A DNA stretch of 47,703 nucleotides, taken from positions 1 through 47,703 of the forward strand of contig CAJXBI010000008.1 in assembly GCA_913050005.1 (NCBI GenBank), in the 5' to 3' direction. This DNA comes from an uncultured Bacteroidota bacterium. GTDB taxonomy: Bacteria; Bacteroidota; Bacteroidia; NS11-12g; UBA9320. The position numbers and the translations under genes are program-made. Below are positions 1-47,703 of this stretch, piece by piece. Numbering within the stretch: the stretch's first letter is position 1; each line of letters begins with the position of its first letter. Below the pieces are notes generated by a model that worked only from the letters and a program-made list of their open reading frames with translations, ran no database searches and had not been told where the DNA came from.

Positions 1-3000
1 CATAACAAGCTGTGTCCTTCCCAACTATGGAGACCTCCAATGGATCGCGTATTTCGATATTTACAGTTGCCTCTGGTTCGTATGCACTGCATCCATCTGA
101 TAATCGAACTTTATAACTCGTATTTATCATAGGACTAACAACCATTGAATCTATTGTGGTTTTTCCGCTTCCCCAATCGAACTGATAACTAAATGGTGTT
201 CCACCATTTGGAAAGGCTTTTAAAGCAAGAGTTTGCCCTTCACAAATGAGTGTATCTTTTGTGAAATCCATACTTAATGAGTCTCTGACGTTAATTGTGT
301 AAAATGCGGTATCATTTGTTGGCGTGCACTGGTCACTGTAAGATATCCAATATGAGTGCTGCCCCGATTTTAATGGACTTACAGTCCAGGTGGTAGAGAA
401 AGAGCTACCAGAGAAATTCCCATCAGAGAATAAGTAACTATAGGTTGATAACCCACCTGAAGGATTTATCTGTAATTTGGCTTGCTCGCCTTGACAAATT
501 AGCGATGGCGATTGTTGTTTATGGGATAACGAATCTCTAACTGTTAAATTAAAAAATGTTGTATCTTCTTTGGGAGAACATCCGTCCGATACAATCACCG
601 AAATAACTTCATCATCCCTAAATTGAGTTTTCCAATTATTAGTATCTACATTAAATGGCAACCAATTAAATGTATAATTCGTGAACAGTCCTCCAGATGC
701 ATTCGCGTTGAATTGAATAGGCTCTAAGAAACACAATGTAGTATCTGAAAAAGCATCAATTTTTAAAGGAGGTAACACTTTTATAACTATAGAATCATAA
801 ATAAACTCCTGCATACAGTCATCCCCAAATCTGAGGTATATAGTAGTGTCATTTCTTGGGTTTATTAGTAAACTATCTGTTCCAGCTTGAGCGTTCCATG
901 TATAACTGTAATCATCAGCACTACCACCCGACCCCACAGCGACTAGCCAAATATCTTGATTATAACAAACCGTTGTATCTGGTGTTAGCGTCAAACCTAA
1001 ACTTGGTCTAAATGCTTTAAATTCAGCTTTGTAACCTGATAGTGTCGCCAGTTGATCGGAGAAATGTCGCAGTGTAACTGCTCCTGAAGTTATTTTAATA
1101 GGCTTGCCCCTATTGGGAAGAGAATCTGCCGTATACCCACCAATAAATGTAGACGAAGTATTGGGACCATCATAAATATATAATGAATCAAAGCCCTCTT
1201 CATAAGCAAATTCGCTAAATGTCAAATAGGCACTATCACTTTTTCCAAAATCTAATGTAATTGTATCTCTAGTAAGATTGTAATAATCAGACTCACCAGC
1301 ATGATCATAAACAAAACCCTCACAAACTCGGTAGGTAGACCATTCACCCGGTATAGGAAGAGATGCTTTACAAATATCTCGTAATGAATCAATCTCAATG
1401 TAGGCTACTTTTTCAATCGAATCTTTCACTCCAAGGAAACACCCTTCTGCAACGAGTTTAACGTCATATTTACCTTGAGTACCATAGATATTTGTTGGAT
1501 TTTTTAACGTTGACTTTTCCCCGTCACCAAAAGACCATTCATAGCTTTTTGTATTTAAAGACTCATTTCTAAATGGTATAACATCGCTCGAAAAACAAAA
1601 TAATGTATCAGCACTAAAATCTACTGTGATTGAAGAACTATCATATTTTGAACCAACACCAACAGCGAACCAAGCATTAGTTGTAGCAATTACCTCATTG
1701 CTACATGGCCCAAACAAGTCAGATGCAGATTGTATGGCGTAATAACGCGCCTCTTTGAAGTTAGAGGATGGAGTTAAATAAGAGGTCAGATTACGATAGG
1801 CTATTTCTTGAGCTTTTCTGATTCCAATACTATCAACTTCAAATGTGTCACCATTATCGTTCGTTCCTGAGACACCCTCAGTAAGCAAATAAAACCAATA
1901 GTTCTGAACTCCACTATTTATGTGAACACCTCCATTATCTGAAGGTGCAGTATGCCAATAATCTCCTTTGTAAGTATCAGGATCTCTAAAATCATTTGGA
2001 TTTTTCATGTTTCGGATTCCCCTCCCAGAAGAGGTAATATCCTCACCCATACCCCAATCAAACTGAGTAGAATCTGCATAGAACTCAATCGCATTTCCAA
2101 AAATATCACTGAATGACTCATTCAGAGCCCCACTCTCATATCGATATATTAGTCCAGCACTATTAGTAGTAACTGCGTGAGCAACCTCGTGCCCGCAAAT
2201 ATCTACACTTGTTAGTGGTGACCATGAAGAACCATTTCCATCTCCGTAGGTCATGACATACCCATTCCAAAATGCATTCACATAATTTGACCTGTAATGA
2301 ATGTAACTCCTAATTTTAGCACCATTGTCATCAAAGCTGTTTCTACCGAAATTATTGTAGAAATAATCGTAGGTAGACTCAGCCCCAAAGTGGGCGTCTG
2401 TTGCAACTTCGTCCAGATTGATATTATAATTATTCCAATAATTATCTGCATCAGTAAAGTCAACTGCTGCTGCATATGAGGTCCCCTTTTGCATGTTATA
2501 AGTTTCTATTCCATTGCCTCTTCCAGATTCTCGTAACCTAAAATTAGCTGGACTCATACTATCAGTTTGTATTGAACGAAGACCTCTATACTTGGTATTA
2601 GCTGATCCTTTTACTTCTACTACATGAATTAAATCCTCAATTGCCCATAATTCACCCGTTTGTGCATTTACATATATATTCTTTTTAATTAGTGGTTCAA
2701 TGGCGTTTATTTCTATACCATAGCACAAACTGAATTTGTCTAAAAAATCCAAATCTTTTGGAACATATACAAGTTCTGGCTTTGGGTCATAAGTAGCTAG
2801 ACTGTCTTCGGTCCATAATTTCAGCATTGCTTCCTCCTCCTCAATTTGCCAATTAAAAATTTTACCTCCAGAAGAATTAATAGCTATTTCTTTGGCCACT
2901 TTCGAATCGATACTAGGAGAACTGATCAATGGACTGTAGATAATCCCATTAAACCCTGTAAGAATTCCATCACTATATCTTGCAACTACCTCACTTCCAA

Positions 3001-3292
3001 GTATGGAGTGTCCGTTAATTTTATGAGTATACCTAACAACTGTAGAATTTTCATTTTGATTGAACTTAGGCACTAATGTACTTCCTTTTGGTAACTCTAA
3101 ATAATCACTAATATAATTTGGTGAATCAAATTTACGAATAAAAAAAGGTTCCACATTCACGATATTAAAGTGTAAACCTTCGTCTCCCCAATTACCAGAA
3201 TAATTTGAGAGCAAATTTTGAGCAATTGAAGAAAATGTTAGATGAATAAAAAATCCAACGATAAAAAATCTATGCTTTAGAAATTGAATCAT
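1..3292 (-). CDS. Secreted M4-family (thermolysin-like) metallopeptidase with PKD, CUB-like and tandem Ig/PKD-like modules; 3' end outside window
   Basis: About 1097 residues are visible and the C-terminus lies beyond base 1. A hydrophobic N-terminus ending near SSIAQ looks like a signal peptide. A propeptide-like part is followed by the M4 core: HEVAH at residues 368-372 (zinc His plus catalytic Glu), NESFSD with the third zinc ligand Glu392, and GGVHINSG with His457. A PKD domain (WSFGDG) lies around 550-620 and a CUB-like domain (IYDGP) around 650-760. At least four cysteine-paired modules of about 90 residues follow, with the recurring pattern DT-x-C ... SDGC. An in-frame ATG three codons upstream (3301) is an alternative start. 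By family it should be an extracellular protease; a T9SS sorting tail is likely but not visible. The gene is divergent from the CstB-like gene. Confidence 0.9.
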   Translation of the reverse strand, partial: MIQFLKHRFFIVGFFIHLTFSSIAQNLLSNYSGNWGDEGLHFNIVNVEPFFIRKFDSPNYISDYLELPKGSTLVPKFNQNENSTVVRYTHKINGHSILGSEVVARYSDGILTGFNGIIYSPLISSPSIDSKVAKEIAINSSGGKIFNWQIEEEEAMLKLWTEDSLATYDPKPELVYVPKDLDFLDKFSLCYGIEINAIEPLIKKNIYVNAQTGELWAIEDLIHVVEVKGSANTKYRGLRSIQTDSMSPANFRLRESGRGNGIETYNMQKGTSYAAAVDFTDADNYWNNYNINLDEVATDAHFGAESTYDYFYNNFGRNSFDDNGAKIRSYIHYRSNYVNAFWNGYVMTYGDGNGSSWSPLTSVDICGHEVAHAVTTNSAGLIYRYESGALNESFSDIFGNAIEFYADSTQFDWGMGEDITSSGRGIRNMKNPNDFRDPDTYKGDYWHTAPSDNGGVHINSGVQNYWFYLLTEGVSGTNDNGDTFEVDSIGIRKAQEIAYRNLTSYLTPSSNFKEARYYAIQSASDLFGPCSNEVIATTNAWFAVGVGSKYDSSSITVDFSADTLFCFSSDVIPFRNESLNTKSYEWSFGDGEKSTLKNPTNIYGTQGKYDVKLVAEGCFLGVKDSIEKVAYIEIDSLRDICKASLPIPGEWSTYRVCEGFVYDHAGESDYYNLTRDTITLDFGKSDSAYLTFSEFAYEEGFDSLYIYDGPNTSSTFIGGYTADSLPNRGKPIKITSGAVTLRHFSDQLATLSGYKAEFKAFRPSLGLTLTPDTTVCYNQDIWLVAVGSGGSADDYSYTWNAQAGTDSLLINPRNDTTIYLRFGDDCMQEFIYDSIVIKVLPPLKIDAFSDTTLCFLEPIQFNANASGGLFTNYTFNWLPFNVDTNNWKTQFRDDEVISVIVSDGCSPKEDTTFFNLTVRDSLSHKQQSPSLICQGEQAKLQINPSGGLSTYSYLFSDGNFSGSSFSTTWTVSPLKSGQHSYWISYSDQCTPTNDTAFYTINVRDSLSMDFTKDTLICEGQTLALKAFPNGGTPFSYQFDWGSGKTTIDSMVVSPMINTSYKVRLSDGCSAYEPEATVNIEIRDPLEVSIVGKDTACY

Positions 3293-3482
3293 AATTAACA
3301 TTTTACTCAAATATTGGTTTACGAATATATCGAATTGGCACAGAATAGTTTCGTGTGCATCGTCATTAAAATGTAAAACTAGAATCAAAATCACGATTAT
3401 TATCAATAAAAAAATTAAATTATAGGATAAAAATAATCGTTGTCTAGTTAATCATTTAATTCATCAGAATTGATTAAAGCAC

Positions 3483-3490
3483 TATCTTTG
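3483..3490 (+). promoter_or_regulatory. Bacteroidota -7 promoter element upstream of the CstB-like gene
   Basis: TATCTTTG matches the TAnnTTTG consensus and lies 17 bases before the ATG at 3508. I see no clear TTG -33 element at the right spacing. Confidence 0.45.
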
Positions 3491-3507
3491 AGGCAATTTT
3501 AGCACCC

Positions 3508-4899
3508 ATGATTATTGAGCAGATATACACCAGTTGCCTTGCACAAGGTGCTTACCTTATCGAAAGTAATGGTGAAGTAGCTATCATTGATCCCCTTCGG
3601 GAAATTGATTCATACATTAAAAAGGCTGATGCGTTAAATGCCAAAATAAAATACATTTTTGAGACCCATTTTCATGCCGATTTTGTGAGTGGTCATGTCA
3701 CACTATCAGAAAAATCTGGGGCTCAAATTGTCTATGGACCTATGGCCAATCCAACTTACGATGTAATCATTGCCGAAGATAGGCAAGAATTTAAATTAGG
3801 GAATATTACTATTATTGCCCTGCACACACCAGGTCACACTCTGGAAAGCACGACCTATCTATTAAAGGACGAAAAAGGCAAAGACCATTGTATTTTTTCT
3901 GGTGACACTTTATTCTTAGGAGATGTAGGAAGACCTGATCTAGCTCAAAAATCAGTAAATATCACTCAAGAGGAATTGGCTGGAATATTATACGATAGTT
4001 TACGAAAAATAATCATGCCTCTAGCAGACGATGTTATCGTATACCCAGCTCACGGGGCTGGAAGTGCTTGCGGTAAAAACATGATGACTGAAACAGTGGA
4101 CACTTTAGGCAATCAAAAAAAAATGAATTATGCCTTGAGATCGGATATGACCAAAGCTGAATTTATTGAAGAGGTTACCGATGGGCTGTCTGTACCTCCT
4201 GAATACTTCCCAATGAATGTCATGATGAACAAATCGGGTTATTTGAATATTGATGATGTCATCTCAAAGGGAAACTCACCACTAAGTCCTGCAGAATTTG
4301 AAATAGCCGCCAACAAACACCAGGCAACAATCCTTGACGTTAGACACGAGAAAGAATTTATCAAAGGTTTCATCCCACGAAGTATATTCATTGGCATTGA
4401 CGGAAATTTTGCTCCATGGGTTGGAGCTATTATCAAAGATGTTAAACAACCTATTCTTATCGTTGGTGATGAGAATCGATTAAATGAGGTTATCACTAGG
4501 CTGAGCCGTGTAGGATTTGATAATACTATAGGATATTTAAAAGGTAGTTTTGAGGCTTGGAAAAAAGAGGGCAGAGAAATCGATACCATTCAATCTGTTC
4601 CTACTAATCAATTTGAAACTGAATATAAGACTAATCACAACCCCATTTATGATGTTCGTAAAAAGGGGGAATGGGATACAAAACATATCAAAGACGCTCA
4701 TCACATTTGCCTAAGCATGATACATGAAGAAACTGATCAATTTCCTAAAGAAAAAAACTTTTATGTACACTGTGCTGGCGGATACCGATCAGTGATTGCA
4801 TCTTCTGTATTAAAGATGCGTGGCTTCCACAATTTAATAAATATTAATGAGGGTTTTGATGCTATTCAACATGCTTCTCTTGAGTTTATCTCCGAATAA
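3508..4899 (+). CDS. Persulfide dioxygenase-sulfurtransferase (MBL fold plus two rhodanese domains, CstB/BLH type)
   Basis: 463 aa. The metallo-beta-lactamase domain occupies about 1-235 and carries HFHADFVSGH at 54-63, HTPGH near 112 and SGDTLFLGDVGRPD, the pattern of glutathione- or CoA-persulfide dioxygenases. The first rhodanese module (about 270-355) has VGDENR where the active cysteine loop should be, so it is a pseudo-rhodanese. The second (about 370-463) has CAGGYRS with Cys422 and should be active. This three-part layout is that of CstB, which oxidises persulfides to sulfite/thiosulfate. A cytosolic role in sulfide detoxification is inferred from the family. The MauE-thioredoxin gene follows after 69 bases on the same strand. 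Confidence 0.9.
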   Translation: MIIEQIYTSCLAQGAYLIESNGEVAIIDPLREIDSYIKKADALNAKIKYIFETHFHADFVSGHVTLSEKSGAQIVYGPMANPTYDVIIAEDRQEFKLGNITIIALHTPGHTLESTTYLLKDEKGKDHCIFSGDTLFLGDVGRPDLAQKSVNITQEELAGILYDSLRKIIMPLADDVIVYPAHGAGSACGKNMMTETVDTLGNQKKMNYALRSDMTKAEFIEEVTDGLSVPPEYFPMNVMMNKSGYLNIDDVISKGNSPLSPAEFEIAANKHQATILDVRHEKEFIKGFIPRSIFIGIDGNFAPWVGAIIKDVKQPILIVGDENRLNEVITRLSRVGFDNTIGYLKGSFEAWKKEGREIDTIQSVPTNQFETEYKTNHNPIYDVRKKGEWDTKHIKDAHHICLSMIHEETDQFPKEKNFYVHCAGGYRSVIASSVLKMRGFHNLININEGFDAIQHASLEFISE

Positions 4900-4968
4900 T
4901 TAAAGCTAAATCACATCGATTCAAATAACACAAATAATTTTTCTTCGTTAAGCTATCACAAATTAGAT

Positions 4969-6171
4969 ATGATTGTTCAAATAAGTCGCATACTACTTAG
5001 TTTTCTTTTCATTTTTGGAGCAGTAAGTAAATTAATTTCCATGCCTTTTTTTGATAGTATGGTTGCTGAGTTAATTCTTGGACAAGATTATTTTAATCGC
5101 CCTCAAGAAATGATTTTAGTTCAATGGCTGACACGCATATTAGTAGCTTTAGAACTTTGGATTGGTATTGCTCTTCTTCAAAACAAAGGTTTCAAAAAAG
5201 TAACCCTACCTCTAACTCTGCTTACTTTGATCTTATTTACTATTCACCTCTTTTATGAAAGCTTAAAAAAGGAAAATGGTTTTATTGAGGGAAATTGTGG
5301 CTGTTTTGGTGATGTATTACCTATGAATAATCTCGAATCCATTATTAAGAATGTTATTGGAATAGGTCTGGCTATATTAGCTTGGTTCAAGTTTAACAAT
5401 CAAACCTTTCGATCATGGACCTCATCGGTTTTTCTTGGATTAGTCACCTTATTCACGCTTAGCTTTGGTGTAAAATCTTACCAAAAAGCTACAGAAAGTA
5501 TAAATTCAACTACTACATCACAAAATATAACAATCCAAGACACAACAGACACTGATTTCCAAGATAGTATGTTGATTGATTCTCCAACAACTCCTTCATC
5601 AAATAAAGAGCTATTAATTAAAAAATCCCAAAAAGTAATAACGACTTCTGAAAAAATCAACAAAATAATTTCTAAAAAAAATAACGCATCAAGTTCAAAC
5701 AGAATTAGCCCTCAAACTACACTTGAATTGTTAAATTCTTATGTACCTGACTTAAACAAACACCTACAAAAAAATGATACTACACTGGTATGTCTATTTA
5801 GTATGACTTGCAGTCATTGTCAAGAAGTTTACCGCGATATTTCGTCCATGAAATCATCTTCAAAACTTCCTCCCATTTATCTCGTTAACTATGGCTCAGA
5901 GTATGAGCAAAATTACTTCTTCACACAAGCAGGAAACAAGAATGACCCTCATTACAAAATTGAAGATTTCACCCTATTCAAACGATTACTTGAAGGAAAA
6001 ACTTACCCAAGGATTTTATGCGTAAGTCAAGGGAATATAATTAAAGAATGGGATGTTGATAGCTACCAAAAAGAAAACTTTATGAGTCACTTTGGTATTC
6101 TTAAAATTGAAAAAGAAAAGCTAAAAAATGGATTACAATTGGATTTAAATCAAGGTAATAGTCCTTGGTAA
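4969..6171 (+). CDS. DoxX/MauE-like membrane protein fused to a thioredoxin-like domain (BT_3928-type)
   Basis: 400 aa. The N-terminal 170 residues hold four predicted membrane segments of the MauE/DoxX type, including GNCGCFGD with Cys110 and Cys112, the conserved dithiol of that family. A low-complexity Ser/Thr/Lys linker (about 172-250) leads to a thioredoxin-like domain with FSMTCSHC, the CxxC pair at Cys281 and Cys284. The layout suggests electrons pass across the inner membrane to a periplasmic dithiol domain; that is inference from MauE/DsbD-like proteins. It directly follows the persulfide dioxygenase, so a link to sulfur or thiol chemistry is possible. Its TAA abuts the stop of the convergent gene with no intervening base. 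Confidence 0.75.
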   Translation: MIVQISRILLSFLFIFGAVSKLISMPFFDSMVAELILGQDYFNRPQEMILVQWLTRILVALELWIGIALLQNKGFKKVTLPLTLLTLILFTIHLFYESLKKENGFIEGNCGCFGDVLPMNNLESIIKNVIGIGLAILAWFKFNNQTFRSWTSSVFLGLVTLFTLSFGVKSYQKATESINSTTTSQNITIQDTTDTDFQDSMLIDSPTTPSSNKELLIKKSQKVITTSEKINKIISKKNNASSSNRISPQTTLELLNSYVPDLNKHLQKNDTTLVCLFSMTCSHCQEVYRDISSMKSSSKLPPIYLVNYGSEYEQNYFFTQAGNKNDPHYKIEDFTLFKRLLEGKTYPRILCVSQGNIIKEWDVDSYQKENFMSHFGILKIEKEKLKNGLQLDLNQGNSPW

Positions 6172-7653
6172 TTACCTGATTTTGTATTCTACCCCAAACT
6201 GAATTGCCTTTGTTTGAGGAAGCAGGTCATAGGACTTCAACATCGAATTTATACCATAACCATATTGATAACTCAATCGTATTCCCCATGATTTTGTTAG
6301 TCCATATCGAAGACCTACTGATCCGCTAATTCTAATCAAGGTGTTATTCAGTAAGTTTTCTTCTAATTCTACAACATCCAAAATACCATTATCTACAGTT
6401 GCAGTAAAATAACCATTGGTTTTTTTTAAGATATCGATATTCATACCAAGTCCACCAAAAAATGAAATTCGATTTCGAGGTATGGTCCAATAATACACTT
6501 GAAATGGTATGGTCCAATAATCAAAATTGGATATGCAATCGACACATATATCTCGTTGAATAGTTGTTGTTGTACTATCTACAACGACATCACCAATTAG
6601 AGCAATGGAGGTCCCTCTTGGCGAAATGATATAATTACGGTTTAGTAATTTCTTTTTGGTGATGTATGTTTTTTCTATTGAAGACAATACGTAATTCGTT
6701 TTCAGCTGTAATGTCATCACCCCTATGCCCGATGTGAATTTCAAACGGTTTTTCTGTGCAGCTAGATTTAATCCATAACCAAAACTTCGTATTTCACGTT
6801 CATTCGACTTGTGATTACTTTCATCCACAAGGTTATTCAATCGAATTGTAGTTTGATATTGAATTGATTTGATGTACGCTGAAGCATAAAATGACCACCT
6901 TGAATAGGGACTTTTTAGTACCCCAATATTTTTTATGTTAGGATTATGATCATACTTAAACACATCAATACCATATGGATCTAACCCCAATGTTTCTTGT
7001 TTCAAGTCTTCTAATACTATTGAGTTATTGAATTTTTGTTCTGATGTCTGATCTTTATATTCAATAATGTCTTTTTGATTTAATTTTTCAACAGCCAAAT
7101 TATTCGTATTAAGATTCATTCCATCCCTTTCTGAATTTGGAATAGGTTTTTGTGTGAGATTGAGCCTACTTTCAACTGAATTAACATTTATTCCCCCAGA
7201 AATTTTGGGATTATTCAAATTATGATCATCTGTATCATAATCCTTAGAACTCACAAAATTGTTTTGTTTTTTCTCAGGGATAACTACTGCCATAGCATCA
7301 TCTGCTATCGTTGATTCTCGAGTTGAACTAGGCTTAGTTTTATTGAGGTCTTTTGGAGACTTCTTGTCCTCAAAATTTATAGATGGTTCTTTAAAATAAG
7401 ACTGATTTTTGTTAACCTCTTGACTAGAAGTTGCAATAGTATCCTTACCTTTTGTGTCAAAATCACACAAATAAACAAGCATAGAAAAACTTGTAATCAT
7501 GAGGATAACCGAAGATCTAATCCACCATCGATATCGAAAAGAAAAACTAGCTTGATGATTCAACAATGCTGCCATAGCCTTCCAATCAGACTTGGAGTAT
7601 TTTAACCCCTTGTCAGACAGTCCGTCTCTGAATATGTCATCTATCTTACTCAC
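6172..7653 (-). CDS. Membrane-anchored protein with C-terminal outer-membrane beta-barrel domain; putative anti-sigma/regulator of the upstream ECF factor
   Basis: 493 aa, not assignable to a named gene. Residues 1-45 are a soluble, presumably cytoplasmic, segment (MSKIDDIFRDGL..., WKAMAALL). One membrane segment spans about 47-64, followed by a long polar, probably disordered, stretch (65-245). The last about 245 residues alternate aromatic and polar residues in beta-strand style and end in IQFGVEYKIR, typical of Bacteroidota porin-like barrels. The start overlaps the sigma factor stop by four bases (ATGA), indicating translational coupling. Small N-terminal domains encoded directly after ECF sigma genes are often anti-sigma modules, so this is probably a trans-envelope sigma regulator. 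That function is inferred, not shown. Confidence 0.7.
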   Translation of the reverse strand: MSKIDDIFRDGLSDKGLKYSKSDWKAMAALLNHQASFSFRYRWWIRSSVILMITSFSMLVYLCDFDTKGKDTIATSSQEVNKNQSYFKEPSINFEDKKSPKDLNKTKPSSTRESTIADDAMAVVIPEKKQNNFVSSKDYDTDDHNLNNPKISGGINVNSVESRLNLTQKPIPNSERDGMNLNTNNLAVEKLNQKDIIEYKDQTSEQKFNNSIVLEDLKQETLGLDPYGIDVFKYDHNPNIKNIGVLKSPYSRWSFYASAYIKSIQYQTTIRLNNLVDESNHKSNEREIRSFGYGLNLAAQKNRLKFTSGIGVMTLQLKTNYVLSSIEKTYITKKKLLNRNYIISPRGTSIALIGDVVVDSTTTTIQRDICVDCISNFDYWTIPFQVYYWTIPRNRISFFGGLGMNIDILKKTNGYFTATVDNGILDVVELEENLLNNTLIRISGSVGLRYGLTKSWGIRLSYQYGYGINSMLKSYDLLPQTKAIQFGVEYKIR

Positions 7654-8213
7654 TTTAATTTTGCTACTCTTTTTTTTACTTTCACTTGCTTTTCAAGCAT
7701 TACTTTTAATCTTTTTCTTGCATCATTCACATGCCATTTACTTGTTCCTACGGGTATTCCCAAATAATCGCCTATTTCTTTATGTTTATAACCATCAATG
7801 GCAAATAGATTGAAGATTTTTTGAGTGAGGTCTGGAAGTCTTTGCAACATGACTCTCAAATCTTTCTCTTGAACATTTGCCTCCCCTAAATTATAATCTA
7901 CAGGAACATTGAAGTCCTCATAGGTTGTAACGTGAATATTGGCAACATACTTTTTATCTTTTCTATACTCATCGATCAAATGGTTTATCATCACATTTCT
8001 AATCCAAGTTGCTATCGCATATTGATTATTATATTTTTCTATGTTTTGTAGCACTTTCAAAAATCCCCCATTTAGCTTTTGAGGAACTTCCGATTCATCA
8101 TTACAATATCGAAGTACGATGCTACTCATCAATGGAAAATATTTTTCATACAACTTATTCTGACACCTTCTGTCATTTTTTATACATCCTTTTATCAGTT
8201 GGTCATCAGTCAT
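7650..8213 (-). CDS. ECF-type RNA polymerase sigma factor
   Basis: 187 aa, the usual length for sigma-70 family group 4. Sigma2 spans about 5-95, with the region 2.4-like ATWIRNVMINHLIDEYRK. Sigma4 spans about 120-175 with the helix-turn-helix DGYKHKEIGDYLGIPVGTSK and the recognition helix WHVNDARKRLK. The C-terminus is very lysine-rich. Region 2.2 is unusual: the common acidic D-A-E-D-x-x-Q-E segment is replaced by ESEVPQKLNGGF. It is followed by the barrel-domain protein with an ATGA overlap. A terminator separates it from the gene upstream, so it should have its own promoter, but no convincing element is visible. Confidence 0.9.
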   Translation of the reverse strand: MTDDQLIKGCIKNDRRCQNKLYEKYFPLMSSIVLRYCNDESEVPQKLNGGFLKVLQNIEKYNNQYAIATWIRNVMINHLIDEYRKDKKYVANIHVTTYEDFNVPVDYNLGEANVQEKDLRVMLQRLPDLTQKIFNLFAIDGYKHKEIGDYLGIPVGTSKWHVNDARKRLKVMLEKQVKVKKRVAKLK

Positions 8214-8233
8214 ACAAAAAAATACTCATTTTT

Positions 8234-8269
8234 TAGAAAAAGGTAGAGCTACATATGTAACTCTACCTT
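8234..8269 (-). terminator. Rho-independent terminator after the T9SS cargo gene
   Basis: On the minus strand AAGGTAGAG pairs perfectly with CTCTACCTT (9 bp). The loop itself contains the self-complementary TACATATGTA, so the hairpin can extend further. A T-rich tract (TTTTTCT) follows. It sits 26 bases after the stop of the PKD/T9SS protein and insulates the sigma factor gene. Confidence 0.85.
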
Positions 8270-8294
8270 CTAACCAAAAAACTAAGATTTCAAA

Positions 8295-9461
8295 CTATTT
8301 AGACAAGTAGAGTTTCACACTCTTCACCTCATCCCCTGCACGCAGATTTACAAAGTAGAGACCGTCACTCAATGAGCTGAGGTCTAGTTGTGTTTTATTG
8401 CTTCCAGTAGTTAGATACGTTTCGTTTTGTGCTACTTGCTGTCCCACGCTACTCATTACACGCATAGACATTTTAGCTCCTTTTTTGCTATCAATTATAA
8501 AGGTAAATTTACCCGTAGATGGATTTGGATATACATTAACCCCAGCAAACGCAATTGTTTGTTCTTCAACTCCAAGTATTGCTTCATCGATAACCGTAAT
8601 ACCAAAACCACTAGTTTTTAGAATATTACCATTAGAATCTAATCCAACACTATCGCAATAGGTTGAAGAACAAAAATTCCCATTGGTAATGGTTAAGCAA
8701 ATAGTATATAACCCAAAGTTAGTATACTGATGCGTTGGGTACTGAACATTAGAAGTAATTCCATCTCCAAAATCCCAGAAATATCGCGTATTTGGTGTTG
8801 TTCCCGTACTATTGTTTACCAAGTACAATCCAAACTTATTATTTGAATCCAACGCTACATAATATGAAGCTTTGCATGATGGTGTATTATTATTTCTTAC
8901 AACTACCGTTTTTGTAACAAAGTCACAGGTATCACCTATGCTATCAATTAAGCTGTAAGTCACATTATAGGTGCCGTTACTACTAAATGTGTGAACTATA
9001 TATTGACCTGTATAGTTTTTTGTATTTGCATCGTAAATTGCCCAATGGGGTGTTAATCCAGCCCCTGGATTACTCCCACTAAAAAAGTACTTCAAACTAT
9101 TCGCTGAATCTATACCATATGAAAAAGTTGCATTGCAATTATTACCCCCATTATTAGGTATGGTGATATTAAAGCAAGTAGAGTCAAAACATTGATAAAG
9201 AGAATCATAAATTACTAAACAAGCAAAATAGGTTCCTGGTGCATTATATGAATGGTAAACTTGATTCCCATACCCTGTGCTGCCATCACCAAATTGCCAT
9301 TCCATTTCGTGATTACCAGATTGAGAACTGGACGAATCATCGTAAAAAATAACATTATTACCATTTTGAGTGAATGATGCTCTTGCTTTACACCCAGCAT
9401 AAACAGTGTTAACAATTAAAGCAAGTAATGTTGTTAAAAAAGTTAGTTTTAAATACTTCAT
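8295..9461 (-). CDS. Secreted PKD-repeat protein with type IX secretion sorting domain
   Basis: 388 aa. A signal peptide (1-22) ends in VYAG. Three PKD-like modules follow: about 26-102 (WQFGDGS), 110-188 and 195-274 (WDFGDG), with paired cysteines. The last about 80 residues form a Por-secretion C-terminal sorting domain: VYPNPSTGKFTF, then VMSSVGQQV, SDGLYFVNL and a terminal VKLYLSK. By family it is exported by the Sec system and then the T9SS and placed on or outside the outer membrane. No enzymatic domain is visible, so a structural or adhesive role is likely. A strong terminator follows it. Confidence 0.9.
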   Translation of the reverse strand: MKYLKLTFLTTLLALIVNTVYAGCKARASFTQNGNNVIFYDDSSSSQSGNHEMEWQFGDGSTGYGNQVYHSYNAPGTYFACLVIYDSLYQCFDSTCFNITIPNNGGNNCNATFSYGIDSANSLKYFFSGSNPGAGLTPHWAIYDANTKNYTGQYIVHTFSSNGTYNVTYSLIDSIGDTCDFVTKTVVVRNNNTPSCKASYYVALDSNNKFGLYLVNNSTGTTPNTRYFWDFGDGITSNVQYPTHQYTNFGLYTICLTITNGNFCSSTYCDSVGLDSNGNILKTSGFGITVIDEAILGVEEQTIAFAGVNVYPNPSTGKFTFIIDSKKGAKMSMRVMSSVGQQVAQNETYLTTGSNKTQLDLSSLSDGLYFVNLRAGDEVKSVKLYLSK

Positions 9462-9525
9462 AATTTCTATTTTTTATTATTTATTAATATATACGAGTAT
9501 TTTAATAATAAGGTTGAAATTTATT

Positions 9526-10542
9526 TTAATTTATTTTTCTAGAAATACTTTTTTGCCACAACCAAGCATGGTACATCATGTCGTGTAAGTCATATTCTGC
9601 TTGCCATTGGAGTACATGATTTATTTTTTGAGTGTCGGCAAAAATTTGTTCTACATCACCATCTCTCCTTGGTCCAACTATGTAATTCAAACGAATATCA
9701 CTTCGTTCCTCAAAAGCTTTAACCACCTCCAAAACGCTAGATCCATTACCCGTTCCTACATTGAATACATCCACTGAATTAGGCATTTTATCTACAAATA
9801 TCATGGCCTTCACGTGCGCTTTTGCTAAATCTACTACGTGGATGTAGTCTCGAATGCACGTGCCGTCAGATGTATTATAATCATTTCCATGAATCACTAA
9901 TTGCTCTCGAATACCAGCTGCAGTTTGCGTAATATAAGGTACTAAATTACTAGGCACACCATTGGGAAATTCACCAATTTTAGCAGAAGGATGGGCTCCA
10001 ACTGGATTAAAATACCTTAACAAAATGGCATTAATATTTTTGTGTTTTGTATAATCCTGAATAATTTTTTCACCAATTATTTTAGTGGTTCCGTAGGGAC
10101 TCTCAGCACTTTTTATAGGAGTGTCTTCAATCACAGGCAAATCCTCAGCTATTCCATAAACTGTACAACTCGAAGAAAAGATTAAATTTTGAACGCCATG
10201 CCTTTCCATGGCTCCCAAAAGACAAATTAATCCAGTAATGTTATTCTGGTAATATTTAATTGGATTATCTACAGATTCTCCGACAGCCTTGTAAGCCGCA
10301 AAATGAATTACCCCATAAAAATTATGTTCCTGAAACAAACGATTCATCGTTTGCTCATCATTCACATCTCCAATGACCAAGTCAATCGAACGACCAGATA
10401 TCGAAACGATTTGTTCTTTTACTCCTTCTGTCGAATTATCTAAATTATCAATTACTACTACATCATAACCTGAAGATTGAAGTTCAACTACGGTATGGCT
10501 ACCTATGTATCCAAGCCCACCTGTAACGAGTATTTTTTTCAT
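9526..10542 (-). CDS. galE: UDP-glucose 4-epimerase
   Basis: 338 aa, the normal GalE length. It interconverts UDP-glucose and UDP-galactose for surface polysaccharide and galactose metabolism. The N-terminal NAD-binding glycine motif is GGLGYIG (residues 8-14). The SDR catalytic residues are in the SSSCT segment (123-127) and the YxxxK pair Tyr150-Lys154. RYFNPVGAHPS and the C-terminal GPRRDGDV are characteristic of GalE. A -7 promoter element lies 9 bases upstream of the start codon, suggesting transcription independent of the GNAT gene. Confidence 0.95.
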   Translation of the reverse strand: MKKILVTGGLGYIGSHTVVELQSSGYDVVVIDNLDNSTEGVKEQIVSISGRSIDLVIGDVNDEQTMNRLFQEHNFYGVIHFAAYKAVGESVDNPIKYYQNNITGLICLLGAMERHGVQNLIFSSSCTVYGIAEDLPVIEDTPIKSAESPYGTTKIIGEKIIQDYTKHKNINAILLRYFNPVGAHPSAKIGEFPNGVPSNLVPYITQTAAGIREQLVIHGNDYNTSDGTCIRDYIHVVDLAKAHVKAMIFVDKMPNSVDVFNVGTGNGSSVLEVVKAFEERSDIRLNYIVGPRRDGDVEQIFADTQKINHVLQWQAEYDLHDMMYHAWLWQKSISRKIN

Positions 10543-10550
10543 ATCTTTAA

Positions 10551-10558
10551 CAAATGTA
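10551..10558 (-). promoter_or_regulatory. -7 promoter element for galE
   Basis: On the minus strand the sequence reads TACATTTG, an exact TAnnTTTG match just before the galE ATG. No well-spaced -33 TTG is seen. Confidence 0.4.
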
Positions 10559-10584
10559 AGTCAATGAGAATGAACCACGACTTA

Positions 10585-11022
10585 TTACATATTATCGATT
10601 GAGTATATCATTTTGAAATGCTGAATACCTGCCTCTTCAAATCGTTCTCCCACTTTAATAAATCCATATTTTTTGTAAAACCCAACCACTTGAATTTGGG
10701 CATGCAAGTAAATAAACTGGTTTTGATCAATTGCATCTAAAGCTGCTAATAAAAGTGAGGCTCCAATAGACCTTGTCCTAAACTCCTTAAGGACAGCAAA
10801 TCGCTCCATTTTTATACCAAAACTGGTTTTACGGTACCTGCATGTTCCAACTACATGGTTATCGCAATATGCAACTAGATGAGTACTCGATGTCTCAAAT
10901 TCATCATATTCTTCTTCTTCGCTAACTTGTTGTTCGATCACAAAAACTTCTCTACGAACTCTAAAAATAGCTTCCATGGATTGGGGAGAATCTGCAATTT
11001 CAACAATTATTTCTTTATCCAT
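10585..11022 (-). CDS. GNAT family N-acetyltransferase
   Basis: 145 aa, a single GNAT domain. VGTCRYRK and MERFAVLKEFRTRSIGASLL match motif A, whose (R/Q)xxGxG/A loop binds acetyl-CoA; here the loop is RTRSIGA. The C-terminal VGFYKKYGFIKVGE fits motif B. Residues EQQVSEEEEYDEFE form an acidic segment seen in the ElaA/YjcF-like branch. The substrate cannot be told from sequence. The gene is divergent from accD with a symmetrical promoter region between them. Confidence 0.88.
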   Translation of the reverse strand: MDKEIIVEIADSPQSMEAIFRVRREVFVIEQQVSEEEEYDEFETSSTHLVAYCDNHVVGTCRYRKTSFGIKMERFAVLKEFRTRSIGASLLLAALDAIDQNQFIYLHAQIQVVGFYKKYGFIKVGERFEEAGIQHFKMIYSIDNM

Positions 11023-11028
11023 TAATTA

Positions 11029-11060
11029 CAAATGTAGGTATTAAAAAAAATGTACATTTG
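11029..11060. promoter_or_regulatory. Facing -7 promoter elements between the GNAT gene and accD
   Basis: CAAATGTA at 11029-11036 is TACATTTG on the minus strand (toward the GNAT gene). TACATTTG at 11053-11060 is the same element on the plus strand (toward accD). The two are exact inverted copies separated by 16 bases, so each RNA polymerase site would overlap the other. Confidence 0.5.
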
Positions 11061-11104
11061 CTCAGCTATTTTACATTAAAATTTAATGAAAAACATCAAT
11101 AAAT

Positions 11105-11950
11105 ATGAGTTGGTTTAAGCGAGTATCAGACGGAATTCGAACAGAAACAAAAGATAAAAAACCTACCCCAGACGGACTATGGTATAAATGTAAACAGTGT
11201 AAAACACCAACAAGCACCAAAGAATTTGAACTCAATTTGTTTGTTTGTCCCCATTGTGGTCATCACGAACGTATCGGATCAAAGGAATATTTTGCCCTGT
11301 TGTTTGATGAAGGTAAATTCAAAGAATTAGACGCTAATTTAAGTTCTGGTGATCCTTTAAAATTTAAAGATACAAAAACATATCCTGATCGAATTAAGGC
11401 CTCTAAATCCAAGAGTGGTCTGACAGACGCTGTTCGAACAAGTATCGGGAAAATCAATGGATTAAAAGTTTCTATGGCAGTTATGGATTTTGCATTTATT
11501 GGTGGTTCTATGGGCTCAGTAGTTGGTGAAAAAATTGCCCGAGCTATCGATAAAGCTATTGAATTAAAGATTCCAATGATTATCATATCTAAAAGTGGGG
11601 GTGCCCGAATGATGGAAGCTGCTTTTTCACTTATGCAAATGGCAAAAACATCATCAAAACTTGCACTTTTAGCCGAAAATAAACTTCCTTACATATCTGT
11701 GCTCACTGACCCTACAACGGGTGGAATTACTGCATCTTATGCTATGCTTGGAGATGTAAATATTGCTGAACCTAAAGCATTAATTGGATTTGCAGGCCCC
11801 CGAGTTATCAAAGAAACTATTGGCAAAGACCTCCCAGAAGGATTTCAACGCTCTGAGTTTTTACAAGAGAAAGGATTCGTAGATTTTATTGTAGAAAGAA
11901 AAGATTTAAAAGAAAAAATATATAATGTTCTTAATATATTTGGAATCTAA
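11105..11950 (+). CDS. accD: Acetyl-CoA carboxylase carboxyltransferase subunit beta
   Basis: 281 aa. It forms the carboxyltransferase with AccA and transfers CO2 from carboxybiotin to acetyl-CoA, giving malonyl-CoA for fatty acid synthesis. An N-terminal zinc ribbon is formed by Cys29/Cys32 (YKCKQC) and Cys48/Cys51 (CPHC). The crotonase-like core has the family segments [18 protein letters not shown] and [30 protein letters not shown] near the C-terminus is diagnostic. accA is not in the window. gcvH follows after 42 bases on the same strand. Confidence 0.97.
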
Positions 11951-11992
11951 AAAATAGTGGTAAAAAATTAACAAAATAAAATTAATCAAAAG

Positions 11993-12373
11993 ATGAATTT
12001 CCCTGAAAATTTAAAATACACGAAAGATCACGAATGGGTGTCCGTAGAGGGTGATGTTGCAACAATTGGTATCACAGAATTTGCACAAAGTGAACTTGGA
12101 GATATCGTATTTGTTGAAATCGAAACAGAGGGTGAAAACCTCGACCAAAATGAAGTATTTGGTACAATTGAAGCCGTAAAAACAGTATCCGATTTGTTTA
12201 TGCCTATCACTGGAGAAATTATAGCCGTAAATACTGACCTTGAAGATTCACCTGAAAGTGTGAACGAAACACCTTATGAAAATGGTTGGATGGTCAAAAT
12301 TAAAGCTTCTGACTTATCACAGATCGATGATTTGATGGATGCTTCTGCATACAAATCACTCATCGGGCAATAA
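11993..12373 (+). CDS. gcvH: Glycine cleavage system H protein
   Basis: 126 aa, the standard length. The lipoylated carrier shuttles the aminomethyl group between the P and T proteins of glycine cleavage. The lipoyl-lysine is Lys63 in IEAVKTVSDL. The N-terminal YTKDHEWV and C-terminal NGWMVKIK are family hallmarks. The P, T and L proteins are not encoded nearby. The VanZ gene begins 21 bases downstream, so gcvH, the VanZ gene and the TonB gene probably form one transcript. Confidence 0.97.
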   Translation: MNFPENLKYTKDHEWVSVEGDVATIGITEFAQSELGDIVFVEIETEGENLDQNEVFGTIEAVKTVSDLFMPITGEIIAVNTDLEDSPESVNETPYENGWMVKIKASDLSQIDDLMDASAYKSLIGQ

Positions 12374-12394
12374 AAGTTAATTTACCCTCCTACT

Positions 12395-12820
12395 ATGAAA
12401 TCTAAAGGAGTGCGAATTTTTGCGACTATATGGACAATATTTATAGTTAGTTCTTGTTTATTACCATCCTCTATATTTAAAACTTTTTCCTCTATGAGCT
12501 TATTCCAACTAGATAAGATAATTCATATTTTACTTTATTTTGTCTTTGTTCAGCTCTGGGCATTAAACCTTAAAAAAGAAGAGCAAAAAAATAAAATTAT
12601 CATTCTTTTAATTGGAATTGGTTATGGTGTAATCATTGAATATTTGCAGATTACAATGAATATGGGTAGAAATTTTGAGATAGGAGATATGATTGCAAAT
12701 ACGATAGGTTGTATTTTAGGTGTTGTTTTACTTACAATAACACAAAATTTATTACCGTTATTAAAAAAGTATTTGCCTTTTCGCCCTAAATGTAATAAAG
12801 GTACAAATTTTTTACGTTAA
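12395..12820 (+). CDS. VanZ-like integral membrane protein
   Basis: 141 aa with about four predicted membrane helices. The signature features of VanZ-like proteins are present: an early DKIIHILLYFVF segment and EYLQI...GRNFEIGDMIANTIGCILG. In Bacteroidota these small proteins often sit beside gcvH and a TonB gene, exactly as here. The molecular role is not established for this branch; resistance to teicoplanin is known only for the namesake. The C-terminal tail is basic. Confidence 0.85.
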   Translation: MKSKGVRIFATIWTIFIVSSCLLPSSIFKTFSSMSLFQLDKIIHILLYFVFVQLWALNLKKEEQKNKIIILLIGIGYGVIIEYLQITMNMGRNFEIGDMIANTIGCILGVVLLTITQNLLPLLKKYLPFRPKCNKGTNFLR

Positions 12821-12838
12821 TTTTGAAATACAATACAC

Positions 12839-13516
12839 ATGGAAGTTAAAAAGTATCCAAAACCTGAAGTTAAAAACAAAAGAATTGACTTTTTCTTAAC
12901 TGGACTTGCTTTTTCTTTATTGGTTGTTTTTGGTGCATTCTCATACACTGTTTATGACAATAGACCAGATCAATTAGAAAATATCATTATCGAAGAAGAC
13001 CTTATTGTTATGGAAAACACTGTTCAAGAGAAAAAACCACCTCCACCTCCTCCTCCACCAGAAATTGAAGTGGTAGAAGATGATGAAGAAATTGAAGAGG
13101 ACCAACCTGAAATTGAAGATAATGAAATTGATCAGGACACGGAAATGGAAATGTATGAGCAAGAAGAAGAAGAGCCTGAGGAAACCAACGAGATCTTTGA
13201 AATCTTTGACGTATCTGAAAAAGCCTCTTTCCCAGGAGGAGATGCCGGACTTCAACGTTTTATTGCAGAGAATATCACTTTCCCACCAATGGCATTAGAA
13301 AATGATATGCAAGGAACAGTAAATGTGATGTTCGTCGTAGATAAAAGTGGTAGAGTCCGCGATGTAACCATCCTTGGAAGAAAAAAAGGATTTGGTCTAG
13401 AGGACGAGGCTATGCGAGTAATCAAATTAACCTCAGGTAGATGGCGTCCAGCTAAGCAGCGTGATAAATCTGTAAATATGAGATTTAGAATACCTGTGAA
13501 ATTCCAAATATTTTAA
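12839..13516 (+). CDS. tonB: Energy transducer TonB
   Basis: 225 aa. One N-terminal membrane helix (about 19-38) follows a short basic cytosolic tail. A proline run (PPPPPPPP, near 65-72) leads into a very acidic Glu/Asp-rich linker up to about 120. The C-terminal TonB domain (about 130-225) has FPGGDAGLQRFIAENITFP, QGTVNVMFVVDKSGRV and RWRPAKQRDKSVNMRFRIPVKF, typical of Bacteroidota TonB. It couples proton motive force to outer-membrane transporters. exbB/exbD are not adjacent, so it may serve a shared complex. Confidence 0.93.
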   Translation: MEVKKYPKPEVKNKRIDFFLTGLAFSLLVVFGAFSYTVYDNRPDQLENIIIEEDLIVMENTVQEKKPPPPPPPPEIEVVEDDEEIEEDQPEIEDNEIDQDTEMEMYEQEEEEPEETNEIFEIFDVSEKASFPGGDAGLQRFIAENITFPPMALENDMQGTVNVMFVVDKSGRVRDVTILGRKKGFGLEDEAMRVIKLTSGRWRPAKQRDKSVNMRFRIPVKFQIF

Positions 13517-13626
13517 TATTTTACTGTAAAATAGCATTCATCTCCTTGATTTTGCTAGGGTTTTTTTTGCAAATCTTAACTATGTATTGTTCTCAACTAA
13601 TAACCACTCGCTTAGGTGTGGGTTAT

Positions 13627-14082
13627 TTATGATGTTAATATCTGGCTAGTATGGTCATTTGTTTTAACTTTAGAAATTACTTCTTCAATAATCCCATTCT
13701 CGTCAATTACGAAAGTAGTACGTGCAACGCCCATGTACTCTCTTCCATACATGCTTTTCATCACCCAAACGCCATACATCTCACAAACTTCTTTTTCAGT
13801 ATCAGCAAGTAAATCAAATGGCAAATCATACTTATCTATAAATTTTTGATGCTTTGCCTCACCATCCGGACTAACTCCTAAAACAGCATATTCTTTATTA
13901 ATTAACTGATTATAGTTATCTCTCAAATTACATGCCTCAGCTGTACAACCAGGGGTATCATCTTTGGGGTAAAAATAAAGCACTAATTTTTTACCTGAAT
14001 AGTCTGCCAAAGAAACAGATTCTCCGCGTTGATTGACTCCTTGAAATGCAGGTGCTTGGTCACCTTGTTTAATGTTACTCAT
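13627..14082 (-). CDS. bcp: Thioredoxin-dependent peroxiredoxin, PrxQ/Bcp type
   Basis: 151 aa. It reduces hydrogen peroxide and organic hydroperoxides in the cytoplasm. The active-site segment FYPKDDTPGCTAEAC carries the peroxidatic Cys46 and the resolving Cys51, the atypical two-cysteine PrxQ arrangement. GVSPDGEAKHQKFIDKYDLPF is a further family match. A -7 element TAACTTTG ends 11 bases before the ATG. The gene is convergent with tonB across a 110-base gap containing only a weak AT-rich hairpin (13517-13533). Confidence 0.96.
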   Translation of the reverse strand: MSNIKQGDQAPAFQGVNQRGESVSLADYSGKKLVLYFYPKDDTPGCTAEACNLRDNYNQLINKEYAVLGVSPDGEAKHQKFIDKYDLPFDLLADTEKEVCEMYGVWVMKSMYGREYMGVARTTFVIDENGIIEEVISKVKTNDHTSQILTS

Positions 14083-14092
14083 ATTATTAGAA

Positions 14093-14100
14093 CAAAGTTA
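14093..14100 (-). promoter_or_regulatory. -7 promoter element for the peroxiredoxin gene
   Basis: The minus strand reads TAACTTTG, an exact TAnnTTTG match, shortly before the start codon at 14082. Confidence 0.45.
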
Positions 14101-14135
14101 AATTATCCTAGTTTAATTTTTTATCTAAAATTCTG

Positions 14136-15959
14136 TCAAATAATAAGCTTTTGCTCAAATTTAGACGTATTACCTCGATTATCATTCACAATCAATTTGA
14201 GAATATGTTCACCCGGTTTAATCCAATTAGGGATGGTTCCAGATATAATATTAGTTTTAGGTTCGTATTCTGCTAAAATCCATTTATCATCAATAGAGCA
14301 AGTAAATTCCTTAACACCACTTAAATTATCCTTCACAATAAATCGATAGGATTTCCCAACTTGAATGGGTTTAATTTTTGGGGGTAACTCATCATACCCA
14401 ATGGCATACTCACCAAGTGATCGTGTTTTGAATTTTAGTACATTCTCGTGGAGCGTTCCACCCTCATAATAGGTTCTCGAACCATCCATACTGAAAGCAC
14501 ACAATTTTGATCCATAACTCATCCATTTTTCTGGAACAGTATACGATACATCTATATATGAATGAAGTGGTGTATATGGGTAATGCATTTGCAGCGTCTT
14601 ACTCAACATACCTGATTTAGTGTTTTTAATTTTTAATTTAAAATCAAAAGGATGATAAATGGATTTTTTAGGCACGTTTATCTCCCATTCATAAAATTGA
14701 ATACGTGTATTATTTTTTACTTGTTTTACCTCATCGCTTATACCTCCAACTGGTTGTGCAAGCTCAATTGCATTTTTATATCCGTGCAATACCCATGAGA
14801 CAGAATCCATCATGCCAGCGTAATCCTTTATATACAATCTCATGATTACAGAATCGCCATCATTTATAGTCAAATTACCCTTATTCTTTTGTTGGTAGTA
14901 AGGAAGAGGATTGAATGGCTCTTTGAATAATCGAACATAGGTTTTCTTTTCTTTCCATTTTAAATAAGGATCAATATGCGCATTAATATAACGTCCATGT
15001 GAAAAATTAAACTTGTGAATTTGATAGGAATAAACCAACTGACTATTAGCCGTAATCCAACAATAATTTATTCCTAAAATATTTTTTTTATCGGTAAAAT
15101 AATCATTTGCCAAAACACCAAAACTATATTTGCCTGGTTTGAGTTTTATCGGTTTTTTCTTTTGAATTTGATCACCCCATTTACTGATAGTCGTATATGG
15201 ATAATTTCCAGCAGAATGTAAGCTGTTTTGATCTCTTCTATAGATGCTAACTCGTTTAATTTCTGGCTTCAATTTATCGTTGATTATTAGACCGTGCAAG
15301 AGTGGATTTGTACTTTGTCCACTTGGATTTCTGATTTCAAAATGCAAATGAGGACCACCACTCCCACCAGTATTACCACTAAGTGCTATTATTTGGCCTT
15401 TTTTTATAGATAACTCACCAGCTTTTGGAAACAATTCTATTTCGAATTTTCGTTGTTTATACTGTCTTTCCTTTACATAATTAGCAATAGCTCCTTTAAA
15501 TTGCTGTAAATGCCCATATACAGTGGTATATCCGTTGGTATGACGGATATAAAGGACACGACCATAACCTCGGGTACTTATCTTAATACGCTCAACATAA
15601 CCATCTGCAGATGCTCGAACTTTCCAACCCTCAACACCTCCAGTTCTCATATCCATGCCTGCATGAAAATGATTGCCTCTTAGTTCACAAAAACTTCCAG
15701 AAATTAAAATATTTCCATCTAGTGGATTAGTAAAAAAATTAGACGTATAGCGTTCAACCTTTTGTTTGAATATAAATGGTTTTCTAGAAGTTGGTGGAGT
15801 AGGAATCTTTTTGATTTTAAAAGACTCTTTTTCGTACAAGACTGTCATCGATTGCGTATCTTTTTCTAGATTATCGGAAGTTGAATCATGAGAAGAATCG
15901 GTTCCACATCCTAAAAGAGTAAGAATTAGGAATCCAATAAATATCCGTTTAAATAGCAT
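14136..15959 (-). CDS. M23-family metallopeptidase lipoprotein
   Basis: 607 aa from the ATG at 15959. I prefer this start because it gives a clean lipoprotein signal (MLFKRIFIGF, lipobox LLGC, lipidated Cys18) and because a TAAATTTG -7 element (15977-15984) lies just upstream. A TTA-free extension to 16022 also exists. The M23 zinc site is HFHAGMD (His99, Asp103) and HLHFE (His204, His206), with GGSGGPHLHF typical of LytM/endopeptidases. The remaining about 380 residues are beta-rich with no recognised catalytic motif. It probably cuts peptidoglycan cross-links from the periplasmic face. Confidence 0.9.
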   Translation of the reverse strand: MLFKRIFIGFLILTLLGCGTDSSHDSTSDNLEKDTQSMTVLYEKESFKIKKIPTPPTSRKPFIFKQKVERYTSNFFTNPLDGNILISGSFCELRGNHFHAGMDMRTGGVEGWKVRASADGYVERIKISTRGYGRVLYIRHTNGYTTVYGHLQQFKGAIANYVKERQYKQRKFEIELFPKAGELSIKKGQIIALSGNTGGSGGPHLHFEIRNPSGQSTNPLLHGLIINDKLKPEIKRVSIYRRDQNSLHSAGNYPYTTISKWGDQIQKKKPIKLKPGKYSFGVLANDYFTDKKNILGINYCWITANSQLVYSYQIHKFNFSHGRYINAHIDPYLKWKEKKTYVRLFKEPFNPLPYYQQKNKGNLTINDGDSVIMRLYIKDYAGMMDSVSWVLHGYKNAIELAQPVGGISDEVKQVKNNTRIQFYEWEINVPKKSIYHPFDFKLKIKNTKSGMLSKTLQMHYPYTPLHSYIDVSYTVPEKWMSYGSKLCAFSMDGSRTYYEGGTLHENVLKFKTRSLGEYAIGYDELPPKIKPIQVGKSYRFIVKDNLSGVKEFTCSIDDKWILAEYEPKTNIISGTIPNWIKPGEHILKLIVNDNRGNTSKFEQKLII

Positions 15960-15976
15960 AAAATTATTTTCAACAA

Positions 15977-15984
15977 CAAATTTA
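15977..15984 (-). promoter_or_regulatory. -7 promoter element for the M23 lipoprotein gene
   Basis: The minus strand reads TAAATTTG, matching TAnnTTTG. It lies inside the longer possible reading frame and so supports the downstream ATG at 15959. Confidence 0.4.
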
Positions 15985-16151
15985 ATTACCCTAAAAAATA
16001 ACTTAAATGAAGATGTAAACATTAAGGTAATGATACTAAAAATCTATACATATTAGGAATTAAAGAATTTATCATTAACTTAATGAAAAGCAAGTTTGAT
16101 AATAATATTATCTCATATAAGATAATTTAAATACCAAAATAAGCAACTAAA

Positions 16152-16529
16152 ATGAAGCCACTATTCCAAATTGAAAAAAATAATTCGTCTTATTCGCTCC
16201 AAATGTTTGATAAAAATGAAAACTTTATTTTAAAAAGTAAAATATTTAAAGATTACAAATCGTGCCTTGATTTCTTAGATAGGTTGAGAATTCACATGTG
16301 CTTTCAAACTAATTTTTCACGATGCAAAAACGATCATGGTTTATTTGGATTTGAAATTCGAACATGCTGGGATGATTTAATTGCCTCAAGTGGCTGGTAT
16401 ATGTCAAGAGAAAAAAGAGAAAATGCAATGAATAACGCCTTCCAATGCAACAAAGAGGCAATCTTTATTCATACTAAAATCTATACCAAAAATTCAACTC
16501 AAGCCACATCAATGTCAGATGTTGCTTAA
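16152..16529 (+). CDS. YegP-like protein (DUF1508-like repeats)
   Basis: 125 aa. Two weakly similar units are visible. The first is FQIEKNNSSYSLQMFDKNENFILKS followed by a helix with DFLDRLR. The second is FGFEIRTCWDDLIASSGWYMS followed by MNNAFQCN. This beta-beta-beta-alpha pattern is that of DUF1508/YegP, whose function is unknown. The match is by pattern and not decisive. An imperfect AT-rich inverted repeat (TTATCT/AGATAA, 16108-16125) lies 26 bases upstream. Confidence 0.6.
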   Translation: MKPLFQIEKNNSSYSLQMFDKNENFILKSKIFKDYKSCLDFLDRLRIHMCFQTNFSRCKNDHGLFGFEIRTCWDDLIASSGWYMSREKRENAMNNAFQCNKEAIFIHTKIYTKNSTQATSMSDVA

Positions 16530-16589
16530 AAAGAAGTTTTAAAAAAAATTTAGACTAACCATATATATTGGTATTCTTCCGTTAAAAAA

Positions 16590-16604
16590 CCAATCCAAGA
16601 TTGG
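16590..16604. repeat. Inverted repeat in the leader of the DUF2452 gene
   Basis: CCAATC pairs with GATTGG around a CAA spacer, a perfect 6 bp hairpin ending 16 bases before the ATG at 16621. It could be an operator or RNA leader hairpin. Confidence 0.35.
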
Positions 16605-16620
16605 CGTGTTAATAATTTAT

Positions 16621-17070
16621 ATGAGCAAGAATAATGAAAATACGCCCTATTTTAATGGGGATGCAAAGTTTTCACCTATTCCACTTACGGTATCTTCTCC
16701 TCAGATAAAAGCCGAAAACAAAGGCAAAATCAAAGCTTCTGCTGTTGAAACCATGCAAAAACAGGCCAAACAACAGATAGATATGCTCAAAAAGCAGGCC
16801 GAAACTATCATGGAACAAGTTCAACAAATTGAAGATCGATTGCAAGTTTCGTATGGCATTTATGAGGCCGAAATGAAATTTACTCCCAAGATTGGAGAAG
16901 AATATCATTTGTATGAAAAAGAGGGGCAAAAGATACTCTCGTTTATCTCTCCAAATGAATGGGGAAAACATATGCCATATGATCAATTTCTTGCCACCGT
17001 TCTACTTCTTGCAGACCGGACATGGGAAGTTAGAGTAGAGCATGATAAAAACGGACTAATCCAAATTTGA
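16621..17070 (+). CDS. DUF2452 family protein (C1orf50-like)
   Basis: 149 aa from the ATG at 16621; a GTG five codons upstream (16606) is less likely. Residues about 36-76 form an amphipathic, probably coiled-coil, helix rich in Gln/Lys/Glu. The C-terminal block EEYHLYEKEGQKILSFISP followed by NEWG matches the conserved core of DUF2452, which includes human C1orf50; its function is unknown. It is soluble with no signal peptide. Its TGA abuts the stop of the convergent rsgA with no spacer. Confidence 0.75.
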   Translation: MSKNNENTPYFNGDAKFSPIPLTVSSPQIKAENKGKIKASAVETMQKQAKQQIDMLKKQAETIMEQVQQIEDRLQVSYGIYEAEMKFTPKIGEEYHLYEKEGQKILSFISPNEWGKHMPYDQFLATVLLLADRTWEVRVEHDKNGLIQI

Positions 17071-17976
17071 TCAAACCGTCACCTCTTCTAAAATACTTAG
17101 ATAATTCACATATCGGGTCACCGCAATTTCTTGAGTTTCTAATGCTTTAATAATTTGACAATCCGGTTCTTCTGTATGCAAACAATTGCTATACTTACAT
17201 TTAGATAAACGACTTCTCATCTCTGGAAAGTAATGACTCACTTGATTGGGTTCGGTTTGGACCATCCCAAAATCCTTAATACCGGGGGTATCTATAATCT
17301 TACATCCTTGTTTACCTATAAACATTTGAGCAAATGTAGTAGTATGTTTACCCTTGTGATATGACGATGAAATTTCACTTACTTTTTGATTGCTATTGGG
17401 CAGTAGGGCGTTAATCAATGTAGACTTACCCACCCCTGAATTCCCGGCCAACAAGACACACTGATTGCCAACAAGTTGACTTATAAATTCCACGTCTTCT
17501 GTATCCAAAAAGCTAACATTATATATTTCGTATCCTACATTCGGATAGAGTTCCATCAAATGATATCGATGATGTGACGCCTTCTTTGAATCCAAATCCT
17601 TTTTATTAAGTAATAGGGTTACAGGGATATGATAGGCTTCTGAAGTAGCCAAAAAACGATCGATAAACCCCTGAGGTGTGTGAGGTTTGGCAGGTGATGC
17701 AATTAAAAAAGCTCGATCGATATTCGCTGCAATAATTTGAAACTGCTTGCTTAGTTTGTTTGATTTTCTGACAATACAATTTTGCCTTTCTTCAATCGCT
17801 TTGATGAGGAATTGTTCTCCATCGTTATCTAAATTAACAATATCGCCAACTACTACCGGATTAGTACTTTTTAATTTGAGTGTTCTAATCTTACCTCTAA
17901 GACGAGCATCGTATTCCTTTCCATCAATTAAAACTTTATACCAACTTCCAGTAGATTTTGTGACAATACCTCGCAT
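17071..17976 (-). CDS. rsgA: Small ribosomal subunit biogenesis GTPase RsgA
   Basis: 301 aa. This circularly permuted GTPase releases maturation factors from the 30S subunit. Motifs appear in permuted order: NKKD (G4), then GNSGVGKST (P-loop), then DTPGIKDF (G3). An OB-fold precedes them (about 1-70). The C-terminal zinc-binding region is CKYSNCLHTEEPDC. It is the last gene of the operon that starts with the S41 protease, with a 6-base gap after metF. Confidence 0.96.
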   Translation of the reverse strand: MRGIVTKSTGSWYKVLIDGKEYDARLRGKIRTLKLKSTNPVVVGDIVNLDNDGEQFLIKAIEERQNCIVRKSNKLSKQFQIIAANIDRAFLIASPAKPHTPQGFIDRFLATSEAYHIPVTLLLNKKDLDSKKASHHRYHLMELYPNVGYEIYNVSFLDTEDVEFISQLVGNQCVLLAGNSGVGKSTLINALLPNSNQKVSEISSSYHKGKHTTTFAQMFIGKQGCKIIDTPGIKDFGMVQTEPNQVSHYFPEMRSRLSKCKYSNCLHTEEPDCQIIKALETQEIAVTRYVNYLSILEEVTV

Positions 17977-17982
17977 GTGTAT

Positions 17983-18933
17983 TTAAAATAACTCAGAAGC
18001 AACTGATTTGGTACTCGATGAAAAACTCATCGTATAAAAATGCAATGCAGGGACATTATTAGCCTTTAATTCTTTACACTGTTGAATACACCACTCGATA
18101 CCGATTTGACGAATAGCGTCATCGTCTTTGGCTTTATCGAGTTCAGTTGCAAAAGGTTCTGGAATATCAATGTTAAATATCTTCGGCAAATTTCTAAGGT
18201 GTGCTTTTTTAGTTATCGGTTTAATACCTGGGATAATAGGCACATTGATTTCTGCTTCCCGACAATTTTTCACATAGTCGAAATATTTTTGGTTATCAAA
18301 AAACATCTGTGTCGTAATGAATTCAGCTCCTGCGTCTACTTTACGTTTTAAAAACTTTAAATCACTACTCATGTTTGGAGCATCAATATGTTTTTCTGGA
18401 TATCCCGCAGCTCCAATACAGAAATTGGTTTCATTGGTGTTTCTTAGTTCTTGATCTTGGTATATCCCGTTGTTTAAATCGTTAATTTGACGAATTAATC
18501 CCAAAGAGTTTTTATTTCCATTTTTCTCTGGCTTAAACATTCGTTCATCTTTCAAATTATCACCTCTGAGTGCAAGTACATTTTTAATACCTAAAAAATC
18601 TAAATCTATCAGTGCATTCTCAGTTTCATCTTTGGTAAAACCACCACAAATTAGGTGAGGTACGGCCTCAACATGATATTTATTCATTATCGCCGCACAA
18701 ATGGCAACTGTGCCTGGTCGTTTACGGATACTAACTTTGTCGTACCCACCCTCTTTTCTCGGTCGTTCTATAAATTCCTCGCGATGATAAGTAACATCCA
18801 CAAATGCAGGTTTGAATTCCATCAATGGATCAATAGCTAAATATAATGATTCGATACTCTTTCCTTTGAGTGGTGGTAGTACCTCAAAAGAGAATAATGT
18901 TCTATCGGGCTTTAAATATTCTGTTAATTTCAT
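17983..18933 (-). CDS. metF: Methylenetetrahydrofolate reductase
   Basis: 316 aa, the bacterial MetF length. This FAD enzyme reduces 5,10-methylene-THF to 5-methyl-THF for methionine synthesis. The N-terminal FSFEVLPP stands for the usual FSFEFFPP with its catalytic Glu. DVTYHREEF, ALRGDN and FITTQMFFDNQKYFDYV are family blocks. It lies 3 bases after the M28 peptidase and 6 before rsgA, so it is cotranscribed with unrelated functions. Confidence 0.95.
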   Translation of the reverse strand: MKLTEYLKPDRTLFSFEVLPPLKGKSIESLYLAIDPLMEFKPAFVDVTYHREEFIERPRKEGGYDKVSIRKRPGTVAICAAIMNKYHVEAVPHLICGGFTKDETENALIDLDFLGIKNVLALRGDNLKDERMFKPEKNGNKNSLGLIRQINDLNNGIYQDQELRNTNETNFCIGAAGYPEKHIDAPNMSSDLKFLKRKVDAGAEFITTQMFFDNQKYFDYVKNCREAEINVPIIPGIKPITKKAHLRNLPKIFNIDIPEPFATELDKAKDDDAIRQIGIEWCIQQCKELKANNVPALHFYTMSFSSSTKSVASELF

Positions 18934-18936
18934 GAT

Positions 18937-20625
18937 TTAAAAAGTCACGTTTAATACTTTAACTTCTTTGTTTCTTCTAATAGTAACCATTGTCTGGTCA
19001 TTTTTGTTGTAAGATGACAACGCTTTCATGTAATCTTGAATATTTGCAATCGTAAAGTCTCCCATCCCAATAATAATATCTCCTTTTAGCATCCCTGCTT
19101 TAGAACCTGGTCTTTCAGGTTTAACGCCATCCACACGCATCCCCTCTCCATCAAATATGTAGTCAGGCATGATTCCTAAAGTTACTTTAAAATTCATCCG
19201 AGAAGGTTCATCTTTTGTGGTTTCAGTAAAAGAAAATTCTCCATATTCGTTTGCTTTCTGAAGTATTTTGAGCATGTATGAAATCACAAATGCTTCTCCG
19301 CCATAATTAATGATAGAAGGATCGTCCGATGGTTTGTGATAATGCTGATGTTGTCCTGTAAAAAAATGTACTGCCGGAATATTTACCAAATAAAACGAAG
19401 TATGATCTGAAGCTCCTATTCCGCTTTCTGTTGTTTTGATTTTAGCAATTTTACGTGTAGGATACGATACCTCACTAATTGCTTTGTTCCATTCTGGAGA
19501 AGAACCCACGCCATTTATAATCAATGTTTTTTTAGTAGAATCCAAATGACCAATCATATCCATATTAATCATAAAATTCACGTTTTGCTTTTGCATCAAA
19601 GCGCTTTTCACAAAGTATTTTGAACCAATAAGTCCTTGTTCTTCACCAGAAAATGCAATAAAAAGATAATTATTATTCTTATATTTTTTTGGTTTTTTAA
19701 CAATTGCCTGAGCAATCTCAAATAAACCCGCGACCCCACTCGCATTATCGTCTGCTCCATTATGAATGTCGCCGGGTATTTCTGCTAAAGATCCTCCTTT
19801 TTGTCCACGACCCAAATGATCATGGTGAGCTCCAACTACTACCGTTTGATCTGCTTGATTATCAATAAAACCTAATATGTTATTCGCTATTTTGGTAATC
19901 ATTAATATATCGAGATTAAACCGAATAGGAGTTACATCCAAGTTATTCAAATCTTTTTTTACAAAAAAGATTGGAATCCCAGTATTATCGTGGGTTTTAG
20001 CTAATGTACCACTCGGCTGTAATTCCTCATTATCTGTGTAATAAACAACTGCTTTAGCTCCTTTTGATTTAGCATAAGTTGCTCTGTACTCAATCCCTGA
20101 CCATGAGATGTATCGATTGTGCGGGTGAACTCCACCAGGGATATCCATCTTAATCAATACTACCTTGCCAGACACCTCTTTATCTTGATAGTCGTGATGC
20201 TTTAACCCTTCATCTTCAATGCCATAATTAACATTGACAGCTTCTCCTTTATAAGATCCATTGTTGGATGAAGCACTTAGCGGATAAAACTCTTTGAATA
20301 ACTTCAAAACATACTTATCCAACACCAAACTCGTATTTGATTTAGCCAACCTCAAATCTGGGGTAGACATATACTGATAATAGGAATCATTCTCTCCAGC
20401 AGGTTCAAGTCCTATACGCTCGTATTGTTTAGCGATGTATTCTGCTGATTTTTTATCGTTATCTGATGCACTAAGTCTTCCACCCAACTCATCACTAGCC
20501 AAGTAAGTAATGTGTTTTGTTATACGTTTAGAACGCTTCTTTTCTCCAAAATGAGGCTTTTGTGCCCAGACATTTAAAGAAATAACACAAGCCAATAGTG
20601 ACAATAAAATTAATCTAATATTCAT
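18937..20625 (-). CDS. Secreted M28-family zinc aminopeptidase with PA and PDZ domains
   Basis: 562 aa. The signal peptide ends about NVWAQ (residue 22). A PA-like insert lies about 130-255. The M28 metal site is recognisable as VGAHHDHLGRG, HNGADDNASGVAG, FSGEEQGLIGSKYF, NMDMIGH and GQHQHYHKPSDD. A PDZ domain (about 480-562) follows, with KAGMLKGDIIIGMG. The family cleaves N-terminal residues from peptides; it probably acts in the periplasm. Its ATG starts 1 base after the TauE/SafE stop. Confidence 0.92.
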   Translation of the reverse strand: MNIRLILLSLLACVISLNVWAQKPHFGEKKRSKRITKHITYLASDELGGRLSASDNDKKSAEYIAKQYERIGLEPAGENDSYYQYMSTPDLRLAKSNTSLVLDKYVLKLFKEFYPLSASSNNGSYKGEAVNVNYGIEDEGLKHHDYQDKEVSGKVVLIKMDIPGGVHPHNRYISWSGIEYRATYAKSKGAKAVVYYTDNEELQPSGTLAKTHDNTGIPIFFVKKDLNNLDVTPIRFNLDILMITKIANNILGFIDNQADQTVVVGAHHDHLGRGQKGGSLAEIPGDIHNGADDNASGVAGLFEIAQAIVKKPKKYKNNNYLFIAFSGEEQGLIGSKYFVKSALMQKQNVNFMINMDMIGHLDSTKKTLIINGVGSSPEWNKAISEVSYPTRKIAKIKTTESGIGASDHTSFYLVNIPAVHFFTGQHQHYHKPSDDPSIINYGGEAFVISYMLKILQKANEYGEFSFTETTKDEPSRMNFKVTLGIMPDYIFDGEGMRVDGVKPERPGSKAGMLKGDIIIGMGDFTIANIQDYMKALSSYNKNDQTMVTIRRNKEVKVLNVTF

Positions 20626-20626
20626 A

Positions 20627-21439
20627 TTACGAAATAATGTTTCCTGTGGTTTTAATAATTACAACAACGATAAGGATTGCAAATATAATTTTAAGTCGTT
20701 TTCTCGAGGATTTTTGTCCTATTGAAACACCCAGAGGTGCAGCAAAAAGTAATCCTCCAACTAACGGTAAAAAGAGGATTGGGAGAAGATATCCAAAATG
20801 ACTTCCTTCATAGCTGATCAGATCATAAGAACCATAAAGTAAAATCATAGGAATCATCATAACGGGGATAACTCCAATCGAAATCGAAGCCGATTTTTTG
20901 ATACCCATTTTTAAGAATTGGGTAAAAAGGGGAATCATGATTACTCCGCCACCCAAACCAGACAACCCGGAAATAACTCCAGTTAGCAATCCAGTTAAAG
21001 CAAACTTAGACAAAGGAGGATTTGTCTCATCTGATACCGAAGTATTGCTTTTGTATAAAAACTTCACTAGCATTAATACCAATAAAAAGATAAAAAAGAT
21101 ACTGAAAGATGCTTTGTCATACCAAGATCCATTAGCAATAAGATAGGACAATAAAATACTGCTTGGTACAGCAGTCATGCATGTAAATAAAATTTCTTTT
21201 GGGAAAAATGCATTGAGTTTATATTGTTTATATGAACTTATTGCTCCGGCAAAAAAAGTTGCTGCAAAAGAATTTGCCAAGATATATTTTGATAGCTCTG
21301 GATCTTCATAACCAAGATAAATAAGTGCCGAACTCAATACAGGTACAAATACGATTCCACCACCAACACCCAATAAACCACTAATAAAGCCACCAATTAC
21401 ACCAAAAAATACGAGAATAAGAATTAATGAAATTTCCAC
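20627..21439 (-). CDS. TauE/SafE family sulfite/sulfonate exporter-like protein
   Basis: 270 aa with seven to eight predicted membrane helices. The two internally repeated glycine-rich motifs of the family are present: GVIGGFISGLLGVGGGIVFVP near the start and LLTGVISGLSGLGGGVIMIP near residue 150. The family exports sulfite, sulfoacetate or related anions, but the substrate here is unknown. The start is GTG, 5 bases after the S41 protease stop. It is not next to the persulfide dioxygenase gene. Confidence 0.9.
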   Translation of the reverse strand: MEISLILILVFFGVIGGFISGLLGVGGGIVFVPVLSSALIYLGYEDPELSKYILANSFAATFFAGAISSYKQYKLNAFFPKEILFTCMTAVPSSILLSYLIANGSWYDKASFSIFFIFLLVLMLVKFLYKSNTSVSDETNPPLSKFALTGLLTGVISGLSGLGGGVIMIPLFTQFLKMGIKKSASISIGVIPVMMIPMILLYGSYDLISYEGSHFGYLLPILFLPLVGGLLFAAPLGVSIGQKSSRKRLKIIFAILIVVVIIKTTGNIIS

Positions 21440-21444
21440 TTTAT

Positions 21445-23067
21445 TTAGGGTGTTAAGTATTGATTATATCCTGTCGAATCTGTGAGGATTTCTTTGCATG
21501 AAGCCCAATCCATATCGTCATCAAATTGTACTTCAATATCTCCTCGTTGATAGTAATAACGACGAACAATTTCTTGCTCTAAAAGCTCTTTCAATTCTGA
21601 TTTGTGATTTTCAGTATCTTTATTTTTAATGTTCTGCATTGTTAATTTTAGATTAGTGAATTCAGAAGACAACATGTCGTAATATTTATCCTCTTTTGCC
21701 TGAGATTCTAAGCGATTAATATTTTTTTCAGTTCGAGTTACATAGTCGTAGTCTTTGTCTTGAATAAACAGACAAAAATCATTATACAAGCTATCCGACA
21801 CCTCAAATTTAAATGGCGAAACAATACTGTCATGCTTGCTTCTAAAGCGAGTAGCATAATTAAATAGAATATGATTTTGGATAAGACTTAATGACAATTC
21901 GGAGAGTTTCGAGGGTTTAATCGCTGCATCTGGATGTATTCCTTCTCCGTCAATTACTATTCTACCATTTCTGGTTTTAAAAATACGTTTTGAACTATCT
22001 GCTACGGCTAATGCCTTTCCCTCTACTTTGTTGCTGTAATCCAATCGTTGAATCAAACGACCACTAGGTATATAATATTTTGAAGTAGTAATTTTCATCG
22101 AGGTGTTGTATGACAAGCCTTTGGTCATTTGCACCAACCCTTTACCGAATGAATTTTGACCAACTAAAACTGCCCGATCTAAATCTTGAAGAGCACCCGC
22201 AACAATCTCACTGGCTGATGCAGAATTTCCGTTGATTAAAACAACCATGGGAGTTTCTGTATCTACTGATGAGTTCATAGTCTTGAACGAACGATTATCT
22301 TCCGGATATTTTCCCCTTGTTTCGACAATTAGTTCTCCTCTTGGTATGAATACATTTACAATATTAATAGCTTCGTTGAGAAGCCCACCACCATTATTTC
22401 TGAGATCTAGAACCATTTTTTGGACACCTTGATTTTTAAATTTCAATACTGCATCTCTAACCTCTTTTCCGGCGTTGGGGGTAAAACTAACTAGCTTAAT
22501 ATACCCAATATCATCTATAACTCCTGAATAGGCTACATTTTTCAGTGTAATATTTTCTCGAGTAATTTCTTTTTTTATCCTTCCTACTGAGAACCGATTA
22601 ACTTCCACCAAAACCGATGTCCCCGATTGTCCTGTTAATAAATCACGAATTACTGATTTTGATTTATCTTTAACTGGTATTCCATCAATCGTAATAATTT
22701 CATCACCCGCCCGCAGACCTGCTTTCTGACATGGCCTATCTTCTAAAGGTGAATCAATAAAAATTCGGCCATTAATTCTTCGAGTTGAAGCACCAATACC
22801 CGAATAAGTTCCTGAAACTTGAAATCTGTAATCCTCTGCTTGTGCCTCGCTATAAAAATTAGTATACGGATCCAGTGACTTTAACATTCCATCAATGGCT
22901 GCTCTAATCAGCTTTCCTGGCTTTATCTCATCTACATAAGTTGTATTAACTTCTTTGTAAACATCAGCGAAAATGGATATGTTTTTAGATATCTCAAAGT
23001 AATCACTTGCTTTAAATGCTAACAAGAAAAAAGCACAAATTACTGGGATGAGAATGTATTTTTTCAA
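21445..23067 (-). CDS. S41-family C-terminal processing protease
   Basis: 540 aa. A membrane or signal segment occupies about 4-20. A PDZ domain follows (about 85-165; GDEIITIDGIPV). The S41 domain carries the Ser in NSASASE and the Lys in SFGKGLVQ, which form the Ser/Lys dyad of Ctp proteases. The last about 150 residues are a charged helical extension. It should degrade or process periplasmic proteins. It heads a five-gene operon and has a TATCTTTG element 20 bases before its ATG. Confidence 0.94.
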   Translation of the reverse strand: MKKYILIPVICAFFLLAFKASDYFEISKNISIFADVYKEVNTTYVDEIKPGKLIRAAIDGMLKSLDPYTNFYSEAQAEDYRFQVSGTYSGIGASTRRINGRIFIDSPLEDRPCQKAGLRAGDEIITIDGIPVKDKSKSVIRDLLTGQSGTSVLVEVNRFSVGRIKKEITRENITLKNVAYSGVIDDIGYIKLVSFTPNAGKEVRDAVLKFKNQGVQKMVLDLRNNGGGLLNEAINIVNVFIPRGELIVETRGKYPEDNRSFKTMNSSVDTETPMVVLINGNSASASEIVAGALQDLDRAVLVGQNSFGKGLVQMTKGLSYNTSMKITTSKYYIPSGRLIQRLDYSNKVEGKALAVADSSKRIFKTRNGRIVIDGEGIHPDAAIKPSKLSELSLSLIQNHILFNYATRFRSKHDSIVSPFKFEVSDSLYNDFCLFIQDKDYDYVTRTEKNINRLESQAKEDKYYDMLSSEFTNLKLTMQNIKNKDTENHKSELKELLEQEIVRRYYYQRGDIEVQFDDDMDWASCKEILTDSTGYNQYLTP

Positions 23068-23086
23068 AATAAAATTTTCGTTCTAA

Positions 23087-23094
23087 CAAAGATA
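23087..23094 (-). promoter_or_regulatory. -7 promoter element for the S41-TauE-M28-metF-rsgA operon
   Basis: The minus strand reads TATCTTTG, an exact TAnnTTTG match 20 bases before the S41 ATG. No well-placed -33 TTG is evident. Confidence 0.45.
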
Positions 23095-23162
23095 ACTAAA
23101 CAGTTGAGTTCGAGGAATAAGTCCTTAATCAAAATCCAATACGTTGAGTTTATCCGTATCAA

Positions 23163-23405
23163 CTAGGGTACTGGATCGTAACCACTTTTTTTACTCCATG
23201 GATGGCAGCTTAGTATCCTTCTTAAAGCCAGATAAAAGCCATAAAATGGACCATGTTTTTTGATTGCCTCTACTGCATATGCACTACAAGTTGGCGAATA
23301 ACAACATGTTGCCGGTAAAAAAGGAGATATTATTTTCTGATAAATCCAAATAGGAAGTAACAAGACAAATGAAAGTACTTTACTTAATTCTTTTAATAAA
23401 TTCAT
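23163..23405 (-). CDS. yidD: Membrane protein insertion efficiency factor YidD
   Basis: 80 aa from the ATG at 23405; a TTG one codon earlier is not needed. YidD is a small membrane-associated protein that aids YidC/Sec insertion. Diagnostic blocks are [34 protein letters not shown] and [17 protein letters not shown]; each is seen complete. It overlaps the end of rnpA by 26 bases, the classic rpmH-rnpA-yidD arrangement. yidC does not follow. Confidence 0.95.
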
Positions 23406-23766
23406 CAATTGACAAAGTTAATTTTTTTTCAAGTAAGTGATGATCGGGCAATTCCTTGCCTAGATAAATAACACCAATGGCATATTGGTCATCATTTTTT
23501 ATAGACTGATAAATACGTTGTTTTTGTAATCTATAGATGTTTGTAATTTGACGTTTAATTCGATTACGATCTACGGCTTTTTTAAACTTTCGTTTACCCA
23601 CGGATACAAAAAACTGGCACGAGTATGGAGTCTTTAATTCTTTTTTTAAGTAAACAAATAAAAGCGGAGGGTTGAAAATCGACGAACCTTTTTTATTAAA
23701 AATAGAATCAATCGTATCCTTGTGCGAAAGCTTTTCTTCTTTATGAAATGTATTGGATATCCCCAT
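23380..23766 (-). CDS. rnpA: Ribonuclease P protein component
   Basis: 128 aa. The basic protein subunit of RNase P matures the 5' ends of tRNAs. The family signature is present as [14 protein letters not shown] (about 70-83), preceded by [10 protein letters not shown]. The N-terminal [16 protein letters not shown] corresponds to the usual LxxxxDFxxvfxxG stretch. It begins 23 bases after rpmH. Confidence 0.94.
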
Positions 23767-23789
23767 TTTATTGATTTGGGGGAGAAATA

Positions 23790-23951
23790 TTAATGCTTAT
23801 GACGAGGTTCGTCAGAAACACTTAGCTTCTTACGTCCTTTTTTACGACGAGCAGCTAAAACTTTTCTGCCATTTTTAGTAGCCATTCGTTCTCTGAAACC
23901 GTGTTTGTTTCTTCTTTTTCGTCTGCTTGGTTGAAATGTCCGCTTACTCAT
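23790..23951 (-). CDS. rpmH: 50S ribosomal protein L34
   Basis: 53 aa: starts [19 protein letters not shown], continues [20 protein letters not shown], and ends HKH. This is the full L34 pattern with a short acidic/basic C-terminal extension common in Bacteroidota. It is the first gene of the rpmH-rnpA-yidD transcript. A TACCTTTG element (24004-24011) lies about 50 bases upstream. Confidence 0.97.
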
Positions 23952-24003
23952 TTTGTATTGTAATAATGACTTGTCGTCTGTTTATTCTTATTTAAAAGGC
24001 TTG

Positions 24004-24011
24004 CAAAGGTA
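24004..24011 (-). promoter_or_regulatory. -7 promoter element for rpmH
   Basis: The minus strand reads TACCTTTG, a perfect TAnnTTTG element 52 bases upstream of the rpmH ATG. Confidence 0.5.
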
Positions 24012-24088
24012 GTGTTTTTTCAAATAATTCGTAACACTTATGTTACTTTTTTAGTGGATTCAACCTATTTCAGTTTAAAAGCACCCTT

Positions 24089-25384
24089 TTAGCTGGCCAT
24101 AAAATCCTCAATATCTGAAATTTCAATGGGCATTTCTACCTCATCCATCATATCTACAGGACCATTTTCGGTAATCAGTATTTGATTCTCAATTCTAACC
24201 CCTATCCCTTCATCTTGGATATAGATCCCAGGCTCACAACTAAAGGTCATTCCTAATTGCATAGGTTCATATCGCATCCCGCTATCATGCACATCTATTC
24301 CTAAGAAGTGAGAAGTACCGTGCATGAAATATTTTTTCAATGCTGGCCATGAAGGATCTTGATTTTTTATATCTTCATTAGTTAGCAGACCTAGTCCTAT
24401 TAATTCATCTTCCATCAAACCTTCAACCTCTTTCTGATAGTCCATAAGCAGAGTTCCAGGCACCAATTTCTCTCGAGCTTGTTTCATCACTCGAAGGGTT
24501 GCATTATAGACATCTGCTTGTCTTGGCGAAAATTTACCATTAGCTGGCAAACAGCGGGTCATATCACTGGCATAATTTGCGTAATCTACACCACAATCTA
24601 TGAGTACCAAATCCCCATCTTTAACTTGCTTATTATTTTCAATATAGTGCAATGTGCAAGCGGATTCACCACTTGCTACAATAGGTTCAAACGAAAATCC
24701 ATTGGCTCTATTTCGAGTAAACTCGTGTATCAATTCAGCCTCAATCTCGTGTTCCCAGACACCCGGCTTGGTAAATTTTATAACACGCTCCAATCCTAAC
24801 TTTGAAATTCGAACTGATTCTCGCATAACCTCTAGTTCAAAAGCTGTTTTTACACTACGTAATCGCTGTAAAATTGTTCCCGCTCGTTTATAGGAATGCA
24901 ATGGATATAATTGTTGCAATTCTTTTGCGAAATCAAGGACTTTACTTGGACTCTTTGGCGAAAACCGATCATTCTCATTCAATGGCAGATAAATGTTATC
25001 TGCCATATTAATAATTGGCCTCAATTGCTGCATGTAGTTACCATTCCAATAAATTGAATTTATTCCGCTTGTTGCTGAAGCATCCCTCTTTGTATATTTA
25101 TAACCATCCCAAATTGCAATTTTTTCATTGGTCTCTACCAAAAAAAGACACGCTCTATACTCGGGGATTGGACAGTCTGGATATAACACCAAAATACTAT
25201 CTTCTTGATCTATTCCACACAACCAAAAAATATCTGAGTTTTGCTTGAATTTATAAGTCATATCACCATTCCAACTGTATTGATAATTGCTATGGAAAAT
25301 GGCAATACTATTGGGTTCCATTTGAGAAATAAATCGGTTTCGGTTTTCGACAAACAGTTGCGAGTTGAGTGATTTGTACTTCAT
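24089..25384 (-). CDS. pepP: Xaa-Pro aminopeptidase (M24B)
   Basis: 431 aa. It removes N-terminal residues preceding proline. An N-terminal creatinase/AMP_N domain spans about 1-150. The M24 pita-bread domain carries the five metal ligands in VLIDCGVDYANYASDMTR (two Asp), MHGTSHFLGIDVHD (His), SCEPGIYI (Glu) and VRIENQ (Glu). It is cytosolic, with no signal peptide. The gene stands alone and has a TAATTTTG element 10 bases before the ATG, implying a very short leader. Confidence 0.95.
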   Translation of the reverse strand: MKYKSLNSQLFVENRNRFISQMEPNSIAIFHSNYQYSWNGDMTYKFKQNSDIFWLCGIDQEDSILVLYPDCPIPEYRACLFLVETNEKIAIWDGYKYTKRDASATSGINSIYWNGNYMQQLRPIINMADNIYLPLNENDRFSPKSPSKVLDFAKELQQLYPLHSYKRAGTILQRLRSVKTAFELEVMRESVRISKLGLERVIKFTKPGVWEHEIEAELIHEFTRNRANGFSFEPIVASGESACTLHYIENNKQVKDGDLVLIDCGVDYANYASDMTRCLPANGKFSPRQADVYNATLRVMKQAREKLVPGTLLMDYQKEVEGLMEDELIGLGLLTNEDIKNQDPSWPALKKYFMHGTSHFLGIDVHDSGMRYEPMQLGMTFSCEPGIYIQDEGIGVRIENQILITENGPVDMMDEVEMPIEISDIEDFMAS

Positions 25385-25393
25385 GATATGGTT

Positions 25394-25402
25394 GCAAAAT
25401 TA
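25394..25402 (-). promoter_or_regulatory. -7 promoter element for pepP
   Basis: The minus strand reads TAATTTTGC, an exact TAnnTTTG match. It is only about 10 bases from the start codon, so the transcript would be nearly leaderless. Confidence 0.45.
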
Positions 25403-25455
25403 CGTATTTGCGGTAATAAGCAGGTCATCCTCACTCCAATCTATTCTTTATCACC

Positions 25456-25484
25456 TTGTATTGAACTTCAAATTAATAAATTTG
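25456..25484 (+). promoter_or_regulatory. Promoter of the aldehyde dehydrogenase gene
   Basis: TTG at 25456-25458, then 18 bases, then TAAATTTG at 25477-25484. Both elements fit the Bacteroidota housekeeping promoter; the ATG is 16 bases downstream. Confidence 0.6.
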
Positions 25485-25500
25485 TGCATAATCATTCATT

Positions 25501-27042
25501 ATGTTAAAATCAACTAGAGAACTACTTAAAAGTCTAAACGTCAACCCAGAAAATGGGAGTATTTGCACCGGGATCCAATGGGTTACATCTACCAATACCG
25601 AAACTATAAACGTACACTCTCCTGTGGACGGATCAGAACTGGGAAAGGTCATTTATGCCAGTGAAAGCGATTACGAAACCGTAATTTTAAAAGCACAAAA
25701 AGCGGCAGAATATTGGAAAACAGTGCCTGCCCCTGAACGAGGATCTATTGTAAGGCAATATGGTATAAAACTACGAGCTCATAAGAAAGAGTTGGGAAAA
25801 CTAGTGAGTCTGGAAATGGGTAAGAGTTATCAAGAAGGTCTTGGCGAGGTTCAAGAGATGATTGATATCTGTGACTTTGCAGTTGGGTTATCACGGCAAT
25901 TATATGGACTTACAATGCACAGCGAACGTCCAAATCATCGGATGTATGAACAATGGCATCCCATTGGTATTGTTGGCATTATCTCCGCATTTAATTTCCC
26001 GGTAGCTGTATGGGCCTGGAATAGTATGATTGCCACTGTTTGTGGGGATGTTTGTGTATGGAAACCCAGCGAAAAAACACCATTAACCGCGATAGCCTGT
26101 CATCGACTTTTAGAAAGTGTAATTACGGAAAATAAATTGCCCGAGGGTATTTTTAACTTGGTTATTGGAAATTATAAAATTGGAGAAAGTTTAGCAAAAG
26201 ATAAACGAATTCCGATGGTTAGTGCCACTGGAAGTACACGGATGGGTAAAAAAGTAAGCGAGGTAGTCGGTGCTCGTTTAGGGAGTTCTCTCTTGGAGCT
26301 TGGAGGTAATAATGCAGTTATAATATCCGAACATGCCAACCTAGACAATGCACTTATAGCTGCAGTTTTTGGTTGTGTAGGAACGGCCGGACAACGATGT
26401 ACAAGTACACGAAGACTTCTTATTCACGAATCTATTTTTGAAACATTCAAAACCAAATTAGTCAATGCTTATGGACAACTAAGCATTGGTAATCCGTTGG
26501 ATGAAAATAATCACGTCGGACCATTGATTGATGAAGATGCTGTGAATGCGTTCATTAACGCTGTTGAAGCTGTAAAAAACGAGGGTGGAGAGGTATTGAT
26601 AGGTGGCGAGGTTTTGTCGGGAGAGGGATATGAAAGTGGATGTTATGTAAAACCTTGCATTGCGACAGCTAAAAATCACTTTAATATTGTTCAAGAAGAA
26701 ACATTCGGACCAATTGTTTATTTAATTCCATATCAAACGCTTGATGAAGCCATTCAACTTCAAAATGACGTAAAACAAGGATTAAGCTCAGCCATATTTA
26801 CCGATAATATTCAAGAAGCTGAACGATTTTTGAGTGCTGCAGGGAGTGATTGTGGTATTGCTAATGTCAATATTGGTACAAGTGGAGCGGAAATAGGTGG
26901 TGCATTTGGAGGAGAAAAAGAAACTGGCGGTGGAAGAGAAAGTGGTTCTGATGCATGGAAAAAATATATGCGACGCCAAACTAACACTATCAATTACGGG
27001 ATTGATTTACCGCTTGCACAAGGTATAAAATTTGACTTATAA
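25501..27042 (+). CDS. Aldehyde dehydrogenase, ALDH7 (alpha-aminoadipic semialdehyde dehydrogenase-like)
   Basis: 513 aa. The NAD-dependent ALDH core has the general-base Glu in LLELGGNNA (about 266) and the nucleophilic Cys in GTAGQRCTSTRR (about 300). ELGGNNA and the C-terminal GAFGGEKETGGGRESGSDAWK are typical of the ALDH7/antiquitin branch, which oxidises aminoadipic semialdehyde in lysine catabolism. The exact substrate here is inferred from that resemblance. Its TAA shares one base with the ATG of the next gene. Confidence 0.9.
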   Translation: MLKSTRELLKSLNVNPENGSICTGIQWVTSTNTETINVHSPVDGSELGKVIYASESDYETVILKAQKAAEYWKTVPAPERGSIVRQYGIKLRAHKKELGKLVSLEMGKSYQEGLGEVQEMIDICDFAVGLSRQLYGLTMHSERPNHRMYEQWHPIGIVGIISAFNFPVAVWAWNSMIATVCGDVCVWKPSEKTPLTAIACHRLLESVITENKLPEGIFNLVIGNYKIGESLAKDKRIPMVSATGSTRMGKKVSEVVGARLGSSLLELGGNNAVIISEHANLDNALIAAVFGCVGTAGQRCTSTRRLLIHESIFETFKTKLVNAYGQLSIGNPLDENNHVGPLIDEDAVNAFINAVEAVKNEGGEVLIGGEVLSGEGYESGCYVKPCIATAKNHFNIVQEETFGPIVYLIPYQTLDEAIQLQNDVKQGLSSAIFTDNIQEAERFLSAAGSDCGIANVNIGTSGAEIGGAFGGEKETGGGRESGSDAWKKYMRRQTNTINYGIDLPLAQGIKFDL

Positions 27043-27665
27043 TGATTAAAAATATCCTTTTCAAAGCCCTTGTTTTTGTACTTTTATTCAGCATTAATAA
27101 TTTACATGCACAGGACTTTGGTGCACAACTATTTTTGGGAGCAAATTTTAGTCAAGTAGATGGGGACCAATTTGGAGGATATAATAAACTTGGAGCAAAT
27201 GCTGGCATTCAAATCAATAGACCAATAAATTCGGAGTGGGAATCTGCATTCGAAATTAAATACAGTATGAAAGGGTCAAAAAAAGTGATTGACCCTGAGG
27301 GACCTCCAACACCTACTCTCGACTTAAACTACCATTACATTGAGATTCCTCTCATCGTAAAATACCTCGGTTTTGGGAAAGTAGAACCTTATGGAGGGCT
27401 TTCTATTGGAGTAAATATTTTTAATGAACGAAATGATAATGGATTTAAAACAGAAGAACCCGAGCTCAGGAAAACAGAGATTGGTTTTCATTTGGGAGGA
27501 TCCTATGCGTTAAACGACAGGGCAAGTGTTGACCTTCGCCACTCCTATTCACTATTTTCTATTCGAGATTATCCCGTAATAGGTAACCCTCCGTCGTTAT
27601 GGGGTAGAGTTGGGTGGTTTAACCGACTATTTACAATAGGAATATCCTACAACCTAAAAGATTAA
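27042..27665 (+). CDS. Porin-family outer-membrane beta-barrel protein
   Basis: 207 aa. A signal peptide (1-23, ending LHAQ) is followed by alternating hydrophobic strands with Gly and aromatic residues: FGAQLFLGANFSQVDGD, NAGIQINRPI, VEPYGGLSIGVNIF and a final LFTIGISYNL. This matches the eight-stranded PorT/OmpW-like barrel family common in Bacteroidota. Function is unknown. It starts at the overlapping TAATG of the ALDH gene, so it is translationally coupled to an unrelated enzyme. Confidence 0.85.
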   Translation: MIKNILFKALVFVLLFSINNLHAQDFGAQLFLGANFSQVDGDQFGGYNKLGANAGIQINRPINSEWESAFEIKYSMKGSKKVIDPEGPPTPTLDLNYHYIEIPLIVKYLGFGKVEPYGGLSIGVNIFNERNDNGFKTEEPELRKTEIGFHLGGSYALNDRASVDLRHSYSLFSIRDYPVIGNPPSLWGRVGWFNRLFTIGISYNLKD

Positions 27666-27667
27666 AT

Positions 27668-28501
27668 CTAAAGAAGTGAATCCTCACGCTTAATATGAAG
27701 ATCACGTTGAGGGAACGGTATTGTGACATTATTTGCTCGGAACGATTCCTCTATTTGATATCTTAAATCACTCATAATGTGGTCTATAGGAAATAATTGA
27801 TTGCTCCAAAATACCAATTCAAAATCGAGACTTGAATCTCCAAAATCTTTAAAAAATACAATAGGTGCAGGATTGGTTATCACCTTTGAATGTTTCCAAG
27901 CACACTCTTCCAAGATTTTTTTGACCAATTCTACATTGCTCCCATAAGCAACACCAACATTAATCTTGAATCGTGTAATCGTATCGCTAGTACTCCAATT
28001 AATTAATTTTTCACTTACCAATTGGTGATTGGGTATAATCATTGAAATACCATCTCGCGTAGTGACTTTAGATGTTCTTAATCCGATTAGCGTTACTCTA
28101 GCTACAACACCATCAACTTCTACAATATCATTAACACGTATGGTAGGCTCAACTAATAAAATAAAACCCGAAACAAGGTCATTAGCGACTTGCTGCAAAC
28201 CTAGACCAACACCAAGAAGAAGCGGTGTTAATGCTAAGAAACCTGTCCAATTAACATGAAAAGCCACCAATGCAATGATTATGAAAACAAGTGTTAATAC
28301 ATATTTTGTAATTCGAATAATGGCAAACTCTCTGCCACTATCCAATCTTCCTGATTTAACAGCAGACTTTGCTAATTTTTTAATCCACTTGTAAGTAAAC
28401 CAAATGATAAACCACGAAATTAAAATATATAAAAGGCTTGTTAAAGTAACCGATCCTTGATCTCCAATCTTAAATAATTCTGTTTTAAGAAATTCTTTCA
28501 T
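27668..28501 (-). CDS. Small-conductance mechanosensitive channel (MscS family)
   Basis: 277 aa. Three membrane helices lie about 21-41, 63-83 and 87-110. The pore-lining TM3 runs into GLGLQQVANDLVSGFILLVEP, the conserved MscS gate region. The beta domain (VGDIVEV-like VNDIVEVDGVVARV, then STKVTTRDG-like TSKVTTRDGISMIIPNH) and an alpha/beta C-terminal domain follow. It opens on membrane tension and releases solutes after hypo-osmotic shock. It is convergent with the porin gene with 2 bases between stops. Confidence 0.94.
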   Translation of the reverse strand: MKEFLKTELFKIGDQGSVTLTSLLYILISWFIIWFTYKWIKKLAKSAVKSGRLDSGREFAIIRITKYVLTLVFIIIALVAFHVNWTGFLALTPLLLGVGLGLQQVANDLVSGFILLVEPTIRVNDIVEVDGVVARVTLIGLRTSKVTTRDGISMIIPNHQLVSEKLINWSTSDTITRFKINVGVAYGSNVELVKKILEECAWKHSKVITNPAPIVFFKDFGDSSLDFELVFWSNQLFPIDHIMSDLRYQIEESFRANNVTIPFPQRDLHIKREDSLL

Positions 28502-28897
28502 TATTTACTTCATGTAAGTTTTGTTAAAGACAAGTGCAAAGTAATCATCTCCAAGTTCTAATTATACATATTTATAGCAAAAATGATTGATTTTTCTGCT
28601 TTTATTATATAAGTATTAGTAAAATATTCAAAACTAAAACCTGATTTAATAAACTGTTTTATTGAAACTTTAACTAAATTTTCCAAAGGACATTATTCTG
28701 CTAAAATTGACCTACTCTTTTTTTTAATCTGATAACCTTTTCTAATATAATTATTCGAGCTTCCATACTAAAAATTATTATATTTATAGCGACGTTGTTT
28801 GTCAAAAACTTTTTGCTTGCAAGACCTATCAATGGCTTCTTACAATTTAAGCAATCTCTATATCGCTCGAAGTAAAGATATTAAAAAGACCCAGCTC
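28502..28897. other. 396-base intergenic stretch, no gene recognised
   Basis: Very AT-rich with stops in all frames and no RNA gene that I recognise. Its right end holds the 3' part of the terminator of the radical SAM gene. Its left end should contain the mscS promoter, though only an imperfect TACTTTG is seen near 28540. Confidence 0.5.
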
Positions 28898-28917
28898 TTA
28901 AAATAAATTGAGTTGGG
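28880..28917 (-). terminator. Probable terminator overlapping the stop codon of the radical SAM gene
   Basis: On the minus strand CCCAACTC (28917-28910) can pair with GAGCTGGG (28897-28890), one mismatch in 8, around a 12-base loop. TCTTTTT follows. The 5' arm lies in the last codons of the gene. Confidence 0.55.
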
Positions 28918-29983
28918 GAGTTTGTTTAATCCCTAGTTTTTTAGGAGCAACAAGACACTTTTTTCGATTTAGATTGTATTTATTTTTTGCAAGTCTAACT
29001 TGTTGATGAATATTTTCTGCAATTGCTCCATCGTTTTTTCTTCGATTCAACACTTCAGTATCCCCAGAATTTCCACCTTGAGTATCAGTAATCTGATGCA
29101 AGACTCGAGAAGCCTTAAGTGGATATGTTTTGTGTAGCCAATTTTCAAATAACAATGTAGTCGTAGTGTTTAATCTTAATATAGTATGGCTTAAGAAGGA
29201 TGCACCTGCATAGCTAACAGCCTTACAAATCGAATAAATTTCGTCCTCATTTAGACCAGGTATAATAGGTGCTAACAACACCCCAACAGGAATTTGGTGC
29301 TCGGATAATGTTTGAATCACTTTAAGCTTGTTTTTCGAACTAGATGTTCGAGGCTCAAGTACTCTTCTTAAATCTTCATCAAGGGTAGTAATAGATATAC
29401 AAACTTCCACCAAACCTTTGGCAGCCATCTTTTTCAGGAGATCAATATCGCGACATACCAATGCATTCTTAGTAATAATTACAACAGGTTGATTATATTT
29501 TAAACATACTCCCAAAAGCTGACGCATTATTTTTAATTTCTGTTCAGCAGGTTGATAGCAATCCGTATTACCACTAATTGAAATCCTATCCCCTTTCCAA
29601 GACTTGCTTTTTAATTTTTGCTCCAATAAAGAAACAGCGTTGGATTTGTAAAGAATCTTTTTTTCAAAATCAAGACCTGAATTATATCCCCAATACTCAT
29701 GGGTTACTATTGCATAGCAATAAATGTACCCATGCTCACAACTTTCATATGGATTCATACTCCACTCTTGTTTCATATCTGGACTACTCACCTTGTTGAG
29801 AATGGTTTTAGCTTCAGTAGGTATCCATTTTGTAGAATTATCTTTAGCAAAAAATTCTTCATCAAAATAAGAGCCATCCCAATAGTCCTCCCGTTGATAT
29901 TTCGACAAACTATTATTTATGAACGTTAGAGCACCACGACCTTTGAGATTTGTAGTATTGACAATATTTTTATCTAAAACCAT
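28898..29983 (-). CDS. PA0069/SplB-like radical SAM protein with an altered cluster motif
   Basis: 361 aa from the ATG at 29983; a TTG 11 codons upstream (30016) would only add a hydrophobic, unconserved tail. The region MNPYESCEHGYIYCYA corresponds to the family motif NPYxGCEHGCxYCYAR. The middle cysteine of CxxxCxxC is a tyrosine (TAC codon; Cys82-Tyr86-Cys89), and the usual Arg after CYA is Ile. The rest looks sound: HEYWGYNSGLDFE, SGNTDCYQPAE, ITKNALVCRDIDLL and SITTLDEDLRRVLEPR. With only two canonical ligands it may not assemble a normal [4Fe-4S] cluster, so it may be an inactive or repurposed family member. Confidence 0.85.
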   Translation of the reverse strand: MVLDKNIVNTTNLKGRGALTFINNSLSKYQREDYWDGSYFDEEFFAKDNSTKWIPTEAKTILNKVSSPDMKQEWSMNPYESCEHGYIYCYAIVTHEYWGYNSGLDFEKKILYKSNAVSLLEQKLKSKSWKGDRISISGNTDCYQPAEQKLKIMRQLLGVCLKYNQPVVIITKNALVCRDIDLLKKMAAKGLVEVCISITTLDEDLRRVLEPRTSSSKNKLKVIQTLSEHQIPVGVLLAPIIPGLNEDEIYSICKAVSYAGASFLSHTILRLNTTTTLLFENWLHKTYPLKASRVLHQITDTQGGNSGDTEVLNRRKNDGAIAENIHQQVRLAKNKYNLNRKKCLVAPKKLGIKQTPQLNLF

Positions 29984-30030
29984 GATTATAATATACACAA
30001 TATGTACACAATCCAAAAAGGAATACGGAT

Positions 30031-30660
30031 TTATTTTCCTCTTAATTCAGTCCAGAACTCCTTAAACCCTGCTTTTGACGAAATCATTTTCTTAAATTCA
30101 TCCCAAAGGGTAGGGTTTTGATTATTGGATGGTAACGATGGAGACATTGTTGAGTTTGCCTCATCATCTCTAGAATCGATGGTTTCTATACCCAACAATT
30201 CGTCACTAGATTTAAATTGAGCTCTAGCCCTAGCTGTATGACCTAGTTTTTGTTCTGCCAAACCAAGATTATTCATGATAATGGCGTCTGTAGGATCCAG
30301 TGATAGCGATTTAGTGTAATCTTCCACACTACCCTCCGTATCTCCTGTTTTATCTTTAATATATGCTCTGCAGCTGTAGAAATAAGCATTTTCGGGATCT
30401 AGCTTAACTGCCTGATCAAAATCTTGTATCGCGTGCTTAAATCTTAAATTGAATTTACAGACACCGCGTTCATTAAAATATTCAGCATTAGTTGGGTCTT
30501 TGATTATGAGGTGATTCCAGCACTCCATTGCATTTTCCCAACGTTTCGTTTTTTGATACGAAAATGCCAAAATGGATAGGTAATCCTCATTAGGACTTCC
30601 CTCTAGACTATTGATTATGGCTTCATAATCTCCTTGCTCGTATAATTGCTCGATATTCAA
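30031..30660 (-). CDS. Tetratricopeptide repeat protein
   Basis: 209 aa starting at TTG (30660); no in-frame ATG precedes the first repeat. About four TPR units span 5-155: an initial YEQGDYEAIINSLEG, then KRWENAMECWNHLIIKDPTNAEYFNERG, FKHAIQDFDQAVKLDPENAYFYSC and GSVEDYTKSLSLDPTDAIIMNNLG, each with the usual spaced Ala/Gly/Pro pattern. The C-terminal about 40 residues are polar and lack repeats. No signal peptide is present. It is a protein-interaction scaffold with an unknown partner, 47 bases upstream of the radical SAM gene on the same strand. Confidence 0.88.
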   Translation of the reverse strand: MNIEQLYEQGDYEAIINSLEGSPNEDYLSILAFSYQKTKRWENAMECWNHLIIKDPTNAEYFNERGVCKFNLRFKHAIQDFDQAVKLDPENAYFYSCRAYIKDKTGDTEGSVEDYTKSLSLDPTDAIIMNNLGLAEQKLGHTARARAQFKSSDELLGIETIDSRDDEANSTMSPSLPSNNQNPTLWDEFKKMISSKAGFKEFWTELRGK

Positions 30661-30757
30661 TTATATATTCCAACGCACAATTTGCCATTTTGATTTCATT
30701 TATTCGGGAAAATTTGGAATTAGTTCAGTTAGATATTGTAATATATTCGCAACCGAA

Positions 30758-31531
30758 ATGAATCAAATTAATCAAGCCGCTCAATTACTTTGGGATTCAA
30801 GTAATCATAAAAAAACTATTCCGCCAGTACGATCAATCATTACTGCAACCGATATTGATGCTGCATATGCCGTACAAAAAATCAATATTCAAAAGCGAAT
30901 CGATAACGGAGAAAGTGTCATTGGCAAAAAGATTGGACTTACCTCCTTTGCTGTTCAAGAACAACTGGGTGTAGACCAACCAGATTACGGTATCTTATTC
31001 GATTCTATGCAAGTCAAAAACGCAGGACAACTCCCATTCAATGATTTGATGCAACCTAAAGCAGAAGCAGAAATTGCTTTCAAGATTGGAAAAGATTTAA
31101 ATGGTGACGTTGATATTTCTGACCTAATTGATGCTATTGAATACGCTACTGCATCGATCGAAATTGTTGGTAGCCGAGTTGAAAATTGGGACATTCGTAT
31201 TACTGATACTATTGCAGACAATGCAAGTGCAAGTCATTTTGTACTGGGTGATAATCACATCAATATTAACCAACTAGATTTACCCAATTGCTTCATGAGT
31301 ATGACGAAGAATGGGAAAATTGCCTCGGAAGGAATGGGTAGTGCGTGCATGGACAACCCCCTAAATGCCGCTTTATGGCTTGCTCAAGTGATGGCCAAAA
31401 ATGGGACCCCATTGCAAGCAGGCGATATTCTCCTTTCTGGTGCATTAGGGCCTATGGTTCCTATCAAAAAAGGAGACAACTTTGAGGCCACTATCCAAGG
31501 ACTCGGTAGTGTGACTATTCAAATAAATTAA
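30758..31531 (+). CDS. 2-oxopent-4-enoate hydratase / 4-oxalocrotonate decarboxylase family enzyme
   Basis: 257 aa of the MhpD/DmpE/DmpH group in the FAH superfamily. [36 protein letters not shown] (metal-binding Glu pair) and [20 protein letters not shown] are diagnostic. Members either hydrate 2-hydroxypenta-2,4-dienoate to 4-hydroxy-2-oxovalerate or decarboxylate 4-oxalocrotonate; the two are hard to tell apart. The two next genes fit hydratase activity. It is first in a three-gene operon, 2 bases before the dehydrogenase gene. Confidence 0.88.
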
Positions 31532-31533
31532 CG

Positions 31534-32481
31534 ATGAAAAGAAAAGCAGCCATTATTGGAAGCGGAAATATCGGTACAGATTTGATGATAAAAATCATTA
31601 GAAATTCTTCTGTACTCAAAGTAGGTTGTTTGGTAGGTATAGATCCTAATTCTGATGGACTTGCCAGAGCCAAACGCATGGGTGTTGAGATCTGTAGTGA
31701 GGGAATCGATGGACTTATTCAAATGGATATTTGGAAAGAAATTACCGTTATTTTTGATGCAACTTCTGCAAAGGCTCATCTATATAACCTTGAAAAAATT
31801 AAGCCTTTTTCTGACAAAAAAATTGTTGATCTTACTCCTGCTGCAGTTGGGCCATACATGATTCCTGCAGTTAATTTTGATGCTGAATTATGTAATAAAC
31901 TTGGTTTGGTTAAGGCTGTTGACTCCGAATCTGTATTGAATATGGTCACTTGCGGAGGACAAGCTACCATTCCCATTGTAGCTGCGGTGAATAGAATTGC
32001 TCATGTACACTATGGCGAAATTGTTGCTAGTATTGCCAGTAAATCTGCAGGACCAGGCACACGTGCAAATATTGATGAGTTTACAGAAACCACTTCTGAG
32101 GCTATCCAAAAAATTGGAGGAGCAGATCAAGGGAAAGCCATTATCATACTAAATCCTGCTGAGCCTTCATTGGTTATGAGAGATACTGTATTTACCCTCA
32201 GCGAAACTGCAGACCGCGAAACTATTCGTGAGAGTATTCATGCCATGGTAGCAGAAGTTCAAAAGTATGTGCCAGGATATACCCTTCATCAAGAAGTACA
32301 ATTTGACGATATCCCCGCAGATAAACCTGTATTTATAGAGGGATTAGGACACAAACACGGGTTAAAGACTACAGTTTTACTGCAAGTAATCGGTGCCGGA
32401 CATTACCTCCCCGAATATGCTGGAAACCTAGATATTATGACAAGTGCAGCACTTGCTGTTGGTGAAAAAATGATTGGATAA
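31534..32481 (+). CDS. mhpF: Acetaldehyde dehydrogenase (acetylating)
   Basis: 315 aa, the DmpF/MhpF length. It converts acetaldehyde, CoA and NAD to acetyl-CoA. The NAD-binding motif [13 protein letters not shown] is at 8-20 and the catalytic cysteine is in [12 protein letters not shown] (about 131). FDATSAKAH and [10 protein letters not shown] are family blocks. In known systems it forms a heterotetramer with the aldolase encoded 2 bases downstream, and acetaldehyde is channelled between them. That pairing is strongly suggested by the gene order. Confidence 0.95.
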
Positions 32482-32483
32482 TA

Positions 32484-33512
32484 ATGAGCAAAAAGAAACT
32501 TTATATACAAGACGTAACGCTCCGAGATGGCATGCATGCCATTGGGCACCAATACGACAAACACAAACTCAAATCCATTGCCGTTGGGTTAGATCAAGCG
32601 GGAGTAGATGCGATAGAAATTGCTCACGGAGATGGGTTAAGTGGCGGAAGTTTTAATTATGGATTTGGAGCTCACACCGACTGGGATTGGCTAGAAGGTA
32701 TTGCCGAAGAACTCAATCATGCAATACTAACTACTTTGCTTTTGCCTGGAATAGGTACCATCGAAGATCTGAAAAAAGCACAAGCTTTAGGAGTACGATC
32801 GGTACGCATAGCAACCCATAGTACCGAAGCTGATGTGAGCAAACAACACATCGAAGCTGCCAAAAAATTAGGTATGGATGTTGGAGGTTTTTTGATGATG
32901 GCTCATATGAATGAACCAAAAAAACTAGCCGAACAAGCCCAGCTAATGGAAAGCTACGGTGCCGATTGTGTATACGTTACGGATAGTGCCGGTGCACTGA
33001 TGATGGATGGAGTGGCAGATCGTATGAAAGCATTCAGAGATACCCTATCTGATAATACCGAAATTGGTATTCATTGTCATCATAATCTAAGTCTGGGAGT
33101 CGCAAATACAATTGTAGCTATGCAAAATGGAGCCAATCGATTGGATGCATCACTTGCAGGCATGGGTGCCGGAGCTGGCAATTGTCCTTTAGAGGTACTA
33201 ATTGCAGTACTGAATAGAATGGGTGAACATACCAACGCAGCAGTTAATCAATTGATGGATTTGGCAGATGATGTCATTCGACCTTTGCAAAAACGTCCTG
33301 TGCGGGTAGATCGTGAAACTCTAAGTTTGGGTTATGCTGGAGTGTATTCGAGCTTTTTATTGCATAGTGAGCGTGCAGCTAAAAAATACGGACTCAATAC
33401 TGCAGATATTCTTCAAGAGCTCGGTAAACGTAAAATGGTAGGCGGACAAGAAGATATGATCGTGGATGTGGCTTTGGACATGGTGAAGCAAAAAAGTTCT
33501 TCGTTGAAATGA
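32484..33512 (+). CDS. mhpE: 4-hydroxy-2-oxovalerate aldolase
   Basis: 342 aa, DmpG/MhpE type with an HMGL-like TIM barrel and a C-terminal DmpG communication domain. It cleaves 4-hydroxy-2-oxovalerate to pyruvate and acetaldehyde. The catalytic start is [14 protein letters not shown], followed by [11 protein letters not shown], the metal-binding HCHHN-like [13 protein letters not shown], and [12 protein letters not shown]. It is the last gene of the meta-cleavage operon and partner of the preceding dehydrogenase. Confidence 0.96.
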
Positions 33513-33619
33513 TGATAATGACCTTATTGAGTGAGCAGAATCTTTACAGTTTGAAAAAATCGTGAAAGACCCACCTCAAAGTTGAGGAAATGGTGATTCG
33601 TCTCCAAAAAAATTCTAAT

Positions 33620-34387
33620 CTACTTTTTCTTAAATTTAGCTATTGCTTTTTTGGTAAAGTCTGAAAGTACCAGCTGGCCACTAATCTCTGCTCGTTCGAC
33701 TAATAGCCTACCCCAATGTTCTGTTCCTTGCCAAAAAACTTGCTTGAGTTGTCGCATGGCCTCTGGGTTAGACTGACAAAGTTTGTTTACCAAAGCATCA
33801 ATGGCTTCATCCATCGCATCGGCTGTATCATACACTGCTGTATACAACCCCTTGGATCTCGCCCACGCAGCACTTTGCCATTCGGTGGCATTGATAGCCA
33901 ACTGGCTCATGGCAGAAACTCCTATTTTTCGTTCTACTGCAGGTCCTACCACAAATGGGCCTATACCTACAGCTAATTCGCTGAGTTTTACAAAAGCATG
34001 TTGGGTAGCTAGGGTATAATCAAATGCTGCAGCCAATCCTACTCCCCCACCTACGGCTTTGCCTTGCACTCTTCCGATGATTAATTTTGGACAAGTACGG
34101 CATGCGTTTATAACATTAGCAAACCCCGAAAAAAACACCTTGCCTGTTTCTAAATTATCAATGGCTACCAACTCATCAAAACTTGCTCCAGCACAAAACG
34201 CTCGATCACCAGCACTCCGAATTACGATGATTTTTACAGTATCGTCTTCTCCCAATGAGGTGATGGTATTTGCCAATTTAGCCAATACCTTCCCCGGCAA
34301 TGAGTTACTCAACGGGTGAGAAAATTCAATAATCGCTAGTCCTTGGTCAATGGTTTGTATTACGTTTCCTTGATCTACTGCGTTCAT
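33620..34387 (-). CDS. Enoyl-CoA hydratase/isomerase family protein
   Basis: 255 aa crotonase fold. The oxyanion-hole segments are FCAGASFDEL (about 60) and GKAVGGGVGLAAAFD (about 105-119). In active hydratases two Glu residues follow; here the first region reads AVGGGVGLAAAFDYTLATQ, with the usual Glu/Gly variation, so the exact chemistry (hydratase or isomerase) is unsure. Its ATG overlaps the paaZ stop (TAATG), so the two are coupled. In phenylacetate catabolism PaaF/PaaG are crotonases acting after PaaZ. Confidence 0.88.
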   Translation of the reverse strand: MNAVDQGNVIQTIDQGLAIIEFSHPLSNSLPGKVLAKLANTITSLGEDDTVKIIVIRSAGDRAFCAGASFDELVAIDNLETGKVFFSGFANVINACRTCPKLIIGRVQGKAVGGGVGLAAAFDYTLATQHAFVKLSELAVGIGPFVVGPAVERKIGVSAMSQLAINATEWQSAAWARSKGLYTAVYDTADAMDEAIDALVNKLCQSNPEAMRQLKQVFWQGTEHWGRLLVERAEISGQLVLSDFTKKAIAKFKKK

Positions 34388-36441
34388 TATAATTCGTCTT
34401 CTTGGTTTCTTTTCTTTACCATAGTCAATATGGTAGCCAGAGCCACCGTATCACCAGTTTCGTCATATACGTCCACGAAAAATTTCACAATACCCTTGGC
34501 TACGTCGTCTTCAGTTTTCTTTTCCTGATTAATCTTTTCTTTTACCGTAAATCGCACCCCAATGGTAGCTCCTGGATATACGGGCTTAGTAAATCGACAT
34601 TCGTCCAATCCGTAGTTCAGTAAAACTGGTCCTTTTTTGGCATCTACGAATAAACCTGCAGCCTTACTCAATACAAAATAACCATGGGCAACTCTTCTCT
34701 CAAAAGTCGTTCCTTCGAGTGATGTTTCATCCATGTGAGCGTAGAAATTATCGCCACTTACATTCGCAAAATTGACAATATCTGTCTTGGTGATGGTATG
34801 CTTAGCTGTAATCACGGCATCGCCCACCTCCAAGTCTTCAAAGTATTTACGAAACGGATGTACCTCTTTTTCTTTATAGACACCACCATATTGGTATCGT
34901 TGGGTGATTTCTGTGAGCATGGATGGATGTCCTTGCAAAGCAGTTCGTTGAAGATAATGTTTTACGCTTCCCATACCGCCGAGTTCTTCTCCGCCTCCAG
35001 CTCTACCAGGACCACCGTGCATCAGTTGTGGCATTGGAGAACCATGCCCTGTACTTTCGGGTGCAGACTCCTCATTTAGCACTAATATTCTTCCATGATA
35101 AGCAGATGCTTCCACGGCATATTGCGTTGCAGTGTCTACATCCGAAGTTGCAATGGTACTGACCAAAGAACCCTTACCCATTTTAGCAAGTTCTATGGCT
35201 TGGTCAAAATCTTGGTAGGGCATTAACGTACTTACCGGACCAAAACATTCCACCTCATGACTATCCAGTTTTTGCATAGGATTATCATTAAGCATCAATA
35301 TAGGAGGCACAAATGCTCCTTTGCTTTTGTCGGCTCCCAATACATCAAATTGATCTAAATTTCCACTCACAATTGGCGTATCTTTAGCTAACTCTAACAC
35401 TCGGTTTCGAACAACATCCATTTGTGATCGATTAACCAGTGCCCCCATTCGAACTCCCTCTTTAGCGGGATCACCAAGGGTCGTTTTCGCTAGACTTTTA
35501 CCCAAAGCAATTCTGGTGTCTTCTAGGTATTTTTCTGGGACAATAATTCTTCGAATAGCCGTACATTTTTGCCCTGCTTTGGTGGTCATCTCTTTGCGAA
35601 CTTCTTTGATAAATAAATCAAAAGTTGATGTTCCTGGAGCAGCATCTTCACCCAGAATAGCTGCATTCAAACTATCTGCTTCCATATTAAACGGTATGGC
35701 TTGCTCTATAATGTGAGGCATGGATTTGAGCATTCGACCAGTCTGAGCCGAACCAGTAAATGTAATCAAATCTTGAGACGTAAGTTTATCTAATATTCCA
35801 TGTCCTCGACCACAATCCAATTGAATGGCTCCTTCGGGTACTATACAGCTAGCAATAATATCTTCTACCATCGCCTGAGTAAGATAGGAAGTCATTTCGG
35901 AAGGTTTTAAGATTGCTGGTACACCTGCCAAAAGATTGGCACTGAGTTTTTCGAGCATTCCCCAAATTGGAAAGTTAAAAGCATTAATATGCACAACAAC
36001 GCCTTGTTTTGGGCTCATGATATGTTGGCCTACAAATGTTCCATTGGTGCTGATTTTAGCGGTGTCTCCATCTACATAAAATCTTTGGTTTCCCATTTGT
36101 CTCCTTAAACTAGCATAGGTAAAAAGTGTTCCAATACCACCATCTATATCTACCCAGCTATCGCTATTTGTAGCTCCCGATTGATAACTAATCGCATAAT
36201 ATTTCTTCTTGATATCAGTGAGGTAAAGTGCCAACTTCTTGAGCATATACCCACGTTCGTAAAAAGTCATTTTACGAAGAGCTTTACCCCCAACGGTTCT
36301 AGCATAATGAGCCATGGCCTCATAATCCAAGCCTTCACTGCTGGCAGTACCAATCAGTTCGCCTGTAATTGCATGATGTTGAGCTACCCCATCGCCTTGA
36401 TGTGCTTGCCATCTTCCTTCAGCAAAATTTTTTAATTTCAT
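34387..36441 (-). CDS. paaZ: Bifunctional oxepin-CoA ring hydrolase / 3-oxo-5,6-dehydrosuberyl-CoA semialdehyde dehydrogenase PaaZ
   Basis: 684 aa, close to the 681 of E. coli PaaZ. The N-terminal ALDH domain (about 1-520) has [24 protein letters not shown] and the nucleophile in [10 protein letters not shown]. The C-terminal MaoC-type hydratase (about 530-684) has [19 protein letters not shown] with the catalytic Asp/His pair, and RVAHGYFV. The hydratase opens the oxepin-CoA ring and the ALDH oxidises the semialdehyde. None of paaABCDE, paaK or paaJ is in the window. A perfect promoter precedes it. Confidence 0.95.
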
Positions 36442-36466
36442 ACAGGTATATTTTCAAATACATAGA

Positions 36467-36495
36467 CAAAGGTAAAACAATCGCAGTTAAGCAAA
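36467..36495 (-). promoter_or_regulatory. Promoter of paaZ
   Basis: On the minus strand TTTG (36495-36492), 17 bases, TACCTTTG (36474-36467): a complete Bacteroidota housekeeping promoter, 25 bases before the ATG. Confidence 0.65.
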
Positions 36496-36520
36496 AATGT
36501 TACTAAACAGAGGAAATCTA

Positions 36521-36550
36521 TTTGTATATTTTCAAAATCTTTAATTTTTG
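36521..36550 (+). promoter_or_regulatory. Promoter of the HAD hydrolase gene
   Basis: TTTG (36521-36524), 17 bases, TAATTTTTG (36542-36550), one T longer than the consensus. The ATG is 20 bases downstream. It is back-to-back with the paaZ promoter. Confidence 0.55.
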
Positions 36551-36570
36551 ACATTTTTTTTCGTACTAAA

Positions 36571-37377
36571 ATGAATTATAAGCTGCTTTGCTCGGATATT
36601 GATGGTACTCTTCTCAATAAGGATCGCATACTTTCACCTGCCACTGTAACACAATTTAATCGCATAAAAGATACATGTCATTGTGTTCTTGCATCCTCAA
36701 GAATGCCCAAAGCTATGCGGCATTTACAAAAAGATTTATCCATCGAAAAAAGCCCTCTAATTGCATATAACGGCGGATTGGTTTTGGCAGACGATCGCGT
36801 ATTATCATGCACAGAAATACCATTTAGTATTATTCGTCAAATTGCCAAATTTTCGGAAGGCACGGAACTACATATAAGTATCTATAATACCGATGATTGG
36901 TATGTTCCTCAATTTGATTATTGGGCAGAAAGGGAAACCAATAACACTAAAGTAAAGCCTACTGTTCGATCAATCGAAGAAACCTTGTCTGCGTTTAAAC
37001 TTACCAATCGAGGAGCTCACAAAGTAATGTGCATGGGACCTGCAGATGAGATTGCAAAAATCTACGCTTCGCTAATCGAATCCTATGAATATGACCTCCA
37101 TATTTATAAATCAAAAGACACCTATTTGGAAATAGCAAATAAATTGATATCAAAAAAATCAGCTATTCAAACTCTTATGAATATTGAATTTCCTGAATTA
37201 GACTGGAAACAGGTAATCGCATTTGGCGACAATTACAACGATATGGAAATGTTGGATGCAGTTGGTATGGGAGTAGCCGTAGGTAATGCCCGATCAGAGG
37301 TGCTCGCAATTGCTGACTTCATCTCTACAACTAATAAAGAGGACGGGGTAGCTAAGGCAATGGATGAACTCATGTGA
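36571..37377 (+). CDS. Cof-type HAD-IIB hydrolase
   Basis: 268 aa. HAD motif I is SDIDGTLL with Asp9 and Asp11; motif II is the Ser in LASSRMP; motif III/IV are the Lys in the KKSAIQ region and FGDNYNDMEML. A C2B cap domain lies about 85-190. The Cof family dephosphorylates sugar phosphates, flavin or nucleotide precursors; the substrate here cannot be assigned. It is convergent with hflX across 146 bases without an obvious terminator. Confidence 0.92.
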   Translation: MNYKLLCSDIDGTLLNKDRILSPATVTQFNRIKDTCHCVLASSRMPKAMRHLQKDLSIEKSPLIAYNGGLVLADDRVLSCTEIPFSIIRQIAKFSEGTELHISIYNTDDWYVPQFDYWAERETNNTKVKPTVRSIEETLSAFKLTNRGAHKVMCMGPADEIAKIYASLIESYEYDLHIYKSKDTYLEIANKLISKKSAIQTLMNIEFPELDWKQVIAFGDNYNDMEMLDAVGMGVAVGNARSEVLAIADFISTTNKEDGVAKAMDELM

Positions 37378-37523
37378 TATATCCTCTTACCTAAATAATC
37401 GTTTAATGATTTTTTGCTTTAGCTTCGAATAAGAAGTATATTTAATTGGCAACACAAGCCAGAATGGTTTAGATGTGCATTATAAACATGTCTTATTTTA
37501 TGTTAATCTACAAATATGAATGA

Positions 37524-38705
37524 CTAGCTGTCTTTTAAATAGTCAATATTTAACCTTATCAAATCTTTTAATTTCTGAATATTTCGATCTTTTTGTGCAG
37601 ATACAAATACGACATTACTATTGAGTTTTGCCATCCAAGTTTTTTCAAGAGTTGGAATATCATAAATGGTTGTATCTAAAAAAATGTCATCTGATGAGGC
37701 CAAGGGGTTGTACTGATCAATCTTATTAAAAATTGTAATAACACGTTTGTTGTTAGCTCCAATTTCAGTAAGTGTATCAGAAACAGCAGTCATTTGTTCT
37801 TCAAATTGCGGGTGACTTACATCCACTACATGTAGTAAAATATCAGCCTCAATTACTTCAGCTAGGGTGCTTTTAAAACTCTCAATCAACTGATGTGGAA
37901 GTTTGCGAATAAACCCAACGGTATCAGACAGTAGAAATATACAAGGCTTGTAAGTAATTGCATCAGGCGGAAAAACAACCTTTCGAACAGTACTGTCTAA
38001 TGTTGCAAAGAGCTTATCTTGAGCTAAAACATCTGATTTTGCTAGTAAGTTTATCAAAGTAGATTTCCCAACGTTGGTGTAACCTACTAAAGCAACTCTG
38101 TATTGAGATTCCCGATTCTTTCTTCGTGTAGAACTTTGATTATCGATGTGTACTAAATCTTTTTTAAGTTTAGCAATTTTATCACGAATAACCCTTCTAT
38201 CAGTTTCAATCTCTTTTTCTCCCGGACCTTTCATCCCAATACCCCCCTTTTGTTTTTGGAGGTGGGTCCACATTCGGGTCAGTCTAGGAAGTAAGTATTC
38301 ACTTTGTGCTAACTCTACCTGTGTTCGTGACTGTGCTGTTCGTGCATTTTTAGCAAAAATATCGAGTATCAAACTGCTTCTATCTATGATTTTACAAGAA
38401 ATAAACTCTTCGAGATTTCTTATTTGAGAAGGGCTAAGCTCATCATCAAAAATGGCACAATCAATTTGATTTGCTTTGACATAAGCTGCAATCTCTTCAA
38501 TTTTTCCCTTTCCAAAGTAGGTCTTCGGGTTAGGAAAATCTAATCGTTGAGTAAATCGCTTTATGCTTTTAGCACCCGCTGTATATGCCAGAAACTCCAA
38601 CTCGTCTAGGTATACTTGATTGGAGTTTAGGGGGACATTTTTAGGTTCTACCCCAATCAAAATTGCTCTTTCGGAATCTACTGTACGAATAACTTTATGC
38701 TTCAA
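37524..38705 (-). CDS. hflX: Ribosome-associated GTPase HflX
   Basis: 393 aa. The N-terminal HflX domain includes YFGKGKIEEI and the glycine-rich loop QKGGIGMKGPGEKEIETDRR near 150. The GTPase domain has GYTNVGKSTL (P-loop), DTVGFI (G3) and NKID (G4). It splits stalled ribosomes under stress. A TATTTTTG element (38758-38765, minus strand) lies 53 bases upstream, overlapping the start of the small ORF on the other strand. Confidence 0.96.
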   Translation of the reverse strand: MKHKVIRTVDSERAILIGVEPKNVPLNSNQVYLDELEFLAYTAGAKSIKRFTQRLDFPNPKTYFGKGKIEEIAAYVKANQIDCAIFDDELSPSQIRNLEEFISCKIIDRSSLILDIFAKNARTAQSRTQVELAQSEYLLPRLTRMWTHLQKQKGGIGMKGPGEKEIETDRRVIRDKIAKLKKDLVHIDNQSSTRRKNRESQYRVALVGYTNVGKSTLINLLAKSDVLAQDKLFATLDSTVRKVVFPPDAITYKPCIFLLSDTVGFIRKLPHQLIESFKSTLAEVIEADILLHVVDVSHPQFEEQMTAVSDTLTEIGANNKRVITIFNKIDQYNPLASSDDIFLDTTIYDIPTLEKTWMAKLNSNVVFVSAQKDRNIQKLKDLIRLNIDYLKDS

Positions 38706-38754
38706 TAGATAGTTTATTTAATAAATGCGTTCTTTTGTATGAGTATTTACACAC

Positions 38755-38967
38755 GTGCAAAAATACATTCAAAAAATAGGGTTTAAACTACTTATTCTTT
38801 TTACCATTAAGATGGCTCTTAACGCACAAGAAATGAAATTGAGCAATCCAATAAAATTAAATGATGGAACTAACTTTCCGAAAGTTCTTGGAGAAAATTC
38901 TGGTTGGATAATAATTCCTATTAATATAAATAGAAATTTTTTGATCTTAAAACTCACGTACAATTGA
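38755..38967 (+). CDS. Small exported peptide, possibly a truncated gene remnant
   Basis: 70 aa from a GTG start. Residues 1-24 look like a signal peptide ending MALNAQ, then KLSNPIKLNDGTNFPKVLGE. The opening after the signal peptide resembles the start of longer Bacteroidota secreted proteins that begin with a similar PxVLGE segment, but the frame stops after 46 further residues. It overlaps the TTG start of the next gene by four bases. It could be a genuine small secreted protein, a remnant left by a deletion, or spurious. The start lies in the hflX promoter region. Confidence 0.4.
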   Translation: MQKYIQKIGFKLLILFTIKMALNAQEMKLSNPIKLNDGTNFPKVLGENSGWIIIPININRNFLILKLTYN

Positions 38968-39866
38968 TAAAATTACTTACCCATAGGAATAGTGTTGGAT
39001 TGACCTTATCGGGTTTATTCTATATCTGCTATGCCTATTTTATCCCTGATTTTTCTACACAAAAAATTGGACTAACAGCCTTATTATTTTCTGAAGGTAT
39101 TATGCTTAACTACCTATGTTTTAGATTTGGTATTTTAGGTCGTAAAACCACCCTTCCAACCTTTTTATTTGCCCTATTTTCCGCATTATTCATCGTTGAT
39201 TTAAACCTAGAATTTATCGTTTACGGAGCATTATTCTTAAGCGCCTTTTATCTATCTTTTAGGGCTAAAGAAATACCCAGTTATACTGAAATCTATCTTA
39301 TTTATCTGGGAATAATAGTTGGCATATTACAAGCTTTTTATTGTCAAAGCATTCTTTTTTTTATTCCGATAATGATTCTTTTCATACAAGTTGGCATTAT
39401 TAGTTTACGAGGTTTCATTATGGCTCTAGTTAACCTGGTAATGGTAATTACCTGTGCTATAGGCATCTATTTTTTGATGGATTCACCTCAAAAGATTATG
39501 GCTATGATTCCAGATCTCGAATTAAAGAACCACTTCATTGAGATAGACCAACTTAAAATTGCGTCGCCTGTCATACTATTTTGTATTATATTTCATCTTG
39601 TCAAGATAAACTCATATTCTTTTAGGTTTCCAAATTTGAGTAAAAACATCAATTATACCTTTTTGACTCAATTTATATTGGGATTAATCGCAACTCTCAT
39701 TTTTTTCAATCAAGACATCACAGTATACTCATTGATGGCATTAGCTGTTATGTTGTCATTTATGTTTGTTTATCTTGAAAAGCATCTATTTGTCAACGCC
39801 CTTTTTCTCTGTCTAATTATTACAATCTTATCCTCACTTTATTTCTGTCGAATAATATTCTTGTAA
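38964..39866 (+). CDS. Integral membrane protein, about nine helices (possibly DUF6427-like)
   Basis: 300 aa from a TTG start that overlaps the preceding stop (TTGA). Nearly the whole protein is hydrophobic, with helices separated by short polar loops and one longer loop around 175-200 (SPQKIMAMIPDLELKNHFIEIDQ, given here as a single loop in outline only). No catalytic motif is seen. Length, N-terminus and topology resemble DUF6427 membrane proteins of Flavobacteriia, a weak pattern-level match. frr lies 48 bases downstream on the same strand. Confidence 0.7.
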   Translation: MIKLLTHRNSVGLTLSGLFYICYAYFIPDFSTQKIGLTALLFSEGIMLNYLCFRFGILGRKTTLPTFLFALFSALFIVDLNLEFIVYGALFLSAFYLSFRAKEIPSYTEIYLIYLGIIVGILQAFYCQSILFFIPIMILFIQVGIISLRGFIMALVNLVMVITCAIGIYFLMDSPQKIMAMIPDLELKNHFIEIDQLKIASPVILFCIIFHLVKINSYSFRFPNLSKNINYTFLTQFILGLIATLIFFNQDITVYSLMALAVMLSFMFVYLEKHLFVNALFLCLIITILSSLYFCRIIFL

Positions 39867-39914
39867 CACTGCTAATAATTAATTTTCTTTGCCTAAAACT
39901 ACTGAATTTAGCAT

Positions 39915-40478
39915 ATGAACGATGACATAAAGATGATTATTGACGACCTTAGATTAGCCGCAGAAAAAGCATTAAACCATGTGGCCGCAGAAGTAGGAAA
40001 ACTTCGAGCTGGCAAAGCCACGCCCTCTATGATAGATAGTGTAACTGTTGAATATTATGAAAGTCAGGTTCCACTTAGTCAAGTAGCTACTGTCAATACC
40101 CCAGATGCGAAGACAATTATGGTAAAACCATGGGAGAAAGGGATGCTTGACGAGATAAGTAAAGGGATTTTACATGCTAATCTTGGATTGAATCCACAGA
40201 ATGACGGAGAACAAGTCATCATTAATGTTCCCGTATTAACTGAAGAACGTCGTATGCAATTGGTCAAACAAGTTCGTGGAGAAAGTGAACACGGAAAGAT
40301 TGGATTGAGAAGTGTAAGAAAAGACGCAATTGACTTAATTAAATCGCTCAAGTCTGACGGATTGGGTGAGGATATGGCTAAGGATGCTGAAAATGAAATT
40401 CAAAAAATTATTGACACATACAGCAAACGAATAGATGACACTATTTCCAATAAGGAGAAAGAAATCATGACCATTTAA
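39915..40478 (+). CDS. frr: Ribosome recycling factor
   Basis: 187 aa. With EF-G it splits post-termination ribosomes. Characteristic blocks are KLRAGKATPSMIDSVTVEYYES, PWEKGMLDEISKGI, LNPQNDGEQVIINVPVLTEERR and VRRDA-like VRKDAIDLIK. The length fits the usual 185 aa. pyrH, its common neighbour, is not adjacent. It is convergent with the histidine phosphatase gene across 61 bases. Confidence 0.97.
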   Translation: MNDDIKMIIDDLRLAAEKALNHVAAEVGKLRAGKATPSMIDSVTVEYYESQVPLSQVATVNTPDAKTIMVKPWEKGMLDEISKGILHANLGLNPQNDGEQVIINVPVLTEERRMQLVKQVRGESEHGKIGLRSVRKDAIDLIKSLKSDGLGEDMAKDAENEIQKIIDTYSKRIDDTISNKEKEIMTI

Positions 40479-40539
40479 ACATTTTTATAGGTCTCCTTTT
40501 ATTATTAAAAAACCTTTAAATCGTTGCTTGTCTCTAAAT

Positions 40540-41151
40540 TTATAAATGTTTAGAACAATTTGCTTTAATTATTTCAAACTTTTGGCCATCATATTCGAGT
40601 TGATACAAGGTCAGATTTTGATGAAGAAATTGATCCATTTCTCGCAGAGGAGTATCTGTCAATAAACACATTAATATTCTTAACGCTCTACCATGCATGC
40701 ATATCAATATAGTTTTATCATCTGTTGATAGTATCTTTTGCAAACCTAATTTTTGGCGCTTAAATACTGAATTTGGTGACTCACCACCTTCAACAGATCT
40801 ATCCAACAAACCAGACGACCATTCATTTATCATAGCTTTATATACTTTATTACTCGCAGCATTCCCTTTTAATCCCTCAAAAAAGCCCCAATTAATTTCA
40901 TTCAGTTCTGGTAGAATCTGGTGGTGAAATCCAGCTTGTAAAAAAGGAGCTACACTTTGATGCGTTCGCTTTAATTCACTTGTATAAATCCGATCAAATT
41001 CAATATGGCGATATGCCTGATAAAAATACAATGCTTGTTGTCGGCCTAACTCGTTTAATGAACTGTCTATACCTCCACCTTGGACAATCCCTTGCTTGTT
41101 ATAGTCGGTTTCGCCATGCCGTATGATATAAATCGTTTTCTTTGCAGACAT
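40540..41151 (-). CDS. Histidine phosphatase family protein
   Basis: 203 aa of the phosphoglycerate-mutase-like superfamily. The catalytic RHGET motif is at 11-15 (IIRHGETDYN). A second Arg/His pair lies in SELKRTHQS, Glu in NEINWGFFEG and the second His in MHGRALRI. Substrates in this family are diverse (CobC, GpmB, SixA) and cannot be chosen here. Its ATG is only 11 bases from the start of the divergent menI, so its TAGATTTG element (41174-41181, minus strand) lies inside menI. Confidence 0.92.
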   Translation of the reverse strand: MSAKKTIYIIRHGETDYNKQGIVQGGGIDSSLNELGRQQALYFYQAYRHIEFDRIYTSELKRTHQSVAPFLQAGFHHQILPELNEINWGFFEGLKGNAASNKVYKAMINEWSSGLLDRSVEGGESPNSVFKRQKLGLQKILSTDDKTILICMHGRALRILMCLLTDTPLREMDQFLHQNLTLYQLEYDGQKFEIIKANCSKHL

Positions 41152-41162
41152 AATTAATTAAT

Positions 41163-41585
41163 TTGATACCTCACAAATCTATAAAGATATCTCAGCTAAA
41201 TGACTTTGGTAAAAATACATTGTCGGATCATCTTCAAATGAAGGTCACTGATATAGGAGAAGATTATGTAACCATGAGTATGCCTGTATCATCTCAAGTA
41301 CATCAACCTTTGGGGCTTCTCCATGGAGGAGCTGTTGCTGCATTGGCAGAAAATGTTGCAAGTCTTGCTGGAAATCTTGTCGTTGCTCACCAAAAAAAAT
41401 CATGTCTTGGGCTGACACTGAATACCAGCCATTTAAAAAGTGTTAGTGATGGATTGGTCTTTGCTACTGCAAAAGCCATTCACTTAGGACGTACAACACA
41501 AGTTTGGGAAATCAAAACCACTTCTGAAGAAAACGTACTAATTAATGTCAGTAGAATTACACTAGCCGTAGTTGACAAAAACTAA
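41163..41585 (+). CDS. menI: Hotdog thioesterase, 1,4-dihydroxy-2-naphthoyl-CoA hydrolase-like
   Basis: 140 aa from TTG. This start is favoured because the N-terminus then aligns end to end with E. coli MenI (both begin MI, then a short basic segment). The active-site stretch HQPLGLLHGGAVAALAEN contains the catalytic acidic residue on the hotdog helix. Family members release DHNA from DHNA-CoA in menaquinone synthesis or act on phenylacetyl-CoA (PaaI). Overlap of its stop with the ATG of the isochorismate synthase gene (TAATG) argues for menaquinone. Confidence 0.85.
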   Translation: MIPHKSIKISQLNDFGKNTLSDHLQMKVTDIGEDYVTMSMPVSSQVHQPLGLLHGGAVAALAENVASLAGNLVVAHQKKSCLGLTLNTSHLKSVSDGLVFATAKAIHLGRTTQVWEIKTTSEENVLINVSRITLAVVDKN

Positions 41586-42562
41586 TGGAAACTGAAAATA
41601 TAGGGGCATTAATTCACATCCCTCATCAAAATAAAATAGAGCAATTCCCACTAAATTGTATGGAACTTTTTGAATCCCTAGACAACTATTGGATGAAAAA
41701 AGAAGGGTTAGTTTTTTATCCTTTTGATCGGACAAAACAGGCCTACTTTTATGGAAATACTCTAAACAAAAAGCCGATCAATGAATATGACCTCACGATT
41801 AATGAAGCATTGTCAAAGGAGGAATACGAAACCAGTGTTTTTATGGCAAAACAAGCCATATCCTCGGGACAAATTAAAAAAGTAGTTTTGGCACGAAATG
41901 AAATTATTTATAGTGATCACGACCCCTTTTCTGTATTCAAAAATGCTATAAAAAAATATACCTCAAGTTATGGCTATTACGTAAATATTGGTCCAGAACA
42001 ATGGGTAGGTGCGTCTCCTGAATTACTGGTTCATTATGAGGATGGCATACTCACTACTATTGCACTAGCTGGTACAAAATCGCTGGATGAAAAATTCACT
42101 CCTAAAGAAGAAAATGAGCAAATGTTAGTTTGTGATTTCATTGAGGAAAAACTGTACTTGCTTGGCTTAACAGACTATCAGAAATCTTCTACTACTGAAG
42201 AAAATTTTAACACAATCAAGCATTTAAAAACAGCATATGAGATTCCTTGCTCAAAGCAACAAGCCTTAGAACTCCTTAAATCATTACAGCCTACAAGTGC
42301 TGTATGTGGATTACCTCGCGATCGAAGTTTTGAATTCATCCAAGATTTTGAGACGATGAACCGAAGTTTTTATTCGGGTATGACTGGAATTCTTAAAAAA
42401 GATTCTGCTACATTTTTTGTTAATCTGCGTTGTATGAGATTTTATCAAAATACGATAGAATTATTTGCAGGTGCGGGTATTACAGAAGACTCTGATCCAA
42501 CAGCTGAGTGGGAGGAAACAGAGAAAAAAATTTCAGCCATTAAACAACTACTAGAAAATTAA
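41585..42562 (+). CDS. menF: Isochorismate synthase
   Basis: 325 aa chorismate-binding enzyme, the short form without a long N-terminal domain. It converts chorismate to isochorismate, the first step toward menaquinone. Key blocks are KVVLARNE with the catalytic Lys, GASPELLV, TIALAGTKS and the C-terminal magnesium-site stretch FAGAGITEDSDPTAEWEETEKK, each complete. It is coupled to menI, but menD/menB do not follow. Its stop overlaps the stop of the convergent aat by four bases. Confidence 0.92.
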   Translation: METENIGALIHIPHQNKIEQFPLNCMELFESLDNYWMKKEGLVFYPFDRTKQAYFYGNTLNKKPINEYDLTINEALSKEEYETSVFMAKQAISSGQIKKVVLARNEIIYSDHDPFSVFKNAIKKYTSSYGYYVNIGPEQWVGASPELLVHYEDGILTTIALAGTKSLDEKFTPKEENEQMLVCDFIEEKLYLLGLTDYQKSSTTEENFNTIKHLKTAYEIPCSKQQALELLKSLQPTSAVCGLPRDRSFEFIQDFETMNRSFYSGMTGILKKDSATFFVNLRCMRFYQNTIELFAGAGITEDSDPTAEWEETEKKISAIKQLLEN

Positions 42563-43119
42563 GATTCCAAGGCGTCTGCCAAGAGAATTTCATATTCTTC
42601 ATTGGTAATTTCTTTTGCACCAAACTGCTTAAGATGATCATTAATATATTGTGTATCTAATAATTTAAATTGATTTTCTTTCATGAACTCCATCAAAAAT
42701 ACTAAAGCAATTTTACTAGCATCGGTTTCTAAATGAAACATGCTTTCCCCAAAAAATACCTTACTAATGGCCACTCCGTACAATCCTCCTACTAGCCTCT
42801 CATTTCTCCAAGTTTCAAAACTGAACGCATATCCTAATTCATTGAGTTTGCAATATGATTTGATGATATCTTCACTAATCCAAGTATCCTCTCTATTTGC
42901 ACAGGAACGAATTGTTCCCTCAAAATCACTATTAATCTTAAGGTCAAAATGTTGTTTATTGAATAATCGTCTTAAGTTTTTTGAAATATGAAATTCTTCC
43001 AACGGTATAATACCACGCATTTCTGGCTTAAACCAAAAAATCTCGTCATTTTCCTCAGGAATAGCCATTGGAAAATACCCTTGAGCATAGGCGTAAAGAA
43101 GTTCTGTAGGTTCGAGCAT
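42559..43119 (-). CDS. aat: Leucyl/phenylalanyl-tRNA-protein transferase
   Basis: 186 aa, shorter than the usual 210-240 because the N-terminal cap before the PTELLYAYAQGYFPM block is missing. It transfers Leu/Phe to N-terminal Arg/Lys of proteins for the N-degron route. The core is intact: FWFKPEMRGIIP, WISEDIIKSYCKLNELGYAFS, LVGGLYGVAISKVFFGESMF and DTQYINDHLKQFGAKEI. No clpS/clpA is adjacent. I see no upstream in-frame extension that restores the missing part. Confidence 0.92.
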   Translation of the reverse strand: MLEPTELLYAYAQGYFPMAIPEENDEIFWFKPEMRGIIPLEEFHISKNLRRLFNKQHFDLKINSDFEGTIRSCANREDTWISEDIIKSYCKLNELGYAFSFETWRNERLVGGLYGVAISKVFFGESMFHLETDASKIALVFLMEFMKENQFKLLDTQYINDHLKQFGAKEITNEEYEILLADALES

Positions 43120-43150
43120 ATGATTACTTTTGCAAAAGAAATTTTATTTT

Positions 43151-43759
43151 ATGAAAATCATCTGCATTGGACGAAATTATGTATCTCACGTAAAAGAATT
43201 AGGCAATGAGATTCCTAAAGAGCCCGTCCTATTTATGAAACCAGACTCTTCTATTTTTAGACAACGGGATGCTTTTTACATTCCTGACTGGACAAATGAG
43301 GTGCATTATGAAGCAGAAATTGTCATAAAAATAAATCGTCTAGGAAAAAATATTGAAGAAAAATTTGCCCTAAAATACTATTCACAATTTACTTTAGGTA
43401 TTGATTTTACTGCTCGTGATGTTCAAAAAAAATTAAAGGCTCAAGGGCTTCCCTGGGAAAAATCGAAAGCATTTGATCAAAGTGCTGTATTGGGGAAATA
43501 TATGAATGTTAACGATTACTCATTGGAAAACATCAATTTTGAACTAAAATTAAACGGTCATGTTGTACAATCAAGCAATACCAAAAACATGATTTATACT
43601 ATTCCACAAATCGTTAACCACTGTTCTGAATTTTTTACGCTAAAAATAGGAGATCTCATTTTTACAGGAACTCCAGATGGAGTAGGAAAAGTTAATGCAG
43701 GAGATGAACTAGAGGGTTTTATTGAAGGGGAAAAAGTACTTCATGTAAATATTCGATAG
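43151..43759 (+). CDS. Fumarylacetoacetate hydrolase family protein (FAHD1/YcgM-like acylpyruvase)
   Basis: 202 aa from ATG 43151; a TTG 7 codons upstream is less likely because family members begin directly with the IICIGRNY strand. The metal site uses Glu in VHYEAEIVI and neighbours. IGRNYVSHVKELG, FMKPDSSIF, GIDFTARDVQ and FTGTPDGVGKV are family blocks. Related enzymes hydrolyse acylpyruvates or decarboxylate oxaloacetate. It could also serve aromatic ring-cleavage products, but the catabolic island is 7 kb away. Confidence 0.92.
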   Translation: MKIICIGRNYVSHVKELGNEIPKEPVLFMKPDSSIFRQRDAFYIPDWTNEVHYEAEIVIKINRLGKNIEEKFALKYYSQFTLGIDFTARDVQKKLKAQGLPWEKSKAFDQSAVLGKYMNVNDYSLENINFELKLNGHVVQSSNTKNMIYTIPQIVNHCSEFFTLKIGDLIFTGTPDGVGKVNAGDELEGFIEGEKVLHVNIR

Positions 43760-43760
43760 G

Positions 43761-44108
43761 CTAGCCCATTAATAACCCCACAATTTTTTGATTCCTGAAT
43801 GCAATCCATTCATCGGCAAGATGAATTTGATATACCTTTCGCTTAAAATTAGAAAAAGGTTGTTCGAAGGTAAGAGCTTCAATTAATTCCGATTGATTCG
43901 AAAAATCTTCTACTGAATCTGTAAATGCTTGCATCATCCCAAATACTACCTTACTCTCCAAAGGCTCAAAAGCCTGATAATCAGTCCTTTTTTGTTCAGC
44001 CAACGAAATTGCTTCAGCTGAAAAAACTTCCTCCGTTTTTTTATTGACAAAACAGGTATAACCATTCCCTAAAATACTAGCTATCGCATCAAATGTTTCT
44101 TTTTTCAT
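43761..44108 (-). CDS. UPF0158 family protein
   Basis: 115 aa, soluble. The family pattern is visible as GYTCFVNKKTEEV near the start, FEPLESKVVFGMMQAF in the middle and QPFSNFKRKVYQ followed by DEWIAFR near the end. The family has no known function. It lies between the FAH-family gene (convergent, 1 base) and a small membrane gene 9 bases upstream on the same strand. Confidence 0.8.
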   Translation of the reverse strand: MKKETFDAIASILGNGYTCFVNKKTEEVFSAEAISLAEQKRTDYQAFEPLESKVVFGMMQAFTDSVEDFSNQSELIEALTFEQPFSNFKRKVYQIHLADEWIAFRNQKIVGLLMG

Positions 44109-44117
44109 AATATTTAT

Positions 44118-44573
44118 TTAGGGCCACAATGATCTTGATATTTCACCTCTAAACGGCCATGGAATCATAGCTATTATTAAAAGAAGTCCTAGAGTGAAAA
44201 AGACTAGAGAAAACCGATGCTTTTTAGCATCATGATTTGCTTTTTTTGATTTTGTACGCCCAACTTGAATTAAGATTGCAGCGATAAGCATACCAAAAAT
44301 ATGTTCTACTGTCCAAAATCGGAGGGATGAATCACCCATAATCTCTGTCATTTTACCTAATTTGTTGCCCCAACCTCTTGCTATGTATAATAAAAGACCA
44401 ATCAATATCTGCAAATGAACACTGGCGACAAAAAGAGTAGCTGATAAGTTATCACTCGGCGAATAGGATTGTTTTGATAAAAGACCACTAGCAGATTTTG
44501 TTACAGCATATAATCCGAAAAGTAAAACAGCCCAACGAAGAATGCTATGTACATTGATTAGAATATTGTCCAT
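44118..44573 (-). CDS. Four-helix membrane protein, cytochrome-b-like
   Basis: 151 aa with four predicted helices. His9 (INVHSILRW), His53 (SVHLQILIG) and His91 (EHIFGMLI) sit at helix positions suitable for heme ligation, and similar Bacteroidota proteins are annotated as cytochrome b. Heme binding is inferred. No cytochrome c or oxidoreductase genes are adjacent. It lies 23 bases downstream of the YqgE/AlgH gene and 9 before UPF0158, suggesting one transcript. Confidence 0.65.
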   Translation of the reverse strand: MDNILINVHSILRWAVLLFGLYAVTKSASGLLSKQSYSPSDNLSATLFVASVHLQILIGLLLYIARGWGNKLGKMTEIMGDSSLRFWTVEHIFGMLIAAILIQVGRTKSKKANHDAKKHRFSLVFFTLGLLLIIAMIPWPFRGEISRSLWP

Positions 44574-44596
44574 AAAATTGTATTCAAAGATAGGAA

Positions 44597-45148
44597 TTAG
44601 TTTAACAAAGGATTAATAGGCGAATTAGCCAGTAAAGCATCTTTACCTCCCTTGAGTTTTATGGCATATTTCCATAAATCTTTATCCCTCATCTGATGAT
44701 TGAAAATAACTTTTGTTGGAATATCTCCTATAATCCATGATTTTTCTGAAATTTCTAAATCCAGCTGATTTACAGCCCAACCACTATATCCCATAAAAAA
44801 CTTGAAATGACCTGGGTCATACTTCCCTAATTTTAGTCCTTCAATAATTTGATTAAAATCTCCACTAAAGAATACATTCTTTTTCAGTAAAACAGAGCCC
44901 TCAATGTCAGCATAGGAATGAATGCAATGCAATCCATCCAACTCTACTGGACCTCCCAGATAAACTGGCAAATCGATATGTAATAAATCAGGAACCAAAT
45001 GACTAATTAAATAATCCGATTTTTGATTGAGAATAAATCCTACCGAGCCTTCGTTATTGTGATCTGTTATTAAAATTACACTTCTTTCAAATGAAGGATC
45101 TTGTATAAATGGTTCTGAAATTAGTACTTTCCCTAATAATGTTCTCAT
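44597..45148 (-). CDS. YqgE/AlgH family protein
   Basis: 183 aa. Family blocks are GKVLISEPFIQDPSFERSVILI, GSVGFILNQ, LPVYLGGPVE and FFMGYSGWAVNQLDLEI, the last including the conserved GYAGWxxGQL-type motif. The function is not established; AlgH was first linked to alginate gene expression in Pseudomonas. The start codon overlaps the stop of the upstream Nramp-like gene by four bases. Confidence 0.93.
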   Translation of the reverse strand: MRTLLGKVLISEPFIQDPSFERSVILITDHNNEGSVGFILNQKSDYLISHLVPDLLHIDLPVYLGGPVELDGLHCIHSYADIEGSVLLKKNVFFSGDFNQIIEGLKLGKYDPGHFKFFMGYSGWAVNQLDLEISEKSWIIGDIPTKVIFNHQMRDKDLWKYAIKLKGGKDALLANSPINPLLN

Positions 45149-46359
45149 AAAAAAAAATTAAAAATTAAATACACAAAACTTAATACTCCTAGTACAAGAA
45201 TTCCAAGTATTGCTAATTTGTATTCAAATGACGACCAAAGCGCTGATGAATTCTCATCTATCTTAAACACTTTTATACATAACCAAGCAATTACTGGAGC
45301 TGTAAGAAACGATATGGTAGTTGCAAATGACACCATTTGTTTCATATCTTTTACAAAAAATAGGAGTAAAAATATAGTTCCACCAGCAAGGATATAGAGC
45401 CACAACGATTTGGAATGTAGCTTTTGGTTTAATTTCATTTTAATAGAAATTTCTTCCATAACTCTTGGCATAGCGTCAAAACACGTAATGGTAGTGCTAA
45501 ACATTGTTGTAAAAGCCGCAATAGTAATAATCCAGTAAAAACTTTCTCCAAGATTAGAAACGAATATATCAATGAGTTGTGAGGCAAATCCCCCGGCAGA
45601 AGCCTCAAAATTGATACCGGTTTGATAGAGTGTATGTGCTCCTAAAACTAAAAAGCAAATGCCTAGAAATGCTGTGCCATAAAATCCAATTTTGAAATCA
45701 AAATCAGAATTAAAGCTTTGCTCTTTTGGTTTTACCAATACCCAAATACTGTGCCAAATAGCAATGTCTAAAGGGGCAGGCATCCAACCCACAAACGTGA
45801 CTAAAAAACTCAAATCTTGATTGTTTTTTAATGAAAATGTAGACTGTGCCATAGCCGTATAATCGACATCATTTTGAAATGACAAGGAAAAAGCAATAAT
45901 TGTAGAAATTGATAAAACAATCATTACTACTTTCATCAAATGATCCATTATTTTGAATTTCCCAATTTGTAGGATGCTAAAGCAAACTATCAAAATTATA
46001 ATCGAAATACTTACAGTGTTGAATGTGACCCCAGTCATTTTTTGAACTAATCCCGCTGTAACTATGGTGACTGCTGCTTGAATCGTAAACATAGTAGTGA
46101 TCGTTAGTACACCAAGTATCCATATTGCCCAATTTCCGATTTCAGCAAAGCCATTTACCAAAGACTGATTGTGCTGTTTGGCATATCGAGGACCTAATAC
46201 AAAAAATGGATATTTGAGGATGTGAGCCAATATAATAGCTATAATCAGAATGTAACCATATTGGGCCCCAGCACGTGTACTTTGGACAAGATGAGACACC
46301 CCAACAGCAGCACCTGCATATAATAGACCGGGTCCTAACGATTTTAACTTACTTAGCAC
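45145..46359 (-). CDS. Nramp-like divalent metal transporter lacking the DPGN and MPH motifs
   Basis: 404 aa from GTG with about 11 predicted membrane helices. The N-terminal GPGLLYAGAAVGVSHLVQSTRAGAQYGY aligns in outline with Nramp TM1, but the metal-binding DPGN is replaced by AVGVSH. The TM6 segment reads VGWMPAPLDIAIW in place of the Ala-x-x-Met-Pro-His core. The overall fold and length fit the superfamily, but the substrate may not be Mn/Fe. It is coupled to the YqgE/AlgH gene (ATGA overlap). Confidence 0.82.
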   Translation of the reverse strand: MLSKLKSLGPGLLYAGAAVGVSHLVQSTRAGAQYGYILIIAIILAHILKYPFFVLGPRYAKQHNQSLVNGFAEIGNWAIWILGVLTITTMFTIQAAVTIVTAGLVQKMTGVTFNTVSISIIILIVCFSILQIGKFKIMDHLMKVVMIVLSISTIIAFSLSFQNDVDYTAMAQSTFSLKNNQDLSFLVTFVGWMPAPLDIAIWHSIWVLVKPKEQSFNSDFDFKIGFYGTAFLGICFLVLGAHTLYQTGINFEASAGGFASQLIDIFVSNLGESFYWIITIAAFTTMFSTTITCFDAMPRVMEEISIKMKLNQKLHSKSLWLYILAGGTIFLLLFFVKDMKQMVSFATTISFLTAPVIAWLCIKVFKIDENSSALWSSFEYKLAILGILVLGVLSFVYLIFNFFL

Positions 46360-46426
46360 TCCGTAAAAATAAAAAAGACCAACAATATGATGGTCTTTTC
46401 TCTAATTATTTAATTGAATCATAGGA

Positions 46427-47407
46427 TTAAATACGAGCTATTAAGTCTGCAACTCTGTTGCTATAACCAGCCTCGTTGTCATACCAACCCATAACTTTCA
46501 CTGTATTGCCATATACCATGGTAGTCATGGAATCAAAAATACACGAATGAGGATTACCAACAATATCAATACTTACAATAGGGTCTTCTGTATATTCTAG
46601 AATACCTTTCAAGTTTGTTTCGGATGCTTTTTTAAAAGCTGCATTCACCTCTTCTTTAGATGTTTCGCCTTTAAGTGTTACCACAAAATCGGTAGCACTC
46701 CCTGAAGGAGTTGGCACTCGAAGAGAATTTCCATTAAGTTTACCTGCCAAATGAGGCAAAACTAAACCCACCGCTTTCGCAGCACCTGTACTTGTAGGAA
46801 TGATATTAAGTGCTGCTGAACGTGCTCTTCTCAAATCTGAGTGAGGAGCATCCAATAATCGTTGATCTGAAGTATAAGAGTGTATTGTTGTCATGAATCC
46901 ACTTTCTACACCAATTAAATCGTCAAGTACTTTTACCATTGGAGCAAGGCAATTTGTTGTGCAACTTGCATTTGAGAGAATGACTTCTTCTCCCGATAAT
47001 GTATTGTCGTTTACGCCAAGAACTACCGTTTTGATATCGCCAGAAGCTGGAGCAGATATAACCACTTTTTTTGCTCCTGCCTCAATGTGCTTACTAGCTC
47101 CTTCAGGACTTCTAAAAAATCCTGTACTTTCTAAAACAACGTCGATGTCTAATTCTTTCCATGGAAGATTGGTAGGATCTCTTTCTGCAGTTGCTTTGAT
47201 AGAAACTCCATTCACTATAAGATGTGTATCTGTAAAATCTACAGTTCCATTGAATCTACCTTGAACTGAATCATATTTAAGGAGATGTGCTAGGGTCTTA
47301 TTATCGGTTAGGTCGTTGATGGCAACAACTTCTAAATTTGGCTTTTCAAGTAACACTTTAAAAGCTAATCTTCCAATTCTACCGAAACCATTGATAGCTA
47401 TTTTCAT
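46427..47407 (-). CDS. gap: Glyceraldehyde-3-phosphate dehydrogenase
   Basis: 326 aa. The N-terminal NAD-binding motif is INGFGRIGR (5-13) and the catalytic cysteine is Cys149 in [27 protein letters not shown] and [12 protein letters not shown] are family blocks. It oxidises glyceraldehyde-3-phosphate in glycolysis, or the reverse. The gene is monocistronic with a complete promoter. An inverted repeat overlapping the -7 element suggests regulation. Confidence 0.97.
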
Positions 47408-47433
47408 AATAATATTTTGTTTGATTTTAATAT

Positions 47434-47450
47434 TTAGGTTGCAAACCTAA
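47434..47450. promoter_or_regulatory. Palindrome over the gap -7 element (possible operator)
   Basis: TTAGGTT and AACCTAA are perfect 7-base inverted arms around GCA. The palindrome covers the whole -7 element of the gap promoter, a placement expected for a repressor site. Confidence 0.45.
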
Positions 47451-47474
47451 CTATTTTTTAAAAATAGATTCAAA
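47442..47474 (-). promoter_or_regulatory. Promoter of gap
   Basis: On the minus strand TTTG (47474-47471), 21 bases, TAGGTTTG (47449-47442), about 35 bases before the ATG. Both elements match the Bacteroidota consensus. Confidence 0.6.
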
Positions 47475-47591
47475 ATATTTGATTCAAAAAAATAAATAAT
47501 TGTTTGATAAATTAAAGTTTAATATTTCTTTTGCATTCCCATTAGGTTAAATACATTTTTCATTCATTTTAAATAGTATTTAATATTGTCT

Positions 47592-47636
47592 TCCGAAGGT
47601 TTCGGAGCCGGACAGCACTTAGTTTCAAACTAAGTG
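47592..47636. repeat. Two inverted repeats in the leader of tRNA-Glu
   Basis: TCCGAA/TTCGGA (47592-47606, 3-base loop) is followed by CACTTAGTTT / AAACTAAGTG (47616-47636, 1-base centre). The second is perfect over 10 bp; as RNA it would be a 7 bp stem with a 7-base loop. No U-run follows. Confidence 0.6.
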
Positions 47637-47651
47637 ATACGAGCATAAATT

Positions 47652-47703
47652 GGCCCGTTCGTCTATCGGCTAGGACGCCAGGTTTTCATCCTGGTAAGAG
47701 GGG
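47652..47703 (+). tRNA. tRNA-Glu (UUC), 3' end outside the window
   Basis: The visible part has acceptor arm GGCCCGT, a D-arm with TCGGCTAGGAC, and anticodon stem CCAGG/CCTGG enclosing loop TTTTCAT, giving anticodon TTC. The rest, from the variable region on, lies beyond the window. Confidence 0.93.

Follow-up and report, generated by a model that had tools for sequence, protein, structure and literature searches.

We analysed a window of 47,703 nucleotides of DNA from an uncultured Bacteroidota bacterium. A gene on its minus strand (28898–29983) probably once encoded a normal radical SAM enzyme of the PA0069 family and has since entered early decay in one Bacteroidota lineage. The replacements in its active site are lone changes, the replacements as a whole are spread uniformly over conserved and variable sites, and a neighbouring gene is broken. 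Early decay is preferred because the sister species and the other relatives that were read keep the middle cluster cysteine (Cys86), and because the absence of constraint at conserved sites (4 of 18 replacements) coincides with a broken partner gene directly adjacent.

The open reading frame starts with ATG and runs for 361 codons to its stop, so that the preliminary description was right to call the frame intact; neither a frameshift nor a premature stop was found in it. Its protein scored 392.9 bits against the NF033668 (rSAM_PA0069) profile, above the curated cut-off of 360, with residues 14–347 matched to profile positions 1–332 of 348. The radical SAM domain PF04055 was also matched above its cut-off (46.9 bits versus 29.5). 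The Rv2578c family (NF038135) belongs to the same wider group, but the score was only 201 bits, well under the cut-off of 430. The full-length match above cut-off and the 93% amino acid identity to the intact sister copy are those of a PA0069-family member. However, the middle cluster cysteine is tyrosine, the arginine of the CYAR motif is isoleucine, and the glycine before the first cysteine is serine. Thus, the protein descends from the PA0069 family by its sequence, but to call it a functional radical SAM enzyme would be unwarranted.

In the CX3CX2C motif of the window protein (C82-EHG-Y86-IY-C89; NPYESCEHGYIYCYAIVTHEYWG), two of the three cysteines of CEHGCxYC are left, giving CEHGYIYC; the corresponding motif of the sister species is NPYQGCEHGCIYCYARVTHEYWG. 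Codon 86 is TAC (29726–29728) in the window and TGC in the sister, and codon 92, encoding the invariant arginine after CYA, is ATA (Ile; 29708–29710) in the window and AGA in the sister. Both replacements had been reported exactly in the preliminary description, which did not contain the sister's TGC, the pseudogene downstream or three further changes. These are Q80E and G81S (codons GAA AGT, 29741–29746), which replace the conserved Gln-Gly directly before the first cluster cysteine, and T153M (ATG, 29525–29527), which replaces an invariant threonine. The downstream family motifs SGNTDCYQP and EPRT are retained. An alignment with intact homologues revealed no compensating cysteine or histidine near the cluster site.

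Tyrosine can bind iron in principle, and two of the three cysteines are left. This might favour a working variant that holds its cluster on two cysteines and another ligand (Tyr86 or some other residue) with altered chemistry, an explanation that we regard as very improbable. R92, G81, Q80 and T153 were lost together with C86, no substitute cysteine or histidine lies near the site, and no clade carries the change. Moreover, viperin loses its cluster when any one cysteine is removed (PMC3283665). The change of the middle cysteine alone (C87A) abolished the Fe-S cluster of viperin and destabilised the protein (PMC3283665). Because C87A is the equivalent single change, a site-differentiated [4Fe-4S] cluster should not form with Tyr86. 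Viperin is a laboratory equivalent of middle-cysteine loss; however, its substrate and organism are unrelated, and the replacement is alanine instead of tyrosine.

All three cluster cysteines were kept in 80 of 80 relatives on GTDB contigs, which were retrieved by a scan that made no use of the cluster motif itself. The radical SAM gene was present in 18 of the 19 genus genomes, and every copy with the motif on its contig, except that of the window, had cysteine at position 86. Among 395 Bacteroidota genomes, the variant pattern matched one, the window itself. Viral contigs gave no match to the variant, and phage relatives were only distant matches at about 30% identity. The sister species (G008) is 93% identical in the protein and 96% identical in DNA over about 10 kb, and has TGC and AGA at codons 86 and 92. 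Since no relative carries Tyr86 and the sister has the ancestral codons, the replacement is a lone change and not the mark of a subfamily. The preliminary description had proposed that a tyrosine conserved across a clade would indicate a new subfamily and a lone change would indicate decay or error; no clade with tyrosine was found in the genus, the 80 closest GTDB contigs or the 395 phylum genomes. Loss of the motif throughout a clade, as expected of a selected pseudoenzyme subfamily, was thus not seen, the change being the only one in the 19 genus and 395 phylum genomes.

We then counted replacements and synonymous changes on each branch by a three-species polarisation, in which only changes that could be assigned with two outgroups were included. 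The radical SAM gene had 18 replacements and 17 synonymous changes on the window branch versus 2 and 12 on the sister branch (Fisher's test, p = 0.024). Four of the 18 window replacements (G81S, C86Y, R92I and T153M) fell at positions where conservation outside the genus is 97% or more, while 4.5 would be expected by chance. On six intact branches only 2 of 90 replacements fell at such sites, and the difference was significant (p = 0.007), in a test that depends on four changes. Replacements in the window gene therefore no longer avoid conserved sites, as in a pseudogene.

The neighbouring genes (17071–33512) also had a raised ratio of replacements to synonymous changes on the window branch (71:127 versus 23:99 on the sister branch, p = 0.0015), which is explained either by selection being weaker in this lineage or by some errors in the consensus. 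The ratio of the radical SAM gene was not higher than that of these neighbours (p = 0.46), and the gene-wide rate alone is not distinctive. At about 1:1, it is well under the neutral ratio of 2.8:1; therefore, selection acted during most of the branch or acts still. We infer that the ratio fits a gene that was selected for most of the branch and lost its selection late.

The frame open over 361 codons and the ratio below neutral speak against decay, and selection may still act. They would suit a cluster-less pseudoenzyme kept by selection in a non-catalytic role, for example the binding of its former substrate or a partner, and so would the predicted model, whose barrel core is confidently predicted (pLDDT above 80 in most blocks between residue 151 and about residue 300). 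In the model of the window protein, the motif loop (residues 83–106) falls below 50 pLDDT. Even so, we think that such a pseudoenzyme is unlikely: the change is common to no relative, the replacements do not spare conserved sites, and the conserved gene alongside is a pseudogene. In addition, when a frame of this length was simulated under neutrality, it remained open in 62% of runs after 10 substitutions and in 20% after 40; the open frame therefore says little for constraint. The earlier suggestion that selection may have kept the protein thus gained no positive support. Of the three possibilities raised in the preliminary description, the early pseudogene is supported by the lone change, the unconstrained conserved sites and the broken partner, whereas the pseudoenzyme and the three-ligand variant are disfavoured, as no clade shares the change.

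The solved fold closest to the predicted model was that of spore photoproduct lyase (PDB 4fhc; E = 8.5e-6, TM 0.52). With only 13% identity to the window protein, the likeness is one of fold and not of function, and nothing that we found points to a DNA repair role for the PA0069 family. A search of the literature on PA0069 or Rv2578c function returned nothing useful.

Directly downstream of the radical SAM gene, on the same strand, comparison with the sister's frame revealed a pseudogene (28511–28880) of a treble-clef/zinc-ribbon partner gene of about 120 amino acids, and only here were frameshifts and stops found. Its start codon has been lost (ATG to GAG at 28868–28866), single bases have been deleted next to 28805 and 28596, and stops occur at 28770–28768, 28695–28693 and 28564–28562 (codons 38, 63 and 107 of the sister's frame). 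The window side had 32 derived nonsynonymous codons, three of which are stops, and one synonymous; the sister side had 0 and 2. DNA divergence was 13.4%, roughly double the value for the radical SAM gene; the region as a whole is about 96% identical.

The treble-clef gene was found in 18 of the 19 genus genomes. A treble-clef-like gene lies tens of bases downstream of the radical SAM gene, on the same strand, in G008, G007, G003, G010 and G012; the two are near each other in most genomes and about 3 kb apart in G004 and G013. Its product, of about 120 residues, has a treble-clef-like cysteine pattern and a weak match to DUF2116 (E = 0.008, under the cut-off), and no Pfam family scored above cut-off. 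Intact copies were recorded at L177–L180 and L182–L192. In three further species the treble-clef protein is 95–96% identical to that of the sister, while their radical SAM proteins are only about 69–84% identical to that of the window. G002 has a broken treble-clef gene as well but an intact radical SAM motif; therefore, the two genes do not always decay jointly.

Both flanking genes have open frames and are 96–99% identical in protein. The upstream TPR-like gene (30031–30660, minus strand) is a conserved neighbour in close relatives, and the downstream gene (27668–28501, minus strand) is of the MscS channel type, as named from its sequence alone. The intact MscS-type neighbour shows that decay is confined to the unit between the flanking genes. 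No other sense-strand pseudogene was found in those parts of the window that could be compared. We took the other candidates for frames on the strand opposite intact genes, and the single one that we examined closely is antisense to an intact GcvH-like frame.

These neighbours also bear on a base-calling or assembly error, since the window belongs to a draft metagenome assembly. The changes are carried by one assembly only, and the raised replacements in the neighbouring genes could be an effect of errors. However, several changes, independent of one another, lie close together at the motif, the adjacent gene is coherently degraded over about 370 bases, and the flanking frames are open and highly identical. 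In addition, seven further radical SAM genes were found in this genome, all with intact cysteine motifs. An error is accordingly improbable in our judgement, and both it and the pseudoenzyme are less likely than early decay. In the same draft, which is 86% complete, we found no second paralogue able to replace the radical SAM gene and no intact second treble-clef copy.

Under early decay, the following course of events may be proposed. The sister still has the ancestral protein, which would have bound a [4Fe-4S] cluster through C82, C86 and C89 with SAM on the free iron, and would have generated a 5'-deoxyadenosyl radical acting on a substrate. The radical SAM gene and the small treble-clef gene probably form one operon in most of the genus and presumably worked jointly, and this two-gene unit may have become dispensable in the window lineage. 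Dispensability is suggested because most of the genomes sampled across the wider order, among them several complete genomes from the same family, lack the radical SAM gene, and because other copies are broken (L109 and L093, below). The treble-clef gene would have been lost first, through its frameshifts, stops and missing start. The radical SAM gene would then have gained replacements regardless of conservation, among them C86Y, R92I, G81S and T153M; with these, the product should be unable to bind the cluster or to perform radical chemistry. The loss of the cluster is deduced here from sequence, and the product would no longer be a useful protein.

Other damaged copies of the family were observed. 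In G026 (L109:1480-2562; contig C67) the cysteine motif is intact and an in-frame TGA occurs shortly past SGNTDCYQP. In G010 (L093:1501-2583; contig C11) the three cysteines are kept and the motif surroundings are degraded (NPYHSCENGCVYCYARIAHKYLGD; Q80H, G81S, H84N, W98L and Y100D). Of its 34 replacements, 7 are at conserved sites, and its treble-clef neighbour is intact. A copy in a Maribacter MAG (L013:3001-3984) has a stop codon within the matched stretch; it may be broken too, or the assembly may be in error there.

Apart from the window protein, only one PA0069-family homologue that we saw has lost cluster cysteines. It is a distinct case, from a different family of the order (L169:1501-2562; G051:C75, also L117), and has no stop in about 354 codons. 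Its motif (NPYQGDASACIYSYTRNS) carries C82D, E83A, H84S, G85A and C89S, so that two cluster cysteines are gone, and SGNTDCYQP has become MADSAYYQA. Its relatives in the genus (48–65% identity) are intact. Conserved sites received 27 of its 72 replacements versus 18 expected (one-sided p = 0.014), and the difference from intact branches was also significant (p = 2e-9). A frame of this length remained without a stop in only 2.5% of neutral runs. This protein makes a stronger candidate than that of the window for a pseudoenzyme kept by selection, though it comes from one genome only. That the two proteins together represent a repeated loss of radical chemistry in the PA0069 family, with a non-catalytic role kept, seems to us a doubtful proposition.

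The window gene would be an instance of loss of function recorded while the reading frame is still whole. Automatic annotation would still name it a radical SAM enzyme, as it passes the NCBIfam cut-off. The conserved pair of a PA0069-family radical SAM protein and a small treble-clef protein may be a functional unit in the genus, and this pair of neighbours is a lead to the function of the PA0069 family.
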